64,000 nucleotides of DNA, from NCBI RefSeq assembly GCF_000337095.1, contig NZ_AOIV01000004.1, positions 21,021-85,020 of the forward strand, given 5' to 3'. A program made the translations under genes and the position numbers. Source of the DNA: Halogeometricum pallidum JCM 14848. GTDB lineage: Archaea > Halobacteriota > Halobacteria > Halobacteriales > Haloferacaceae. The notes beneath the pieces were generated by a model that worked only from the letters and a program-made list of their open reading frames with translations, was not told where the DNA came from and did no database searches. Shown here in pieces: positions 1-64,000 of the stretch; within the stretch, counting starts at the first letter, position 1, and each line of letters opens with the position of its first letter.

Positions 1-330
1 ATCCGAGTGGGACGCGATTCGAGCGTGCTTTGGAAGTGTGGCACCCCGGTCGCCCGGGGCGCCCCGCGTATTTCTACGAATGGCCGGGTTATACTTAACC
101 TCGTTGATTCGGGACGATTTCCAAAAAATAGTGAGATATTGATGGTATTGTGTAACGATAACTCGATATGGCCCAATTCGAACGACATTCGAACAGATTA
201 TATATTAGCACGATACCGACGTACGCGGGCAGGCGCGGGATACAAATAGGGTACGAACGACGAGGGCCGCTTGGGGACGTATAACAACGGGTCGCTTTAT
301 AAGCTAGGGGAGAGACGTTTCCAGCGAACA
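1..330. other. Upstream region of tbp, no gene recognised
   Basis: No convincing gene is seen; the frame open from base 7 has no recognisable protein features. The region is AT-richer than its surroundings. It holds a direct repeat TTCGAAC at 177-183 and 188-194 (one helical turn apart), just before a TATA-like stretch at 198-206. A second TATA box at 296-303 is correctly placed for tbp. The upstream TATA could be a distal tbp promoter or serve a gene to the left of the window. Confidence 0.6.
296..303 (+). promoter_or_regulatory. TATA box of tbp
   Basis: TTTATAAG lies 28 bases before the ATG at 331, the spacing expected for a leaderless or nearly leaderless haloarchaeal transcript. It supports choosing ATG 331 rather than the earlier in-frame start at 271. 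Confidence 0.65.
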
Positions 331-891
331 ATGAGTGCGCCGGCAGACTCCATCGAGATTCAGAACGTAGTCGCATCGACCGGAATCGGACAGGAACTCG
401 ACCTCGAAGCACTCGCGGACGACCTCCCCGGTGCCGATTTCAACCCCGACAACTTCCCCGGACTGGTCTACCGGACGCAGGATCCGAAAGCGGCCGCGCT
501 CATCTTCCGCTCCGGAAAGATCGTCTGCACGGGCGCGAAGAGCATCGACGACGTCCACGAGGCGCTCGGTATCATCTTCGACAAACTTCGCGGACTGAGC
601 ATCCCCGTCGACGAGGACCCCGAGATAACCGTCCAGAACATCGTCTCCAGCGCGGACCTCGGTCACAACCTGAACCTGAACGCTCTGGCCATCGGCCTCG
701 GCCTCGAAGACGTCGAGTACGAACCCGAGCAGTTCCCCGGTCTCGTCTACCGGATGGACGAACCGGAGGTCGTCATCCTCCTGTTCGGTTCCGGTAAGAT
801 CGTCATCACGGGCGGAAAGCAGACCGACGACGCCGAGACGGCCGTCGTCGAGATCGTCAAGCGTATCGACAACCTGGGACTGCTCGACTGA
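331..891 (+). CDS. tbp: TATA-box-binding protein (TBP)
   Basis: General transcription factor that binds the TATA box and recruits TFB and RNA polymerase. The 186-residue protein is made of two direct repeats. Repeat 1 starts IQNVVAST and repeat 2 starts VQNIVSSAD; each carries FPGLVYR followed by SGKIV-TG, the saddle strands that contact the DNA minor groove. Length matches archaeal TBPs. A frame open from 271 adds 20 residues without homology, and the TATA box at 296-303 would then lie inside the gene, so ATG 331 is chosen. Haloarchaea often carry several TBPs; this copy sits near orc and the origin, while tfb lies 57 kb away. Confidence 0.97.
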   Translation: MSAPADSIEIQNVVASTGIGQELDLEALADDLPGADFNPDNFPGLVYRTQDPKAAALIFRSGKIVCTGAKSIDDVHEALGIIFDKLRGLSIPVDEDPEITVQNIVSSADLGHNLNLNALAIGLGLEDVEYEPEQFPGLVYRMDEPEVVILLFGSGKIVITGGKQTDDAETAVVEIVKRIDNLGLLD

Positions 892-958
892 CCGTCCCCG
901 ATTCGGGAGCGCCGAGCAGTCCAAAGCGTGATAGCATCGGCCAAGAAAGTAGTCGAGT

Positions 959-1792
959 ATGAGCGCACGTGATGAGATAGCGTTTCTCGTCGGATCTGAA
1001 AGTCGGATCGCGATTCTACGGGCCCTTCGAGACCATCCCCATCGACCGAGCGAGTTGGCGACGGAGTGTTCGTGCGCGCGGGAGACGGCGCAACGAACGG
1101 TGAGTGCCTTCGTCGAACGCGGGTGGGCCGAAAAGGAAACCGACGACGGGCGGTACGCGCTGACGGCCGCGGGGGAGATGGTCGCGAACGGGTACGAGGA
1201 GTTCGAGGCGACCGTCGCAGTCGCCGACCGCTTCTCGGTACTGCTCGCCAACGTGGGCAGCGTCGTCTCGGACCTCGACCCCGTCGTCCTCCGTCGACTC
1301 CACGGAACGGCAGCGACGTCGGACAACCCGCACGCGCCCATCAACCGGTTTCTGACCGTCGCCGGGAGCGACTACGTCGACGAGTTCCGGGGAATCACGC
1401 CCATCGTCAGCCGCATCTTCAACGAGGCGGCAGAGCGCATCATCGGCCCCGAGTCGAGCGTCCAACTCGTCATCGACGAACGCGTCTTCGAGACCTCCGC
1501 GTCGGAGTACCCCGAGGACCTCACCCGCGCGTACGAACTCGACCAGTTCCAACTGTTCGTCTCGCCGAAACGGCTGGAGTTCGGACTCATGCTGGTAGAC
1601 GGACACGCGTATCTCGCCGCGTACGACGACCAGGGTAACCTCATCGCCAGTATCGACGGCACCGACGACGACTTCGTCGACTGGGCGGAGCGGACGTACG
1701 CTCGTTACCGGACCGACTCGTACACTCCGTCGGTGGGCGACGAGACGAACGGTGAGACGTCGAAGAACCCCTTCGAGCAGAACGGATCGTGA
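959..1792 (+). CDS. Winged-helix regulator with FilR1-type C-terminal domain
   Basis: Probable DNA-binding transcription regulator of 277 residues. Residues about 5-75 form a winged helix-turn-helix (FLVGSESRIAILRAL, then a recognition helix near CARETAQRTVSAF and the wing GRYALTAAG). Residues about 120-250 resemble the sensor domain found in methanogenesis regulator FilR1 and in many haloarchaeal regulators, ending with FGLMLVDGHAYLAAYDDQGNL. It is transcribed in the same direction as tbp, 67 bases downstream, and convergently to orc. The ligand is unknown. The family call rests on pattern recognition only. Confidence 0.8.
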   Translation: MSARDEIAFLVGSESRIAILRALRDHPHRPSELATECSCARETAQRTVSAFVERGWAEKETDDGRYALTAAGEMVANGYEEFEATVAVADRFSVLLANVGSVVSDLDPVVLRRLHGTAATSDNPHAPINRFLTVAGSDYVDEFRGITPIVSRIFNEAAERIIGPESSVQLVIDERVFETSASEYPEDLTRAYELDQFQLFVSPKRLEFGLMLVDGHAYLAAYDDQGNLIASIDGTDDDFVDWAERTYARYRTDSYTPSVGDETNGETSKNPFEQNGS

Positions 1793-1839
1793 CCTCTCCG
1801 GTCACTCGTGACTGTTCCAATCACTTCTGAGCGTGAGAA

Positions 1840-1847
1840 GATATAAG
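1840..1847. promoter_or_regulatory. TATA-like box with no obvious gene, facing the orc 3' end
   Basis: GATATAAG lies between the regulator gene and the end of orc, two convergent genes. Read on the plus strand it could start a transcript near 1870 that is antisense to the end of orc. The first ATG, at 1882, opens 57 codons that do not look like a haloarchaeal protein (not acidic, Ser/Thr/Arg-rich), so an antisense RNA is as likely as a peptide. Confidence 0.3.
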
Positions 1848-1986
1848 TTTCCCCTCGCGAAGTAGCAAACGCGGTCGCGTCGATGTCGACCCCGACGCTC
1901 GGACCCCGTTGCGCTTCGGCCCGCACCGCCCAGCAGCTAGTGAGTACGTCCGACCGAGTACTTGTGCCTCGTACTCTTCGGACGAC

Positions 1987-3192
1987 TCACGTCCCGACGT
2001 TTTCTGTCAGTACGTCTCTGACTACTTGCGGATCTTCGAGCAACTGGTGTTTCGTGTAACTTCCCTCGGCGCTCCCACCGCTGTGTTTCGACTGCTCGAT
2101 GATGTCGAGGAACGCGTGTTCTTTCAGGAGGTCACGGACTCGTCTGAGCGAGAGGCTGTCGGAGCCCTCCCCTGTACAGATGTTCTCGTACACTTCGTAG
2201 ACCCGACTCGTTCGGAACCCGTCCTTGCGTTCGTTCGAGAGCGACAGCATGGCGAGGGCTTGGAGGACGTAGCGGGAGTGCGGCGTGGACCCGCGGATGA
2301 GTTCCCGGAAGCGGTCGGTCTCCGCCCGTTCGCGCGCCTGCGTCACGAACTCCTCGCGGACCGTCGGAGCGGCCGTCGACTGCGCTATCTCGCCGGCGTA
2401 CCGGAGGATATCGATGGCCTTCCGCGCGTCGCCGTGTTCCCGCGCGGCAAGCGCCGCGGCCCGCGGAATGGTCGAGGCGTCTAACACGCCGTCGCGAAAG
2501 GCGTCGCTGCGCGCCTGCATGATGTTCCTGAGTTGGTTCGCGTCGTACGGGGGGAAGACGAACTCGCGTTCGCAGAGGCTCGATTTGACCCGTTCGTCCA
2601 TCCGGTCTTTGTACTGGATCTTGTTGCTGATTCCGATGACGCCCAGTTTGCACTGGTCTATCTTGCCCGCCTCGCCCGCGCGCGAGAGTTGCATCAGGAT
2701 GTCGTCGTCGCTCAGTTTGTCTATCTCGTCGAGGATGATGAGAACGACGTCGTACTGCGCGTCGAGGATGCGCCAGAGACGCTTGTAGTACGTCGACGTG
2801 CTGAGACCTTTATCGGGGACCTTGATTCCGGTCACCTCCGACCGGTTGACGCTGTCGGCGATGGTCTGGACCGCCTGCGTCTCCGTCGTGTCCTGCGCGC
2901 AGTCCACGTAGGCGAAAGTCGCTTTCACGGCCTCCTCGCTCGCGGTTTCGACGAGACGCTGTGAGACGTACTTCGCGCAGAGCGACTTGCCGGTACCTGT
3001 CTTTCCGTAGATGAGGACGTTGCTCGGACTCTGTCCGAAGATGGCGGGGTTGACCGCCGTCGCGAGGTTGGATATCTCGTCGTCGCGGCCGACGATGCGG
3101 CCCTCGCCCGGCAGGTGGTTTATCTCGAGGAGTTCCTTGTTGGCGAAGATGGGGTCCTCCCGAGTGAAGAGATCGTCGCTGGCGTTCGGCAT
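1987..3192 (-). CDS. orc: Orc1/Cdc6 replication initiator
   Basis: AAA+ initiator that binds origin recognition boxes and helps load the replicative helicase. The protein has 401 residues, normal for the family. It shows Walker A GKTGTGKS at 63-70, Walker B ILDEID near 153-158, a sensor-1 region near GVIGISN, the Orc/Cdc6 N-terminus with a GR-IVGRDDEI motif at 31-40, and a C-terminal winged helix near SLRRVRDLLKEH. The frame is open to 3579, but the extra residues are encoded by the ORB repeats and are not protein-like, so ATG 3192 is used. The first ORB starts only 9 bases upstream, so initiator binding may repress its own promoter. The gene is transcribed away from the adjacent origin. Confidence 0.96.
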   Translation of the reverse strand: MPNASDDLFTREDPIFANKELLEINHLPGEGRIVGRDDEISNLATAVNPAIFGQSPSNVLIYGKTGTGKSLCAKYVSQRLVETASEEAVKATFAYVDCAQDTTETQAVQTIADSVNRSEVTGIKVPDKGLSTSTYYKRLWRILDAQYDVVLIILDEIDKLSDDDILMQLSRAGEAGKIDQCKLGVIGISNKIQYKDRMDERVKSSLCEREFVFPPYDANQLRNIMQARSDAFRDGVLDASTIPRAAALAAREHGDARKAIDILRYAGEIAQSTAAPTVREEFVTQARERAETDRFRELIRGSTPHSRYVLQALAMLSLSNERKDGFRTSRVYEVYENICTGEGSDSLSLRRVRDLLKEHAFLDIIEQSKHSGGSAEGSYTKHQLLEDPQVVRDVLTENVGT

Positions 3193-3200
3193 ACCACAAG

Positions 3201-3219
3201 ACACCACGTTTCCGGTGAA
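3201..3219 (-). repeat. ORB 1
   Basis: ACACCACGTTTCCGGTGAA (minus-strand orientation). It lies 9 bases upstream of the orc start codon and belongs to the ACGTGGTGT subclass. It shares 23 identical bases, counting flanks (3199-3221), with the isolated copy at 38808-38830. Confidence 0.9.
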
Positions 3220-3248
3220 ATGGCTTGTCATCTTCCGGTCCGACACAC

Positions 3249-3267
3249 ACACCACGTTTCCGGTGAA
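3249..3267 (-). repeat. ORB 2
   Basis: Identical 19-base core to ORB 1, same orientation, 48 bases further from orc. Confidence 0.9.
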
Positions 3268-3312
3268 CGGCCCCACACCCGGGGGTAGGTCCAGTCGAAA
3301 CGGGGGAGGAGG

Positions 3313-3332
3313 TTCACCGGAAACACGGTGTG
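3313..3332 (+). repeat. ORB 3
   Basis: TTCACCGGAAACACGGTGTG, opposite orientation to ORBs 1 and 2; one base off the perfect dyad form. Confidence 0.88.
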
Positions 3333-3612
3333 CCCGGAGAGTTTTCCCTTGGCTCAGCGAGAAAACGACGGCCGGACATCGTCGATGAAGGACGGATAGC
3401 ACCCCGTAACCCAACGAAAACCGGGAGAGAAGAGTCGGCCATCCGACGACGAGCGGAAACTCGAGCCGACACCTCGGCGTGAGAAGTTGTCCCGAACGCG
3501 TACCGAGCAGAGGACTTCCGAACGACTCCGGAACAACCCCAACTTCGCGTCCAGTTGGCTCGAAACTCGAGCCGTTCACTGTCTACGAATGCATCAATGG
3601 ACTTTTACACTA

Positions 3613-3633
3613 AACAACTATTTAATAGTTGTT
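3613..3633. repeat. AT-rich perfect palindrome in the presumed unwinding element
   Basis: Ten-base arms AACAACTATT and AATAGTTGTT flank a single T. It sits in the most AT-rich part of the origin, between the two ORB groups, and is the best candidate for the duplex unwinding element. Confidence 0.6.
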
Positions 3634-3759
3634 GTATTGTTCTCCCCGGGGTGGTCGTTTTCTCTCCCGCCTTCTCTGCGGGTTAAGGATACCGGCGTGC
3701 GCACGTCGGGCGAAGTCCGGACCGATTCCGACAAAGTAGGCCGCGGCTACCGAAGCTGA

Positions 3760-3779
3760 TTCACCGGAAATGTGGTGTG
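3760..3779 (+). repeat. ORB 4
   Basis: TTCACCGGAAATGTGGTGTG, a divergent copy with ATGTGG in place of ACCCGG, on the right side of the AT-rich element. Confidence 0.88.
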
Positions 3780-3845
3780 ATCATCACTCGCACGAGGGTT
3801 GTGATACCGACGTGTTGACGGCTGCTACCCGATTGAGCGACGATA

Positions 3846-3865
3846 TTCATCGGAAACCGGGTGTG
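3846..3865 (+). repeat. ORB 5
   Basis: TTCATCGGAAACCGGGTGTG, two differences from the consensus. Confidence 0.82.
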
Positions 3866-3940
3866 GGAAAAATTCACGGAGGCGGGGCTGTGACGCGAGG
3901 AGAGAACTACACCTACCGACGGCGTCGCCGCTCACACCGA

Positions 3941-3960
3941 TTCACCGGAAACCCGGTGTG
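3941..3960 (+). repeat. ORB 6
   Basis: TTCACCGGAAACCCGGTGTG, consensus copy. The core is an inverted repeat CACCGG-AAAC-CCGGTG. Confidence 0.92.
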
Positions 3961-3997
3961 TCCGCGTCCCACGAAACCCGTCACCAGTTCGTGTCAT

Positions 3998-4017
3998 CTC
4001 ACCGGAAACCCGGTGTG
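3998..4017 (+). repeat. ORB 7
   Basis: Consensus copy except the first base (CTCACCGGAAACCCGGTGTG); starts 57 bases after ORB 6. Confidence 0.92.
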
Positions 4018-4087
4018 CCCCGCGGCGTTGACCGCCGTCAATCGGTGGGTCCGCCACCGAGAGACGCCTCGTCCCGCCTTATTCCGT

Positions 4088-4107
4088 TTCACCGGAAACC
4101 CGGTGTC
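4088..4107 (+). repeat. ORB 8
   Basis: TTCACCGGAAACCCGGTGTC, consensus but for the last base. Confidence 0.92.
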
Positions 4108-4176
4108 CGCCCGCACGCTCGGCTACCGTCCGTCCGACACAACATCCTTCGTTGAGTCGGCGCCGCCGGGTACCGC

Positions 4177-4196
4177 TTCACCGGAAACCCGGTGTG
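4177..4196 (+). repeat. ORB 9
   Basis: Consensus copy, the last ORB before the next gene; 89 bases after ORB 8. Confidence 0.92.
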
Positions 4197-4297
4197 TCTC
4201 CGCGAAAGGGCCGAGAGCGTTCGGACCAGTCTAACGGGGGCTTTGCCGGTGGCGCGCGTCCGTCAGTTCGATAAGGGGTCCCCCCCTACAGTCGGTG

Positions 4298-4837
4298 ATG
4301 ACGTCCTCGGTGCTTCGCCGAACGGGACGCGGCGCCCAGCGGGTCGGTTCCCGACTTGCCGCGCCGTTTCGGCGAATCGTGCACGCGGTTCGACCGTCCG
4401 ACGACGCCTCCGACGACGACGGCTGGCGACGCGACGACCCTCGACAGACGGAGACGCGGTGGCGGCGGGACGACGAGACGGTTCGCTGCTTCCGTTTCGA
4501 CGACGGCTACGTCTCCACCGTCGAGTACGGGTCGCGCGACGTGACCTGGCAGTTGACGCCCGGACAGGTCCCCCTCGCAAGCGCGCTGGCGATGACGGCG
4601 CTGTACCTCCAGCACGGGATAACCCCGCAGTCGGACCCGGACGGACGCCCGTTCGTCGCCGTCGGCGAGTCGGGGCCGCGGCAGGTGTTCGAGGAGATAG
4701 CCGACGAACCCGTCGACTACGTCTACCTCGACGCCGTCCGAACGCTCGAAGAGTTCCCCGCGTTCATCGAGGCAGGAGCGGACCTCCGGCACGTGTACGA
4801 CCAGATGTCGCCGGCGCGGTTCAACACCCTCGGCTGA
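4298..4837 (+). CDS. Conserved hypothetical protein beside the origin
   Basis: I do not recognise a named family. The 179-residue protein has an arginine-rich first 30 residues, then a variable acidic stretch, then a compact domain from about residue 65 (CFRFDDGYVSTVEYGSRDV onward) with mixed strands and helices, ending RFNTLG. No signal peptide or membrane segment is seen. A TATA-like CGATAAGG at 4269-4276 fits ATG 4298; a GTG one codon earlier is possible. It is the first gene on the right flank of the origin and is followed in the same direction by the XPB-like helicase. Composition is normal for the host, so it is probably a real gene. Confidence 0.75.
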   Translation: MTSSVLRRTGRGAQRVGSRLAAPFRRIVHAVRPSDDASDDDGWRRDDPRQTETRWRRDDETVRCFRFDDGYVSTVEYGSRDVTWQLTPGQVPLASALAMTALYLQHGITPQSDPDGRPFVAVGESGPRQVFEEIADEPVDYVYLDAVRTLEEFPAFIEAGADLRHVYDQMSPARFNTLG

Positions 4838-4941
4838 CGCCGAACGACCGAGAGAATCCGATCGCTCCCGATTCGTCTTCCTTTCTCAGACCTCCCTTCC
4901 CAGCGCAAGCCGTTTCCCCGCCGCGCCCCTGACGTGAGACG

Positions 4942-7065
4942 ATGACGGAAGACGACGCCGGCGACGCTAACGCCGACGCTGACGCCCGGGCACGGGGGGA
5001 TTCCGCGACCGACACCGACGGCGCCGACGCCCCTTCGACGCTCTCGGAGATGCGGTCGCGGGACGATACCGTCGACACCCGCGACGAATCCGACGAATCC
5101 AACGAATCCGGCGAGTCCGACAAACCCGACGAGGGGACCGATGGGGCCGACGATACCCCCGAGGAAGCCAACGACGACCGCGACCCGGTTGCGAGAGAAG
5201 CGGACGGTGCCGTCGAGACGGCAGACGACGCGACGCCCGCGACGTCAGCCGAACTGGTCGACGTCTCCGTCGGCGGATTCTACGACGCCTTGGAGGCCGA
5301 AGGCCGCCCGGTCGTGACCGCCCAGCAGGCCAGTCGACGACTCGGCCTCACCCAGTCGGAGGCGTCCGAGGCCCTCGACCGACTCGCCGACGAGGGCGCG
5401 GTTCAGCGGATGAACGTCGAGGCGGACCCGGTCGTCTACTACCCGACCGAGTGGGGGAAACTGGCCGAACGCGAGCGGGTCATCCTGTTCCCGGAGCGCC
5501 GCGAGATAATCGTCGACCGGCCGACGCAGTACACCCGCGCGCGACTCGCGCAGTTCGCTCACCTCGTCGACTCGACGGGCGACCGAAACACGGGCACGCG
5601 CGGCTACCTCTACAAGATACGACAGGAGGACGTCTGGCAGGCGCCGTTCGAGTCGTTGGACGACCTGCTGCGGATGATGCGCTCGGTGCTGCCCCGCCGG
5701 TCGCCGCATCTGGAGACGTGGGTCGAGAACCAGTGGAAGCGCGCGAACCAGTTCCGCCTGTACACTCACGAGGACGACTACGTGGTGCTCGAAGCCGCCT
5801 CGGAGAGCCTGATGGGCAACGTCGGGCGGCAGAAACTCGACGACGAGCACCTCGTCGCGCCCATCTCCGACACCGAGAGCTGGGTCCGCGACGGCAAGGA
5901 GTCGCACATCAAGCGCATCCTCTACGAGGCGGGCTACCCGGTAAAGGACGACCGGGACCTCGAGACGGGAGACCCCCTCGACGTGGACCTCCGGGTCGAA
6001 CTCCGCGACTACCAACGGGACTGGGTCGACCGGTTCACGACGCAGAAGGCGGGCGTCCTCGTCGGCCCGCCCGGCGCGGGCAAGACCGTGACGGGCATCG
6101 GCGTGCTCGCGGCCGTCGGCGGCGAGACGCTGATTCTCGTCCCCTCGCGCGAACTCGCCGCGCAGTGGCGTTCGGAACTCCTCCGGCACACCTCTCTGGA
6201 CGAAGAGCAGATCGGCGAGTACCACGGCGGAGAAAAGCAGGTGCGCCCGGTCACCATCGCCACCTACCAGACCGCCGGGATGGACCGCCACCGCTCGCTG
6301 TTCGACGACCGCGAGTGGGGCCTCATCGTCTACGACGAGGTGCACCACGTCCCCTCGCGCATCTACCGCCGGAGCGCCGACCTGCAGGCCAAACACCGAC
6401 TCGGTCTCTCGGCGACGCCAATCCGCGAGGACGACAAGGAAAAGGAGATATTCACGCTCATCGGCCCGCCCATCGGCACCGACTGGTCGAAGCTGTTCGA
6501 GGCGGGTTACGTCCAAGAACCCGAAGTCGAGATACGATACGTCCCGTGGGCCGACGACACCGCGCGCAACGAGTGGTCCAGCGCGGACGGTCGGGAGCGG
6601 CACCAACTCGCGGCGATGAACTCACAGAAGATAGCCGAGACGCGCCGCCTGCTCCGACAGCACCCCGAATCGAAGGCCCTCGTCTTCGTCGACTACTTAG
6701 ACCAGGGCGAAGATATCGCGGAGGCGCTGGACGTCCCCTTCGTCAGCGGCGAGATGCGCCACCACCACCGCGAGCGCCTGTTCCGGCAGTTCCGCGAGGG
6801 AAAACTTCGGACGCTCGTCATCTCCCGCGTCGGCGACGAGGGCATCGACCTGCCGAACGCCGAACTGGCCGTCGTCGCCTCCGGTCTCGGCGGGTCGCGG
6901 CGACAGGGCGCCCAGCGCGCGGGACGGACGATGCGCCCCGCGGGCAACGCCCTCGTCTACGTGCTCGCTACCCGCGGCACGAGCGAGGAGGACTTCGCGC
7001 AGCGACAGATGCGCCACCTCGCGGAGAAGGGCGTTCGCGTGACCGAGAGCGACCTCACCGACTGA
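4942..7065 (+). CDS. rad25: XPB/Rad25-like superfamily 2 DNA helicase
   Basis: ATP-dependent DNA translocase of the XPB/Rad25 group, 707 residues. Seen motifs: Walker A GPPGAGKT at 375-382, Walker B DEVHH at 465-469, motif III LSATP near 489, and a motif VI region near QGAQRAGRTMRP around 655. Residues 1-100 are a disordered acidic segment rich in Asp, Glu, Ser and Thr. Residues about 110-170 form a helix-turn-helix (QQASRRLGLTQSEASEALDR), followed by a middle domain before the helicase core. Archaeal XPB proteins of about 450 residues lack such an N-terminal extension. XPB acts in repair and promoter opening in eukaryotes; its role in archaea is unsettled. It is followed by the DNA methyltransferase in the same direction. 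Confidence 0.9.
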   Translation: MTEDDAGDANADADARARGDSATDTDGADAPSTLSEMRSRDDTVDTRDESDESNESGESDKPDEGTDGADDTPEEANDDRDPVAREADGAVETADDATPATSAELVDVSVGGFYDALEAEGRPVVTAQQASRRLGLTQSEASEALDRLADEGAVQRMNVEADPVVYYPTEWGKLAERERVILFPERREIIVDRPTQYTRARLAQFAHLVDSTGDRNTGTRGYLYKIRQEDVWQAPFESLDDLLRMMRSVLPRRSPHLETWVENQWKRANQFRLYTHEDDYVVLEAASESLMGNVGRQKLDDEHLVAPISDTESWVRDGKESHIKRILYEAGYPVKDDRDLETGDPLDVDLRVELRDYQRDWVDRFTTQKAGVLVGPPGAGKTVTGIGVLAAVGGETLILVPSRELAAQWRSELLRHTSLDEEQIGEYHGGEKQVRPVTIATYQTAGMDRHRSLFDDREWGLIVYDEVHHVPSRIYRRSADLQAKHRLGLSATPIREDDKEKEIFTLIGPPIGTDWSKLFEAGYVQEPEVEIRYVPWADDTARNEWSSADGRERHQLAAMNSQKIAETRRLLRQHPESKALVFVDYLDQGEDIAEALDVPFVSGEMRHHHRERLFRQFREGKLRTLVISRVGDEGIDLPNAELAVVASGLGGSRRQGAQRAGRTMRPAGNALVYVLATRGTSEEDFAQRQMRHLAEKGVRVTESDLTD

Positions 7066-7195
7066 CCGACCGAAGCGACCTCTGCCCGAATCCCGACCGA
7101 ACGGATGGCGTTAAGTTCGGACCGCCCGTCGTCGGGTGCAGACGGACGCGTCGTCGCCTCGCCGCGCCTGACGGCGACGCGTCCTCCCCCGAACG

Positions 7196-9529
7196 ATGAC
7201 CTCCGCTCCACCCGACGACGACGGACTCGACGCCTGTGAGGTCCTCCTCGACCGATACCGCGCCGCCCTCCGCGACCGCTCGGACGACTCGCCGGCGGCG
7301 GACGCCCGCGAGTCGTGGCGGGCGTTCGTCGGCGAGCACCACGGTTCCGTGTTCGACCAGTTGGCCGACGAGTCCGAACGCGGGTCGCAGTCCGCGAACG
7401 GGTCTCCGACGCTTCCGAACGACGCCGACGGCGTCGCCCGCGAGGTGTTCGTCCGAACGCTCGCGTTCGATTTCCTCCTCTCGACGCTCTCGGCCGCCGC
7501 CGAACGCGAGTTCTCGGTCGCGGTGGCTCCGATTGGCCCGTCCGTTCCCGGGGGTCGCTCCGACCTCCTCGCCGCGTTCGACGCCGTTCACGAGTCGGTT
7601 CGCTCCGACCTCCCGCCCGCGGTGCGGACCGAGGCGGACGAGGCGGCGGGCGCGTTCGTCCGCGAGTCGGACCCGGCGGCCGTCGCCGAACTCCACCGCC
7701 GGACCGTCCCGCGCCCCACGAGACGCGCTTTCGGCCGCTACGACACGCCTCCCGGACTGGCCGAACTCGCGGTCGAGAGCGTTCGAGGCGGCGGACCGAA
7801 CGAGTTCGATGACGCCCTCGTCCTCGACCCAGGATGCGGCGCGGGCGCGTTCCTCGCCGCCGCGGCGCGGGCGAAGCGAGACGCGTTCGCCGCAGGCGAC
7901 GCTCCTGACTCCGATACTGACCGCGACGCCGACCCGGCGACGGTCGCCCGGCGAATCGCAGAGTCGGTCCGCGGGTTCGACGTGAACCCCGTCGCCGTCC
8001 GCGCCTCCCGCCTCGCACTCGTCCTCGCCCTCCGTCCGCTCCTCCGCCGGGACGGCGTCTCCTCGTTCGCCCCGCGAGTCGTTCTCGCGGACGCGACGGA
8101 GGCGACGGCCGACGACGCGCCTCTGGACGGCGCGCGCGCGGACGTCCTCCTCGGCAACCCGCCGTGGCTGACGTGGGACTCGCTGACGCCGCGGGTGAAA
8201 GACCGCTGGCGCGAGGGGCCGATGGCCGACCCGGCCCTCGACCTGTTCCCGCACCGCGGGCGCGAGGCCCGACTCGGCCACGCGAACGACGACCTCTCCG
8301 TCCCGTACGCGTGGACCTGCGTCCACCGCTTCCTCCGCGACGGCGGCCGCGCGGCGTTCGTTCTCAAACGCGATCTGATGACGGGACCGGCGGGCGAACT
8401 CCTCCGCCGGCGCCGCGTCGGCGACCGGCCGCTGTCGATGCGCCGCGTCCACGACTTCGGGTCGCTGTCGCCGTTCGGCCGCGAGGTCGACGCCGGAACC
8501 GCGCTGTACCGTCTGGACGTAGATGCACCCGGGGGCGCCGACGCGCCCGACGACTCCGCGACCGAGGACGTCGAGATTCCGGCCACGAGGTGGTCTCGCA
8601 CCGACAGCGTACAGTCGGCGTTCGGGTCGCTGTCGGACCTCCGCCGGACGCTCGCCGCCGAGGAGACGGCGTTCGTCGCCGCCGACCCGACGACCGAGGC
8701 GTCGCCGTGGATTCGCGCGGACGCCGAACGGGCGGCGCTCGGTCCCTCGGAGTACCGCATCCGACACGGCGTGAAGGACGACGCCAAGGCGGTGTACGCC
8801 CTCGACCGCGAGACCATCGAGGCCCACGATATCGAACCCGACCACGTCTACCCGTACCTGAAATCCAAGCACGTCGTGAAGTACGGCCTGTTCGGCCATG
8901 ACAGACACCTCGTCCCCCAGCGACTCGCCGGCGAGGACAACGAGGAGGCCCTGCGTCGCGAGGCGCCGAACACGTACGCCTACCTCGATGCGAACCGCGA
9001 GCGACTGGAGTCCCGCGGGTCCTCGTGGTTCGACGGCGGCCCCTTCTACTCGCTGTTCGGCCTCGGACCGTACACGTGGGCCGACTACAAGGTCGTCTGG
9101 TGCCGCCTCGGCTATAAACCTCACTTCGCCGTCGTCTCCACCGTCGAGGACCCCCTCCTCGGCGAGAAACCCGTCGTCCCCGGCGACCACTGCATGTTCG
9201 TCGGCACCGACGACGAACGCGAGGCCCACTACCTCTGCGGTCTGCTGAACTCCGCGCCGTACCAGCGCTGTCTGCGCGACATCTCCTCCGGCGGGAAGTC
9301 GAGTCTCTCGAAGTCGACCGTCTCCCGACTGGCGATGCCCGAGTGGGAGGCCTCGGAGCGACAGGACGCCCTCGCCGAGGCGTCGATGGCGGCCCACCGA
9401 ATCGTCCCCGACCACGTCGACTGTTCGAAGCGGGCGTACAACGCGAAGGCCGTCCCGGAACTCGACGCCGTACAGGCGCGCGTCGACCGAGTCGCCGAGC
9501 GGGTTCTGGCCGCCCGCGACGACCAATGA
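7196..9529 (+). CDS. Stand-alone N6-adenine DNA methyltransferase (Eco57I/TaqI-like)
   Basis: A 777-residue protein with a SAM-binding motif I LVLDPGCGAGAFLAAA near 209-224 and catalytic motif NPPW at 321-324, the signature of gamma-class adenine-N6 methylases. Residues 1-190 are helical and acidic with no nuclease motif recognised (no PD-xxK-like cluster at the N-terminus). Residues about 530-770 look like a TaqI-type target-recognition region (for example YPYLKSKHVVKYGLFG and GKSSLSKSTV). No restriction gene is adjacent; the neighbours are the XPB-like helicase (130 bases upstream) and tRNA-Tyr. It could be an orphan methylase, one half of a type IIG-like enzyme that lost its nuclease, or part of a helicase-methylase unit. 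Confidence 0.82.
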   Translation: MTSAPPDDDGLDACEVLLDRYRAALRDRSDDSPAADARESWRAFVGEHHGSVFDQLADESERGSQSANGSPTLPNDADGVAREVFVRTLAFDFLLSTLSAAAEREFSVAVAPIGPSVPGGRSDLLAAFDAVHESVRSDLPPAVRTEADEAAGAFVRESDPAAVAELHRRTVPRPTRRAFGRYDTPPGLAELAVESVRGGGPNEFDDALVLDPGCGAGAFLAAAARAKRDAFAAGDAPDSDTDRDADPATVARRIAESVRGFDVNPVAVRASRLALVLALRPLLRRDGVSSFAPRVVLADATEATADDAPLDGARADVLLGNPPWLTWDSLTPRVKDRWREGPMADPALDLFPHRGREARLGHANDDLSVPYAWTCVHRFLRDGGRAAFVLKRDLMTGPAGELLRRRRVGDRPLSMRRVHDFGSLSPFGREVDAGTALYRLDVDAPGGADAPDDSATEDVEIPATRWSRTDSVQSAFGSLSDLRRTLAAEETAFVAADPTTEASPWIRADAERAALGPSEYRIRHGVKDDAKAVYALDRETIEAHDIEPDHVYPYLKSKHVVKYGLFGHDRHLVPQRLAGEDNEEALRREAPNTYAYLDANRERLESRGSSWFDGGPFYSLFGLGPYTWADYKVVWCRLGYKPHFAVVSTVEDPLLGEKPVVPGDHCMFVGTDDEREAHYLCGLLNSAPYQRCLRDISSGGKSSLSKSTVSRLAMPEWEASERQDALAEASMAAHRIVPDHVDCSKRAYNAKAVPELDAVQARVDRVAERVLAARDDQ

Positions 9530-9533
9530 GTAA

Positions 9534-9541
9534 TTCTTAAG
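9534..9541 (+). promoter_or_regulatory. TATA box of tRNA-Tyr
   Basis: TTCTTAAG ends 28 bases before the first tRNA base; it overlaps the region just after the methyltransferase stop codon. Confidence 0.55.
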
Positions 9542-9569
9542 TCCGGCGACGGCGCTACGAGTAGACGGG

Positions 9570-9643
9570 CCGCCCTTAGCTCAGACTGGTAGAGCAGCCG
9601 ACTGTAGATCGGCTTGCCCCCCGTTCAAATCGGGGAGGGCGGA
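9570..9643 (+). tRNA. tRNA-Tyr (anticodon GTA)
   Basis: Full cloverleaf of 74 bases. The acceptor stem pairs CCGCCCT with AGGGCGG, discriminator A. The anticodon arm is GCCGA-CTGTAGA-TCGGC with anticodon GTA, and the T arm is CCCCG-TTCAAAT-CGGGG. CCA is not encoded and no intron is seen. Confidence 0.96.
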
Positions 9644-9896
9644 CTGAACCTCAAAACCGGGAGCGGAGTGACCGGTGTTGGGTGTGAGGGACTTCTCGAC
9701 CCGATTTTAAGCGGGCGAGCGCAGGAAACAGCCCGGAACACCTTTTGTCGGCTCGAATCCTAAGGATAGGCCTCTGGACCTCTTCTGTCGTCGTCAGTTC
9801 GCGAGCGAAGTGAGCGTACGCTGACGAACTATCGCGCCGACGTCTGCCGCGTTGCGCCGGCGAGCGCGGGCCGAAAGAATGGAAACGGTGGGTAGA
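9644..9896. other. Intergenic spacer after tRNA-Tyr with a hairpin
   Basis: No gene is seen. TCGTCAG at 9791-9797 pairs with CTGACGA at 9821-9827, a 7-bp stem over a 23-base loop that holds the near-palindromic GCGAGCGAAGTGAGCGTACG. It may end transcripts of the convergent Tat-protein gene or the tRNA. Confidence 0.4.
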
Positions 9897-10466
9897 CTAC
9901 GTCGGGTCCAGCAGTCCCGCGACCGCACACAGGAGGTTCCCGAGGAGGTTCCCCTCGCCTGCGACGGCGACGATGTCTATCTCGATGGTCGACGTCGACA
10001 CCTGCAGGCCGAGCAGGTCCAGGAATATCTCGCCGACGTCGAGGTTGAGTATTGGGCACTCGCCCGACCCGTCCGGGCTGAGAACGCTGAGCACGTCGCT
10101 CAGGGCGCCGAGCACGGTCTGGAACGTCTGGTTTATGGTCTGTGTCGGATTCTGCGTGAGCTTCCCCTTGAGTCGTCCGCTGGCGACCAGTTCGTCGTTC
10201 TCGTTGACTTCGAGGTCGGTGAGGATGAGTTGACCGTTGAACGTCGCGTTCTCGCCGACGGTGAACGCGTCGTTGACGATGTCGGTGTTCTCCTCGAGCG
10301 TCCCGCTCTTCTCGACGTCGAACGTCAAACGCTGGAAACCGCCGCCCTGACTCTCCTGTGCCGCCGCCGATCCGCTCGCCGCGGCGCCGCCCCCGCCGAT
10401 GACGCCGGCCGCCGCGAGTAGTTTGAGCACGCTCCGCCTGTCCGTCTTCTCGATGTCATCTTTCAT
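9897..10466 (-). CDS. Tat-exported protein of unknown function
   Basis: A 189-residue protein with a twin-arginine signal: DRRSVLKLLAAAGVIGG at about residues 9-25, then an Ala-rich stretch ending AAAQE, so cleavage after SAAAQ near residue 37 is likely. The mature part has many beta-strand-like segments (FQRLTFDVEKSGTLEENTDI, ATFNGQLILTDLEVNENDEL) and two cysteines, CPILNLDVG and LLCAVAG, that could pair. Proteins of this general form, with repeated low-charge LLG stretches, are common haloarchaeal secreted proteins. No function can be given. No lipobox is present, so it is probably released or wall-associated. Confidence 0.78.
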   Translation of the reverse strand: MKDDIEKTDRRSVLKLLAAAGVIGGGGAAASGSAAAQESQGGGFQRLTFDVEKSGTLEENTDIVNDAFTVGENATFNGQLILTDLEVNENDELVASGRLKGKLTQNPTQTINQTFQTVLGALSDVLSVLSPDGSGECPILNLDVGEIFLDLLGLQVSTSTIEIDIVAVAGEGNLLGNLLCAVAGLLDPT

Positions 10467-10891
10467 GGTGTTACCCGACTCGTGCCACCGAAGGCAGCGA
10501 CAAAGGCGTGGTGGCCAAATTGGACATATATACGATTATAACCGGAGACTTTCACTTGATACATACTCTAGAGGCAAAAAGTAGCGGAAGAAATCCAGTT
10601 GTAAAATCTATCTCACGGCAACTAACGTCAGTCCGCGGCGTCACTGTTCCGAACATCCCCCTTCGGGGTCGTGGGTCCAGGGGCCGCCGCCGCGACTGGT
10701 GCATCTGGTCGGCCGCGTAGACCGAAAGCAGTCGCACTGGGACGAATGATTCCGTGCCGTTCGTTCACAATCGAGCGTTCGCCCACACCGAACGAAACGG
10801 TTTCGGCTGCGCACCGTGCCAATCGCTAGCTCTATACCACGATATATTCAACATATTTCACTTTAAGGTCCTCCAGTCACAAGCCGGATGT
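10467..10891. other. 425-base spacer between divergent genes
   Basis: No gene recognised. The half nearest the Tat protein gene is AT-rich (ACATATATACGATTATAACC at 10524-10543). Further on, CCGTTCGTT near 10751 and AACGAAACGG near 10791 form an imperfect inverted repeat. A TATA box CTTTAAGG at 10861-10868 serves the next gene. Nothing resembling a stable RNA gene was recognised. Confidence 0.5.
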
Positions 10892-11173
10892 ATGAGCGTC
10901 GAAACAACCGCGCCAACGCGTGTCGTCGTCCGTAAGGCCATGAACGATCATCACACAATGACCGTCGAAGTCGAGCGATCGAACGAGACACGTCACCTCG
11001 TCGACTATGCAGACTCCGACCTCCGCGACACCCTCGCGGCGCTGCCCTCGGGGACGACCATCCCGGTATCGCTCTCGCGCGTCGGCGCCCGGTCGAACGT
11101 CTGGCGCGTCGAGTCGCTCCACCGCCAGGCGCCCGTCGGCGGTCCGAACCGGGCCGCACCCGCGTCGAACTGA
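10892..11173 (+). CDS. Small haloarchaeal protein, paralogue of the gene at 39017
   Basis: A 93-residue protein of unknown function. Its core, MNDHHTMTVEVERSNETR then DTLAALPSGTTIPVSLS and NVWRVESL, matches the 39017-39361 protein position by position (MNDHGAMTVRVEASNEVR, HTLARLPTGATVPLKME, NAWRVTEL). The pattern suggests a compact beta-rich fold. Both ends are unconserved between the two paralogues. The ATG at 10892 has a TATA box 30 bases upstream; the frame is open from 10754 but that part is not protein-like. No partner is seen next to it. Confidence 0.75.
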   Translation: MSVETTAPTRVVVRKAMNDHHTMTVEVERSNETRHLVDYADSDLRDTLAALPSGTTIPVSLSRVGARSNVWRVESLHRQAPVGGPNRAAPASN

Positions 11174-11288
11174 CGGCGCCGACCGCTCGCCGCCCGGCGA
11201 GACCCGCTCGGACGACGCTCTCCACCGTTCCGTAGGCCGCTCTTTCTTTCCCTCTCTTTCCTCTCGACGCGACCGACTCCCGTCTCTT

Positions 11289-11705
11289 CTACTGCACGTC
11301 CGCCGCTCCGTCCCCGTGCGGGAGCGACAGCACCGTCGCCCCGCCGGTCACCACGGCCGCCTCGTCGACGCGCGCCGTCGTCTCCGCGCGCAGTCGGTCG
11401 CCACTCAGTTCCTCGACCACCTCGGCCGTCGCCCGCACCTCGTCGCCCGGACGGACCGGCCGCTCGAACGAAAGGTCTTGCGCGCGGTAGACGATGTCGC
11501 CGGGCAGTTTCGCCACCGCCGCACTGAGGACGGAGGCGGCTATCATCCCGTGTGCGACCCGGCCGCCGAACGTCGTTTCGGCGGCGTAGGATTCGTCGAG
11601 GTGGATGGGGTTCTCGTCGCCTGAGAGGGCGGCGAATTCGTCAATCGTCGATTCGGTGACGCGGAGCGACGCCTCGGCGGCGTCGCCGACTGTCGCAACT
11701 GGCAT
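11289..11705 (-). CDS. MaoC-like (R)-specific enoyl-CoA hydratase family protein
   Basis: Hotdog-fold protein of 138 residues. The hydratase motif is visible: FAALSGDENPIHLDESYA with the conserved Asp and His, followed by GRVAHGMIAASVLSA. Such enzymes hydrate trans-enoyl-CoA in fatty-acid or polyhydroxyalkanoate metabolism. The frame stays open upstream to a GTG at 11780 that overlaps the cupin stop codon by four bases (GTGA), which would add 25 non-conserved residues; ATG 11705 starts directly at the conserved MPVATVGD. Either way the gene follows the cupin gene on the same strand and is probably cotranscribed with it. Confidence 0.85.
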   Translation of the reverse strand: MPVATVGDAAEASLRVTESTIDEFAALSGDENPIHLDESYAAETTFGGRVAHGMIAASVLSAAVAKLPGDIVYRAQDLSFERPVRPGDEVRATAEVVEELSGDRLRAETTARVDEAAVVTGGATVLSLPHGDGAADVQ

Positions 11706-11773
11706 ACCGGGGTGTCGGCCGCCACCGACTTCGCTACTCGGGTCGTCGTCCGCCACAACCTCTCTCCGTCCGG

Positions 11774-12298
11774 TCACCACTCCTCGCGCGGCGGCGGGTC
11801 CGTCACCACCTCGCCGCAGTCCGGACAGCGAAGCGCGTCCTCACCGTCGCTCGAGACGGGTCGCGTGTCCCCGCGTCCGCACTCGGGGCACGTCGCGGGG
11901 ACGCGAACGTCCGAGCCGTCTCGCGGCGCACCGATGGCGAGGAGCACGAGAGCGGAATCGCCCGCGTTGCGTCCGGCTTGGAATTCGCCAGGTGCGAACC
12001 GAATCGCCCCGCCCGATTCGACGACGACTTCCGAGGCGGCGTCCGGGCCGCCGCCGTCGCTCGCGCCTCGCTCACCGACGCGCCAGCCGAGTGTCTCGAA
12101 CGTCGCCTCGCCGGCGAGAACGACGAACACCTCTTCTTGCTCCGGGTGCGCGTGAAGTCCGGAGAGTCGCTCACCGGTCGCCAGCCGATAACGGTTGAGC
12201 GCCACGCCGTCCGTTTCGAGGGGGTCAGACAGGCTCCGACGCTCGACGCCCGTCTCGTAGGGGGACGGTTCCACCGGGTCGATGTCGACTCGTTCCAC
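11774..12298 (-). CDS. Cupin-domain protein with C-terminal zinc ribbon
   Basis: A 174-residue protein. Residues about 35-125 form a cupin barrel with metal-binding motif GLHAHPEQEEVFVVLAGEA and the second motif region RFAPGEFQAGRN. The last 45 residues hold two Cys pairs, CPECGRGDTRP and CPDCGEVV, a zinc ribbon. Small-molecule binding or isomerase activity is possible but not deducible. The chosen start is GTG 12298, since the TATA-like AAATATATGC at 12324-12333 sits about 30 bases upstream; a TTG at 12325 would place the TATA inside the gene. It is upstream of the MaoC-like gene and divergent from the thioesterase gene. Confidence 0.8.
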   Translation of the reverse strand: MERVDIDPVEPSPYETGVERRSLSDPLETDGVALNRYRLATGERLSGLHAHPEQEEVFVVLAGEATFETLGWRVGERGASDGGGPDAASEVVVESGGAIRFAPGEFQAGRNAGDSALVLLAIGAPRDGSDVRVPATCPECGRGDTRPVSSDGEDALRCPDCGEVVTDPPPREEW

Positions 12299-12414
12299 AG
12301 GGTTCGGTTCTCGGCACCGGGGCAAATATATGCGTGTGGCGACCTACCGACGCGCTTCCATCCCCGCCGCCCCCGACCGGCGGAATTTAGCGTCCCGCCG
12401 GCGACTACCCTGAC

Positions 12415-12807
12415 GTGACAGATTTCATCTACGAGAGTGAACTGAAGGTCCGTTTCCGCGATCTCGACCCGCTCGGACACGTAAATAACGCCGTCTACGC
12501 CAGTTACTGCGAACAGGCCCGAATCGAGTTCTTCCGGGAGGCGTTCGACATCGAGGAGGTGAACACCGTGCTCGCGAACATCGAGATAGACTACCGCCGG
12601 CCGATCGACGGACTCGGTGAACTCACCGTCGCCCTCGACGTGACCGAAATCGGGAACTCCTCGTTCGAGATGTCCTACGAACTCCGGTTCGACGGCGACG
12701 TGGTCGCCACCGCCTCCACCGTATTGGTCGTCATCGACCCGGAGACGACCAAGCCCACCCGGGTCCCCGACGAGTGGCGCGAGGCCGTCGAGGAACTGCG
12801 GGGCTGA
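12415..12807 (+). CDS. Acyl-CoA thioesterase, 4HBT/FadM hotdog family
   Basis: Predicted to hydrolyse acyl-CoA thioesters. The 130-residue protein has the family signature VRFRDLDPLGHVNNAVYASY at about residues 11-30, with Asp-17 as the usual catalytic residue, and the later helix-strand pattern (IEIDYRRPIDGLGELTVAL). GTG at 12415 is the start; no upstream ATG is in frame nearby. It is divergent from the cupin/MaoC pair and lies 68 bases before queD. The substrate is unknown. Confidence 0.88.
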   Translation: MTDFIYESELKVRFRDLDPLGHVNNAVYASYCEQARIEFFREAFDIEEVNTVLANIEIDYRRPIDGLGELTVALDVTEIGNSSFEMSYELRFDGDVVATASTVLVVIDPETTKPTRVPDEWREAVEELRG

Positions 12808-12875
12808 AACGGCGGACGGCGAGGGGAACGCCGCCGAAGCGGCGGACTTTTCAACTTCTCGAATAATCTTCCAGT

Positions 12876-13361
12876 ATGACCGAGAACATACTGGAGTCGG
12901 AACGGAGTCGTAACGACTCCGCCGACCGTCCGTCGCTCGCGACCCGGGCGGGCGAACGCGTCCTCCGAATCGGGGCGGACCGGCCGATTCGCATCAGCGC
13001 CGGTCACCGACTCCTCCACCACGACGGGAAGTGCAGTCGCCCGCACGGCCACAACTACGAGATAGCCGTCGAGGTGACGGGCGCGTTGCGCGAGGAGGGG
13101 TGGGTCGTCGACAAGGGCGCGGTGACGGACGTGATAGACGAGTGGGACCACCGCTTCCTCGTGGAGTCCGGCGACCCGCTTATCGAGGCGTTCGAGGCCA
13201 GCGGCGACGGCGACTCGCTGGTCGTCCTCGACGCCCCGCCGACGGCCGAGGTGATGGCCGTCCTCCTCGAAGAGGAACTGCTGGCCCGCCTCCCGGACAC
13301 CGTCTCCGACGTGGCCGTCGAGGTGGCCGAAACGGGCGAACTCCGCGCGAGTCACCGATAA
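12876..13361 (+). CDS. queD: 6-carboxytetrahydropterin synthase QueD
   Basis: Converts dihydroneopterin triphosphate to 6-carboxy-tetrahydropterin in preQ0 synthesis, which in archaea feeds archaeosine in tRNA. The 161-residue protein has zinc ligands H44, H57 and H59 (AGHRLLHHDGK and RPHGHNY), the catalytic Cys-53, and the WDHRFL motif. About 30 extra residues precede the conserved core, an acidic haloarchaeal extension. Its TAA stop overlaps the queE ATG by one base, so the two are translationally linked. Confidence 0.95.
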   Translation: MTENILESERSRNDSADRPSLATRAGERVLRIGADRPIRISAGHRLLHHDGKCSRPHGHNYEIAVEVTGALREEGWVVDKGAVTDVIDEWDHRFLVESGDPLIEAFEASGDGDSLVVLDAPPTAEVMAVLLEEELLARLPDTVSDVAVEVAETGELRASHR

Positions 13362-14134
13362 TGCCCGTCTCCTCCGACGTCGACCGCTCCGAGAGCGCCC
13401 CGGACGGTCCCGCCCTTCCGATAAACGAACTGTTCGCGTCGCTGCAGGGCGAGGGTAAACTCGCCGGCGTGCCGAGCACGTTCGTCCGCACCAGCGGGTG
13501 CAACCTCCGGTGTTGGTTCTGCGACTCCTATCACACCTCCTGGGACCCGACGCACGCCTGGATGGGCGTCGACGAACTCGTCGACGACGTCGAGGCCCGC
13601 GACCCGGACCACGTCGTCCTCACCGGCGGCGAACCCCTCGTCCACGACGAGAGCGCGACGCTCCTCCGCGAACTGGACGAACGGGGCTACCACGTCACCG
13701 TCGAGACGAACGGCACCGTCGTCCCCGACGCGCCGATGGACCTCGCCTCCGTCAGCCCGAAACTCTCCACCTCGACGCCGACGCCCGCCAACGCGCCCGA
13801 GGGCGTCGACGTGGGCGAGTGGGAGGCGCGCCACGAGGAGCGCCGAATCGACCTCGACCCGCTCTCGACGCTGGTCGAGCGACACGACTTTCAGTTGAAG
13901 TTCGTCGTCACCGGTCCCGACGACATGCCCGAAATCGAAAGCCTGCTCGACGATTTGCGCGGCGTCGCGGCCGCCGAGATACGCGACGCCGACGTGCTCC
14001 TCATGCCCGAGGGGCAGACCCGCGAGCAGTTGGCGGCGACGCGGAACGTCGTCGCTGACCTCGCAGTCGAACACGGCTACCGCTACACGCCGCGTCTCCA
14101 CGTCGACCTGTGGAACGACGCGCCCGAGACCTGA
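13361..14134 (+). CDS. queE: 7-carboxy-7-deazaguanine synthase QueE (radical SAM)
   Basis: Radical SAM enzyme that contracts 6-carboxytetrahydropterin to 7-carboxy-7-deazaguanine. The 257-residue protein has the cluster motif CNLRCWFC (C47, C51, C54), the LQGEG segment typical of QueE, and the GGEPL motif. It starts inside the queD stop codon and is followed by queC after 66 bases, forming a queD-queE-queC unit. GTP cyclohydrolase and archaeosine transglycosylase genes are not in the window. Confidence 0.95.
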   Translation: MPVSSDVDRSESAPDGPALPINELFASLQGEGKLAGVPSTFVRTSGCNLRCWFCDSYHTSWDPTHAWMGVDELVDDVEARDPDHVVLTGGEPLVHDESATLLRELDERGYHVTVETNGTVVPDAPMDLASVSPKLSTSTPTPANAPEGVDVGEWEARHEERRIDLDPLSTLVERHDFQLKFVVTGPDDMPEIESLLDDLRGVAAAEIRDADVLLMPEGQTREQLAATRNVVADLAVEHGYRYTPRLHVDLWNDAPET

Positions 14135-14200
14135 CTCGCGACGACCGAGACGACTCACCCGACACGCTACGCCGCCGACCACACTTCACACATCACGACG

Positions 14201-14929
14201 ATGACCGACACGACCCAACCCGACACCCCCACCGACGAAACCGGACAGACCGCCGTCGTCCTCCTCTCCGGCGGCATGGACAGCGCCACGACTGCCTACG
14301 AGGCGAAGGCCCGCGGCTACGACCTCTACTGTCTGCACACCTCCTACGGACAGAAGACCGAGGCCAAGGAGTACGACTGCGCGCGGCGACTCGCCGACGA
14401 CCTGGACGCCGCGGATTTCCTGCACATCGAGACGGACCACCTCTCCGAAATCGGCGCGTCGAGCCTCACCGACGACGAGATGGCCGTCGACGACGCCGAC
14501 ATGGAGAGCGAGGAGGTTCCCACCTCCTACGTCCCGTTCAGGAACGCCAACCTCCTCTCGATGGCCGTCTCCTACGCCGAGGCGAACGGCTGTTCGGCCG
14601 TCTTCGTCGGCGCGCACTCGGAGGACTACGCGGGCTACCCCGACTGCCGACCCGAGTTCTTCGAGGCGTTCGAGACGATGGTCGAGGTGGGGACGAAGCC
14701 CGAGACGGAAATCGAGATAGAGGTTCCGTTCGTCACCGACTCGAAGACCGACATCGCCCGACGCGGCCGCGAACTCGGCGTCCCGTTCGAGCACACGTGG
14801 TCGTGTTACCGGGACGAGGCGCCCGCCTGCGGGACCTGCGACTCCTGCGCGTATCGCCTGCAGGCGTTCCGAAACGTCGGAACACGCGACCCCATCGAGT
14901 ACGCCGAGCGACCGGAGTACGCCGAGTAG
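14201..14929 (+). CDS. queC: 7-cyano-7-deazaguanine synthase QueC
   Basis: ATP-dependent conversion of 7-carboxy-7-deazaguanine to preQ0. The 242-residue protein has the PP-loop SGGMDS at 23-28 and the C-terminal zinc site CYRDEAPACGTCDSC. Residues 1-16 are a Thr/Asp-rich haloarchaeal extension. It is the third gene of the que set. A hairpin at 15016-15038 follows it before the next gene. Confidence 0.96.
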   Translation: MTDTTQPDTPTDETGQTAVVLLSGGMDSATTAYEAKARGYDLYCLHTSYGQKTEAKEYDCARRLADDLDAADFLHIETDHLSEIGASSLTDDEMAVDDADMESEEVPTSYVPFRNANLLSMAVSYAEANGCSAVFVGAHSEDYAGYPDCRPEFFEAFETMVEVGTKPETEIEIEVPFVTDSKTDIARRGRELGVPFEHTWSCYRDEAPACGTCDSCAYRLQAFRNVGTRDPIEYAERPEYAE

Positions 14930-15015
14930 TCCGCTCCCTTTTCGCCTCCGTGTCGAACGACGCTTGCGGCGGTCCGCGTCCGTGGGATCGGTTCCGCCGC
15001 GAGCGCTCAGCCATC

Positions 15016-15038
15016 GAGGGGAAACTCTACTTCCCCTC
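15016..15038. terminator. Hairpin after queC
   Basis: GAGGGGAA and TTCCCCTC pair perfectly over a 7-base loop. It lies between queC and the methyltransferase gene, about 20 bases before the latter's GTG start, so it may end que transcripts or structure a leader. Confidence 0.4.
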
Positions 15039-15057
15039 ACACCGCTAACCGACGGGC

Positions 15058-15855
15058 GTGAGCGACGACCGAGACGAGGACAAGCGGGAGACGGCGAGGC
15101 GGTTCGGCGCCGCCGCGTCGGCGTACTTCGAGAGCGCCGTCCACCGGGACGGCGAGGACCTGCGAACGCTCGCGTCGTGGTGCGCGGACGCGACCCGAGC
15201 GCTCGACGTGGCCACCGGCGGCGGCCACACCGCGGGCGCCCTCGCCGAGGCGGGCGTGCCGCGCGTCGTCGCGGCGGACGCGGCGCCCGAGATGGTCGCC
15301 ACGGCGGTCCGCGAGTACGGCGTCGCGGGCGTCGCCGCGGACGCCGAGCGACTCCCGTTCGCCGCCGACGCCTTCGACGCGGTGACCTGCCGCATCGCGG
15401 CGCACCACTTCCCGGACCCGAAGACGTTCGTCGACGAAGTCGCGCGGGTCCTCGAACCCGGGGGCGTCCTCGCCTTCGAGGACAACGTCGCTCCCGAAGA
15501 CGAGGAACTCGCGGCGTGGCTGAACGGCGTCGAACGCCTCCGCGACCCCACGCACGTCGCCCTGCGCTCGGTGTCCGAGTGGACGGACCTGTTCGAGGGT
15601 GCCGGCATGACGGTCGAGGAGACGGCGGGTGCGAAACTCACGCTGAATTTCGACGCGTGGGTCGAACGGACCGGAGTCGCGGACGAAGACGTCGCCGAAC
15701 TGCACCGCCGATTCCGGGAGGCGCCCGACGGCACGCACGACCGGTTCGAGGTCGAGTTCGAGGGTGACGGAAAACCAACGGACGGCAGGGATAGCTCCCG
15801 AGCGGTCGTCTCGTGGGAGAATCCAAAAGCGGTGATGCGCATCCGAAAGCGCTGA
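15058..15855 (+). CDS. Class I SAM-dependent methyltransferase
   Basis: A 265-residue UbiE/Methyltransf_11-type enzyme. It has motif I ALDVATGGGHTAGALAE (about 50-66), an acidic loop VVAADAAPEM, motif CRIAAHHFPDPKTFVDEV and the post-motif VLEPGGVLAFEDN. The acceptor cannot be told; relatives act on quinones, lipids or other small molecules. The start is GTG 15058, taken because the upstream sequence holds a hairpin and no in-frame ATG. It lies in the same direction as the que genes and thiC but is separated by spacers, so an operon is uncertain. Confidence 0.87.
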   Translation: MSDDRDEDKRETARRFGAAASAYFESAVHRDGEDLRTLASWCADATRALDVATGGGHTAGALAEAGVPRVVAADAAPEMVATAVREYGVAGVAADAERLPFAADAFDAVTCRIAAHHFPDPKTFVDEVARVLEPGGVLAFEDNVAPEDEELAAWLNGVERLRDPTHVALRSVSEWTDLFEGAGMTVEETAGAKLTLNFDAWVERTGVADEDVAELHRRFREAPDGTHDRFEVEFEGDGKPTDGRDSSRAVVSWENPKAVMRIRKR

Positions 15856-15920
15856 TACGGGTTCGGCGACGCGAGACGAATCCGCAGGCGCCGACTCCGA
15901 CTTCCGCTCGCTCGCGCCAA

Positions 15921-15930
15921 CTTTATCATA
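15921..15930 (+). promoter_or_regulatory. TATA box of thiC
   Basis: CTTTATCATA lies about 28 bases before the ATG of thiC, so the transcript should have almost no leader. This leaves no room for a TPP riboswitch. Confidence 0.6.
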
Positions 15931-15952
15931 TGGTGGTATCACTAGGTAATCG

Positions 15953-17419
15953 ATGCCGACACAGCTCCAGCACGCGAGGGACGGCGAGACGACGGCGGCG
16001 ATGCGGCGGGTCGCGGAACGCGAGAACGTCGACCCGGAGTTCGTTCGAGAAGAGGTCGCCGCGGGTCACGCGGTCATCCCGGCGAACCGTGAACACCCGT
16101 CGCTCGACCCCATGGTCATCGGCGAGGCGTTCTCGACGAAGGTGAACGCGAACATCGGCAACAGCGAGGAGACGAGTTCCCGGGAGGAGGAACTGAAGAA
16201 ACTTCACACCGCGGTCCACCACGGCGCCGACACGGTGATGGACCTCTCGACGGGATCCGACCTCGACGGAGTCCGCGAGGCGAACGTCCGGTACTCGCCG
16301 GTCCCCGTCGGGACGGTGCCGATATACGAGGCGGTCAAGCGGGCCGACTCCGTCGGGGATATCACGTTCGAGATGCTCTTCGAGGTGATCGAAAAGCAGG
16401 CCGAACAGGGCGTCGACTACATGACCATCCACGCGGGCGTGCTGATGGAACACCTCCCGTTGACGGACGGCCGCAAGACGGGCATCGTCTCGCGCGGCGG
16501 GTCGATACTGGCGAAGTGGATGGAGGACAACGCGGCGCAGAACCCCCTGTACGCCCGTTTCGAGGAACTGTGCGAGGTGTTCGCCGAGTACGACGTGACG
16601 TTCAGCCTCGGCGACGGCCTCCGGCCGGGATGTCTGGCCGACGCCGGCGACGACGCGCAGTACGCCGAGTTGGAGACGCTCGGCGAACTCGTCGCCGTCG
16701 CCCGAGAGCACGGCGTGCAAGCCATGGTCGAGGGCCCGGGACACGTTCCGCTCGACATGGTCGCCGAACAGGTCGACCGGGAACGCGAAGTGTGCGACGG
16801 CGCGCCGTTCTACCTCCTCGGTCCCCTCGTCACGGACGTCGCACCGGGGTATGACCACATCACCAGCGCCATCGGCGCGACGGAGGCGGCGCGCGCGGGC
16901 GCGGCGATGCTCTGTTACGTGACGCCGAAGGAACACCTCGGCCTCCCGGACGCCGAGGACGTGCGCGACGGTCTCGCCGCCTACCGTATCGCGGCGCACG
17001 CGGGGGACGTGGCCGCGGGCTTGCCCGGCGCACGCGACTGGGACGACGCGCTCTCGGAGGCGCGCTACGCCTTCGACTGGCGGCGGCAGTTCGACCTCTC
17101 CTTGGACCCCGAACGCGCCCGCGAGTTTCACGACCAGACGCTCCCCGGAGACAACTACAAGGAGGCCCGCTTCTGCTCGATGTGCGGCGCGGAGTTCTGT
17201 TCGATGCGCATCGACCAGGACGCCCGGGAGGACGGCGAGATGGACCGCATCGCCGACGAGACGGACCTCGAGGACTCCCCCGCCGCGGAGGTCAATCGAC
17301 CGCCCGTCGGGACGCACGACACCTCCCGTGTGCCGGAACTCCCCGCGTTCCTCCGGGAGATTCACGAGGACGACCGGTCGGGGGCCGCCGCAGACGACTG
17401 GAGTCGCGTCCGCAACTGA
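15953..17419 (+). CDS. thiC: Phosphomethylpyrimidine synthase ThiC
   Basis: Radical SAM enzyme converting 5-aminoimidazole ribotide to hydroxymethylpyrimidine phosphate for thiamine. The 488-residue protein shows the family sequence [42 protein letters not shown] and the C-terminal cluster motif CSMCGAEFC at about 408-416. It has full family length and lacks the long N-terminal domain of plant and some bacterial forms. No other thi gene is near, and regulation must be at the promoter since no 5' leader is available. Confidence 0.97.
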
Positions 17420-17863
17420 GTACTCATCCGACCGTACAACGTCGTGCGGTCGAGCGAGTGAAGACGTCCGGACGCTACTTTAGGGGACTCGTCGATGCGG
17501 CCGTCGTACCGGATGGTTCGAACGCCCGATATCTGCCCGACTGGTCGCCTCTCCCATCCGGTATCGTGCCGGATTCGATACTCGGGCTAATCCGACCGAA
17601 GCGCTCGCTCCCGTAGTTATCCTTTCTAGTACTACCGTGCCCGGGGCAGTAACCGAAGATCCACCGTCCCCGTCGGACGCGCATCGGCTAAAAAGATAGA
17701 TAGTCACCGAAACGGCGAGAGAACGCATCGAATACCGATACACTCGATTCTGCAGTCGCGGTTCGGCGCTCGACGGTTTGTTCCGCTCACCAGCTAATCC
17801 CTGATATTGAATCTGATATTAGCGTCGCAACGCTGATAAGCCATCAAGTCAGCTAGACGTGGT
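17420..17863. other. 444-base spacer with alternative hairpins
   Basis: No gene recognised. TACCGGATGG (17507-17516) is the exact inverse of CCATCCGGTA (17554-17563). A second hairpin GTATCG/CGATAC (17561-17566 with 17576-17581) uses part of the same arm, so the two exclude each other. Nearer the kinase gene, CTGATATT is repeated at 17801-17808 and 17813-17820, and a TATA-like CTGATAAG near 17832 fits the kinase start. Confidence 0.5.
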
Positions 17864-19894
17864 ATGACGCTTCGGGAGGAGATTTCCGTACTCTACGTCG
17901 ACGACGAGACGGAACTATCCTCGATGGTCGCCACCTACCTCGAAGGAGAGTTCGAGGACGCCCAACTCACCGTCGAGACGGTGACGGACCCGCACGACGC
18001 CCTCGACCGTCTCGCGGACGCCGAGATGACGGTCGACTGCGTCGTCAGCGATTACGAGATGCCGGATATGGACGGACTCGAGTTCCTCCGCGCTCTCCGC
18101 CGCATCCGGCCGAACCTCCCGTTCATCCTCTACACCGGTCGGGGGTCGGAGGACGTCGTCCGCGACGCGTTCCGGGTCGGAGCGACCGACTACGTGCAGA
18201 AGGCGACCGGCACGGACCAGTACGCTGTGCTGACAAAGCGAGTCGCGAACGCCGTCTCGCGCAACCGCGCGGAGGAGACGACCGAACGCTACGACAGCGC
18301 GTTCGAGGCCCTGGAGACGGCGGTCTACGTCCTCGACCGGTCGGGGCGGTTCGTCTCCGTCGACGACGTGTTCGTCGAACTGCTCGGCTACGAACGCGAC
18401 GCCGTCGTCGGGACCCACGTCTCGACGGTGTCGGCGGACGACGAGGACTGCATCCGCGAGAAACTCGACCACCTGTTCGACGGGACGGAGTCGGACACGA
18501 CCCGGTTCGAGACGGAGGTGTACGCCGCGGACGGCGAACGCATCCACTGCGTCGCCACCGTCTCGCCCCGCGTGTTCGACGGCAGCGTGCACCGCGCGGT
18601 CGGCACGCTCCACGACGTGACCGAACAGCGTCGCCGCCGGGAGGTCGAGAAGTCCCGGGAGTGGCTGAAGGACCTCATCCTCGACACCTCGACGACGCTG
18701 ATGAGCGCCGAAGTCGACGAGATAGGGACGAAGATACACTGGACGCTCCAGAGTCTCGGTGAGTTCGCCGATGTCGACGCGGCGGTCATCTACTCCTACG
18801 ACGCCGACACCGACGCCCTGCAGAAGAGCCACGAGTGGACGGCAGACGGCGCGTCGCCGCGGCCGACCGCGGTGAGGTCGAACGACTGCGAGTGGCTCCT
18901 CGACCGACTGTGCCGGTTCGAGAACGTCCGGGCACCCGATGCGGGCGCCGTTCCCTCCTGTCCCGTCGACTCGCTGTCGCTCCCGGACGACGGGAGCCTC
19001 CTCGCGCTTCCGATGGTGTCGAACTGGTCGCTCGTCGGGGCCCTGATGTTCGTCTCCACCGAGTCCAGGCGGTGGCCGGACAAGGACGTCTCGCTGTTCG
19101 GCACCGCGGCGGATATGCTGTCGTACACTCTCGAACGCAAGCAGCGCGAACGACAACTCCACCAGCAGAACGAGCGACTGGAGGAGTTCGCGAGCGTCGT
19201 GAGTCACGACCTCAGGAACCCGATGAACGTCGTCGACGGCTTCGTCGACCTCGCCCGCGAAACAGGCGACGTCTCGCATCTCGACCGCGCGGTCAACGGC
19301 CTCGAACGGATGGACGCTCTCGTCAACGACGTGCTCGAACTCGCCCGACAGGGCCGGACCGTCGGCGAGACGTCCACCGTCGACCTCTCCGGCGTCGTCG
19401 AACGCGCGTGGGGCGCCGTCGACACGGGCGGCGCGACGCTCGAACTCGTCGGAGAACTCGGCACCGTCTCCGCCGACCCCGGGCGACTCACGCAGGTCTT
19501 CGAGAACCTCGTCCGCAACGCCGTGGAGCACGGCCCCACGGGCAGTCGGAGTTCCTCCGACGACGCCGTCGAACACGGTTCGACGGACGGCGACGACTCC
19601 CGCGGTGTCGACGCCGACGCCGTCACCGTCACCGTCGGTCCCCTCCCGAACCGCGGCGGCTTCTACGTCGAGGACGACGGCCCCGGCATCCCGCCCGAGG
19701 ACCGTGCGGCCGTCTTCGAGCAGGGACACACCACGACCGAGGGCGGGTCGGGGTTCGGCCTCTCTATCGTCGAGGGAATCGTCGAGGCCCACGGCTGGTC
19801 CGTCGCCGTCACCGAGGGAAGGGGGGGCGGCGCGCGATTCGAGATCACCACCGCGTCGCACGCGCAGGCGTTCGACCCGCCCCGCGCAGACTGA
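17864..19894 (+). CDS. Hybrid sensor histidine kinase (REC-PAS-GAF-HisKA-HATPase)
   Basis: Cytoplasmic signalling protein of 676 residues with no membrane segment. An N-terminal receiver domain (1-125) holds D12-D13 and the phospho-acceptor D63 in VVSDYEMPDMDG. A PAS domain (about 145-265), a GAF-like domain (about 275-430), a HisKA helix with H448 in VVSHDLRNPM, and a HATPase domain with NLVRNAVEHG, DDGPGIPP and GSGFGLSIV follow. An Asp/Ser-rich insertion lies in the ATPase domain around 555-580. Receiver-first kinases of this sort are common in haloarchaea. No separate response regulator gene is adjacent, and the stimulus is unknown. Confidence 0.93.
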   Translation: MTLREEISVLYVDDETELSSMVATYLEGEFEDAQLTVETVTDPHDALDRLADAEMTVDCVVSDYEMPDMDGLEFLRALRRIRPNLPFILYTGRGSEDVVRDAFRVGATDYVQKATGTDQYAVLTKRVANAVSRNRAEETTERYDSAFEALETAVYVLDRSGRFVSVDDVFVELLGYERDAVVGTHVSTVSADDEDCIREKLDHLFDGTESDTTRFETEVYAADGERIHCVATVSPRVFDGSVHRAVGTLHDVTEQRRRREVEKSREWLKDLILDTSTTLMSAEVDEIGTKIHWTLQSLGEFADVDAAVIYSYDADTDALQKSHEWTADGASPRPTAVRSNDCEWLLDRLCRFENVRAPDAGAVPSCPVDSLSLPDDGSLLALPMVSNWSLVGALMFVSTESRRWPDKDVSLFGTAADMLSYTLERKQRERQLHQQNERLEEFASVVSHDLRNPMNVVDGFVDLARETGDVSHLDRAVNGLERMDALVNDVLELARQGRTVGETSTVDLSGVVERAWGAVDTGGATLELVGELGTVSADPGRLTQVFENLVRNAVEHGPTGSRSSSDDAVEHGSTDGDDSRGVDADAVTVTVGPLPNRGGFYVEDDGPGIPPEDRAAVFEQGHTTTEGGSGFGLSIVEGIVEAHGWSVAVTEGRGGGARFEITTASHAQAFDPPRAD

Positions 19895-19952
19895 CTTCGC
19901 TCCGCCCCGACTGACGGCGCCCCCGCGACGACCGGGAGGCGCCCGAACCCGA

Positions 19953-20432
19953 CTACTCCAGCAACTCCTTCGTCTTTCGGTGGCGGTATCGGAACATCGG
20001 CTCGAAGCCGACGACTGCCGCCGGCGACGCCGCCCGGCCGAGGGGGCCGCCCGGCAGTTCGTACTCTAAGCGGTCCTCGACGAGCGTCTCGTCACCGTCG
20101 GCGTAGAACTGGTGCGTGTGGACCCACTTCCGGAACGGGCCGCCGATCATCTCGTCGCGGAACACCGCCGCGCCGTCCTCGCACTCGCGTTCGACGATGT
20201 GGGAGGTCCACCGCTGGGCCGGGCCGACGCCGAGCGGTCGCATCGACATGCGGACCTTCGACCCGGTTACCAGTTCCTCGGGGTCGGGTTCGCCGTCGGG
20301 GCCTCGGACGTCGACGACGTCGAGGTTCATCCACTCGGGCGTCAGCGCCTCCAGTCCCGATATCTTCGAGTGAAACTCCCAGACCTCCGAGAGCGGGGCG
20401 GCGACCCGCGTCCGACGGGTGTACGTGGCCAT
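19953..20432 (-). CDS. SRPBCC-family (START-like) protein
   Basis: A 159-residue helix-grip protein beginning ATYTRRTRVAAPLSEVWEFH, the usual first strand and helix of polyketide-cyclase/SRPBCC proteins, and continuing with the long strand set around RWTSHIVERECEDGAAVFRD and HTHQFYADGDETLVED. Such proteins bind small hydrophobic ligands. It lies 48 bases after the end of the downstream-oriented GH15 gene on the same strand, so it could be read through from it. No specific function is deducible. Confidence 0.82.
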   Translation of the reverse strand: MATYTRRTRVAAPLSEVWEFHSKISGLEALTPEWMNLDVVDVRGPDGEPDPEELVTGSKVRMSMRPLGVGPAQRWTSHIVERECEDGAAVFRDEMIGGPFRKWVHTHQFYADGDETLVEDRLEYELPGGPLGRAASPAAVVGFEPMFRYRHRKTKELLE

Positions 20433-20480
20433 ATCGTGAGTAAGGGGCGTCCGAAGGAAAAGCCCGCGGGCGGGGCCGAC

Positions 20481-23400
20481 TCAGAGCGTGAAGCGGGTGA
20501 CGCTCGTGCCCGCAACGGTCAGGTCGGCGTCCGTCGCGCCGGCGACGGTCACCTGGTTCTCGCCGTGTTCGATGTCGACGGCCACCTCGAACGCGCCGTC
20601 CTCGGGTTCGACTATCGCCGTCTCGCTCGGCGTCTTGACCGCGACGACGGCCGCGTCCGTCTTCCCGGAGACGACCAGGTTATCGCCCATGAAGCGCGTG
20701 CTCACCTGCAGTTTCGGCCCCTCGGGCCGGTCGGTTTCGAGGTAGCGCTCGCGGACGAACGCGGGCATCTCGACGGGTTCGCCGACGTCGATGCTGTGCG
20801 CGAGGCGCACGAACTGCGCCATCGACCACGCCAGCGGCGTCGCCGCGCCCGTCCCCTCGCCGAACTCCCAGTTGTAGGCGGTGCTGTGCTCGCGGTCCCA
20901 CACCTGCTCGGATATCATCCGTCCGGAGTTGGCGAAACTGGCCATCGTCCGGAGCATGTTCGCGGGGTCGAGCGCCTTCTCCTCGGTGTCGTTCAGCAGT
21001 TCGAACTCGCCGCGTTCGCCGGTGAAGATGGGCCAGAGGCGACCCTTCCCCTTCGACTCGATGGACCACGGCGCGCCCTCCTCGTCGCGTTCGCGTTCGC
21101 CGTAGCCGTCGCCGTTGTAGCGGTAGAAGGCCGGACCGTCCGGCGTGTCGACGCGGATGGTGCTGTCCATCTCGACGACGGTGTTCTGGATGATATCGTC
21201 GTCGGCGGGCTTGATGCCCAGCCTGACGAGTTCGAGGAAGCCGCCGTCGATTATCTCGCGTTCGTCGAGCGTCGGACCGCTGTTGGCCAGCGTCCGCAGG
21301 TGGCCGGCGTCCGGGTCACCGTCGCGGGTGACGCGGACGTAGTACGGCGTGTGCTCGTGGCGGTCGGTGCCCGTCTCCGTCGCCGTCCACGACTCGACGC
21401 TGTCGGTCCAGTCGTCGGCGAGGGCCAACCAGATGAGCGCGTCGGCGTCGTAACCCTCCCCGATGGCGATGGCGGCGGCCGAGGAGAGGCCGGCTATCTC
21501 GGCGGCGATGGACGAGGGCGAGTAGCCCGCCTCCTCCTCCCAGCGCTCCTGGGCCGTCGGCGGCCCGTTGCGCGCCACGTAGTCGGCCGAGCGCTTGACG
21601 TTCACGTAGTCGTAGCTCACGTCGTCGAACGTGACGCCGCGCTCTGCGAGCATGTACGCCATGACGGCCGGGAACGAGATGTTGTCCATCTGCTCGCCGC
21701 CCCAGCGCGTCCGGCCGTTGAGGTAGGTGTTCTGGGGGATGAAGCCGCGTTCGTCCTGCTGGTACTCGTAGATGTACTGCAGGGCGTTGACGGCCGTCTC
21801 GAGGTCCCCGACGGCGTCGAAGACGGTGAACACCTGATAGAGGTCGCGCGACCAGACGAAGTTGTAGCCGTACCCCTTCGGTTCGTCGGAGGTGACCGCC
21901 TCGCCCCACGGCACCGACGGCGACGCGATGCCCGCGCCGAGGAACGTCTTGTCCTCGACGGCCCGCAGCGCCATCAGGCAGGCGCGGTACTGGTTCGCCA
22001 GCGTCTCGTCGTCGGCGACGGATGCCGGCGGTTCCTTGTCCGCGAGGAACGACTGCCAGGAGTCGACGTACTTCGAGCGCACCGACTCGTACCCGCGCGT
22101 GAGTGCGCCGGCGGCCTCGCCGAGGGCTGCCGCGGTGTCCGCGTTCTCGGCGAATCCGAGCGCGAGCGTCTCGTTCACGCGCGTCCCGGTTCCGATGCGA
22201 CCCACGAGGACGACGTTCTCGTCGTCGACGCGCTCTTGGGCGTTCGGCAGTTCGCCGTTCGAGAACAGTCTCGCGAGGTGTTCGGTGCCGGCCACCCCCA
22301 CCGTCGCCCAGTCGAACCGCCCGGCGGCGGTCATGGCGACGGCGACGCTGTACTCATCGCCGTTCTCGTCGATGAGGAGCGGTCGGGCGTTGCCCTCCTG
22401 GTCGTACGCGCCGGCGTCGCGGGCGACGAGGTGGTAGCTCCCCATCTGCCCGAGGCGCAGGCCGCGGTCCTTCCCGCCGGTGTTCACGAGGGCGGTGTCG
22501 GCCACCGCGTACAGTTCGTACTCGTTGTCGTCGTCCGCCTCGAAGGAGACGTCGACGAGGAGCGCGTCGTGTTCGGGGTCGACGGCGTACTCGATGGTCA
22601 GTCGCCACTGGTGGCCGCGGCCGTCGCCGGATTCGGTGATGATGTGTCTGAACACGAGGGCGTCGTCCTCGGCCATCTCCGTGCGGCGCTCGATGGTGTC
22701 GGTGGCGTCGTCGCGTCGCGTCTCGTTGTGCGTCCGCGCGGTGTACGACGACTCGGCGTCGGCGTCCACGACCAACATGTCCAGCGTCCGCAGATTCATC
22801 AGGTCGACGCGCGGGAACCGCACCTCGGTGAGCGACCCCTCGGTGAGCGTGAACCAGATCCGCGAGGGGTCCTCCTCCGTGTGGTCGGCGACGGTGCCGA
22901 TGCCGTACTTCTCACCGGTGGTCCACCGGGGACGGCTCTCCGGGCCCGAGGGCGCCGGTTTCGGTGCGGGCAGCGCGTCGTACTCCGAGAGCAAGCCGGT
23001 GGTGTTCAGGCGCACCGCGTGCGACCACCCGAGTGGCGCGGCGCTGTCGGGCGTGCCGTCGTCGAACACCTGCTCCGTCAGGTAGCCGCCGCCCGTCGTG
23101 AACGGCCCGTCGGGGCGAAGCAGGCCGTACAGGTCCGTCGCCTCCTCGAGGAAGGCGTCGGACTCCTCGCCTCGGCCGTATTCGTCCAGGAGGACGGCGA
23201 ACGTCGCGGCGGCGTTCGCGCCCCACGCCGTCGACAGCGACCACAGCTTCGACTCGTCCTGCTCCGCGGTCCGCCACCAGTCGTCCTCGAAGCGGATGAG
23301 GCCGGCCACCTCGCCGGTGTCGCGGTAGAGCTCCGAGAGCGTCGTCTCGAGGTGCGACTCCAGTCGGTCGAGGTCGTCCTCAGAGAGGCCTTCGAGCCCG

Positions 23401-25016
23401 TCGTACGCCACGAACGCGTCGACGAGAGACAGCGTCGCGGAGTCCAGACGCGAGTCGAGTTCCTCGCCCTGCAGTCGCGTGCCGTACACCTCGCGCTCGT
23501 CGTCCCACAGCGCGTCGATTCCCTCGAACACGGCCGTCGCTTGTTCCTCGGCGTGGTCGGCGAGCGTCGAGTCGACGGGCGCGCGCGAGACGGCGACGTA
23601 CGCCTGCAGGAACGTCGCGGCGGTGTGCGTGAAGCGACCCACCATGTTCTCCCACGCGTTCTGACACGTTTCGGGGAGGCCGTCGTCTTCGAGGCTGTCG
23701 TCCAGCGACGCGACGCCCCGTTCGATGGCCTCGCGCATCCGCCTGACGAGGTCTGCGTCCAGTTCGTCCCGGCGCCCCTCGAGGAACGTCGAGAGGAAGG
23801 TGACGACGCTCGCCGTCTGATCGGCCTGGTACTCGGGCTTATCGGAGCCCTCGACGCGGGCGTGCGCCCACCCCGGTGCCAGCGACCCGTCGACGGCCCA
23901 CACGCGGTGGGGCCACGACCCGTCGTCCAACTGCGTCTCGCAGAAGAACTCCGCGTTCGTCGTCAGTCGGTCGGTCAGTTCCAGCGAGAGGCGGTCGTCG
24001 GCACCGAGGAGGTACCGCGATACCTCCGCCTCGTCGCGGAACCACGTGTAGCCGTAGCCGCCCGAATGCGTGTAGAACGGGTCGAACTCCGGCCCCGCGA
24101 TGTGCGCGCCTGTGGGCGCGGTCAGCAGCGACAGCGCCCGAAGGTCGGCGCGGACGAGGTTCTGCCGCGGCACGTGGTCCGGGACGTACACCTCCGCGCG
24201 GTCGCGCGCCGAGGCTCGCAGGTCGTCGGCAGACGCGTGCGCCAGCGCGCAGTGGTTCAGATCCGAGAGCGCCTCCTCGCGGCTGAGCGAGCGGTGGTCG
24301 GACAACTGGGTGACGAGCGTCGTCCGGACCGCGCGGCCCTCGGGTTCGAGGGGGGCGGAGACGACGATGTCGCCGCTCAGGTGGGTGTCCTCGTACCGCT
24401 CCAACACGGCCTCGCGGGGGAACTCGAAGGTGTCGTCGGAGAGAATCTCGTCGAACCGCTCGGGTATCTGCCCGCGGACGTCGTCGAGACCGGTGGACGC
24501 CGTCACGTAGTCGTGTTCGTCGCGGTGGAACACTTCGACGGCCTGCGTCCCCTCGGGGCCGCCCGTCTCGTGGATGAGGCGGCCGACGCGCGTCTCGCGC
24601 CCTTCGGGTGCGAGCGTCAGGAACGCCGTCAGGTGCGCGTCGGTCGGAATCGCCCCGCGGAGTTCCACGTGCGTGACGTGCGCTCGGCCGAGCGTGAGGT
24701 CGTACTGGTGGACGGTGTACTCGCCGGCGTCGTACTCCGTCTCGACGAGGCTCGTCTCGCGGTAGTAGTGCTGCCGAACCGTATCGAGGCTGTCGAACCA
24801 CCGTATCTCGCCGTTCGCCTCGATGGCGAACCGCGACCTGTCGATGCCGTAGAGTCCCGACAGCGCGGCGGAGTAATCGCGAAGTTCGCCGTCGCCCCCG
24901 ACGTGTACCAGTCGGTCCCCATGGCCGGAGAAGGCTCCGTCGGCGGTCGGACGCTCCTCCGGAAAACGCCCGCCGTGGTCGCGCTTGTATTCGTTCAGCG
25001 CGGTCCGTAGTCTCAT
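20481..25016 (-). CDS. Giant protein with two GH15 (glucoamylase-type) modules
   Basis: Predicted alpha-glucan hydrolase of 1511 residues, no signal peptide, so probably cytoplasmic. The N-terminal module (about 30-670) has GYGYTWFRDEAE near 318, CQNAWENM near 452 and TEQVFDDGTPDSAAPLGW near 647. The C-terminal module (about 690-1440) starts with a beta-rich domain, then GYGYNFVWSRD near 1050, RWEEEAGYSPSSIAAE near 1160 and SEQVWD near 1370. Each half thus keeps candidate acid and base glutamates. The last 70 residues look like an Ig-like beta domain. ATG 25016 is chosen because a TATA box (25041-25050) lies 30 bases upstream. The gene is divergent from the GH13 gene; together with malQ they form a glycogen or maltodextrin pathway. 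Confidence 0.9.
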   Translation of the reverse strand: MRLRTALNEYKRDHGGRFPEERPTADGAFSGHGDRLVHVGGDGELRDYSAALSGLYGIDRSRFAIEANGEIRWFDSLDTVRQHYYRETSLVETEYDAGEYTVHQYDLTLGRAHVTHVELRGAIPTDAHLTAFLTLAPEGRETRVGRLIHETGGPEGTQAVEVFHRDEHDYVTASTGLDDVRGQIPERFDEILSDDTFEFPREAVLERYEDTHLSGDIVVSAPLEPEGRAVRTTLVTQLSDHRSLSREEALSDLNHCALAHASADDLRASARDRAEVYVPDHVPRQNLVRADLRALSLLTAPTGAHIAGPEFDPFYTHSGGYGYTWFRDEAEVSRYLLGADDRLSLELTDRLTTNAEFFCETQLDDGSWPHRVWAVDGSLAPGWAHARVEGSDKPEYQADQTASVVTFLSTFLEGRRDELDADLVRRMREAIERGVASLDDSLEDDGLPETCQNAWENMVGRFTHTAATFLQAYVAVSRAPVDSTLADHAEEQATAVFEGIDALWDDEREVYGTRLQGEELDSRLDSATLSLVDAFVAYDGLEGLSEDDLDRLESHLETTLSELYRDTGEVAGLIRFEDDWWRTAEQDESKLWSLSTAWGANAAATFAVLLDEYGRGEESDAFLEEATDLYGLLRPDGPFTTGGGYLTEQVFDDGTPDSAAPLGWSHAVRLNTTGLLSEYDALPAPKPAPSGPESRPRWTTGEKYGIGTVADHTEEDPSRIWFTLTEGSLTEVRFPRVDLMNLRTLDMLVVDADAESSYTARTHNETRRDDATDTIERRTEMAEDDALVFRHIITESGDGRGHQWRLTIEYAVDPEHDALLVDVSFEADDDNEYELYAVADTALVNTGGKDRGLRLGQMGSYHLVARDAGAYDQEGNARPLLIDENGDEYSVAVAMTAAGRFDWATVGVAGTEHLARLFSNGELPNAQERVDDENVVLVGRIGTGTRVNETLALGFAENADTAAALGEAAGALTRGYESVRSKYVDSWQSFLADKEPPASVADDETLANQYRACLMALRAVEDKTFLGAGIASPSVPWGEAVTSDEPKGYGYNFVWSRDLYQVFTVFDAVGDLETAVNALQYIYEYQQDERGFIPQNTYLNGRTRWGGEQMDNISFPAVMAYMLAERGVTFDDVSYDYVNVKRSADYVARNGPPTAQERWEEEAGYSPSSIAAEIAGLSSAAAIAIGEGYDADALIWLALADDWTDSVESWTATETGTDRHEHTPYYVRVTRDGDPDAGHLRTLANSGPTLDEREIIDGGFLELVRLGIKPADDDIIQNTVVEMDSTIRVDTPDGPAFYRYNGDGYGERERDEEGAPWSIESKGKGRLWPIFTGERGEFELLNDTEEKALDPANMLRTMASFANSGRMISEQVWDREHSTAYNWEFGEGTGAATPLAWSMAQFVRLAHSIDVGEPVEMPAFVRERYLETDRPEGPKLQVSTRFMGDNLVVSGKTDAAVVAVKTPSETAIVEPEDGAFEVAVDIEHGENQVTVAGATDADLTVAGTSVTRFTL

Positions 25017-25040
25017 ATACGCAGGAGGTGTGCGCCCGGA

Positions 25041-25050
25041 GCATAAGTAT
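25041..25050 (-). promoter_or_regulatory. TATA box of the GH15 gene
   Basis: ATACTTATGC on the minus strand, about 30 bases before ATG 25016, in the 190-base divergent spacer with the GH13 gene. Confidence 0.6.
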
Positions 25051-25206
25051 TGGCCGTTTTTATTCACATTCGCATACGGTTACCTCAGGACGGTCGAGCG
25101 GACAGGAGCGAGCGCGAACGCGGGAATCGCGAACCGACCGACGAAACACGTCATATCCGCCGAAGGATGGGCAAAGGCAAAGTCCCGAGGGGTGTTTGCT
25201 CTCTCC

Positions 25207-27294
25207 ATGCACCATCCCGGTCCACCGCGGTTCATGGCTGTCGGCGAAACGGTACAGCTTGCACCGAGAGACCCCGACCCCGACGCGACGTACCGCTGGC
25301 ACGTGAAGAGCGCGCCCGTCGCGAGCCAACTCGAACTGCCCGACGACGAGAACGTCGTTCCCTTTTCGCCCGATACGGCGGGGACGTACGTGCTCGAACT
25401 CGAGGCCCCCGACGAAACGCACACGCTCACCGTCCGCGTCTTCTCCGGCGAACTCGCGCCTGTCGGCGTCGGCGGCGGCGCCAGCGGGATGAGCGGATCG
25501 AGCGGGATGAGCGGGTCGGCGCGTCCGACGGGAGGGAGCGGCGGCGTCTCCGGTTCCGGGTCGGGCGCGGGGTCCGGCGGCGGCAAGGGCGGCGGCCGAC
25601 CGCGCGTCCAACTACAGGGTAGCGTCGAGGACGACGTCTTCGTCGTCCGCGCGGACCCGCAGACCCACCCGGACAGCGACACCGACCGCGATAACATCGT
25701 CGTCGAGTTCCTCGTCGACGACCGCGACGGCGTCTCCTCCTCGGCCGTCGAGATCGACGGCTGGGAGCTTCGAATCCCCCTCTCGGCTATCGGGAACCGC
25801 GTCCGCGTCCACGGCGTCGCCCTCGCGGACGCCTACAGCGTGCCCGACACCGTGGAGTTCTCGCGCGAGCAGATGACCGACGGCGGTGATCGACCCGAAG
25901 ATTTTCGAATCTCGTCGGAGCGAAACTCCGACGGCGGTGAGCGGAGCGAAGCCACGCGAACCTCGGCGGAACTGCGTTCCGACGGGGGTGAAGCGGAGAC
26001 GATACCGACGCGCGGCAACGCCGTCTCCGGCGTCGTCGACCGCCCGAACGACCCGCCGGAGTGGTCGAAGGACGTCACCCTGTACGAGATATACGTCCGC
26101 GGGTTCACCGACGACGAGGAACACGACTCGGTCTTCGAGGCGTTCGAGGAGCGACTCGACTACCTGGAGGAACTGGGCGTCGACTGCCTGTGGCTCACGC
26201 CGGTCCTGCAGAACGACCACGCGCCGCACGGCTACAACATCGTGGACTTCTACGACATCGCCGAGGACCTCGGCACCCGCGAGGACTACGAGGCGTTCGT
26301 CGACGCCGCCCACGACCACGGGATGAAGGTGCTGTTCGACCTCGTGTTGAACCACTCCGCACGCGACCACCCGTTCTTCGAGGACGCCTACAAGAACCCC
26401 GACTCGGAGTACTACGACTGGTACGAGTGGCAGGAGAGCGGCGAACCGGGCACGTACTTCGACTGGGAGTTCATCGCCAACTTCGACTACACCAACCTCG
26501 AGGTCCGCCGCTACCTCCTCGACGCCGTCGACATCTGGGCGGAGATAGCCGACGGCTTCCGCTGCGATATGGCGTGGGCCGTCCCGAACACGTTCTGGCA
26601 GGAACTGCACGACCGGGTGAAAGAGAAAGACCCCGAGTTCCTCCTCCTCGACGAGACCATCCCGTACATCGCGGACTTCCACAACGGGATGTTCGACATG
26701 CACTTCGACACCACGCTGTACTTCACGATGCGGCAGGTGGGCGACGGCAACATGCCCGCCGAGGCCGTCCTCGACGCCGTCGACCAACGCGCGGAGGTGG
26801 GCTTCCCCCCGCACGCGTCGTTCATGCTGTACATCGAGAACCACGACGAGACGCGCTACATCGTCGAGTGCGGCGACGACGCCGCGATGGCCGCCGCGGG
26901 AGCGCTATTTACGCTCCCCGGCGTCCCGATGCTGTACGGCGGACAGGAGATCGGTCAGCGCGGCCGCCGGGACGCCCTCGCGTGGGACCACGCCCGCGAA
27001 GAGATTCAGGAGCACTACAAGCGCCTCATCGAGGTCAAAAACGAGACGCCGGCGCTCGGGTACGACGGCGCCTACCGGCGCGTCGACTACGAGTCCGACA
27101 CCGACCGCGCCGTCGCGTTCCTCCGCGAACACGACGGTGACGCCTACGTCTGCGTCCTCAACTTCGGTTCCGACCCCGCGACGGTAACGCTGGACGACCG
27201 CGAGGTGGACTCGACGGACCTCGTCACCGGCGAGGACGTCGCCACCGCCGACGGACTGGAAGTCGAACACGTCGCCGTCCTCCCGGTGAACTGA
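25207..27294 (+). CDS. GH13 alpha-amylase-family protein with N-terminal beta domain and linker
   Basis: A 695-residue alpha-glucan-active enzyme without a signal peptide. Residues 1-80 form a beta domain (FMAVGETVQLAPRDPDPDAT, TAGTYVLELEAPDET). Residues about 85-135 are a Gly/Ser/Met linker. A second beta domain (about 140-220) and a 17-residue repeat region (225-262) follow. The GH13 barrel starts near 280 (DVTLYEIYVRGF) with DLVLNHSA, nucleophile Asp in GFRCDMAW near 454, acid Glu in LLLDETIP, and ENHDETR near 545. The start ATG 25207 is used because the upstream open frame to 24985 runs into the GH15 promoter. The gene is divergent from the GH15 gene. Confidence 0.9.
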   Translation: MHHPGPPRFMAVGETVQLAPRDPDPDATYRWHVKSAPVASQLELPDDENVVPFSPDTAGTYVLELEAPDETHTLTVRVFSGELAPVGVGGGASGMSGSSGMSGSARPTGGSGGVSGSGSGAGSGGGKGGGRPRVQLQGSVEDDVFVVRADPQTHPDSDTDRDNIVVEFLVDDRDGVSSSAVEIDGWELRIPLSAIGNRVRVHGVALADAYSVPDTVEFSREQMTDGGDRPEDFRISSERNSDGGERSEATRTSAELRSDGGEAETIPTRGNAVSGVVDRPNDPPEWSKDVTLYEIYVRGFTDDEEHDSVFEAFEERLDYLEELGVDCLWLTPVLQNDHAPHGYNIVDFYDIAEDLGTREDYEAFVDAAHDHGMKVLFDLVLNHSARDHPFFEDAYKNPDSEYYDWYEWQESGEPGTYFDWEFIANFDYTNLEVRRYLLDAVDIWAEIADGFRCDMAWAVPNTFWQELHDRVKEKDPEFLLLDETIPYIADFHNGMFDMHFDTTLYFTMRQVGDGNMPAEAVLDAVDQRAEVGFPPHASFMLYIENHDETRYIVECGDDAAMAAAGALFTLPGVPMLYGGQEIGQRGRRDALAWDHAREEIQEHYKRLIEVKNETPALGYDGAYRRVDYESDTDRAVAFLREHDGDAYVCVLNFGSDPATVTLDDREVDSTDLVTGEDVATADGLEVEHVAVLPVN
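25879..25992 (+). repeat. 51-base tandem repeat in the GH13 gene
   Basis: Units begin at 25879, 25930 and 25981 (the third is partial). They encode DGGDRPEDFRISSERNS, DGGERSEATRTSAELRS and DGGEAE. The exact 51-base spacing keeps the reading frame. The region is a disordered, charged linker just before the catalytic barrel. Confidence 0.75.
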
Positions 27295-27298
27295 GGGG

Positions 27299-27547
27299 AT
27301 GACGACCGACGCGGGCGTCCAACTCCTCGACGAACTGACCGACGAACTCCTCTTCGCGGCCAACATAGAGGGCGTTCCCGTCGAGGTGTCTCCTGACTCT
27401 CTCGCCACGGACGCCGCCGCCGATGCCAACGCACCCGCGATTCCGACCAACGGCTGGGAGCCCGCGCTGACCGCGCCGGACGTCGACGCCGACACGGAGG
27501 TCACACTCGCCAACGCCGACGCCGTCGTCTGGCGACGGGAGCCGTAG
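27299..27547 (+). CDS. Small acidic hypothetical protein after the GH13 gene
   Basis: Unrecognised, 82 residues, strongly acidic with host-like codon use. It starts 5 bases after the GH13 stop codon (ATG 27299), which suggests cotranscription. The sequence LLDELTDELLFAANIEGVPV could form one amphipathic helix; the rest is Ala/Asp/Pro-rich. No cysteine or membrane segment. Function unknown. Confidence 0.6.
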   Translation: MTTDAGVQLLDELTDELLFAANIEGVPVEVSPDSLATDAAADANAPAIPTNGWEPALTAPDVDADTEVTLANADAVVWRREP

Positions 27548-27699
27548 AACTGCGCCTCCGAGAGGACCCTTTCGCCGCCGGAGGGGTACGCGGGCGGGGC
27601 TTTCGAGGTGGTTCCGACGACGTCACCGTCCGCATGCTTCGACCGAGGACTCGGGAGAGACGCGACCCGCAAACCCTGAATACCCGCAGTTCAAACGGG

Positions 27700-27948
27700 G
27701 TGACAGTGACAGAGACGTACGTCTGCCCGCACTGCGGCACGACCCAAGAGCGCTCGTACCGGGTGAGGCTCATCATCGTGACGTGCCCGGAGTGCGGCGA
27801 GAACGGTCGGCACGTCCACGCCTCGTACGTGGACCTACTGGACGAGGTGCCCGAGGAGGACAAACCCGACGAGTGGTCGCGGATGCCGCTGGACGAACGA
27901 CTGCTGGACGCGGTGAAACGCGGTCTCGTCGACCTTAGGTTCTCCTGA
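27700..27948 (+). CDS. Small zinc-ribbon protein
   Basis: An 82-residue protein with two CPxCG knuckles, C9/C12 (CPHCG) and C29/C32 (CPECG), so it probably binds one zinc. The C-terminal half is acidic and helical (RMPLDERLLDAVKRG). GTG 27700 is chosen; the frame is open from 27634 but the earlier residues are basic and not protein-like for this host. It lies 18 bases before the HPP gene. Zinc ribbons of this size are numerous in haloarchaea, and the partner, RNA or protein, is unknown. Confidence 0.75.
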   Translation: MTVTETYVCPHCGTTQERSYRVRLIIVTCPECGENGRHVHASYVDLLDEVPEEDKPDEWSRMPLDERLLDAVKRGLVDLRFS

Positions 27949-27965
27949 GTCTCCTCTTCGACCCG

Positions 27966-28463
27966 ATGCCTCTCAACGGACCGACGTTCGGCCTGCCAGA
28001 CCCCGTCACCGTCGGCGTCCGAGCGACGCTCCTGTTGGCCATCGCGGGGGCGACGGCGTGGGTCACGGGGATTCCGGCGCTGTTTCCGAGCCTCGGACCC
28101 TCGGCGTTCGTCCTCGCCGCCCGGGACCAGGGGCCGACCCCCCGAACGGTCCTCGGCGGCCACGCCGTCGGCGTCGTCTGCGGCCTCCTCGCCTACACCG
28201 CCGCCGCGGCGGTGTTCTCGGTGCCGACGACGCCGCTGGATTTCCACCCGCCGTGGCTGGTCGTCAGCGGCGTCGTCGCCGTCGGCCTCACGAGTTCCGG
28301 GATGCTCGCCGTCGACGCCGTCCATCCGCCGGCGTGCGCGACGACGCTCATCGTCGCCCTCGGTCTCATGTCGACCCTCTCGGAGGCGGCGCTCGTCCTC
28401 CCGGCGGTGGCGTCGCTGCTCGTCGTCGACCGGTTCACGTCCCGGATCCACCTCCCCTTCTGA
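27966..28463 (+). CDS. HPP-family membrane protein
   Basis: A 165-residue integral membrane protein with four or five hydrophobic segments. It has the family hallmarks FPSLGPSAFVLA near residues 39-50 and AVDAVHPPACATTLI near 116-130, which contains the HPP motif. HPP proteins have been linked to nitrite transport in plants and cyanobacteria; the substrate here is not known. Downstream of the zinc-ribbon gene; it converges with the helicase gene, leaving only 4 bases between stop codons. Confidence 0.87.
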   Translation: MPLNGPTFGLPDPVTVGVRATLLLAIAGATAWVTGIPALFPSLGPSAFVLAARDQGPTPRTVLGGHAVGVVCGLLAYTAAAAVFSVPTTPLDFHPPWLVVSGVVAVGLTSSGMLAVDAVHPPACATTLIVALGLMSTLSEAALVLPAVASLLVVDRFTSRIHLPF

Positions 28464-28467
28464 CGGC

Positions 28468-30903
28468 TCACGTCTCCCGGCCGCTCAGCGCCGCCAGCAG
28501 GTGCACCGCCTCGGTCTTCGACAGCGGGTCGTTCGCGTTGCCGCACTGCGGCGACTGCACGCAGGCCGGACAGCCGTCCTCGCAGTCGCAGTCGCGTATC
28601 AGTCCGTGCGTCCGTCGGAGCAGCGTCTCCACCTCGTCGTAGCCGCTCTCGGTCAGGCCGACGCCGCCGGGGTGGCCGTCGTAGACGAATATCGTCGATC
28701 GGTCGGTGTGCGGGTGGTGCGGCGTCGACAGGCCGCCGATATCCCCGCGGTCGCAGAGAAAGGAGAGGGGGAACAGCGATATCATCCCGTGCTCGGCGGC
28801 GTGGATGCCACCGCCGAAGCCGTACTCGCCGCCGGAGAGGTCGTACTGCCCGGCGCCGTCCTCCCGCGTCTCCTCGCCGAGCGCGCGCATCTCGCGTTCC
28901 ACGTCCGCCGGGACGGTGTAGTAGAGCGCCTTCGTGCGGAGGGTCGTCTCCGGGAGGTCCAGCGACCCGCGGCCGATGGCCTCGCCGCGCTTGGGGTCGC
29001 GGCGCTCGAAGCCCGTTATCCGCTTTCGCATCGTCACGTCGGCGAAGCGCACCTCGGTGTCCGGGCGGGCGTCGAGCGGTTTCGCCTTCAAATCTTCCTC
29101 GACGGTTATCTCCTTGTCGTGCAGGACGCGCGTGTAGTAGTCCGCCCACGTCGGGTGAAGCGTCGCCACGTCGCGGTCCAAATCGAGTTCCGTCACCTCG
29201 TAGGACTGCCCCTGGTGGTGGTAGATGGCCCCCGGATGGGCGTCGCGGAGGGCGTCCCCGAACGACAGCGACGCGACCACGTCGTTCGACCGGCCGTCCA
29301 GCAGGTCCACCTCCCGGCTCTCGATGGTCCGCAGGCTCATCTCGTGCTGGGGGCTGCCGTCTCCCGAATAGGTCCAGCGAACGCCCTCCGCGGTGTCGCG
29401 GCGTTCCAGCGTTCCCTCCGCCTCCAAGCCGGCAACCACGTCGGGCGTCGTCGGTCCGAAGTGGCGCTCCTCGTCCGGTTTCAGCCAGTTCTCGGCGGCG
29501 GCGCTGGCGACGTGCGAGGGGAGCAGTTCCGCGTTCTCGGGGTTGCAGACGGCGCGCTCCGGTTCCCCGTCCCAGAACTCCTCGGGATGGGTCAGGAGGT
29601 ACTGGTCGAGTTGGTCCTCGCCGCCGACCATGACCACGAGGGCGTCGTCGCTCCCCCGCCCCGCCCGTCCGGCCTGCTGGAACGCCGACATCCGCGTGCC
29701 CGGGTAGCCGTCGATGAGGACGGCGTCGAGTCCGCCCACGTCGACGCCGAGTTCGAGCGCGTTCGTCGACCAGACGCCGGTGACGCTCCCGTCGTGCAGG
29801 CCGGCCTCTAGCTCCCGGCGTCGCTCGTGTTTCAGCGCGCCCTGATACGCCGCGACGCCGGCGGCCGCCTCGTTCTCGCCGCGTTCGCGGAGTTCGCTCG
29901 CGCTCTCGGAAGCGTAGCGCTCGGCGGCCTGTCTGGCCCTGGTGAACGCGAGCGTCTGGTGCCCGCGCGACAGCAGGTCCACGAAGAGGTTCTGCGTCTC
30001 GACGTGGCTGGAGCGCCGCCTGCCGCTCCCGCCGCGGTCCCCCTCGTACTCCGGCGGGTTCCAGAGCACCCAGTGCGTCGCTCCGGTGCCGCTGGTGTCC
30101 TCGTCGACGAGGCGGAAGGTGTCCTCCCCCTTCCCGGTGATTCGCGCGGCGTGTTCCACCGGGTTGCCGATGGTCGCCGAACAGCAGACGTACTGCGGGT
30201 CGCTGCCGAACCGCTCGCAGACGCGGTTGAGGCGGCGGAGCGTCAGGGCGACGTGGCTGCCGAACACGCCGCGGTAGCCGTGCACCTCGTCTATCACGAC
30301 CGTCTCCAGCGAGGAGAAGAACCACTCCCACAGGCGGTGGGCGTGCGGCAGGAGGGCGTAGTGGAGCATGTCGGGGTTCGACAGGAGGACGGTCGGCCCC
30401 CGGTCCCGCACGTCCCGCTTCTCCGTCTTCGAGAGGCGCCCGGTGTACTGCCCGACGGAGACGCGACTGCCGAAGCCGAGGCCGTGCGCGAGGTCCGACA
30501 GCGTCTCGTCCTGGTCGGCGACGAGGGCGTTCTGCGGACCCAAGTAGAGCGTCCGTCCTCCGTGGTCCATCGCTCGTTCGAACGCCGGCACCGTGTACGC
30601 GAGGCTCTTTCCGCTGGCCGTTTGCGTGGCCAACACGACGTTACCGCCGTCGCGGACGGCCTCGATAGCCTCGACTTGGTGTCGATAGAGGCGGTCGATG
30701 CCGCGGTCCGCGAGCGCCGACTCGAGGCGCGGTTCGAGCGTCGCGTCCGCGAACTCGGGGCCGCGCGCCGGGACGCGCCGGTGGTCGCGTATCTGCCCGT
30801 CGTAGTACGGCCGGTCCCGAAGCCACGCGACGAGTTCGTTCACGCCGACTCTCGGGACGCGACCGACCTGACGGTTTCGGGCCGGCGGGCGGCGCCTTCG
30901 CAT
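28468..30903 (-). CDS. MrfA/Hrq1-type DNA-repair helicase (DEAD/H with DUF1998)
   Basis: An 811-residue superfamily 2 helicase. The Walker A is TASGKS at 95-100, and DEVHG, SATIGNP and QQAGRAGRG motifs follow. The C-terminal DUF1998/MZB region ends with [17 protein letters not shown], whose four Cys probably bind zinc. This arrangement is that of Bacillus MrfA and fungal Hrq1, 3'-5' helicases in DNA crosslink repair, so a similar role is inferred. ATG 30903 is used; a GTG seven codons earlier (30924) is possible and a GTG inside MVNELVAWL is less likely. It is divergent from the DCC-protein gene. Confidence 0.9.
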
Positions 30904-30954
30904 CCCGTTTTCCCACCCCGGCACCGTTTTGCGCTCGCGGGCCCAACTCGGCGT

Positions 30955-31380
30955 ATGTCACGGTACGAGGCGGTCCTCGTGTACGACGGCGAGTGTCCGT
31001 ACTGCTCCATCGCGGCGCGCGCCCTGCGGAAACTAGACGAGGTGGGCGCCATCTCGTGGTACGACGACGCCGCGCAGGCGTTCCTCGGACGGCAGTTCGG
31101 CGAGGCGCCGTTCGCCATGTTCCTCGTCGACCGGAGCGAGGGGCGCGTCTACGCCGGACAGTCGGCCGCCGAGGAACTCGCAGAGCGCGCCGGGACGCCC
31201 GGCATCGTGAGTTCGCTCGTCCGCGACAACTACGAGCGCATCGCGGGGGTCGTCGGCGCGGCCAGCGGACGCGGTCGCGACCCGGACGACTACCACGGGA
31301 CGTACGATCTGACCGAGGACGCGGCCGCTCTCTTCGACCGCCTCGTCGACTCGGCGGCCGAGCGACCCGCGGCGCTCTGA
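30955..31380 (+). CDS. DCC-family thiol-disulfide oxidoreductase-like protein
   Basis: A 141-residue DUF393 protein with the signature [16 protein letters not shown] at about residues 8-23, including the CxxC redox pair C14/C17 in a thioredoxin-like fold. The function of the family is poorly known; a thiol-redox role is expected. It ends two bases before the GTG of the DUF123 gene, so the two are probably cotranscribed. Confidence 0.87.
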
Positions 31381-31382
31381 GC

Positions 31383-31865
31383 GTGGTCTCGCTGCTCGAC
31401 CCCGGCGCGATAGCGGCGGGGACGGACTCGCTCGGCGTCGGCGCGGGCGACGCGCCGCCCGGGACGTACGTGCTGCTGTTCGGACTCTCGGCGGAGAGCG
31501 AGATAGCGGTAGGCGCGCTCGGAACGGCGACGTTTCCGGCTGGCGCGTACGCCTACGTCGGGAGCGCGTTCGGGTCGAACGGCCTCGGACGGGTCGCCCG
31601 ACACCGCCGCGTCGCCGCCGGCGACCACGGCGTTCGACACTGGCACGTCGACTACCTCGGCGGCCACCCGAACACCTCGCTGCTCGCCGTCGCCGCCGCG
31701 CCCCGGACGGACGCGGAGTGCGACGTCGCCGCGGCGTTGAACGCTAAAACCTCGCCGCTCGCGGGGTTCGGAGCGTCGGACTGCGACTGCGAGGCGCACC
31801 TCGCGTATCGAGAAGGGGACGAGAGCCTCCGCTCGGCGGTTCTTGGATATCTCGAAGGGAAATGA
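31383..31865 (+). CDS. DUF123 (GIY-YIG-like) protein
   Basis: A 160-residue protein with [34 protein letters not shown] and the C-terminal [12 protein letters not shown] pattern of DUF123, a GIY-YIG-like family often next to, or fused with, endonuclease III. It lacks an adjoining nth gene here. DNA repair involvement is inferred from family context. GTG 31383 follows the DCC gene by two bases. The stop codon overlaps the first base of a perfect hairpin (31864-31884). Confidence 0.82.
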
Positions 31866-31884
31866 CTGGAGAGAATCTCCAGTC
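31864..31884. terminator. Hairpin overlapping the DUF123 stop codon
   Basis: GACTGGAGA-GAA-TCTCCAGTC, a perfect 9-bp stem with a 3-base loop that starts within the TGA. It is immediately followed by a second hairpin at 31888-31913 (CGCGTCGG/CCGACGCG, 10-base loop). Tandem hairpins at a gene end suggest termination or 3'-end protection. Confidence 0.5.
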
Positions 31885-32256
31885 GGTCGCGTCGGTCCGG
31901 GCGGGCCGACGCGATGTAACTGCCGGTTGTCAGAGGCACCCCGGCATGATTACGTAGTGTTCTCACTCACTTATATTCATCCGTCGGGAATGTTTTCACG
32001 GGATGGTAATACTATATATTAGTTTTCTCTTTTTATATACTGGTCGAGCGTGAAGATATAGATTGGACGCCAAACCGTGTGCCGGTGACGGAACGGTCAC
32101 ACGGCGCCGTCGGCCGAAATGGGGACGAAACGGCGGTTCCGAGTTCCGAGGAGAGGGGGGTGGTCCCTCCGGCCTCGAACGGCCGAGCGGCGACCGCCGA
32201 CGATGCCCGAACGCACACCATTTTGGGGGCGACCGCCTACTGTGAGTCAACGCTCT
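31885..32256. other. Spacer before the aminotransferase gene
   Basis: No gene recognised. It holds the second terminator-like hairpin (31888-31913), an AT-rich block at about 31965-32065 with two TATA-like elements (TACTATATATTAG and TTTTTATATACTGG), and a hairpin GCCG-GTGAC/GTCAC-A-CGGC at 32081-32105. The TATA elements lie too far from ATG 32257 for a leaderless transcript, so a leader of about 190 bases or a small RNA is possible. Confidence 0.45.
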
Positions 32257-33369
32257 ATGTTTCCACCCCTACCGTACCTCGAGTGGATATCCGGTCGCCC
32301 CGAGGAGGCGACGTACGACCTCGGGTCGAGCGACCTGCGAACGTCGGCACACCAGTCGGGGGTGATCCCCGACAGCCTGGTCGACCTCCCCGACCCCGAC
32401 GAGGAGGTGACGCTCCGCTCGCAACTCGCCGACGAGTACGGCGTCGACGAGGAGAACGTGCTCGTCACCGCCGGCGCGACGCACGCGAACCTCGTCGCCG
32501 AGTCGGCCGCCATCTCGGTCGCCGAGAGCGAGGCGGGCGACGCGACGCCGCCGCAGGTGCTCGTCGAGAAACCGGGGTACCAACCGCTCGTCTCCACGCC
32601 CGGCGCCCTCGGCGCGCGCGTCGACCGGTTCATCCGACCGGAGGAGGGAGACGAACTCTCCGCGGACCGAATCGCCGCCGCGGCGCGGAGCAGTTTCGCC
32701 CTCGCGGTCACCTCGAATCGCCACAACCCGACGGGTCGGCTGACGACTCGCGAACGGCTCTCGAAGGCTGCTGACGCCGTCAACGGGGCCGGCGGATACC
32801 TCCTCGTCGACGAGGTGTACGGACCGTTCGTCACCGACGAGACGACCGACGGCGCCTTCGGAGGCGTCACCGCCGCCGGCCTCGACGGCGCCGTCGTCAC
32901 CGGGTCGCTGACGAAGTTCTACGGTCTCGGCGGCCTCCGAATCGGCTGGCTCATCGGCTCCGAAGAGATACTCGACGCCGCCCGCGACGCGGCGTTCCAT
33001 CTCCCCACCGTCGCCGAACCGAGTCGCGCCCTGGCCCGCCGCGCCCTCCACAACCGCGAGGAACTGTCGGCGACGGCCCGCGAACACCTCCGCGCGAACC
33101 ACGAACTCCTCGCGGAGTTCGCCGCGGCACACGAGAAACTCTCCGGGGAGGTGTACGACGGCAGTTCCTACGCGTTCCTCGAGCACGAGGACGCCGACGG
33201 CGACGACGTCGCCGAGGCGGCGTGGGAGGAGGGAATCCTCGTCGTCCCGGGGCGCTTCTTCGACGACGCCGACGGCTTCCGGGTCGCCCTCGGCCGCGAA
33301 CCCGAACACGTCGAGGCGGCGCTGGACGCCCTCTCCGACGTGCTGGCGTCGCTGTCGGCGGACGCCTAA
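32257..33369 (+). CDS. Class I/II PLP-dependent aminotransferase
   Basis: A 370-residue fold-type I aminotransferase. The PLP lysine is in TGSLTKFYGLGGLRIGW (SLTK), the substrate-arginine motif is near GFRVALGREPE, and SNRHNPTG and LLVDEVYGPF are the usual cofactor-contact segments. The substrate amino acid is not deducible. ATG 32257 begins MFPPLPYLEW; a GTG five codons earlier (32242) is also possible. It converges with the dehydrogenase gene, 16 bases away. Confidence 0.88.
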   Translation: MFPPLPYLEWISGRPEEATYDLGSSDLRTSAHQSGVIPDSLVDLPDPDEEVTLRSQLADEYGVDEENVLVTAGATHANLVAESAAISVAESEAGDATPPQVLVEKPGYQPLVSTPGALGARVDRFIRPEEGDELSADRIAAAARSSFALAVTSNRHNPTGRLTTRERLSKAADAVNGAGGYLLVDEVYGPFVTDETTDGAFGGVTAAGLDGAVVTGSLTKFYGLGGLRIGWLIGSEEILDAARDAAFHLPTVAEPSRALARRALHNREELSATAREHLRANHELLAEFAAAHEKLSGEVYDGSSYAFLEHEDADGDDVAEAAWEEGILVVPGRFFDDADGFRVALGREPEHVEAALDALSDVLASLSADA

Positions 33370-33385
33370 TTGCAGCGATTCGGGT

Positions 33386-36300
33386 TCAGGCGAGCGCCTC
33401 GGCCAGCATCTCCACCGGGTGCGGCGGTTCCGCCTCGCCGTCGCGTTCGCCGAGTTGCGACCGGCAGGACGCGCCGGGGGCGACGACCACCTCCCCCGCC
33501 GAGTCGTCCACCTGGTCGTAGAGGATGCGCGCGATGGCCTTCGACAGCGAGTAGTGCTCGGTCTCGTAGCCGAACGACCCGGCCATTCCGCAACAGGTCG
33601 AGTCGAGGGGGTCCACCTCGTAGCCCGCGCGCCGCAGGACGCCGACGGCGTGGTGGTCCTTCTTCGTCGACTTCTGGTGGCAGTGGCCGTGGTACGTCAG
33701 CGACCGCGGCGGGGTGTCCGCCTCCGCGCTCCCGTTCTCCAGGAGGCGGAACGCGTCGAAGTACTCCATCACGCCGTAGGTGTTCGCCGCGACGGCCTCG
33801 ACGTCCTCGCCGGAGAGCAAATCGAGGTAGTCGTGCTGGAACATCACCGCATCGGAGGGTTCGACGACGACGACGCTCCAGTCGTCGCGGACGAGGGGCG
33901 CGAGGGCGTCGACGTTCTGTCCGGCGCGTTCGCGCGCGCGGTCCACGAACCCCTTCGAGTGTGGCGGTCGGCCGGACCCGGTGATGCCGTCGGGGATGCG
34001 GACGTGGACGCCCGCCGCTTCGAGGGCGCGGACGGCCGCTTTCCCGGCGTCGGGATGGTTGTAGTTCGTGTACGTGTCGGGGAACAGGAGCACCTTCGAG
34101 ACGGCCTCTCCCGCCGGTATCCGGGCTCCGCCTCGCTTTTCGAACCAGTCGACGAACGACTCGCGGTGGAACTCGGGTAACTCCCGTTCGCTCGCGATAC
34201 CCACCGTCTTCTCCATCAGGAGGCGCGCGCCGGGCACCTTCGAGGCGAGATTCGAGAGGGGTGCGAGGGCGCTCCCGAGGGCCGACAGCGACCCGATGTC
34301 GGCGAACATCCTGTCGCGGAGGCTCGCGCCGTGCCGTTGGTGGTACTCGTGGGTCATCTCCGCTTTCAGTTTCGCCATGTCGACGCCGCTGGGGCAGTCC
34401 TTTAGACAGCCCTTACAGCCGACGCAGACGTCCAGGACCTCCTCGACGAACTCGTCGGTGAACTGCTCTCCGTCCGAGAGGTCGCCGCTCATCGCCTGCC
34501 GCAGCATGTTCGCCCGTCCGCGCGTGGACTGTATCTCCTCCTCGGTGGCCCGGTAGGTCGGACACATCCCCCCGCCCGTCGTCTCCTGCGGGCCGCGACA
34601 GCCCGCACAGCCGTGACAGAGTTCGACCATCCCCTCGAACCCGTTCTCGTTGGGCCACTCCAGCGAGGGGTCGAGGCCGGCCTCGAACTCGTAATCGGGG
34701 TCGAACCGGAGGTGTTCGGTCATGTCGTGGGCGTTCCTCCCGACCGTCCCCTCTGGACGCTCCTCGTCGTCCTGATAGCCGCAGACGTTCCCCGGGTTGA
34801 GGAGCCAGTCGGGGTCGAACGCCGTCTTCAACTCGCGGAACGCCTCCCACAGGCGGTCGCCGTACAGCTTTCGGTTCCACTGGGTCCGCGCCCGTCCGTC
34901 GCCGTGTTCGCCCGATACCGACCCGCCGTACTTCATCACGAGGTCAGTCGCCTCGTCGGCGATGGCCTCGAACGTCTCGACGCCCTCCACCGTCTTGGTG
35001 CTCACCAGCGGTCGGATGTGGAGGACGCCCGGGCCGGCGTGGGCGTAGTAGGAGGCGAACGTGTCGTGGTCCTCCAGAATCTCCTGGAACTCCGCGACGT
35101 ACGCCGGGAGGTTCTCCGCGGGGATGGCGGTGTCCTCGATGTAGGCGATGTGCTTCTCGTCGGTGGTCCGAGAGAGGAGAATGGGGAGGCCGGACTTGCG
35201 CATCTTCCAGAACTTCGCGCGCGTCTCGGCGTCGTGCGCCTCCATCGCCGCGACGGCGGTGTGCGCCTTCGCCGTCGTCTCCGCCGCGCCCGCCGAGGGG
35301 TCCGCCTCGCTCTCCCCGCCGGGAACCCGGTCGGCGACGAGGTCAGCCACCTGCTGGCGGCCGTGTTCGTCGTCCTCTGCGTAGAACTCCACGAGGAGAA
35401 CGGAGTCGGTTCCCTCGGGTAACATCCCGACCACCTCCTCGAACTCGGGCGTCTCGCCGGCCAGTCCGAGCAGCACGTCGTCCATCACCTCGACGGCGGC
35501 CGGACCGTGTTCGAGGATGGGGGCCACGTCCTCCATCGCGTCGACAACGTCGTCGTACGTCAGGAGCGCCACGGCGGCGGTGTTCGGGACGGGTTCGAGC
35601 GAGACGGTCGCCTCGGTGACGATACCGAGCGTTCCCTCCGACCCGGCGAGGAGTCGCGCGAGGTTCACCGTTCCCGGAACGCTTTCGGGGTCGACGCCCG
35701 AGTCGTCCGGGAGGCGACGCTCGCCGCGCATCTCGTCGACCAGCATGTCGAGGTTGTACCCCGAGACGTTCCGCTTCAGGTCGGGATAGGTCTCCGAAAT
35801 CTCGTCGGCCTCCTCGTCCAGCACCCGCGCGACTTCGGCGTAGATGCGCTCTTTCGTATCGCCGTCGGGGTCGCCCTCCTCGCGGAGCGTCTCGACTTCC
35901 ACCTCGCCGAACGTCGTCACCGTGCCGTCCGCGAGCACCACCTCGGCCGATTCGAGGTAGTAGTCGGTCTTGCCGTACTTCAGCGAGTGCGCGCCCGTGG
36001 AGTTGTTGCCGACGGCGCCGCCGAGCGCCGACTTGTCGCCCCACGCCGGGTCGGGGGCGAACTTCAGCCCGTGCGGCTTCAGTTCGGCGTTCAGGTCGCC
36101 CAGTCGGACGCCCGCCTGCGCCGTCGCCGTCGCGGCGTCGGGGTCGATATCGTAGACGGCGTCCATGTTCGTCATCAGGTCGAGGACGACGGCGCGGTTG
36201 ACCGTCTGTCCGGCGAGGCTCGTCCCCCCGCCCCGCGGGAGGACCGGAATCTCCCGCGTCGCGCAGTACTCCATCACCGCGACTACGTCGTCCGTTGAGG

Positions 36301-36514
36301 CGGGCATCACCACCCCGATGGGCGTCTGTTCGTACGCCGAGGCGTCCGTCGCGTACAGTTCACGCGAGTAGGTGTCGAAGCGCACGTCCCCCTCGACGAG
36401 CGATTCGAGGTCGTCGACCATCCCCGGCCGCTCGACGTCGTCGTTCACGTAGTCGTAGTTCGCGTCGTCGTCCGCCGCGGGGTCGGCGAACCGTTCCCGT
36501 GAGTTCGATGCCAT
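33386..36514 (-). CDS. FAD-linked 2-hydroxyacid (D-lactate/glycolate-type) dehydrogenase with Fe-S and CCG domains
   Basis: A 1042-residue fusion. An FAD-binding type 4 domain (about 60-280) has PRGGGTSLAGQ and GNNSTGAHSLKYG. An FAD-oxidase C domain (about 310-580) ends with SGEHGDGRART. A ferredoxin region holds CHGCAGCRG and CVGCKGCLKDCP. C-terminal Cys-rich CCG motifs include GHCHQK and CCGMAGSFGYE. In bacteria these parts are separate GlcD/GlcF or LldE subunits; here one chain carries electrons from a hydroxyacid to, probably, the quinone pool. The substrate is most likely D-lactate but could be glycolate. It is divergent from the PRC-barrel gene with its own TATA box. Confidence 0.88.
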   Translation of the reverse strand: MASNSRERFADPAADDDANYDYVNDDVERPGMVDDLESLVEGDVRFDTYSRELYATDASAYEQTPIGVVMPASTDDVVAVMEYCATREIPVLPRGGGTSLAGQTVNRAVVLDLMTNMDAVYDIDPDAATATAQAGVRLGDLNAELKPHGLKFAPDPAWGDKSALGGAVGNNSTGAHSLKYGKTDYYLESAEVVLADGTVTTFGEVEVETLREEGDPDGDTKERIYAEVARVLDEEADEISETYPDLKRNVSGYNLDMLVDEMRGERRLPDDSGVDPESVPGTVNLARLLAGSEGTLGIVTEATVSLEPVPNTAAVALLTYDDVVDAMEDVAPILEHGPAAVEVMDDVLLGLAGETPEFEEVVGMLPEGTDSVLLVEFYAEDDEHGRQQVADLVADRVPGGESEADPSAGAAETTAKAHTAVAAMEAHDAETRAKFWKMRKSGLPILLSRTTDEKHIAYIEDTAIPAENLPAYVAEFQEILEDHDTFASYYAHAGPGVLHIRPLVSTKTVEGVETFEAIADEATDLVMKYGGSVSGEHGDGRARTQWNRKLYGDRLWEAFRELKTAFDPDWLLNPGNVCGYQDDEERPEGTVGRNAHDMTEHLRFDPDYEFEAGLDPSLEWPNENGFEGMVELCHGCAGCRGPQETTGGGMCPTYRATEEEIQSTRGRANMLRQAMSGDLSDGEQFTDEFVEEVLDVCVGCKGCLKDCPSGVDMAKLKAEMTHEYHQRHGASLRDRMFADIGSLSALGSALAPLSNLASKVPGARLLMEKTVGIASERELPEFHRESFVDWFEKRGGARIPAGEAVSKVLLFPDTYTNYNHPDAGKAAVRALEAAGVHVRIPDGITGSGRPPHSKGFVDRARERAGQNVDALAPLVRDDWSVVVVEPSDAVMFQHDYLDLLSGEDVEAVAANTYGVMEYFDAFRLLENGSAEADTPPRSLTYHGHCHQKSTKKDHHAVGVLRRAGYEVDPLDSTCCGMAGSFGYETEHYSLSKAIARILYDQVDDSAGEVVVAPGASCRSQLGERDGEAEPPHPVEMLAEALA

Positions 36515-36540
36515 CAGTTGTCACGTCGTTCGACCGTTCC

Positions 36541-36551
36541 GCGTATAAACC
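36541..36551 (-). promoter_or_regulatory. TATA box of the 2-hydroxyacid dehydrogenase gene
   Basis: GGTTTATACGC on the minus strand, about 30 bases before ATG 36514. Confidence 0.6.
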
Positions 36552-36674
36552 CCGGGACGGCGGCATCGCGGACGGACCGCCCGCCGGTCCGAACGGCTCC
36601 CGGTCAGTTCCCCGTCAGACGGCCGTCTGCCGCCGTCGCCGTCGCCGTCGGGGCTCGCGTCTCGGAGCTACGAA

Positions 36675-36683
36675 CAATTAAGG
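36675..36683 (+). promoter_or_regulatory. TATA box of the PRC-barrel gene
   Basis: CAATTAAGG lies about 28 bases before ATG 36707 and supports this start over the longer open frame from 36518. Confidence 0.5.
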
Positions 36684-36706
36684 CGGATGGCCTCAAGAGG
36701 GTCCAC

Positions 36707-37003
36707 ATGGACGGCACTCCCGAAGAGCTAACGACGCTCGTCGGGCGCGAGGTCTACTCGAACAACGGCGTCTTCGTCGGGGAAGTCGAGGATATCCGCC
36801 TCGACCTCGACCGACAGACCGTGACCGGACTCGCGCTCGGTAGACTCAACGACGAACTGTTCGGAACCCGGATCGACCCGGGGAAGGGCGTGCTCCTCCC
36901 CTACCGCTGGGTCCGCGCCGTCGGCGACGTCATCCTCGTCAACGACGTGATAGAGCGCCTGAAGCACTCCGACGAGGAAGAAGAGTCGACGGTCGTCGCC
37001 TGA
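36707..37003 (+). CDS. PRC-barrel protein resembling cell-division protein CdpB
   Basis: A 98-residue PRC-barrel protein (LVGREVYSNNGVFVGEVEDI, LALGRLNDELFG, VLLPYRWVRAVGDVILVNDV) with an acidic tail. In Haloferax volcanii, PRC-barrel proteins CdpB1 and CdpB2 link SepF to the archaeal division ring; the sequence and, from memory, the neighbouring DHH-phosphoesterase gene resemble the CdpB1 locus. That assignment is an inference; other PRC-barrel proteins act in RNA or photosynthetic complexes. ATG 36707 fits the TATA box at 36675-36683. It converges with the DHH gene. Confidence 0.8.
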   Translation: MDGTPEELTTLVGREVYSNNGVFVGEVEDIRLDLDRQTVTGLALGRLNDELFGTRIDPGKGVLLPYRWVRAVGDVILVNDVIERLKHSDEEEESTVVA

Positions 37004-37052
37004 CTCGAACGGCTGCGACGACCCCGAATCGGATCTATATCCGGATTCGGTC

Positions 37053-38504
37053 TCAGTTTCCGTTTCCGCTCTCGCTCTCGACGCCCATCGCCGCGAACAG
37101 TTTCTTCCGGACCGCCTCCTCGGTGAGTTGGAGCAGGGTGTCACGGTTGTCCTCGGACGTCTCGATGCCGGTGAAGATTCCGAGCGGAATCTCCACGTCG
37201 CCCTGCGTGGAGTGGCCGCCCGCCTCGCCGATGCCCTGGAAGGCGTCCTGCAGGACGTTACCGATGTTCATCCGGATGTCCTTCGACCGCGCCGAGAGGT
37301 AGATGTTGTTGTCGACGATGCCGAAGACGGCCGTTGTCGTCACGCCCTCGAGGTTGAGGAGGTGCTGGGCCGCCTGTCCGAGGGCGTCCCTGTCGCGGAT
37401 GAACCCGGCGTTCGAGACGAGGTGGCTCCCCTGCACGTCGCGGTTCTGGATGGCCTCGGCCAGCACGTCCAGCGTCTCCGGCGACATCGACGGGGACTCC
37501 ACCTGTTCGAGCGTGTCGTGGTCGGCGAACGGGTAGAGATACGCCGCGGCGGTCAGGTCCGCGGGCGTCGTCTCGCGCTTGAAGTCCAGCGTCTCCGCGC
37601 GGATGCCGTACAGCAACGCGGTGGCGACGGCCTCGCTGGGGCTGATGTTGAACTCCTGGATGTACTTCGTGAGGATGGTCGACGTCGAGGAGACGTTCGG
37701 TCGGACGTCGATGAACGCGGGGTCGATGACCTCGCTCGGTTCGAAGTGGTCGATGAAGACGTCCACCTCGGTGCCGATGTCGGGTTCGCCCGACTTCATG
37801 TGGTCGACGAGGGCTACCGCGCCGTAGGAGGCGAGGTCCGGCGCGTCAGACAGTCGCAGCAGGTCGATGCCGAGGAGGTTGACGAACGCCCGGTTCTCCT
37901 GGTGGCCCATCTCGCCGTCGTAGAGGATGTCCGCCTCCACGTCGAACTCGGCGGCGATGGCCTGCAGAGCGGCGGCGCTGGCGATGGAGTCGGGGTCGGG
38001 GTTGTCGTGCGTCAGGATGGCCAGCGTCCCCTCCGTCGCCTCCAAGAGGTCGGCCAACTGCCGGGCCTTGTACTCCAGTTCGCCCGACTCCAGCGAACGG
38101 AGCGCGGAGTCGGCGATAACCTCCGAGGGGGTGATGACCACGTCGGCGCCGAGTTCGGCGAGTTCGTCCTCGGAGACGGGGTCGGAGGCGCGGACGACGA
38201 TGAACTGGTCGTCGCCGCGTTCTCGGATGGTGGACACGGCCGCCTTGTTAGCTTCGACGTCCGAGGAGAGGATGAGGACCACGTCCCGGTCGCTGACGGC
38301 GTCCCCGACTTCGGACTCGGAGATATCGGTCGTCTGCGCGTTCAGGTCCTGGTCGCGGAGGGCCTCGACGCGGCTCTCGTCCTTGTCGAGGATGAGGACG
38401 TCCTTTCCCTCCTCGGTGAGTTCCTCCGCGACGGCGTGCCCGACGCTCCCGCATCCCAGAATCGCGTAGGTGGACATCGAGGAGATGGTGACCCCAGCAC
38501 TCAT
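37053..38504 (-). CDS. TrkA-N/DHH-family phosphoesterase fusion
   Basis: A 483-residue protein. Residues about 10-130 are a Rossmann TrkA-N (RCK) nucleotide-binding domain, starting TYAILGCGSVGHAVAEEL. Residues about 155-330 form a DHH phosphoesterase domain with THDNPDPDSIASA and IDHFEPSE, where DHH reads DHF. Residues about 340-480 are DHHA1, with EAGGHSTQGD. Such proteins cleave cyclic dinucleotides or nanoRNAs, here perhaps in response to NAD or ATP; this is inferred. ATG 38504 is chosen since a TTAAG element lies about 30 bases upstream; ATG 38477 is an alternative. It is downstream-convergent with the PRC gene and divergent from tRNA-Lys. Confidence 0.88.
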   Translation of the reverse strand: MSAGVTISSMSTYAILGCGSVGHAVAEELTEEGKDVLILDKDESRVEALRDQDLNAQTTDISESEVGDAVSDRDVVLILSSDVEANKAAVSTIRERGDDQFIVVRASDPVSEDELAELGADVVITPSEVIADSALRSLESGELEYKARQLADLLEATEGTLAILTHDNPDPDSIASAAALQAIAAEFDVEADILYDGEMGHQENRAFVNLLGIDLLRLSDAPDLASYGAVALVDHMKSGEPDIGTEVDVFIDHFEPSEVIDPAFIDVRPNVSSTSTILTKYIQEFNISPSEAVATALLYGIRAETLDFKRETTPADLTAAAYLYPFADHDTLEQVESPSMSPETLDVLAEAIQNRDVQGSHLVSNAGFIRDRDALGQAAQHLLNLEGVTTTAVFGIVDNNIYLSARSKDIRMNIGNVLQDAFQGIGEAGGHSTQGDVEIPLGIFTGIETSEDNRDTLLQLTEEAVRKKLFAAMGVESESGNGN

Positions 38505-38650
38505 AATCGTCAGCACCTCTGGTCGGACGACACTTAACAGCACTCGTTTCCCGCGGTAGCGTCTGCGAACCGACTCGTTCGCCGACAGCGGCCCGGTTCG
38601 CCGGGTCGGCGGCGTGCGTGGTTCTCCCACCGAGGGGCTTAAACGAAAGG

Positions 38651-38660
38651 TCTTTACTTA
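38651..38660 (+). promoter_or_regulatory. TATA box of tRNA-Lys
   Basis: TCTTTACTTA lies about 28 bases before the tRNA. Confidence 0.6.
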
Positions 38661-38684
38661 CCCCGCGGAAACGAACGATTGCAC

Positions 38685-38758
38685 GGGCCGGTAGCTCAGT
38701 TAGGGAGAGCGTCTGACTCTTAATCAGACGGTCGGGGGTTCAACTCCCTCCCGGCCCG
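38685..38758 (+). tRNA. tRNA-Lys (anticodon CTT)
   Basis: Complete 74-base cloverleaf. Acceptor GGGCCGG pairs with CCGGCCC, discriminator G. The anticodon arm is TCTGA-CTCTTAA-TCAGA, anticodon CTT. The T arm holds GTTCAACTC. No CCA encoded, no intron. Confidence 0.95.
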
Positions 38759-38807
38759 CTCACATTCTCTTCGGGACGACCGAACCCGCCGAGCATCGCC
38801 GCTCGTC

Positions 38808-38830
38808 AGACACCACGTTTCCGGTGAAAT
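38808..38830 (-). repeat. Isolated origin recognition box, 35 kb from the origin
   Basis: AGACACCACGTTTCCGGTGAAAT is identical over 23 bases to the ORB next to orc (3199-3221). It begins 50 bases after tRNA-Lys in a 258-base spacer (38759-39016) that has no gene. I found no other ORB outside the origin, though a computed scan was not possible. Confidence 0.85.
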
Positions 38831-39016
38831 ACCCACCGAGAGATTCTCGGACGCTCGAAATTTGCTTCTGTCGCTCGCCTCGAATCAAATCGGTTCCGCG
38901 GAATCCGCCCGTCCGTGCCGTCGACGCGGCCGACGCTCTCCGTCCTGTCCGTTCGGCGGGGAACCCGGCGAAGAAGGGGTCGAATTGAGTCGCCGCCGAG
39001 ACGCGACGTTCCGCCG

Positions 39017-39361
39017 TCAGACTCTCACGCGCCGATCGCGTTCGTCACGGTCCTCGTCGACGGGGCGCGCGTCGTCGCGTCTCGGAGCGGTCGGTCGCTG
39101 GGCGTGGTCGACGCCGACGAGTTCGGTGACGCGCCACGCGTTGCCGCGCGAACCGAGCGACTCCATCTTTAAGGGTACCGTCGCGCCCGTCGGAAGCCGC
39201 GCCAACGTGTGCTTGACGGCGTCGCTCTCGCACTCGACTATCTGCCGTACCTCGTTCGACGCCTCGACGCGTACCGTCATCGCGCCGTGGTCGTTCATCG
39301 GCCACTCGATTCGCGCCGTCGTCGTCTCCGCGCCGGATGGGTTGGTGGGGTGAGACCGCAT
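39017..39361 (-). CDS. Small haloarchaeal protein, paralogue of the gene at 10892
   Basis: A 114-residue protein. Residues about 17-73 match the 93-residue protein at 10892 (ARIEWPMNDHGAMTVRVE, SNEVRQIVECESDAV, HTLARLPTGATVPLKME, GNAWRVTEL). The C-terminal 35 residues are a charged Arg/Asp tail absent from the paralogue. ATG 39361 is chosen over GTG 39370 because a TTTAAG lies about 30 bases upstream. Function unknown. It flanks the isolated ORB on one side and an Lrp-family gene on the other. Confidence 0.75.
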   Translation of the reverse strand: MRSHPTNPSGAETTTARIEWPMNDHGAMTVRVEASNEVRQIVECESDAVKHTLARLPTGATVPLKMESLGSRGNAWRVTELVGVDHAQRPTAPRRDDARPVDEDRDERDRRVRV

Positions 39362-39473
39362 ATTAGACACCTGTCACTACACCATCTTAAACTCTAGTTT
39401 GCGTACTCTGAATTTATTATCAATTTGTGAGAATCTACTATATGGGTGAAGAAATATCACGTCTCACCGATGT

Positions 39474-39962
39474 TCACTCGTCTTCGAGTAGTTCGTCGAG
39501 GAGCGTCTCCAACTCGTAGTTCTGGAGGACGCGCGCGCTGTCGCGGAGCGTCGAGACGACGAACGTGGAGTTCGTCCGTTCGACCTCGTCTATCTGCTCG
39601 AAGTCGGTGATGAGTCGTTCGACCATCTCCCGGCCCGAGAGATGAGCGACGACGATGAAGTCCGTCTCGCCCATCGTGAAGTACGCCTGTGTGACGCCCT
39701 CCACGTCGAGAATCTTGTCCTGAAAGGTGTGGTGGGGACCGCTGTAGTCGGTGAGCAACTCAACCAGTACGGTCACGCCGAGTCCGACCTTCTCCAAGTC
39801 GATGTCGTAGAGGTCGTTCTCGATGATGCCCGCCTCGCGCAGGTTGTTCAGTCGATAGTGTATCGTCGATACAGGAATCCCCGTCTCCTCGTGGAGTCGT
39901 TCGGGACTGCCCGTTTCGAGGTCCGAGATGGCCTTCAGAAGGCGTATATCACGTTCGTCCAT
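39474..39962 (-). CDS. Lrp/AsnC-family transcription regulator
   Basis: A 162-residue regulator. A winged helix at 1-60 reads MDERDIRLLKAISDLETGSP and IPVSTIHYRLNNLREAGII. A RAM-type ligand domain follows with VEGVTQAYFTMGETDFIVVA. Start ATG 39962 is the family start; the open frame to 40037 adds residues without homology. It is divergent from the DMT-transporter gene with an AT-rich spacer between them, so it may regulate that transporter in response to an amino acid; this is inferred. Confidence 0.9.
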   Translation of the reverse strand: MDERDIRLLKAISDLETGSPERLHEETGIPVSTIHYRLNNLREAGIIENDLYDIDLEKVGLGVTVLVELLTDYSGPHHTFQDKILDVEGVTQAYFTMGETDFIVVAHLSGREMVERLITDFEQIDEVERTNSTFVVSTLRDSARVLQNYELETLLDELLEDE

Positions 39963-40123
39963 GGCCCAGTTGTCTCTCCATACGCCCCTCGGGGGTTGTA
40001 TGTTCCGCCTTCTGTCCGAGTTTATGTACCGTAACAAGGATATTATAAGTATACCGAACTATCATGGTCTAAGACGGAATAAATTTGAACCAAAATCGAA
40101 TTCCTAATGAACTGTTGTAGATA

Positions 40124-40131
40124 GATTTAAT
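40124..40131 (+). promoter_or_regulatory. TATA box of the DMT-transporter gene
   Basis: GATTTAAT about 32 bases before ATG 40162, within a very AT-rich 199-base divergent spacer (39963-40161) that also has TATTATAAGTATA at 40041-40053, a second TATA-like element of unknown direction. Confidence 0.5.
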
Positions 40132-40161
40132 TACTCTCGTATACAAGAATATACAACGCAG

Positions 40162-41142
40162 ATGTCGCTCCGAACCTCCTCCACCACTGCCGACCGGAAC
40201 GCCCTCCTCTTCCTCGCGCTCGCGTGCTTTTGGGGTACGTCGTTCGTCGCCATAGAGACCGGACTCGAATACTTCCCGCCCGTGCTGTTCGCGGGCGTGC
40301 GCTACGTCCTCGCTGGCCTCGTCATCCTCGCCTACGCCGTCGCCACCACCGACCGCTGGATTCCCCGCACCCGCGCGGAGTGGCTCAGCGCGGGCGTCGC
40401 CGGCCTGTTCGTCATCGCCGCCTACCACGCGCTGGCCTACCTCGGACAGATGCACGTCTCCGCCCCCGTCGCCGCCGTCGTCGTCAGTCTCTCGCCGGTG
40501 CTGACCGCAGTGTTCGCCGCGGCGATGCTCGACGAGTCGCTCGACGCCGTCGCGGGCGTCGGCTTCCTCCTCGGCGTCCTCGGCGTCGTCATCGTCGCCA
40601 ACCCCGACCCGGCGAATTTCCTGTCTTCGAACCTGCTCGGCATCGTCCTCGTCCTCCTTGGCGCCGCCAGTTTCGCCCTCGGGTCCGTGCTCACGGCGCC
40701 CCTCCGGACGACGCTCCCCACCGAGTCGATGCAGGCGTGGGCGATGCTCATCGGCGCCGCCGTCCTCCTCGCGGTGTCGGCCGCCCGCGGCGAGTCTGTC
40801 GCCGCCGTCGAGTTGACGCTCCCGGCCCTCGTCTCACTGGGCTACCTGACGCTCGTCTCGGGCGTCGTCAGCTACCTCATCTACTTCGCCCTCCTCGACC
40901 GCGTCGGCGCGACCGAAATAAACCTCGTCGGCTACCTCCAACCCGTCGCCGCCGCCGTCACCGGCTGGGCGCTGTTCGGTCAGGTCGTCGACGCGACGAC
41001 GCTCGTCGGCTTCCTCGTCATCTTCCTCGGGTTTGGCCTCGTCACGCGCGAGACGCTCCGCGCGCGCCTCTTCGGCCGTCCCGCCGCCGTTCCGGACGGC
41101 GCGGCGACGACGCGGACTGACGGCGGCTACGACGCGGACTGA
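40162..41142 (+). CDS. DMT/EamA-family transporter
   Basis: A 326-residue membrane protein with about ten transmembrane helices in two EamA repeats. The first repeat starts ALLFLALACFWGTSFVAIE and the second LLGIVLVLLGAASFALGSV. The signature LYLTLVSGVVSYLIYFALLD-like stretch near the end is typical. It probably exports amino acids or other metabolites. The last 30 residues are an unconserved charged tail. It is divergent from an Lrp/AsnC regulator, a frequent arrangement for amino acid exporters. Confidence 0.9.
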   Translation: MSLRTSSTTADRNALLFLALACFWGTSFVAIETGLEYFPPVLFAGVRYVLAGLVILAYAVATTDRWIPRTRAEWLSAGVAGLFVIAAYHALAYLGQMHVSAPVAAVVVSLSPVLTAVFAAAMLDESLDAVAGVGFLLGVLGVVIVANPDPANFLSSNLLGIVLVLLGAASFALGSVLTAPLRTTLPTESMQAWAMLIGAAVLLAVSAARGESVAAVELTLPALVSLGYLTLVSGVVSYLIYFALLDRVGATEINLVGYLQPVAAAVTGWALFGQVVDATTLVGFLVIFLGFGLVTRETLRARLFGRPAAVPDGAATTRTDGGYDAD

Positions 41143-41210
41143 TCGCTTCCGGTCTCGGACCTTTTACTACGAACCGAAACCGCTTTTCAACCCTCCCGAG
41201 CAGTACCGCC

Positions 41211-42491
41211 GTGAATCGGAACAGCATACAATTTTACGCGCTCTACCTCACGCGGTTCGCCGGCGGCTACGGGTTCATCACCCTCATCACGCTCCTTTCC
41301 GACTACATTGACGCGCTCGACCCCACGAGCGTCTCCGTCTTCGGCCTCTTCACGGTCGGGGCGGGATTCATCGTCGGCATGTACACGACGGGGTTTACCG
41401 CCGCGCAAACCATCGCCGTCGTCCCCCTCGCGTGGGCGGGCGACCGCTTCGACAAAGGCGACGTGCTCGTCGGCGTCCTCGCCCTCGGGACGGTGGCGTA
41501 CGCGCTCTTCGTCCCCGTCGACTCCAGTCTCAGCTTCATCGGCGTCCGCGCCCTGCAGGGCGTCGCCGTCACCGGCGCGGGGCTGATGTCGCTGTCGCTG
41601 GTGGGCGAACTCTCCGCCGTCGGGTCGCGCGCGAACAACATCGGCAAGGCGAACGCGTCGGCGTTCGCCGCCTCCATCCTCGGAAGCCTCCTCGCGGGGG
41701 CGCTGTACGACACGTTCGGCTTCACGCCCATCTTCGCCATCATCGTCGTCCTCATGGCGATAGCCACCGTCACCTGCTGGCTGTTCCTCGACGACGACGA
41801 CACCCGAGTCCGCGGGTTCCCGTTCACCGACCTCGCGCTGAACCGACGCATCCTCACCATCGCCACCTTCCGCGCGCAGTACGCCGTCGCCGTCACCCTC
41901 GTGCGGACGTGGGTTCCCATCTACGCTGGCGTCTCTGCGGCCACCGGCGGCCTCGCGTACGCCAGCCTCGCCGTCTCGTTCACCGTCGTCGCGGAGAAGT
42001 TCACGAACATGCTGTGCCAACCGCGGACGGGCGCGCTCTCGGACCGGTACGGCCGCGCCCTCTTCGTCTTCGTCGGCGGCGGCGTGTACGGCCTCGTCGC
42101 CCTCGCGGTGCCCTTTTCGCCCGCCATCGGAACCGCCCTCGCCTTGCCGGCCGCGTTCCCGATTCTGGGACCGCTCTCGCCCGCGTTCCTCCCCCTCGTG
42201 GGGCTGTCGGGACTGCTCGGCGTCGCCGACAGCTTCCGCGAACCGGCGAGCATGGCGCTGTTCGCCGACGAGGGAACCGACAGCGGCGGCGTCGCCTCCT
42301 CGTTCGGCATCCGCGAACTGCTGTGGCGGCCGGGCAGCGTCGTCGGCCCCCTCCTCGGCGGGTGGCTGATGTACGAAGTCGGGATGGAGTGGGTGTTCTT
42401 CGTCGGCGGCGCGACGGCGCTCACCGGCGTGCTCACGTTCCTCGCCGTCCTCGTCTACGACTTCGGGCCGGGTGCGCTCACCGAGTGGTGA
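41211..42491 (+). CDS. MFS transporter
   Basis: A 426-residue major facilitator with 12 predicted helices. The loop 2-3 motif is GDRFDKGD near residues 79-86, with the second-half equivalent LSDRYGRALFVF. The substrate is unknown. GTG 41211 is the start; TATA-like GCTTTTCAA lies at 41182-41190, 27 bases upstream. It follows the DMT-transporter gene by 68 bases with its own promoter, so it is probably a separate unit. Confidence 0.9.
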   Translation: MNRNSIQFYALYLTRFAGGYGFITLITLLSDYIDALDPTSVSVFGLFTVGAGFIVGMYTTGFTAAQTIAVVPLAWAGDRFDKGDVLVGVLALGTVAYALFVPVDSSLSFIGVRALQGVAVTGAGLMSLSLVGELSAVGSRANNIGKANASAFAASILGSLLAGALYDTFGFTPIFAIIVVLMAIATVTCWLFLDDDDTRVRGFPFTDLALNRRILTIATFRAQYAVAVTLVRTWVPIYAGVSAATGGLAYASLAVSFTVVAEKFTNMLCQPRTGALSDRYGRALFVFVGGGVYGLVALAVPFSPAIGTALALPAAFPILGPLSPAFLPLVGLSGLLGVADSFREPASMALFADEGTDSGGVASSFGIRELLWRPGSVVGPLLGGWLMYEVGMEWVFFVGGATALTGVLTFLAVLVYDFGPGALTEW

Positions 42492-42561
42492 CTCCCCCTG
42501 GATATCATTCAGGATAACCGACCGGTCGGTATTTATCCCGGCGGTCGCCTCCTTCTCTCTA

Positions 42562-43116
42562 ATGTTCCGCGCGGACGCACCACCCGAGGAGGCCTACGAG
42601 CGACTACGAAAGACGCTCCGTTCGCTTCCGGAGGGAGTGGTGTCGCTGGCTCAGGTGACCGAGGAGTTCCAACACGCCTACGGGGGGTTGTTCCCCGACC
42701 TCAACGTCCCGCGGGCGATGCAGGACCTCATCGTCCTCGGCGAGGTCGAACTGTGCCGCGAGACCGACTCCGGCGCGCACGTCTGGTTTCGCCACCGCTG
42801 GGGCGACGTCGACCCCGACGATAGAGCGGACGACCCGATAGTCGTCACCGGGACGACGTGGCGGTGCTACGTCGCCCCCGACTTCCGGCGGCGCCGCGCC
42901 GACCGACTGTTCACCACCCGAAGCGCCGCGTTCGACCACCTGCGACGCGCCGGCGGCGTCGACGCGGATGCACTCGAACCCGTCTGGTTCCTCGAGGCGG
43001 TGTGGGCCGCGGGGCTCGAATCCGGCGAGACCGCCGTCGTCCGGCGCGAACCGGTCTACGAACGCGAGGCCGTCCACGGGGAGTACTACGAGGAGACGAG
43101 CGATTTCGGCGAGTAG
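42562..43116 (+). CDS. Conserved hypothetical protein (184 aa)
   Basis: Unrecognised. The protein starts MFRADAPPEEAYERLRKTL and has a helical N-terminal third that could be a winged helix (LPEGVVSLAQVTEEFQHAY, MQDLIVLGEVELC), then a mixed region with several conserved-looking aromatic residues (HVWFRHRWGDVDPD, TTWRCYVAPDFRR). Single Cys residues are present but no zinc motif. A TATA box GTATTTATCC at 42529-42538 supports ATG 42562. Host-like composition argues that it is real. Confidence 0.65.
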   Translation: MFRADAPPEEAYERLRKTLRSLPEGVVSLAQVTEEFQHAYGGLFPDLNVPRAMQDLIVLGEVELCRETDSGAHVWFRHRWGDVDPDDRADDPIVVTGTTWRCYVAPDFRRRRADRLFTTRSAAFDHLRRAGGVDADALEPVWFLEAVWAAGLESGETAVVRREPVYEREAVHGEYYEETSDFGE

Positions 43117-43194
43117 ACCGGGGGTCGTAGCGTCCACCGACGCACCGACGTCGACGCCTCGGCGCGTCGGGCGCCGTCGGCCTAGAGTGAAGAA

Positions 43195-43217
43195 ATACCC
43201 CCCCGTAGGGAGGGTAT
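43195..43217 (+). promoter_or_regulatory. Hairpin covering the start codon of the alpha/beta hydrolase gene
   Basis: ATACCC-CCC pairs with GGG-A-GGGTAT (9 bp, one bulged A, loop CGTA). The right arm contains the first two bases of ATG 43216. If transcription begins upstream of it, this stem would hide the start codon; if the transcript is leaderless, it would not form. Confidence 0.35.
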
Positions 43218-44697
43218 GGATAGCCTCGACACCCCGCGCCGGCACCGACTCCTCGGCTCCCGTCTCGGGGGCCTGCTCGAGACGCAGACGTACGAGACGG
43301 TGGCGTTGCGTCGACTCCGGCGTCGGTACGCGGTCCGCCGCGCCCGCGCCGCCGCCGACGTGTCCCTCGGGTCCGGCCCCGCGGCGTTCCTGCGGGCGGC
43401 CGACGCGCCGCCGGCGCCGCACCTCCACGACCGAGTCGAGGCCGCACTCGCCCAGTTCGCGGAGTTCCGAGAACGACATGAGGACGCGGCCGACCGCTGG
43501 GAGGCGGCGTTCTGGGGCGACGAGGAGACGACGCCGGACGAACGCGTCGCCCGCGAACGCGAGCGACGGGCGGCCGACGCCGCCCACGCCGCCCCGGACG
43601 ACCTGTTCGACTTCCTCGAACGCGACCACCTCGTCCCGCCCGTGGCGTTCGACGTTCCGACCCCCAACGACGCCCGCGACCGCTGGGCGCACGAACTCGC
43701 CGAACCTGAGCGGCTGTACGGGTTCGCCGACTCCACGGTGAGCGAGTCGCTCCCGCGCGTCTCGCGGTCGAAGACGGTGCTCGGCCCCGAGACGGTGGAG
43801 TACCGCGTCCGGTTCGCCACGCCGTCGCTGCACGTCGGCGACACCGCCACCGCCCGGGTGTACGAACCGGAGTCGGCGACGGACGACCTCTCGACGCTCG
43901 TCTTCTTCTCCGGCCTCGGGTCCTTCGGCGACCGGGCGGCGTACTGGCTCGAAGAGGAGGCGGTGGCTCGGCCCCTCGCCCGCGAGGGCTACCGGGTCGT
44001 CCTGCCGGACGCGCCGTGGCACGGCCGGCGCGAACCGCTCGGCGCCTACGCGGGCGAACCGTACCTCGCCCGGGCACCCGTCGGCCACGCCGAGTTGTAC
44101 GGCGCCGCCGCTCAGGAGGCGGGCGTGTTAGTCGAGTGGGCGCGGACCGAAGGGGCACCGGCCGTCGCCGTCGGCGGTCTGAGCCTCGGCGGTATCGTCT
44201 CGCTGCACGTCGCGGGTCGGTGCGGCGACTGGCCCGAATCGATGCGCCCGGACCTCGTCGCCCCCGTCTCCGGCGTCGGCTCCGTCACGCAGGCGCTCAC
44301 CGGGTCGCGCCTCGTCTCCCTGCTCGGCGTCGACGACGCCCTCACCGCCGCGGGGTGGACCGGCGACGACCTGAACGACTTCGCTCCCCTGCTGAACCCC
44401 CCCGCGAAGCCGGCGCTCCCGCCCGAGCGAATCCTCGCCTGCTACGGCTCCCGCGACGACGTGGCGCCCGCCGAGGGGATGGCGAGTCTCCTCCGCCGGT
44501 GGGACGTCCCCCGGCGGAACGTGATGGTGTGGGACCGCGGGCACGTCGGCACCGCGACGCGCCTCGCCCGCGACGACGCCTTCCGACGCGTGCTGACGGA
44601 CGAACTCGACCGGCTGGCGGCCGAGCAGAGCGGGGACGGCGACGGAGAACGGGACGACGACGCCGACTCCGGAACGGCGACCGAATCGACGGCGTAG
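43216..44697 (+). CDS. Alpha/beta hydrolase (ABHD18-like)
   Basis: A 493-residue protein. The N-terminal 150 residues are helical and charged. The hydrolase domain has LVFFSGLGSFGDRAAYW, the nucleophile elbow GGLSLGG with Ser near residue 319, YGSRDDVAP (likely acid Asp) and RGHVGTA with the catalytic His. The layout and the SLGG elbow suggest the ABHD18/DUF2048 group, but the assignment is uncertain. The C-terminal 25 residues are an acidic tail. Substrate unknown. It converges with thrS. Confidence 0.78.
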   Translation: MDSLDTPRRHRLLGSRLGGLLETQTYETVALRRLRRRYAVRRARAAADVSLGSGPAAFLRAADAPPAPHLHDRVEAALAQFAEFRERHEDAADRWEAAFWGDEETTPDERVARERERRAADAAHAAPDDLFDFLERDHLVPPVAFDVPTPNDARDRWAHELAEPERLYGFADSTVSESLPRVSRSKTVLGPETVEYRVRFATPSLHVGDTATARVYEPESATDDLSTLVFFSGLGSFGDRAAYWLEEEAVARPLAREGYRVVLPDAPWHGRREPLGAYAGEPYLARAPVGHAELYGAAAQEAGVLVEWARTEGAPAVAVGGLSLGGIVSLHVAGRCGDWPESMRPDLVAPVSGVGSVTQALTGSRLVSLLGVDDALTAAGWTGDDLNDFAPLLNPPAKPALPPERILACYGSRDDVAPAEGMASLLRRWDVPRRNVMVWDRGHVGTATRLARDDAFRRVLTDELDRLAAEQSGDGDGERDDDADSGTATESTA

Positions 44698-44747
44698 TCG
44701 CCTCCGAGCGTTCGTCCGTCGGGGCGAAGGAGAGAAGAAGAAAGTGT

Positions 44748-46673
44748 TCAGTCCGCGAGGAAGTCGGGTTCGAGGCGCTTCTCGCCGTACTCGGCGTCGA
44801 GGTGCTCGCGGAACGCCTCGACGGCCACGTCCTGCTCCTCGCGCTCCTGCCGGTCGCGCACGGAGATGGTGCCGGCCTCCGCCTCGTCCTCGCCGACGAC
44901 GAGCATGTACGGCACGTTGTCATCCTGAGCCTCGCGTATCTTTCGCCCGAGCGTCCACGAGCGGTCTTCGACGGAGACGCGGAAGTCGCCGAGTTCGTTC
45001 TTCACGCGGTGGGCGTAGCCGAGTTGGTCGTCGGAGATGGGGAGCACTCTGACCTGCTCGGGCGCCAGCCACAGCGGGAACTTCCCGTCGAAGTGCTCGA
45101 TGAGGACCATGAAAAACCGCTCGTAACTGCCGTAGAGGGCGCGGTGGATCATCACCGGGCGGTGCTCCTCGTTGTCCTCGCCCGTGTACGTCAGGTCGAA
45201 CCGCTCGGGCATGTTGAAGTCCACCTGCACCGTCGGACCGTCCCACTTCCGCCCGAGGGCGTCCTCGAACGCGAAGTCTATCTTCGGGCCGTAGAACGCG
45301 CCGTCGCCGGGTTCGAGGTCGTAGTCGACGTTCTGGTTGTCGAGGACCGCTCGCAGTTGCGTCTCCGACTGCTCCCATATCTCGTCGCTCCCCACGGACT
45401 TCTCGGGGCGCGTAGCGAGGGCGACGTGGGCCTCCAACCCGAAGGTATCCAACACCTCGTAGATGGAGTCCATCACCTGCCGTATCTCGGCCTCTATCTG
45501 CTCGGGTCGGCAGAACAGGTGGCCGTCGTCGATGGTGAACGACCAGACGCGCGAGAGCCCCGACAGTTCGCCGCGCTGTTCTTTTCTGTACACCTTCCCG
45601 TCCTCGAAGTATCGAACCGGCAGGTCGCGGTAGGACCACGAGTGCTGGTCGAAGATGGTCGCGTGGCCGGGGCAGTTCATCGGCTTCAACCCGTACTCCT
45701 CGTCGTTCACGTCGAGGAGGAACATGTCGTCGACGTAGTTGTCGTAGTGGCCCGACTGCTTCCACAACTCCGTCCGAAAGAGGTGCGGCGTCTCGACGGG
45801 TTCGTAGCCGGCGTCGACGTTCAGAGACTCCGCGAAGCCCGACAGTTCCGAGAGTATCTTCTTGCCGTTCGGGTGATACAGCGGCAGGCCCGGCCCCGTT
45901 ACCTCGGGGATGGAGAAGAGATCCATCTCCTTGCCCAGTTTCCGGTGGTCGCGCTCTTCGGCCTCCGCGCGCAGTTCCATGTGGTCCTGCAGGTCCTTTT
46001 CGGACTCGAACGCCGTGCCGTACACCCGCGTCAGCGTCTCGTTGTCCTCGTCGCCGCGCCAGTACGCCGAGGAGATGTTCAGCAGTTTCACCGCGCCTAT
46101 CTCGCCCGTCGACTCGACGTGCGGGCCCTTACAGAGGTCCTCGAAGTCGCCCTGCACGTAGAAGGAAAGCTCCTCGTCGCCGGCGGCCTCGTCCTCCAGG
46201 ATGTCGCGTTTGTATGGGTTGTCCTCGTACAGTTCCAGTGCCTCCTCGCGCGAGCGGAGTTCCCGCTCGACGGGGAGGTCGGCCTCGAGTATCTCCCGCA
46301 TCTCGTCCTCTATCGCCTCGAGGTCGTCGGCGTCGAGGTCGACGTCCGTCACGTCGTAGTAGAAGCCCTCGTCCGTCGGCGGCCCGATGGCGAGTTTCGC
46401 CTCGGGGTGCAGGCGTTGGAGCGCCTGCGCGAAGACGTGCGCGGCCGTGTGCCGGAGGACGCGGAGGTACTCGTCGCTCTGGTCGGTGACGATGACGACC
46501 TGTGCGCCGTCGTGGACGGGGTCGGCCTTGTCGACCAGTTCACCGTCGACGACGCCCGCGACCGTGTCCTTTCCGAGCCCCGGACCGATTTCGTAGGCGA
46601 CGTCCGCGACCGTCGCGCCCTCCTCGACGGACAGCTCCGAGCCGTCGGGGAGCGTCACCACGATTTCACTCAT
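44748..46673 (-). CDS. thrS: Threonyl-tRNA synthetase, bacterial-type
   Basis: Charges tRNA-Thr. The 641-residue protein has a TGS domain (1-62), an editing domain of the bacterial type with HTAAH near residue 75 and a later Cys/His site, class II motifs ([37 protein letters not shown]) and an anticodon-binding domain ([18 protein letters not shown]). Many archaea instead have a ThrRS with a D-Tyr-deacylase-like editing domain, so this gene is of bacterial lineage. TATA-like ACACTTATTCG at 46697-46705 is 28 bases before ATG 46673. Confidence 0.96.
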
Positions 46674-46857
46674 GTGCGTTCGGAATCGGAGCGCACGAAT
46701 AAGTGTTTTTGAAGGGCGCTACGGGGTCGCACGGGCGCGCTGGCCGCCGGAGACGGTGGCGCCGCGGACCGTCGCGACGCCCGCCGACCCGCGTCCGCTC
46801 GGAGGTGACCGGAGCGCGACGCGACGAAACGCCTTTACAACACCGCCTGCTCGCACC

Positions 46858-46974
46858 CGAATAGATATTCGTTCGCCGTCGCGGCGCGAAGTGCTCGGCT
46901 ACCGGACGCTCGGGATTCTGGAGGAGGGCTACCGTTCGGACCACCTGCCCGTCGCGGCGCGCTTCCGCCCGTAA
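46858..46974 (+). pseudogene. Remnant of an endonuclease/exonuclease/phosphatase (EEP) gene
   Basis: In frame, the last 38 codons read RIDIRSPSRREV, LGYRTLGIL and EEGYRSDHLPVAARFRP. EEP nucleases end with an RIDY-VS strand followed by a SDHLPV motif whose Asp-His are catalytic, just as here. No start, nucleophile or metal-binding motifs precede it; the 184 bases between thrS and this fragment hold no recognisable EEP sequence. It is therefore a decayed 3' end. The gene that follows is malQ. Confidence 0.6.
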
Positions 46975-47055
46975 CCGCCGCCCCCGACGCTGACCCGAAC
47001 GCCCGCCGACCGCGTGTGCCACACGCTTATCTCTCCGGCCCCGGACAGACGAACT

Positions 47056-48546
47056 ATGAGATTCGACCGACAGTCTGGCGTCTTCATGCACGTCACGTCG
47101 CTGCCGGGTCCGCACGGTATCGGCGATTTGGGTGACGGCGCCCACGCGTTCGTGGATTGGCTCGCGTCGGCGGAGCAGTCGCTGTGGCAGTTCTGCCCGC
47201 TCGGTCCAACGGCGTCGATTCACGGCGACTCGCCGTACCAGTCGTACTCGGCGTTCGCGGGCAATCCGCTGCTCGTGGACCTCCGGGGACTCCGCGAGGA
47301 GGGCTACCTCACCGACGACGACCTCGAACCGGTCCCCGAGTTCTCGCCGCACGACGTGGAGTACGACCGCGTCCGCGAGTACAAAACCGAGATGCTCCGC
47401 GCGGCGCACGACCGCTTCGAGTCCGAGGCGACCGACGAGGACCGCGAGGCGTTCGAGGCGTTCCGCGAACGCGAGTCGGCGTGGCTCGACGGCTACGCGC
47501 TGTTCATGGCGCTGCGGACGCGCTACGACGGCGCGTGGATCGAGTGGCCGCAGGAGATCCGCACGCACGACGAGAACGCCGTCGAGCGACACCGCGAGGA
47601 ACTCGCCGAGGAGGTAGCTTACCGCGAGTTCGTCCAGTTCGTCTTCGACCGGCAGTGGCGCGACCTGAAGTCCTACGCCAACGAGAAGGGCGTCGAACTC
47701 GTCGGCGACCTGCCCATCTACGTCGCCCTCGACAGCGCCGACGTGTGGGCCTCTCCGGAGGCGTTCGACCTGACCGAAGAGAACGAACCCGCCGCCGTCG
47801 CGGGCGTCCCGCCGAACCCCGGCGACGACGGCCAGCGCTGGGGCAACCCCCTCTACGACTGGGAGTACCTCCGCGAGAACGACTACGACTGGTGGATGGA
47901 CCGACTCGACAGGCTCTTCGAACTCGTCGACGTGACCCGCATCGACCACTTCAAGGGATTCGACGAGTACTGGGCCATCCCGGCGGAGGCGCACTCCCCC
48001 GCCGAGGGCGAGTGGCGCGACGGCCCCGGCGCGGAGTTCTTCGAGGCGGCCGCCGACCGGTTCGGCGACCTGCCGTTCATCGTCGAGGACCTCGGCTTCA
48101 TCGACCAGAGCATGGTCGACCTGCGAGACCGGTTCCAGTTCCCCGGGATGCGCGTCCCCCAGTACGCCAACTGGTGCCAACAGGGGGATATGTACCAGCC
48201 GATGCACTTCCCCGACAACAGCGTCGGCTACACCTCGACGCACGACACGAACACGTTCGTCGGCTACTACCGCGACCTGCCGGACGACCAGAAGGACTGC
48301 CTGCAGTACAACGTCGGCGCCGACGGCTCCGAGATACACTGGTCCGTCATCGACGCCGTCTGGCGGTCGAACGCCGTCATCGCGTTCACGACGGTGCAGG
48401 ACGTGCTCGGACTCGGGTCCGAGGCGCGCTTTAACCTCCCCGGCACCGCCCAAGGCAACTGGCGGTGGCGCTGCACCGAGGAGGGGTTCGACCCCGACGC
48501 GGCGAACCGCTTGGCGAGTCTCACCGACGAACACATCCGTAACTGA
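47056..48546 (+). CDS. malQ: 4-alpha-glucanotransferase (MalQ, GH77)
   Basis: Transfers alpha-1,4-glucan chains among maltodextrins. The 496-residue protein has the GH77 N-terminus (GVFMHVTSLPGPHGIGDLG, CPLGPT, SPYQSYSAFAGNP), nucleophile Asp in RIDHFKGFDEYW, acid Glu in IVEDLGFI and Asp in STHDTNTF. It has full length for a short MalQ without extra N-terminal domains. A TATA-like ACGCTTATC lies near 47026. It works with the GH15 and GH13 enzymes at 20-27 kb on storage glucan or maltodextrin. Confidence 0.97.
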   Translation: MRFDRQSGVFMHVTSLPGPHGIGDLGDGAHAFVDWLASAEQSLWQFCPLGPTASIHGDSPYQSYSAFAGNPLLVDLRGLREEGYLTDDDLEPVPEFSPHDVEYDRVREYKTEMLRAAHDRFESEATDEDREAFEAFRERESAWLDGYALFMALRTRYDGAWIEWPQEIRTHDENAVERHREELAEEVAYREFVQFVFDRQWRDLKSYANEKGVELVGDLPIYVALDSADVWASPEAFDLTEENEPAAVAGVPPNPGDDGQRWGNPLYDWEYLRENDYDWWMDRLDRLFELVDVTRIDHFKGFDEYWAIPAEAHSPAEGEWRDGPGAEFFEAAADRFGDLPFIVEDLGFIDQSMVDLRDRFQFPGMRVPQYANWCQQGDMYQPMHFPDNSVGYTSTHDTNTFVGYYRDLPDDQKDCLQYNVGADGSEIHWSVIDAVWRSNAVIAFTTVQDVLGLGSEARFNLPGTAQGNWRWRCTEEGFDPDAANRLASLTDEHIRN

Positions 48547-48579
48547 GCGGGTCGCGTCGCCGCCCGTCTTCTCCGTCGC

Positions 48580-49041
48580 TCATTCTTCGAACCCCGAGTA
48601 CGGCCTGCGGTGCGTCCGACGGATCAAGTCCTCGTCGGACACTCTGAGCCCCAGTTCGTCCAACTCCTCGCCGATTCGGCTCAGGTCGTCGCCGTCGATA
48701 CCGACGGCACGCACCAGCACGTTCGCCTCGCCCGTCATCACCTCCTGTACCTCCACGACGCCGGGAACCTCCGCGGCCGCCGCGGCGAGTTTCCCTCTGT
48801 CCGGAATCGGGGCGGTGCAGACGATGAGCGTGTACAGCTGATAGCCCGCCGCCTCGTAGTCCACGTCGGCGTGGTAGCCGCGGACGATGCCGTCGGATTC
48901 GAGGTTTCGGATGCGGTTCCGCACGGTGCTGGCCGAGGCGTCGAGCGACGCCGCGATGTCGTTCGACGAGGTGCGTCGGGCCTCCCGCTGAAGCGCGTAG
49001 AGGACGCGCTTGTCGAGCGCGTCGAGCGTTCGAGTCGACAT
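48580..49041 (-). CDS. Lrp/AsnC-family transcription regulator
   Basis: A 153-residue regulator. A winged helix at 1-60 reads LDALDKRVLYALQREARR and ASASTVRNRIRNLESDGIV. A RAM domain follows with LYTLIVCTAPIPDRGKLA and VPGVVEVQEVMTGEANVLV. ATG 49041 is the family start; the upstream open frame is not conserved. It converges with malQ and is divergent from the CNNM gene. Confidence 0.9.
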   Translation of the reverse strand: MSTRTLDALDKRVLYALQREARRTSSNDIAASLDASASTVRNRIRNLESDGIVRGYHADVDYEAAGYQLYTLIVCTAPIPDRGKLAAAAAEVPGVVEVQEVMTGEANVLVRAVGIDGDDLSRIGEELDELGLRVSDEDLIRRTHRRPYSGFEE

Positions 49042-49202
49042 TCGAACGTCGTTCGACGGCCAGCCCATTAACCCTGTCCGCGGCCGATAGTCAGATACGC
49101 AGTATCGTGGTCGATTCTTGCGCGCCTGTCCTTGGTGTTCATTAACCCTCAAACGGTCGATGGGTTCTAACCGCTGGGGCCGGAACGGGAGACCACCATC
49201 AG

Positions 49203-50300
49203 ATGAACGCAGCAGAAATCGGCCTCCGACTCGTCGCGGGCGTCGCGCTCATCCTCACGAACGGCTTCTTCGTCGCCATCGAGTTCGCGTTGACGCGCGC
49301 CCGCCAGTTCACCGAGGACGAGTTCGTGAGCGGGAATCCGAAACTCGAACGCGCTTGGGAGATGACGCAGGACCTCGAGCTGTATCTGACCACCTGTCAG
49401 GTCGGGATTACGGCGTCGAGCATCGCCGTCGGTATCGTCGCCGAACCGGCGCTGGCGGCCCTGTTCGAACCGCTGTTCGGCGGCACGGCGCTCGCAACGG
49501 TCGGCGCGGGCGCGATACTCGCCTACGGCATCATCAACCTCGTCCACCTGACCCACGGCGAACAGGCGCCGACGTATCTCGGCGTCGAGCGCTCCCGGAC
49601 GGTGTGTCGGTACGGGGCCACGCCGCTGTACTGGTTCTACGTCGTCATCTCGCCGCTCATCACGCTGGGCGACGCGGTGGCGAAGTGGACGCTCAAACTG
49701 TTCGGCATCGAGATGACGGGAGCGTGGCTCGAAGCCGAGGAGGACGCCATCGAGACGCGCGCGCAACTCCGCAACCGGCTGAGTTCGGTGCTGGAGCGCG
49801 GCGAGATATCCGGCGAGCGACACGAAGAGGTGCTGGGAGCCCTGGCGGCCGGGTCCGTGCAGGTGCGGGACGTGATGGTCGCGGAGTCCGACGCCGTCTA
49901 CCTCTCGACGGACGTTTCGTCCGAGGAGAACCTCCGGCGCGTCGCCGAGACGCCGCACACGCGGTATCCGCTGGTCGACGGCGCCCTGGAATCGGTCGAG
50001 GGCGTCGTCTACGTGCCGAGCGTCGTCGACCACATCGACGACCTGCGGGCGGGGGAGATAACGTTCGCCGACATCGCCGCCCCGCAGATGACGATTTCCG
50101 CCGAGACGACCGTCAGCGACGCCATCGACCGATTTCAGGCCGAGCAACAGGAGCTCGCGGTCGTGTTCGCCGACGGCGACGCCGTCGGTCTCATCACCGC
50201 GACGGACGCCCTGGAGGCCGTCATGGGCGAACTGGAGGACCCGCTCGACGCGGGGGAGGACCGCGACCCGTCGGGGTCGGGGGATGCGACGCCCGCCTGA
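49203..50300 (+). CDS. CNNM/CBS membrane protein (DUF21, HlyC/CorC-like)
   Basis: A 365-residue protein with an N-terminal DUF21 domain of about four transmembrane segments (VALILTNGFFVAIEFALTRA at 14-33, LTTCQVGITASSIAVGIVAE, the THGEQAPTYLGVE turn) and a cytoplasmic CBS pair with VRDVMVAESDAVYLS and SDAIDRFQAEQQELAVVF. CNNM proteins transport or sense Mg. CorA, another Mg-related protein, is 9 kb away. It converges with the histidine-kinase gene. Confidence 0.9.
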   Translation: MNAAEIGLRLVAGVALILTNGFFVAIEFALTRARQFTEDEFVSGNPKLERAWEMTQDLELYLTTCQVGITASSIAVGIVAEPALAALFEPLFGGTALATVGAGAILAYGIINLVHLTHGEQAPTYLGVERSRTVCRYGATPLYWFYVVISPLITLGDAVAKWTLKLFGIEMTGAWLEAEEDAIETRAQLRNRLSSVLERGEISGERHEEVLGALAAGSVQVRDVMVAESDAVYLSTDVSSEENLRRVAETPHTRYPLVDGALESVEGVVYVPSVVDHIDDLRAGEITFADIAAPQMTISAETTVSDAIDRFQAEQQELAVVFADGDAVGLITATDALEAVMGELEDPLDAGEDRDPSGSGDATPA

Positions 50301-50315
50301 ACGGCCCGTAAACGG

Positions 50316-51485
50316 CTACGCGTTCGCTGATTGTCGCTGCGGGTTCGACGGCGACTCGTCGTCCGCCCGGCGGAGTCGAAGCGCCACGACGGTTCCGCGG
50401 GGGTCGTTGTCGCTGATGTCGAGTCCGCCACCGTAGCGGTCCAACACCGTCTCGACCAGCGACAACCCCACGCCGTGGACCGGCTCGGTCGTCGCGTCGG
50501 GCGGTTGAACGATATCCGCTTTCCGCTCGTCGTCGATGCCCGGCCCGTTGTCGGCCACCCGGATGCGCACCTCGTCGTCGGTGCTTTCCACCGCGACGGC
50601 CACCGACGGGCGGTCGGCGTCGTTGTGTTCGATGGCGTTCTCCAGCACGTTCGCCAGTGCGGAGACGAGAAACTGCCCCGCCAGCGCCCGTGCCGACTCC
50701 GGGGCGTCCACCGAGAAGTCTACGTCGGGGTACGTCCGCCGTATCCGGCGCACCTCGTCGTGGACGATATCGGTCACCTCGACGGGGAGGGGGTCGGGCG
50801 TCCCCTGCAAAGCCGCCGAGAACTCCCGGACGCGTTCGGTGAGTTCGCCGAGTTGCGCGCTCCGGTCGAAGACGACGCGGGCGTGCTCTCGAACCATCTC
50901 GTCCTCGTGGTCGGTCAGCATCTCGCTCCGAGCGGAGATGACGGTGAGGCCGTTGGCGACGTCGTGGCGGAGCAGTCGGTTGATGAACTCCAGCGTGTTG
51001 TGCTGTTCGCTTATCTGCCTGCGCTGATGCTCCGTCTCGCGGAGCAGTCGGTGGTTCTGTCGGGCCCGCGCGCGGTTCCGTCCGATGACGACGCCGCCGA
51101 GGGCGGAGAGGCCGCCGTACACCAGAAGCTGACGAGAGTACTCCAGCGGCGAGGCGCCCGACAGAAGGTTGTCGACGTTCGCCCACATCACCAGCGCCCA
51201 GAGGAACAGTATCGGGACGAAGAACCACCGCCCCGCCACGCGAACGTCGTCGTCTTCGAGTTCGCTATCGAGCGTCTCGTACATCAGCACGACGCTCGCG
51301 ACTGCGAGTCCGCCGTTGATGAGCAGTTCGTACACCGCGTCGACCCGACTCGTTATGACCTCCGGGGTGTAGACGAACAGATTCACCCACCCGAGGACGG
51401 CGAGCGCTACCCCGGCCGCGACGGCGGCGACGCCGACGGGCGGGCGACTCCGCAGGACTCCACTGACTTCGATAACGGTTCTCAC
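50316..51485 (-). CDS. Membrane histidine kinase
   Basis: A 389-residue protein. About four transmembrane segments occupy residues 15-145 (VAAVAAGVALAVLGWVNLFV is the first). A linker with a coiled-coil region (RETEHQRRQISEQHNTLEFI) leads to a HisKA helix with NRLLRHDVANGL, and the HATPase domain has NVLENAIEHN, ADNGPGID and GVGLSLVETV. The start is uncertain: GTG 51485 or GTG 51539 (18 residues longer). No partner response regulator is adjacent. Confidence 0.87.
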   Translation of the reverse strand: MRTVIEVSGVLRSRPPVGVAAVAAGVALAVLGWVNLFVYTPEVITSRVDAVYELLINGGLAVASVVLMYETLDSELEDDDVRVAGRWFFVPILFLWALVMWANVDNLLSGASPLEYSRQLLVYGGLSALGGVVIGRNRARARQNHRLLRETEHQRRQISEQHNTLEFINRLLRHDVANGLTVISARSEMLTDHEDEMVREHARVVFDRSAQLGELTERVREFSAALQGTPDPLPVEVTDIVHDEVRRIRRTYPDVDFSVDAPESARALAGQFLVSALANVLENAIEHNDADRPSVAVAVESTDDEVRIRVADNGPGIDDERKADIVQPPDATTEPVHGVGLSLVETVLDRYGGGLDISDNDPRGTVVALRLRRADDESPSNPQRQSANA

Positions 51486-51612
51486 CGGTCGTTCGGTGCT
51501 GGTTTTCCGGACAGATGCATGATTGTTGGGGCAAACCACTTAGGGTCGAGGCGTTCACGCGACCGGATACGCCCGAAAAGAAGTACAGATATCGACGTCC
51601 GAGCGGGGTCGA

Positions 51613-52173
51613 CTACCGACGGTTCGGATAGTCCATCTGCTCGGCCACCGTCGCCCGCGTCTCGGCGTCGGTCAGTCGCTCGACGAGGTACAGACCGAGG
51701 TCCAGCGCCGAGGCGACGCCGCGGGCGGTCACCACGCCGCCTTCGTCGACGACGCGGTCCTCGGACACCTCGCAGTACGCCGCGAGTTCCGCCGTCGCCT
51801 CGGGGTGCGTCGTCGCCGTCTTTCCCTCCAGGAATCCGGCCGCGCCGAGGAGCAACGACCCGGTGCAGACCGACGCCATCAGGTCGGGGTCGGCGGTTCG
51901 AAGCCACGCGAGGAAGTGATCGTCCTCCCGCAGGGTCCGGGTTCCCGCGCCCCCCGGGACGACGACGAGGTCGTACCCCGCCAGCGGTTCCCCGACACCG
52001 TCGGCCTCGAATCTGAGGTTCGCCGTCGCCGTCACCGTCTCCGCGGGGGCGCAGACGTCCCACTCGAACGGGAACGGCGCGAGGTCCATCGTGCCGAGGC
52101 GGGTCAGGGGGTCGAACGCCCCGACGAAGTCGAGGGCGGTCATCTCGTCGAAGGCGACGAACGCGGTGCGCAT
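51613..52173 (-). CDS. DJ-1/PfpI-family protein
   Basis: A 186-residue protein of the class I glutamine-amidotransferase-like fold. The nucleophile Cys-103 is in MASVCTGSLLLGAAG, and YDLVVVPGGAGTR and KTATTHPEATAEL are typical of ThiJ/PfpI or isonitrile-hydratase relatives. The activity is not deducible; glyoxalase or chaperone roles are known in the family. ATG 52173 is the clear start; it is divergent from the mscS pseudogene. Confidence 0.87.
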   Translation of the reverse strand: MRTAFVAFDEMTALDFVGAFDPLTRLGTMDLAPFPFEWDVCAPAETVTATANLRFEADGVGEPLAGYDLVVVPGGAGTRTLREDDHFLAWLRTADPDLMASVCTGSLLLGAAGFLEGKTATTHPEATAELAAYCEVSEDRVVDEGGVVTARGVASALDLGLYLVERLTDAETRATVAEQMDYPNRR

Positions 52174-52247
52174 ACGGGCGATTCGGCGCGGGAGGAGGTA
52201 AAGCCGACTTCCGGTAGCTTTTCGCCGCCCCGCGGAGACGACGACCC

Positions 52248-53203
52248 GTGCCGCGTCGCCGCCTCGGTTACCTCTCGCTACTGCTCGCGCCCCTCCTCCT
52301 CGTCGCCGCCGGCGCCGTCGCCGCGTTCTCGCCGTTCGGGGACGCGGCCGTCGGCGGCGTTTCGCTCGCGTTCCTCGTCTCGCGGGGGTTGACGGCCGCC
52401 GCCACCGCCTCGGCCGCGTTCGGGGCGTACCTCGTGGCGGCACACGCCGTCGCTCCCGGTTCGACAGCAAGCGCCGGTCGCACGACGCGCGGAACGTCCT
52501 CCGACTCCTCTTCGGGATGGTCGGTCTCATCGCCGTCCTCGGCGTCGTCACCGACCAGTGGCTCGGCGTCCTCCTCTCGCTCGGCGTCGTCGGGTTCGCC
52601 GTCACCTTCGCGCTTCAGCAGCCCCTGCTGTCGCTCATCGGGTGGTTCTACGTCATGCTCAAGCGGCCGTTCTCCGTGGGCGACCGCGTGGAGATAGCCG
52701 GGACGCGGGGGGACGTGGTCGACGTTGGCTTCCTCGCGACGACGCTGTGGGAGGTGCAGGGTCCGCTCGTCTCGACGGGGCAACCGTCGGGCCGCGTCGT
52801 CACCGTCCCGAACGCGCAGGTGCTCTCCGCACAGGTGACGAACGACTCGGCGCTGTTCAGCCACGTCTGGGCGGAGGTGACCGTGCAGGTCGCCTACGAG
52901 ACGGACCTCGCGTTCGCCCGCGCCGTCATGGTCGAGGCGGCCGACGACCACCTCGGCGACGAGATGGCCGCGGCGGTGCGGTCCTACCGCGAGCGACTCG
53001 ACGAGACGGCCGTCGTCCTCGACGTGAGCGACCGGCCCACGGTGAACGTCGTCCAACGGGAGTCGTGGGTCGAACTCCGCCTTCGGTTCCTCTCGCTCCC
53101 CCGGCGCGTCACTCGGAACCGCAACGCCATCTACGAACGGGTGCTCGCGCGGTTCGAAGAGGAACCCGAGCGGGTGAAGTTCCCCGTCGGCCGGAACCGG
53201 TGA
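52248..53203 (+). pseudogene. MscS-type mechanosensitive channel with a frameshift
   Basis: The first 70 codons from GTG 52248 encode two membrane helices (YLSLLLAPLLLVAAGAVAAF and ASAAFGAYLVAAHAVA). The rest of the channel is in the -1 frame: FDSKRRSHDARNVLRLLFGM, then the pore helix AVTFALQQPLLSLIGWFYVM and the beta domain KRPFSVGDRVEIAGTRGDVV. The frames meet near 52455-52462 (GCTCCCGGTTC), and adding one C there restores a continuous MscS protein. It is either a real one-base loss or a sequencing error. An internal ATG at 52517 could yield a 228-residue protein with only the last two membrane segments. Confidence 0.8.
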
Positions 53204-53226
53204 GGACCGGTCTCACCGACGCGGCC

Positions 53227-54405
53227 TCACTTCGGTCCGAGCGCGTAGACGACGTCTGTCGCCGAGACGTACACGTTCGCGCCCGCGACGGCGACGGGTT
53301 CGTTCCGACTCTCGTCGCTGTCGAAGCGCCACCGTTCCGAGCCGTCTTCGAGCGAGAGCGCTCGCACGCCGCGGTTGGACCCGGCGAACACCACGCCACC
53401 ACCGCCGACGACGCCGTCCGAGTCGTCCACGGGGACGCGCCACCGTTCTTCGAGCGAGTCCCGTTCCAGACAGATGATAGCCTCCGTCCCGCAGACGACG
53501 ACGGCGGCGTGAAACAGGGCCATCCCGCGATTCCACCCGACGTTCAGCGGTCGCCGCGCCCGAGCGTCCCCGGTTCGCGTGTCGACGACGAACAGGTGGT
53601 TCGCGAGGAGGCGTTCCTCGCCGCTCTTCCACTCGCCGGTGCTCACCGGAACGAACGCTCGGCGGTCGTCCGTCGCCACCGTCCACGGGTAACCTGTCGT
53701 CTCGAACGTCCAGCGGCGTTCGCCGTCGAGTCCGACGCCGACGAGACTCGTGTGGTGGAACCGACCCTCGCCGCGGGTACCGGACGGGCGATAGGATTCG
53801 GTACCGCTCGCGACGAGTGTCTCGCCGGCGACGGCGAGTCCGTGGTCGGACCGACCGTGGACCGGATCGGTCTTCGCGTGCCACCGCGGTCGTCCACCGG
53901 GAACGCCGCCGAACACCGTTCGGTTCCCGTCTATCGCGTACAGTCGGTCGCCGACGGGAGTGAGCCACTCCGGCCGCCCGTTCCACGTCGCACCGTCGGA
54001 TTCAACGGTCGGGAAGTTCAGTGTCCACGCGTCCTCGCCGCCGTGCGTCGTCGCCGCCACTTCCATCTTCGACCGTCCCCGGAGCAGGAACTCGTCGGTG
54101 ACGACCGAGGCCGGTCGTCGATCGCCGCTCGCGTCTCTCCACCGGACTTCACCGTCCGAGCCGACGACGACGGGCCTCGACGCGTAGTACGTCTGCACGA
54201 CGCTCGGTTCTCGCCCCGGACCGGGGGCGTCCGAATTCACGTTCGTCCGCCGTACGTCGAACCGACGCATCGGCCACACGTCGGAGCCTTCGGGAACGGA
54301 GAGCGTCTTCGCGGTGAGCGGATTCGGCGGGAGGGCGGTACAGCCGGCGAGACCGGAGAGCGCGGCACCGGTTCCCGCGAGGAGGGCGCGGCGAGAGGGG
54401 TCCAT
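53227..54405 (-). CDS. Tat-exported PQQ-like beta-propeller lipoprotein
   Basis: A 392-residue protein beginning MDPSRRALLAGTGAALSG with twin Arg and a lipobox LAGC near 19-22, so it is probably exported by Tat and lipid-anchored outside the membrane. The rest is a beta propeller of repeated strands such as TVATDDRRAFVPVSTG, WRVPVDDSDG and RALSLEDGSERWRF, with the RW-F-(T/E) turns of PQQ-like repeats. It may be a BamB-like assembly or a dehydrogenase-type protein; no catalytic residues can be named. ATG 54405 fits the signal peptide better than 54450. It is divergent from ogg. Confidence 0.87.
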   Translation of the reverse strand: MDPSRRALLAGTGAALSGLAGCTALPPNPLTAKTLSVPEGSDVWPMRRFDVRRTNVNSDAPGPGREPSVVQTYYASRPVVVGSDGEVRWRDASGDRRPASVVTDEFLLRGRSKMEVAATTHGGEDAWTLNFPTVESDGATWNGRPEWLTPVGDRLYAIDGNRTVFGGVPGGRPRWHAKTDPVHGRSDHGLAVAGETLVASGTESYRPSGTRGEGRFHHTSLVGVGLDGERRWTFETTGYPWTVATDDRRAFVPVSTGEWKSGEERLLANHLFVVDTRTGDARARRPLNVGWNRGMALFHAAVVVCGTEAIICLERDSLEERWRVPVDDSDGVVGGGGVVFAGSNRGVRALSLEDGSERWRFDSDESRNEPVAVAGANVYVSATDVVYALGPK

Positions 54406-54488
54406 CGACCGTCTGTTCGGCTGACGTGTCGAAACTGTTTCGGACGGCATCGAAACCCCGATACCCGCCGCCTCCCTGACCCGAGACG

Positions 54489-55421
54489 ATGGAGTTCGAA
54501 ACCGGGGCCATCTCCCTGTCGAACCTCGACGGCGCGTTCGACCTGCAGGCGACGCTGGAGAGCGGGCAGTCGTACCTCTGGGACCGCGCGGACGGCGGGA
54601 TGTACGAGTCGATGAGCGTGCACGGCGGCGACGCGTGGTACGAGACGGTCGTGCCGCCCATTCCGGGCGTCTCCGAGGAGTCGACCGTGATCCGGGTCCG
54701 GCAGACCGGAGACGCGCGCGAGGAGCGTCTGGAGTGGGAGGCGACGGCCGACGCGGTGCCGATTCTCACGCACCTGCTCCGCCTCGACGACGACCTGGAC
54801 GAGATACTCGACGCGACGCCCGACGACCCCCTGCTCGAACGCGCCTACGACGCCTACGAGGGGATGCGCCTCGTGCGCGACCCGGCGTTTCCCTGCCTCG
54901 TCTCGTTCATCTGCTCGGCGCAGATGCGCGTCTCCCGTATCCACGGGATGCAGATGCGACTGGCCCGCGAGTACGGGGAGACGGTCGTCGTCGACGGCGA
55001 GACGTTCCACGCGTTCCCGACGCCCGAGCGACTGGCCGCCCGCACGGAGGCGGAACTCCGCGACCTGAGCCTCGGCTATCGCGCGCCCTACGTTCAGCGG
55101 ACGGCCGAGATGGTCGCCGACGGCGAGGCCCACCCCGACGAGGCCGCGGGGCTCCCCTACGAGGAGGCCCGCGAGTCGCTGACCCGGTTCGTCGGCGTCG
55201 GCGACAAGGTGTCCGACTGCGTGCTGTTGTTCTCGCTGGGCTACCTCGAAGCGGTCCCCCTCGACACGTGGATTCGCTCGGCCATCGCGGACCACTACCC
55301 CGACTGCGAGAAGGGGTCGTACGCCGACACTTCCCGGGCAATCCGCGAGCGACTCGGCGGGACGTACGCCGGGTACGCCCAGACGTACCTGTTCTACTAC
55401 CTCCGCGCGGGCGGGGAGTGA
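54489..55421 (+). CDS. ogg: 8-oxoguanine DNA glycosylase (Ogg1-type)
   Basis: Excises 8-oxoguanine from DNA. The 310-residue protein has an OGG-type N-terminal domain with LESGQSYLW near 23-31. An HhH-GPD core shows FICSAQMRVSRIHGMQ, the hairpin FVGVGDKVSDCVLLFSL with catalytic Lys-240, and VPLDTWI with the catalytic Asp near 258. The spacing fits the Ogg1 rather than AlkA or Nth groups (no FeS cysteine cluster at the C-terminus). It is divergent from the PQQ lipoprotein gene. Confidence 0.93.
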   Translation: MEFETGAISLSNLDGAFDLQATLESGQSYLWDRADGGMYESMSVHGGDAWYETVVPPIPGVSEESTVIRVRQTGDAREERLEWEATADAVPILTHLLRLDDDLDEILDATPDDPLLERAYDAYEGMRLVRDPAFPCLVSFICSAQMRVSRIHGMQMRLAREYGETVVVDGETFHAFPTPERLAARTEAELRDLSLGYRAPYVQRTAEMVADGEAHPDEAAGLPYEEARESLTRFVGVGDKVSDCVLLFSLGYLEAVPLDTWIRSAIADHYPDCEKGSYADTSRAIRERLGGTYAGYAQTYLFYYLRAGGE

Positions 55422-55436
55422 CCGCCCGGTCGCGGT

Positions 55437-55458
55437 CGGTCCGGCGGCGGGCGGACCG
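55437..55458. terminator. GC-rich hairpin after ogg
   Basis: CGGTCCG and CGGACCG pair over an 8-base loop, 16 bases after the ogg stop codon, suggesting transcription termination. Confidence 0.4.
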
Positions 55459-55606
55459 GCCTCGATTCTGACTCTCGCGAGATACCGGTAGAACCTGATA
55501 CCCCGGAATAACGCGTCGCTCGCCCCGGAGACGGGGTTCCGGGCCCGACGCGAGTCGTAGTTTCGGGCCAACCTTCATGCGGCGTCCGACGTAACGTCGA
55601 ACTATC

Positions 55607-56023
55607 ATGGACTGCAGGGTCGTCGTCGAGGCCGCGGTTCCCGTGTACGACGTCGAGACGGAGGACGAGGCCATCCGCATCGCCATCGCGAAGACCGGCG
55701 AACTGCTGAACCCGGACCTCAACTACGTCGAAATCAGCATGGGGTCGCGCACGTCGCCCTCCGGAGAAGAACTCGTCCCGGCGTTCGTCGCCGCGGACGA
55801 GGCCCTCGTCGCCCTCGAACTGGAGATGACCGTGTTCAACGTCGAACAGGAGGAACACGCCTCCCGCATCGCGCGCAAGGAGATCGGCCAGCGACTGGAG
55901 AGCATCCCGCTGACGGTGCTCCGCGTCGACGTCCTCCCCGACGAGGAGGAAGAAGAGGCCGAGGAGGGAGAGGCGGACGACGACCTCATCCCGGAGTTCG
56001 ACGATCTGATGGACGACGGCTGA
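55607..56023 (+). CDS. DUF555 (UPF0212) family protein
   Basis: A 138-residue archaeal-specific protein. The conserved core has VVVEAAVPVYDVETEDEAI, DLNYVEISMGS and VALELEMTVFNVEQEEHAS, and the end is an acidic tail (EEEEEAEEGEADDD) of the kind common in haloarchaea. The family is widespread in archaea but uncharacterised; a small alpha/beta fold is likely. ATG 55607 is supported by the family start MDCRVVVE. Confidence 0.9.
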   Translation: MDCRVVVEAAVPVYDVETEDEAIRIAIAKTGELLNPDLNYVEISMGSRTSPSGEELVPAFVAADEALVALELEMTVFNVEQEEHASRIARKEIGQRLESIPLTVLRVDVLPDEEEEEAEEGEADDDLIPEFDDLMDDG

Positions 56024-56249
56024 GGCGCGCGGTCCAAATTCGCCTCCAAATCCCCCCGGTCACCGTTCGTTTCGCGACGAAATCCCGCCTCCTTTTCGAC
56101 GCCTCGACGCCGCTATCTGCGACGGTCGGAACGTCCCGCGCCGGAACCCGCGCGTCGACCCGTCCGTCCGGAAGGGCGGCGGCGCAGTCGCGGGAGAGAA
56201 GAGACTCACTCGTCGAAGAGTTCGGAGGAGTCGTTGTTCTGTAGGCGGT

Positions 56250-56486
56250 TCAGTCCGCGTGCGGTGCGACGGCTTTCTGCTCGGGTTCGTCCATCGAGGA
56301 GGTGATTCCTTTCACGAGTTTGAAAACAGCAGCCTTGTGGTCGGTCTTAGACTTGTGAATCGACGTCGGTCGGACGCCGAGTTCGTTGTATGCTGTGAGC
56401 GGAATGTCGTCGTCTTCCCACTCCTCGATCTCTGTGTGTACCTCTGCGAGCAGGCCGTGCAGGTGGATGAGTTCCTGCTTCTTCAT
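56250..56486 (-). CDS. UPF0058-family small protein
   Basis: A 78-residue protein beginning MKKQELIHLHGLLAEVH, the standard start of the archaeal UPF0058 family, followed by LGVRPTSIHKSKTDHKAAVF. ATG 56486 is therefore used. The family is alpha-helical and of unknown function. A TATA box at 56512-56522 is about 30 bases upstream. In the next frame, codons continue past the stop as GLNRLQNNDSSELFDE and then end at about 56204, which looks coding and may be an older reading frame of the same gene. Confidence 0.9.
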   Translation of the reverse strand: MKKQELIHLHGLLAEVHTEIEEWEDDDIPLTAYNELGVRPTSIHKSKTDHKAAVFKLVKGITSSMDEPEQKAVAPHAD

Positions 56487-56511
56487 GAGCAACCGCCACT
56501 TGAGACTGGAG

Positions 56512-56522
56512 GATTATATTAC
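56512..56522 (-). promoter_or_regulatory. TATA box of the UPF0058 gene
   Basis: TAATATAATC on the minus strand, about 30 bases before ATG 56486. Beyond it, the divergent spacer to aIF2-beta (56523-56765) has two GTTCGAAC palindromes at 56611 and 56636, 25 bases apart. Confidence 0.6.
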
Positions 56523-56765
56523 TATCCTGACCCTCGTTAGCACACCCTGCCTAAACGGCCGGAAAAACCCGTCTGAGGCCCGATTCCAATACGTTAGATG
56601 ATGACAGACTGTTCGAACGCGTCCGGTCTAGTCCCGTTCGAACACATTCTCTCACGAGGACTATTGGCGCTCACGACCTAATGGGTGACGGTTCGCGGAC
56701 GCGGTGCGGTTGAGACCCACTATCAGCCCTGAACGTTTTAGACGTCGCGTTCCCTTCTCTCCCCC

Positions 56766-57173
56766 ATGGGCTACGAGGAACAACTCGACAGAGCGCTCGA
56801 AGAGTCGCCCGACGTCGCCGACGGGAGCGACCGCTTTCAGGTCCCCGACCCGCAGATTCGCTCGGAGGGGAACGCGACGGTGTACGAGAACTTCGACGAG
56901 ACGTGCGACCGACTCGCGCGCGACCCCTCGCACCTGATGAAGTCGCTCCAGACGGAACTCGGAACGAGCGCGGAGATAGACTCGAAGGGGCGCCTCCGCC
57001 TCACCGGGAGTTTCAACGACCGGCGTCTACAGGTCGCCCTCGACGAGTACGTCGACGACTACGTCCGTTGTACCGAGTGCGAGTCGCCGGACACGCGCCT
57101 CGTCACCGAGCAGGGGACGACGGTGTTGAAGTGCGACGCCTGCGGGGCGCTCTCGGCGGTTCCGGACCTGTAA
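56766..57173 (+). CDS. Translation initiation factor aIF2 subunit beta
   Basis: Part of the heterotrimer that delivers initiator Met-tRNA to the ribosome. The 135-residue protein has the eIF2beta/eIF5 domain (HLMKSLQTELGTSAEIDSK) and a C-terminal zinc ribbon with C102/C105 (CTEC) and C123/C126 (CDAC). Full length for archaea. A perfect hairpin follows the gene before the convergent zinc-protein gene. Confidence 0.96.
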   Translation: MGYEEQLDRALEESPDVADGSDRFQVPDPQIRSEGNATVYENFDETCDRLARDPSHLMKSLQTELGTSAEIDSKGRLRLTGSFNDRRLQVALDEYVDDYVRCTECESPDTRLVTEQGTTVLKCDACGALSAVPDL

Positions 57174-57196
57174 AAGGGGAAAACCGAGCGTCAGTC

Positions 57197-57221
57197 GTCC
57201 GGCGCCTCCGAGGCGCCGGAC
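57197..57221. terminator. Bidirectional terminator between convergent genes
   Basis: GTCCGGCGCCT-CCG-AGGCGCCGGAC, a perfect 11-bp stem with a 3-base loop, between the stop codons of aIF2-beta and the zinc-protein gene. Confidence 0.6.
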
Positions 57222-57227
57222 CCCCCG

Positions 57228-57407
57228 CTACTCGAACTGTTTCACCGTTTGGAGGTCGCGTTCGGTTCGCATGAACTCGGCGAGGCGGCGGGTCGTGCCG
57301 CACGACGAGCACGTGTAGTTCTTCTTGGTGCCGGGGAGTTCAGACGGGTTCGTTTCCCAGTCCTTCCCGCACTCGGGGCACAGCAATCGAACAAACGCTT
57401 CGACCAT
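57228..57407 (-). CDS. 59-residue zinc micro-protein
   Basis: A two-knuckle zinc protein with C10/C13 (CPECG) and C33/C36 (CSSCG). It resembles the numerous haloarchaeal small zinc-finger proteins, some of which affect swarming or biofilm formation. ATG 57407 gives MVEAFVRLLCPECG; the open frame to 57566 adds 53 basic residues that are not protein-like. A TATA box CCTTTATTCC (57431-57440) is about 28 bases upstream. It converges with aIF2-beta. Confidence 0.85.
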   Translation of the reverse strand: MVEAFVRLLCPECGKDWETNPSELPGTKKNYTCSSCGTTRRLAEFMRTERDLQTVKQFE

Positions 57408-57585
57408 GGTTGCCTTTGACTCGCGGTGTGGGAATAAAGGTTTCCGCGTCGAAAAGTCGCGTTCCGCGTCGGGTTCGCTCGTCCGGTCGCCGTCGCGCGT
57501 GGCAGTCCCTCTCGGTAGCGTTCTCCTCGCCGGTCCCGAACGCCGCCGTTCGCCGGACCGCCCCACGAAAAATCAGCCGACGGTA

Positions 57586-58608
57586 TCAGGCGAACAGGCC
57601 CGCATCATCCACTTCGAGCAGCTCTTTGTACCGGTTCCGGATGGTGACTTCGGAGATGCTCGCCACCTCGCTCACCTGACTCTGCGTCACCTTCTCGTTG
57701 GTGAGCAGCGCGGCCGCGTAGACGGCCGCGGCGGCGAGGCCGACGGGCGATTTCCCCGAGTGGATACCGACCTCTTTCGCCCCTCGGAGCAGCGTGTGGG
57801 CCTGCCGTTCGGCCTCGTCGGAGATGCCGAGTTCGGAGGCGAACCGCGGGACGTACTGTTCGGGGTCGGCGGGTTCGATTTCGAGCTTCAGTTCGCGGAC
57901 GATGTAGCGGTACGTCCGGGTTAGCTCCATCTTGTCGACGCGGGAGACCGTCTCCAACTCGTCGAGCGACCGGGGCGTGCCGGCCTGTCGCGCGGCGGCG
58001 TACAGCGACGCCGTCGCGACACCCTCGATGGAGCGGCCGGGCAGCAGGTCGTCTCCGAGCGCGCGGCGGTAGATGACCGAGGCCGTCTCGCGGACGTTCT
58101 CGGGCAACCCGAGCGCCGAGGCCATGCGGTCTATCTCGCCGAGCGCCTGCTTCAGGTTGCGCTCCTTGGAGTTGCGCGTGCGGAACCGCTCGTTCCACGT
58201 GCGGAGCCGCTGCATCTGCTCTCGCTGGCGCGCCGACAGGGAGTTGCCGTAGGCGTCCTTGTTCTGCCAGCCGATGTTCGTCGACAGCCCCTTGTCGTGC
58301 ATCATCCGGGTGGTCGGTGCGCCGACGCGGGACTTCGAGTCCCGCTCCGAGGAGTCGAACGCGCGCCACTCGGGGCCGTGGTCGACGGCGTCCTCCTCGA
58401 CGACGAGGCCGCAGTCGCCGCAGACCGTCTCGCCGCGAGCTTCGTCGCTGACGAGCGAACCGCCGCACTCGGGGCACACCTGCTGCTCTCCTGCCGTCTC
58501 CGTCTCCTGCTCCGTTGCCGTCTCCGTCTCCTGCTCCGTCGCCGTCTCGTCGACGCTCTCGCGCCGCCGGTCTGTGCTGACGTACTCTCTGATTGTCGTG
58601 TCGCTCAT
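57586..58608 (-). CDS. tfb: Transcription initiation factor TFB
   Basis: Bridges TBP, promoter DNA and RNA polymerase. The 340-residue protein has a zinc ribbon with C45/C48 (CPECG) and C63/C66 (CGDCG), a B-reader region (WRAFDSSERDSKSRVGAP), and two cyclin folds (LGLPENVRETASVIYRRAL and LGISDEAERQAHTLLRGA). A Glu/Thr repeat ATEQETET occurs twice at residues 23-38. ATG 58608 is the family start. The strong TATA box at 58701-58712 lies about 95 bases upstream, so the transcript should have a leader of about 65 bases, unlike most genes here. Confidence 0.96.
   Translation of the reverse strand: MSDTTIREYVSTDRRRESVDETATEQETETATEQETETAGEQQVCPECGGSLVSDEARGETVCGDCGLVVEEDAVDHGPEWRAFDSSERDSKSRVGAPTTRMMHDKGLSTNIGWQNKDAYGNSLSARQREQMQRLRTWNERFRTRNSKERNLKQALGEIDRMASALGLPENVRETASVIYRRALGDDLLPGRSIEGVATASLYAAARQAGTPRSLDELETVSRVDKMELTRTYRYIVRELKLEIEPADPEQYVPRFASELGISDEAERQAHTLLRGAKEVGIHSGKSPVGLAAAAVYAAALLTNEKVTQSQVSEVASISEVTIRNRYKELLEVDDAGLFA
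58496..58543. repeat. 24-base tandem repeat inside tfb
   Basis: GTCTCCGTCTCCTGCTCCGT begins at 58496 and again at 58520; the 24-base units differ at one base. They encode the duplicated ATEQETET segment in front of the TFB zinc ribbon. Confidence 0.85.
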
Positions 58609-58700
58609 GGTGGGATGCGGACCCGTCGCCAACCGGGTGAAGAAATAAGAACGGAGAGAGACTCCGGTGGCCCGAGTCCTTACTCTTAGTAATTCTGGAA

Positions 58701-58712
58701 AGTATATAAATG
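58701..58712 (-). promoter_or_regulatory. TATA box of tfb
   Basis: CATTTATATACT on the minus strand, the strongest TATA box in the window. It implies a leader of about 65 bases with two possible hairpins: CGGAG/CTCCG at 58652-58666 and ACCCG/CGGGT at 58621-58638. Confidence 0.7.
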
Positions 58713-58837
58713 TTTCCCCAATTTGGACCCAAGAAAACCGCAACACTGAGCCACCAAGCGGATAGATATCGGGCATTTCCGGATAAATCGTGAACGACTG
58801 GAACGGTGAGATGGGAACTGTTTATGGCTTTCGGTCG

Positions 58838-59833
58838 TCAGAGCCAGCCTTCGCGCTCGAAATACAGGAGGAGGATGACCGTGACGAGAGCCATCCCGAG
58901 CATCACTGCTGGGTAGGCGTACGGCCAGGTCAGTTCGGGCATGTTCCCGGTCCCGGAGAAGTTCATCCCGTAGACGCCGACGACGAACGTCAGGGGGATG
59001 AAGATAGTCGCCACGACCGTGAGCCGTCGCATCACCTCGTTGGTCGACTGGGAGACGACGCTCAGGTAGATGTCGCGCGCGCCCCGCGCCAGGTCGCGGT
59101 ACGTCTCGGTCAGGTCGACCACCTCGATGAGGTGGTCGTACACGTCGCGATAGTACTTCTCGGTCGGTTCGCGGACGTGCGCGGCGTCGCCGCGGGCGAG
59201 TATCGAGACGGCCTCCCGAGTGGGCCACACGACCTTCCGGAACGAGAGCAGGTCGCGCCGGGCGGCGTTGAGGCCGTCGAGCACGTCGTCGTCCGGGCCT
59301 TCGAGCACGCCCTCCTCTATCTCCTCGATGGTGTCCTCGACGTCGTCCAAGAGGACGAAGTAATCGTCGACGACGCGGTCGATGACCCGGTAGGCCGCGA
59401 AGTCCGGTCCGTTCACGAGGATGCGGCCTTCGCGGTTCTCGACGGACCGCCAGATGCGTTCGACGGCCGGCACGACGTCGTCCTCGACGGTGAGGGTGAG
59501 CACCCAGTCCTCCCCGACGAACAGACCGACGGGCCGCGTCCACACCTCCTCGTCGAACGTCGTCTCCCCCCGCCTGAGCGACGCCGCCTTCACGAGGACG
59601 AACGTGTGGTCGGGGAACTCTTCGGTCTTCGGTCGCACGTCGCTCCGAACGTCTTCGAGTTCCAGCGGATGGATGGCGAACACCCGCGAGATAGCCTCCA
59701 TCTCCGCCTCCGTCGCGGTACTGACGCGAATCCACGTCGTCCCCGGCGCGTCGCGCGCCCGTTCGAGGTCCGTCTCGGAGTCGACTCCCCAGGTGTCGAC
59801 GCCGCCCGCGTCGTACACTCGCGCGTCTATCAC
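58838..59833 (-). CDS. corA: CorA-type magnesium/cobalt transporter
   Basis: A 331-residue protein with an N-terminal alpha/beta funnel domain, a long helix (residues about 170-265), and two C-terminal transmembrane helices with the loop signature YGMNF before TM2. Carries Mg or Co into the cell. The GTG start (59833) overlaps the TGA of the small upstream gene by four bases, so translation of the two is probably coupled. Confidence 0.95.
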   Translation of the reverse strand: MIDARVYDAGGVDTWGVDSETDLERARDAPGTTWIRVSTATEAEMEAISRVFAIHPLELEDVRSDVRPKTEEFPDHTFVLVKAASLRRGETTFDEEVWTRPVGLFVGEDWVLTLTVEDDVVPAVERIWRSVENREGRILVNGPDFAAYRVIDRVVDDYFVLLDDVEDTIEEIEEGVLEGPDDDVLDGLNAARRDLLSFRKVVWPTREAVSILARGDAAHVREPTEKYYRDVYDHLIEVVDLTETYRDLARGARDIYLSVVSQSTNEVMRRLTVVATIFIPLTFVVGVYGMNFSGTGNMPELTWPYAYPAVMLGMALVTVILLLYFEREGWL

Positions 59834-59991
59834 GCGCCGTCCCCACCCGCCCCGATGGCGGCGAGCGTTACGCCGACCATGACGCCGACGATAGTAATCG
59901 AGCGACCCGGGTAGGAGGCGACGACGCCGACCCCGTAGCCGAAGACCGAGAGGACGGTCAGGACGGCTCCGGCGGTCCGTTCGCGGTTCAT
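59830..59991 (-). CDS. 53-residue membrane micro-protein overlapping corA
   Basis: Minus-strand ATG 59991 opens 53 codons: MNRERTAGAVLTVLSVFGYG, then VGVVASYPGRSITIV and GVMVGVTLAAIGAGGDGA. Two hydrophobic helices are separated by a short YPGRS loop. Its stop codon shares GTGA with the corA start, a classical coupling arrangement. It may be a CorA partner or a regulator of it. The gene is smaller than usual gene-finder limits. Confidence 0.65.
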   Translation of the reverse strand: MNRERTAGAVLTVLSVFGYGVGVVASYPGRSITIVGVMVGVTLAAIGAGGDGA

Positions 59992-60046
59992 GCGGGGTAC
60001 GTCCCGCGGCGACGAGAAAAGCGTTGTTCGACGGGAGGTGTCGGTG

Positions 60047-60691
60047 TCAGGCCGGGTGCTCGATGGCCCGCATCATCGACAGCACGTTCTCTTCCTCGCC
60101 GCCCAGTCGCTGCGGGTAGACGCCGATGGCGACGACGAAGTCCTCGCCGTCGCGGTACTTCGTGACGTGGATGTACACGTCTACTTCCTGGCCCTCCACG
60201 GTCGCGGTTCCGGAGTACTTCGTCACCTGCGTCTGTCGACCCTGCACCGTTATCGTCTGCGAACTGACCTCCTGGACGTCGCTGAGTCCCTGGTACTGGT
60301 CCTGGACGAGGGAGACGAGCCGCCGGTTCGAGAACTCCCCGATGGGATTCATCGTCTGTCCGGCTATCTCGACGGCGGGCGTCGAGACGACGGTGAACAC
60401 GCCCAAGTCGGCCTCGAAGATACCCAGATCGAGCGTCTTCCGGTACGTGGTCACCTGATTCTCCGCGACTACTTCCCGTTCCTGTCCGGCCGCGGACACC
60501 GTTCGGTTGACCGAGAGGACGCGGGGACCGTCGGTCGAGTATCCGGCGCTGCTGGCGGCCGACTCGTCCACCACCGCGGGTTCGGCGCTGAACGAGAGCG
60601 CTTCCTGCCCGGTCAGAAACCCGATACAGCCGGTCGTCGTCGTGAGCATCGCCACCGCGAGCACCGCGGCGACGACTCGTTTGGAGGTCAT
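60047..60691 (-). CDS. DUF6517-like lipoprotein
   Basis: A 214-residue protein with a lipoprotein signal, MTSKRVVAAVLAVAMLTTTTGC, whose lipobox TTGC is at residues 19-22 (Sec or Tat-independent). The mature part is beta-rich and contains RTVSAAGQEREVVAENQV, YSGTATVEGQEVDVYIHV and FVVAIGVYPQRLGG. Such DUF6517-type haloarchaeal lipoproteins have no known function. ATG 60691 is supported by a TATA box at 60716-60725, about 30 bases upstream. Confidence 0.8.
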   Translation of the reverse strand: MTSKRVVAAVLAVAMLTTTTGCIGFLTGQEALSFSAEPAVVDESAASSAGYSTDGPRVLSVNRTVSAAGQEREVVAENQVTTYRKTLDLGIFEADLGVFTVVSTPAVEIAGQTMNPIGEFSNRRLVSLVQDQYQGLSDVQEVSSQTITVQGRQTQVTKYSGTATVEGQEVDVYIHVTKYRDGEDFVVAIGVYPQRLGGEEENVLSMMRAIEHPA

Positions 60692-60821
60692 CGTAAACTG
60701 ACTTTTCCTCCGAGACGGAATAAGTCGTTCGGAGAGATATCTAGAACATTCCATTTTCGGTCGTCGGACGAACTCCGCACTCTCCCCGATACGCCGTCTC
60801 TCCGGCCGCCGACGCCTCGAC

Positions 60822-61229
60822 TCACTCCGAATCTGTCGGGTCGTCGTCCGCCGACGGTTCCTCCTCTTCGAAGCCCCGTCGCTCGTTCTCTCGTCGAACG
60901 ACGCGGTTGACGTACCAGCAGTACAGGAGGGTGACGAAGGGGAACACCAGCGCCGACGCGAACCAGAGATGCCGGGAGAGGCCCCACTCGACGCCCTGCT
61001 TCCGTAGCGCCCGGATGTCCGCCCAGATGATGCCCGAGAAGAAGACGTGCATCACCACGACGACGGCGAGGGCGCCGCTGACGTTCGCGCCGAACACGGC
61101 GAGGGCGATGACGGTCCCGATGGTCCAGATGATGAGCAGCAGTCTACGGTAGACGCTCCCCACCCGCCGTCTTCCCTCTCCTTCGACCTGTCGGCCGCGC
61201 CGGTAGCCGTCGTCGCTCGTCCCGCTCAT
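60822..61229 (-). CDS. Small integral membrane protein (135 aa)
   Basis: Three hydrophobic segments, at about residues 28-48 (RLLLIIWTIGTVIALAVFGA), 52-72 (LAVVVVMHVFFSGIIWADI) and 88-108 (LWFASALVFPFVTLLYCWYV), between an Arg-rich N-terminus and an acidic C-terminus. Function unknown. The inside-positive N-terminus and acidic tail suggest both ends face the cytoplasm or an odd-numbered topology that cannot be settled here. Preceded by a non-coding spacer of 130 bases. Confidence 0.72.
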   Translation of the reverse strand: MSGTSDDGYRRGRQVEGEGRRRVGSVYRRLLLIIWTIGTVIALAVFGANVSGALAVVVVMHVFFSGIIWADIRALRKQGVEWGLSRHLWFASALVFPFVTLLYCWYVNRVVRRENERRGFEEEEPSADDDPTDSE

Positions 61230-61360
61230 ACCCGTCCCGTCCCGCCCCCGGAGTAAAAGCCCGTCGTGGTCCCGCTATCCCGTTCGCTCGCGTCCGCCGT
61301 CGGTCCTCCGATCTCCTGTCCGCCCGCGTCAGCCGTCGTTCGCGTCGCTTCGGCGTCGGC

Positions 61361-61816
61361 TCACCCCAGGTAGTTCACGTCCACCTCGTGCGGGCCCGTC
61401 GGCGTCTCCAGCGTCGCGCGTCCGTCGAGGCTGTCGCGGACGGCCAGCCGCCACGCCTCGACGGCCTCGGCGTGGCGTTCGCGGTGTCGCTCGCGGCTGT
61501 ACGGCTCTTCGGAGGCGCGGAGTTCATCACCCGTCTCGTCGACGGCCGGGAACGACGGGGCGTCGCGGACCAGTCGTTCCGGCGGGACGTGGATGGGTCG
61601 CGCACCGTCGTCGTAGCCGCCTTCGGCGCCCTCGAGGTGGAGGCGGGCGCGCATCCGCCCCGCGAACGGAGGCGTCACGCGCAGGACGGCGTCCCGGCCG
61701 CGTCGTTCGTTAGCTTCTAGCGCCGTGACCACGTCGTCGGTCGTCACCGCCAGCGACCTGATCCGTTCGGGACCCGTCCGCGACTCGCCGGCGCTCGGGT
61801 CCGACTCGTCAGTCAC
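61361..61816 (-). CDS. Conserved haloarchaeal hypothetical protein (151 aa)
   Basis: Unrecognised, acidic and soluble. It contains LAVTTDDVVTALEANERR, AVLRVTPPFAGRMRARLHLE and an Arg/Glu-rich helix RERHRERHAEAVEAWRLAV, ending ETPTGPHEVDVNYLG. Codon use matches the host. The start GTG 61816 lies inside the 3' end of the small zinc gene (overlap 8 bases), pointing to translational coupling. The frame is open from 61909, but that part coincides with the zinc gene in another frame. Confidence 0.65.
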   Translation of the reverse strand: MTDESDPSAGESRTGPERIRSLAVTTDDVVTALEANERRGRDAVLRVTPPFAGRMRARLHLEGAEGGYDDGARPIHVPPERLVRDAPSFPAVDETGDELRASEEPYSRERHRERHAEAVEAWRLAVRDSLDGRATLETPTGPHEVDVNYLG

Positions 61817-61943
61817 CGGTGACTTTCGCCGGCCCGCCGAACGGACCGAGTTCCCCACCGCAGTCGGGACAGGTCGACCGAAACGACCCCGCCGAGACGC
61901 GGTTTCCACAGTCGCGACAGACGAAAGGTGACCGTTCGCTCAT
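61809..61943 (-). CDS. 44-residue zinc micro-protein
   Basis: Minus-strand ATG 61943 encodes MSERSPFVCRDCG, NRVSAGSFRSTCPDCGG and ELGPFGGPAKVTGD, with zinc knuckles C9/C12 and C25/C28. It is rubredoxin-like in motif but too short for a redox rubredoxin, so a structural zinc site is more likely. It overlaps the 151-residue gene by 8 bases, so the two form a coupled pair. Confidence 0.72.
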   Translation of the reverse strand: MSERSPFVCRDCGNRVSAGSFRSTCPDCGGELGPFGGPAKVTGD

Positions 61944-62104
61944 CGTTGACGACAGATGATTAGAGACTCACCGTGTTAAACGTTACCGCAGCCTACGGGA
62001 GGGGACGGGTCCGGATTTCGCTGTATAGCGTCCCGGTTCGGGTGTTACTATGAGTCTAGATGCTGCGCTTTCGGACTGAGACCGTCTCGGTGCGGGTGGA
62101 TCTC

Positions 62105-62338
62105 ATGAGCAAGAGACCACGCGAAATCGACCGCACGTTCCTGTGGGGGTTCGCCTGTCCGCGGTGTGGGGGCGACACCGACGTGTTCGTCGACGAACGG
62201 TCTGAAACCTACGGATGGATCTGTCCCGCGGCGGACTGCACCGCCGTCGGATTCGGGTTCGAGTCGCGCCGCGCGGCGCGAGTGGGCCTTCGAGCGTACC
62301 TCGACGACGGCCCCCGACGGTCGCGGCGCCGGCGCTGA
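62105..62338 (+). CDS. Small zinc-finger protein (77 aa)
   Basis: Contains C18/C21 (CPRCG) and C40/C45 (CPAADC), an irregular second knuckle, with the aromatic GFACPRCGGDTDVF start and YGWICPAADCTAVGF. The C-terminus RRSRRRR is strongly basic, so nucleic acid binding is plausible. ATG 62105 is preferred to ATG 62060, since the earlier 15 residues are not conserved-looking. Confidence 0.65.
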   Translation: MSKRPREIDRTFLWGFACPRCGGDTDVFVDERSETYGWICPAADCTAVGFGFESRRAARVGLRAYLDDGPRRSRRRR

Positions 62339-62789
62339 AAGTCGCCGGACGGAGCGGTGGATACCGCTCCCGCCGCGACCCGCTGTTTTACTCGTATGTG
62401 TGTCCTCGATCCGCGCGCGGATTCGTGTCGGTGCTTCGCGTCCGTGGCGTTCCTCCTTCGACTCGTCGATTACGGTGCCCGTCGCCAGATAATCCAGTCG
62501 TCCGTTGATATCGGCGGCGACGCCGTGGAGGACCCACGGTTGACCCGGTCCGACGGTCTGTGTAATCTGTTTTCTTTCTTCATATCTCGTCCTGTCGTTG
62601 ATTCATTTATCTGCTTATATCGAATAACTGGTTCCATCTGAGAGAATACGATCTTACTATAGCGAATTACGAAACTACAGGTTCAGATATACGCGCTAAG
62701 TACGTTTATATTCGATATAGTAATGGTGGTTAGAAATATATGGTTTCATAATTGGAATTTTACTAACAAAGGGTGACAAGGGCGCCGTT
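62339..62789. other. 451-base spacer, AT-rich in its second half
   Basis: No gene recognised. From about 62560 the sequence is unusually AT-rich. It includes an 11-base perfect inverted repeat (62616-62626 and 62709-62719) enclosing 82 bases. No flanking target duplication was found. Confidence 0.5.
62616..62719. repeat. AT-rich 104-base segment bounded by inverted repeats
   Basis: TATATCGAATA at 62616-62626 is the exact inverse of TATTCGATATA at 62709-62719. Its shape resembles a very short non-autonomous element, but no transposase-like sequence or direct repeat flanks it. Confidence 0.4.
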
Positions 62790-63133
62790 GAATGCCCCGC
62801 TCTCTCCGAACGAATGATGGAACTGGGAGCAACGGGCGACGTCCGGGGGATCGAAGTGACGACCGACCACCTCACCGGACGGACGATCAACGACCTCGGT
62901 CAAGACCTTCCCGACGGAGTGTTGATCGCGCCCGTAAGCCGCAGGGAGCGTTCGCAACTCCCGGAGTCTGACCCCGCGTCCCAGCACGGTACTACCCGAC
63001 GTCCGTTGGACGGAGAACGGCCGTTCACGGGGCGATCGAGGGGTACCATCCCGAACGCCACGGCTGGGACTTCGATTTTGCGTCTCTACTGTGGGCGGCG
63101 TTTCGACGAATCGTTACGAAGCTAGTTTTGTAA
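62790..63133 (+). pseudogene. Decayed C-terminus of a TrkA-C/RCK-type transporter or antiporter gene
   Basis: The first frame reads LSERMMELGATGDVRGIEV, TTDHLTGRTINDLG and QDLPDGVLIAPVSR, which looks like an RCK_C (TrkA-C) domain near the end of a KefB-like cation antiporter. The similarity then shifts to the -1 frame near 62990 and ends SVGRRTAVHGAIEGYHPERH and GWDFDFAS, stopping at TAA 63131-63133. The middle segment that should read like QHGDHVTL is damaged. No membrane part or start is present upstream. It is a gene tail left behind by deletion or recombination. Confidence 0.6.
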
Positions 63134-63411
63134 CGCATATGCAGTGATGCGTCTACGTTAGTGTTGAAACCTATTGCAGAACACGCTATTAAGACTTACC
63201 CGTAGTTGGTGGACCTCTTCGTACATTCGGAGCACCGAAAGGGACTCTTTTCGAGGTTTCCCCCACAGATCGCACGTTTGGTCGGGATAACTGAACAGTC
63301 GTTTTCCCGTTCGACGGCTACCACTGGAGGAGACGACATCTGCCGGCGGTTGCTACCCCGCACTGCACCACCGAAGTATTTGTCCGAACATAGCGCGAAA
63401 GCCGCTCACCG
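63134..63411. other. Spacer after the TrkA-C remnant, no gene recognised
   Basis: No protein-like frame could be recognised. It contains a GCATATGC palindrome near 63135 and a TATA-like AGTATTTG at 63375-63382 that serves the next gene. The open frame that begins at 63206 is not convincing (no acid bias, no motif). Confidence 0.5.
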
Positions 63412-63687
63412 ATGGATGAGGATAGCCGGAACGGGATTCCGCCCGACAGTAGCGCACAGTTTTCGATCGAGAACCTCACCAAACGGGTCGTTTGGACGAC
63501 CGACACGACGGAGTGTCACAGTTGTGGCTCGACGGTCGAACTCCGGTCCGATCACTACTATGCGACTCCGGAAGCGGGTGAGGAGTCGACGTCCGATGAG
63601 GTCGTATTCTGCTCGCGTGCCTGCGCGGAGAGTTACTTCGGGTCGGCTTTGAGCGACTCGACACAGTTCTCGTCGAATTCTCGGTAG
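63412..63687 (+). CDS. DUF7576-like small zinc protein
   Basis: A 91-residue haloarchaeal protein with C35/C38 (CHSCG) and C67/C71 (FCSRACAESYFG), an MYM/TRASH-like pair that probably binds one zinc. ATG 63412 is preceded by a TATA-like element (63375-63384). The last 14 residues (SALSDSTQFSSNSR) have no family-like feature and lie antisense to a coding-like stretch on the other strand, so the original stop may have been earlier. Confidence 0.7.
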   Translation: MDEDSRNGIPPDSSAQFSIENLTKRVVWTTDTTECHSCGSTVELRSDHYYATPEAGEESTSDEVVFCSRACAESYFGSALSDSTQFSSNSR

Positions 63688-63770
63688 GGGAGGAACCGGA
63701 ACACCAGGCCTTCGAGGTCCTCGCGGATCGTGCCGATGATAGCTTCGCCCGACGAGAAAGCGGGCTCCCA
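63633..63770 (-). pseudogene. Unidentified coding remnant without a start codon
   Basis: On the minus strand, 45 codons before TAA read WEPAFSSGEAIIGTIREDLE, GLVFRFLPYREFDENCVE and SLKADPK, with high G/C at third positions as in real genes here. No ATG or GTG precedes the tract in frame before the end of the beta-CASP gene, except GTG at the VF position. It is probably the tail of a gene that lost its start. I cannot name the family. It overlaps the 3' end of the DUF7576-like gene. Confidence 0.4.
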
Positions 63771-63772
63771 AT

Positions 63773-64000
63773 TCAGTCGAACCGGTAGGTCTCCAGATTC
63801 CGCGGTGCGTGCGTCCGGACGTGAAGGTCCTGATAGAGTCCCGACGATAGCTGATCGGTCGACGATTCGTCGCCGTGGACACAGAGAATCCGCTCCGGAC
63901 GTGGAGACATCGTCCGAACGAACTCTTCGAGGCCCGCACGGTCAGCGTGGCCGGAGAACCCGCTCACGGACGCAACGCTGAGCCGCAGCGTCAACTCGTT
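63773..64000 (-). CDS. 3' end of a beta-CASP RNase/exonuclease gene (aCPSF-type), cut by the window end
   Basis: The last 75 codons of a metallo-beta-lactamase/beta-CASP nuclease, probably the aCPSF1/FttA type that ends archaeal transcripts. It shows VSGFSGHADRAGLEEFVRT with the conserved GHADR, PRPERILCVHGDES (motif C region), and the end APRNLETYRFD. The frame is open to the last base, so the start lies outside the window. Assignment within aCPSF1, aCPSF2 and RNase J is uncertain because most of the gene is missing. Confidence 0.85.
   Translation of the reverse strand, partial: NELTLRLSVASVSGFSGHADRAGLEEFVRTMSPRPERILCVHGDESSTDQLSSGLYQDLHVRTHAPRNLETYRFD

Follow-up and report, generated by a model that had tools for sequence, protein, structure and literature searches.

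The stretch analysed here (hereafter the window) comprises 64,000 nucleotides of the Halogeometricum pallidum JCM 14848 genome. Near its start lie the initiator gene orc1/cdc6 and the origin recognition boxes (ORBs) of oriC1, and about 35 kb further on a solitary ORB, site A, is located in the gap between a tRNA-Lys gene and the gene for a small conserved protein (Table 1). Orc1 is the presumed ligand of this box. Over exactly 23 nt, site A has the same letters as positions 3199-3221, close upstream of where orc1 starts, and beyond these the match ends sharply at both sides. Its neighbours are the tRNA-Lys, small-protein, DHH and AsnC-type genes, none of which is an orc/cdc6 gene. In the other four Halogeometricum species compared, the tRNA-Lys gene lies 49-75 bp from the ORB core and the homologues of the small protein are 67-87% identical. 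A scan for promoters, terminators and repeats around site A gave nothing informative.

Table 1. Features of the window and the four satellite ORB sites of Halogeometricum. Ranges separated by dots or hyphens are window positions; distances in kb are relative to oriC1.
Feature	Position	Strand	Remarks
orc1/cdc6, initiator of oriC1, 401 aa	1987..3192	-	Pfam Cdc6_lid, Cdc6_C, AAA_22
oriC1	3199..4194	.	nine ORBs; + strand: 3202, 3250; - strand: 3312, 3759, 3845, 3940, 3997, 4087, 4176
AT-rich unwinding element of oriC1	3582..3645	.	72% AT per 60 bp
TrkA-N/DHH/DHHA1 protein	37053..38504	-	divergent from tRNA-Lys; synteny marker, does not adjoin the ORB
tRNA-Lys (CTT)	38685..38759	+	3' end to start of ORB core, 51 bp
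Site A, solitary ORB	38808..38830; +35 to +66 kb	+	AGACACCACGTTTCCGGTGAAAT; identical to 3199-3221; core invariant in five species; tRNA-Lys/small protein junction
Site A, 19-nt core	38811-38829		by the G-string convention, an ORB of the - strand
Small conserved protein of 117 aa without a family	39017..39370	-	convergent with tRNA-Lys; ORB within the 3'-3' gap
Site B	+155 to +207 kb		arginase/gyrA junction
Site C	about -225 to -280 kb (on a separate contig; contig adjacency taken from synteny with other species)		peroxiredoxin (bcp)/CDC48 junction
Site D	about -20 kb (measured in G000)		amidohydrolase/histidine ammonia-lyase (hutH) junction

Site A belongs to the oriC1/Orc1 class of ORBs, being an exact match to the cognate oriC1 consensus, which is common to Haloferax, Halobellus, Haloprofundus and others; the recognition sequence CACCNNNTTTCCGGTGAAA is identical in haloarchaeal oriC1 ORBs and in site A. 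When the window was searched with the 19-nt core at ≤3 mismatches, nine matches were obtained, eight in oriC1 (3202-4194) and one at site A, and the same search of 100 shuffles of the window sequence gave none. In a genome of 4.38 Mb (45 contigs), 0.0008 exact matches and 0.046 matches at ≤1 mismatch would be expected by chance, which confirms the claim of an earlier note on this DNA that the 23-base identity to the ORB beside orc is beyond chance.

A scan of the source genome with CACCNNNTTTCCGGTGAAA at ≤1 mismatch returned, besides oriC1, matches at C4:2067, C4:4506, C4:59831 (site A), C4:185867 and C3:19959. The match at C4:2067 and its counterparts were rejected as satellite ORBs, being a coding coincidence inside an ORF that encodes TTFPVKSL; CACGACGTTTCCGGTGAAA is conserved within this ORF (L101:2067, L111:3363, L114:8080 and L118:8288), which calls for caution in ORB scans. 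The matches at C4:4506, C4:185867 and C3:19959 are intergenic solitary ORBs outside the window, so the earlier statement that no other ORB or orc gene is near holds within the window, and the genome has three more such boxes elsewhere. By comparing flanking DNA in five Halogeometricum genomes (the source and four others, including Halogeometricum limi, G001), we found four orthologous solitary-ORB loci outside oriC1, sites A to D, each present in all five and each consisting of a single box and not a cluster. A control scan of the five genomes with the reversed pattern gave no matches. Although the same scan that recovered site A also yielded the coding coincidence at C4:2067, the probability that site A is itself a chance match or a coding coincidence is negligible: it is non-coding, the same junction carries the box in further Halogeometricum species, and the probability that four other genomes would by chance have an ORB in the corresponding gap is about 1e-22.

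For sites A and D, no counterpart was found outside Halogeometricum, and site B was also detected in Halobellus (L214, L216) and in G011 (L156). The expectation of the earlier note that the box be conserved at the same tRNA was borne out in the five Halogeometricum species and failed beyond them: Haloferax, Halobellus and the remaining genera examined had no ORB beside tRNA-Lys at the loci inspected. Several genera without an ORB at tRNA-Lys bear solitary ORBs at other junctions. One genome, G017, has a solitary ORB (L162:3377) about 730 bp downstream of an AsnC/transporter pair that adjoins site A in Halogeometricum; as this box lies 3' of the transporter and without a tRNA, it was not counted as site A, and it may be a satellite ORB that was relocated or arose independently. 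Haloprofundus genomes share a further ORB match (L213:3052, L158:3338) in an alignable context, which may be coding.

In the alignments of each locus, the ORB bases are kept, whereas divergence is seen in the 3-nt spacer and in the gap around the box. The core of site A, CACC-NNN-TTTCCGGTGAAA, is unchanged in 5/5 Halogeometricum species, with spacers of ACG, ACG, TCG, GAG and GGG. Single positions vary within the ORB at sites B and D, and some Halogeometricum copies of site C have one mismatch (TTTCCGGTAAAA). Given that the spacer of site A differs among species and that the recognition bases alone are kept, its conservation appears to follow protein recognition and not recent shared ancestry with the orc-proximal ORB, from which the earlier note had suggested it might derive. 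At the bcp/cdc48 junction (L222-L251, e.g. L103:3479-3500), a TAAAC-like motif comes after the ORB of site C, and about 10 bp further there is a semi-palindrome near CAACTAGTTG (GAACTCGTTG in Haloferax). This combination was not seen at sites A, B or D or at oriC1, and the semi-palindrome is possibly the site of a second protein.

The origins published for haloarchaea combine ORBs in inverted arrangement with an AT-rich element and a neighbouring orc gene (PMC3528665, PMC4595724), and site A is without this structure. No second ORB at ≤3 mismatches was found near it within the window, no orc/cdc6 gene adjoins it, and the surrounding sequence (38400-39100) has no AT-rich element, its maximum being 50% AT per 60 bp vs 72% at oriC1. 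Dormant origins do exist in Haloferax mediterranei (PMC4595724). A cognate ORB in a non-coding gap could by analogy be a back-up or dormant initiation site with low-frequency MCM loading, but with all the parts of published origins missing we regard this as very unlikely. A relic of a former origin, as proposed in the earlier note, or of an element integrated at tRNA-Lys, is hardly credible: tRNA genes are common integration sites, but the second ORB, the unwinding element and the orc gene are all lacking, a core that stays invariant in five species while its flanks diverge is the opposite of decay, and nearly all haloarchaea examined have kept tRNA-Lys and the DHH gene in synteny.

All four sites lie between convergent genes, usually 30-190 bp past the stop codon or 3' end of one of them; at site B of the source genome, an acyl-CoA dehydrogenase gene intervenes, with its start about 690 bp away. 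They share the same chromosomal orientation, which with n=4 is not significant. Located where two convergent units end, at the 3' ends of genes, they are ruled out as promoter elements. The earlier note had also suggested regulation of the small gene or the DHH gene, and this does not fit the arrangement, in which tRNA-Lys and the small gene both have their 3' ends towards the ORB and the promoter of the DHH gene lies across the tRNA. Judged from sequence, the satellite ORBs are maintained, predicted Orc1 sites, neither origin relics nor promoter elements.

Site C was found in 11 of the 25 genera of the family that were sampled, and in 15/15 Haloferax genomes; in these, it follows the end of the bcp match by 87-233 bp and is essentially the only satellite ORB. 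It is 225 kb from oriC1 in Haloferax marinum, if the 3.07 Mb contig is circular, and 181-458 kb from it in other genomes with both on one contig. In several lineages, including Haloquadratum, the conserved oriC1 initiator has no close orthologue (no match at E≤1e-150; G009, G123, G126, G128 and G184, with loci L258, L239, L255, L257 and L260), which suggests that their main origin system has been replaced or has strongly diverged. Among genomes with bcp and CDC48 directly convergent in the stretch compared, an ORB was present in the bcp-cdc48 gap in 27/27 Orc1-positive and 0/5 Orc1-negative genomes (Fisher p = 5e-6) and, if only the 24 copies at ≤1 mismatch are counted and the three decayed ones at 3 mismatches are set aside, in 24/27 vs 0/5 (p = 3e-4), both p-values being indicative because the test ignores relatedness. 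On a tree of bcp and CDC48, the Orc1-negative label needs three changes, of which well-supported branches force only one. The Orc1-positive g14 genomes (probably Halorubrum) have the oriC1 class of ORB and no ORB at bcp, and CDC48 is not adjacent there. Orc1 appears to be necessary for site C but is not sufficient, as these genomes have Orc1 without the box, and site C is dispensable. A distance rule, by which a large separation of bcp and oriC1 would entail loss of the ORB, was unsupported, since g14 genomes lack the ORB at both 232 kb and 728 kb.

The setting shared by the four sites could also mean that converging transcripts at genes of importance (gyrA, cdc48 and tRNA-Lys) are kept apart by Orc1, as a roadblock or insulator. 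We consider this improbable: the genes at the four junctions are unrelated, many other convergent junctions in the genome have no ORB, the proximity to the origin is left unexplained, and the ORB of site C persists in several genomes without a detected directly adjacent CDC48.

The reading that we prefer, with a probability of about one half, is that the sites are selectively maintained, predicted Orc1 sites that would retain Orc1 in early-replicated DNA and thereby fine-tune initiation at oriC1. A small set of single ORBs at fixed convergent-gene junctions, roughly 20-280 kb from oriC1, would be occupied by Orc1 in vivo. Lying in early-replicated DNA, these boxes would be doubled soon after initiation and so may hold back or position Orc1, and its retention there could fine-tune the firing or the copy number of oriC1. 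The placement between gene ends would allow Orc1 to sit on the DNA without disturbing promoters. Titration by site A, which the earlier note had raised, is still a live reading; the one to four boxes, essentially one in Haloferax, would make a small sink beside the nine or more of oriC1, and plain mass titration looks weak.

Next after Orc1 retention ranks an architectural or segregation role, in which Orc1 on a satellite ORB would bridge to oriC1 or mark an origin-proximal domain, in the manner of parS, leaving the level of free initiator unchanged. The clustering near the origin, the low number of high-quality sites (one to four), the exact conservation of their positions and the shared orientation of the four fit such a positional role better than a sink. 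Nevertheless, we hold it to be unlikely, as the positions of the sites turn over between genera and, to our knowledge, no bridging activity of an archaeal Orc1 has been described.

Retention of Orc1 at satellite ORBs would have partial counterparts in known systems. In Haloarcula hispanica, oriC2D negatively controls oriC2, with an effect graded with ORB number, and titration has been proposed (PMC3936714). Both that locus and the satellite sites have ORBs for a cognate initiator outside the origin proper; origin activity is absent from oriC2D and predicted to be absent from the satellite sites, site A having no origin structure. However, oriC2D has 11 ORBs in 722 bp, downstream of and directly beside cdc6E, and serves oriC2/Cdc6E (PMC3936714), whereas the satellite ORBs are single, about 20-280 kb away and of the oriC1/Orc1 class. 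The datA locus of Escherichia coli, with five DnaA boxes and IHF, promotes DnaA-ATP hydrolysis (PMC5295017) and limits initiation; the satellite ORBs resemble it as predicted initiator-binding loci away from the origin and differ from it in having one box and no known co-factor. Removal of DnaA-box clusters in Bacillus subtilis leads to early initiation, according to Okumura 2012 as cited in PMC5295017. As described there, these oriC-proximal clusters jointly delay initiation and, like the predicted Orc1 sites of the satellite ORBs, are several dispersed initiator sites outside the origin; they are bacterial, clustered and bound by DnaA, in contrast to single archaeal ORBs at gene 3' ends. The satellite ORBs also stand alone, unlike the nine of oriC1, which are inverted around an AT-rich element beside orc1. 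With regard to what marks an initiator titration locus, a cluster of boxes is absent, sites A to D being single, and a location outside an origin and without origin structure is found at site A.

Published surveys of haloarchaeal ORBs covered only the neighbourhoods of orc/cdc6 genes (PMC3528665, PMC4595724). In the literature searched, the coverage of which was incomplete, neither conserved single ORBs remote from an origin nor haloarchaeal Orc1 ChIP-seq were found described. There is little understanding of how initiation is limited in archaea, and the only sink that has been proposed, oriC2D, adjoins its own initiator gene. The co-occurrence of the site C ORB with Orc1 adds an evolutionary argument beyond motif scoring alone, and, with the remote bcp/cdc48 ORB conserved in all Haloferax genomes examined, long-range initiator control can be tested in a genetically tractable model archaeon. 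For the Haloferacaceae, we tentatively propose that conserved, dispersed single initiator sites at convergent-gene junctions around oriC1 may form a long-range layer of control over replication or chromosome domains, which would depend on the cognate Orc1 and whose boxes would be gained and lost individually. These remote single sites at fixed junctions suggest that DNA replication in salt-loving archaea is under a form of long-range control that has gone unrecognised.
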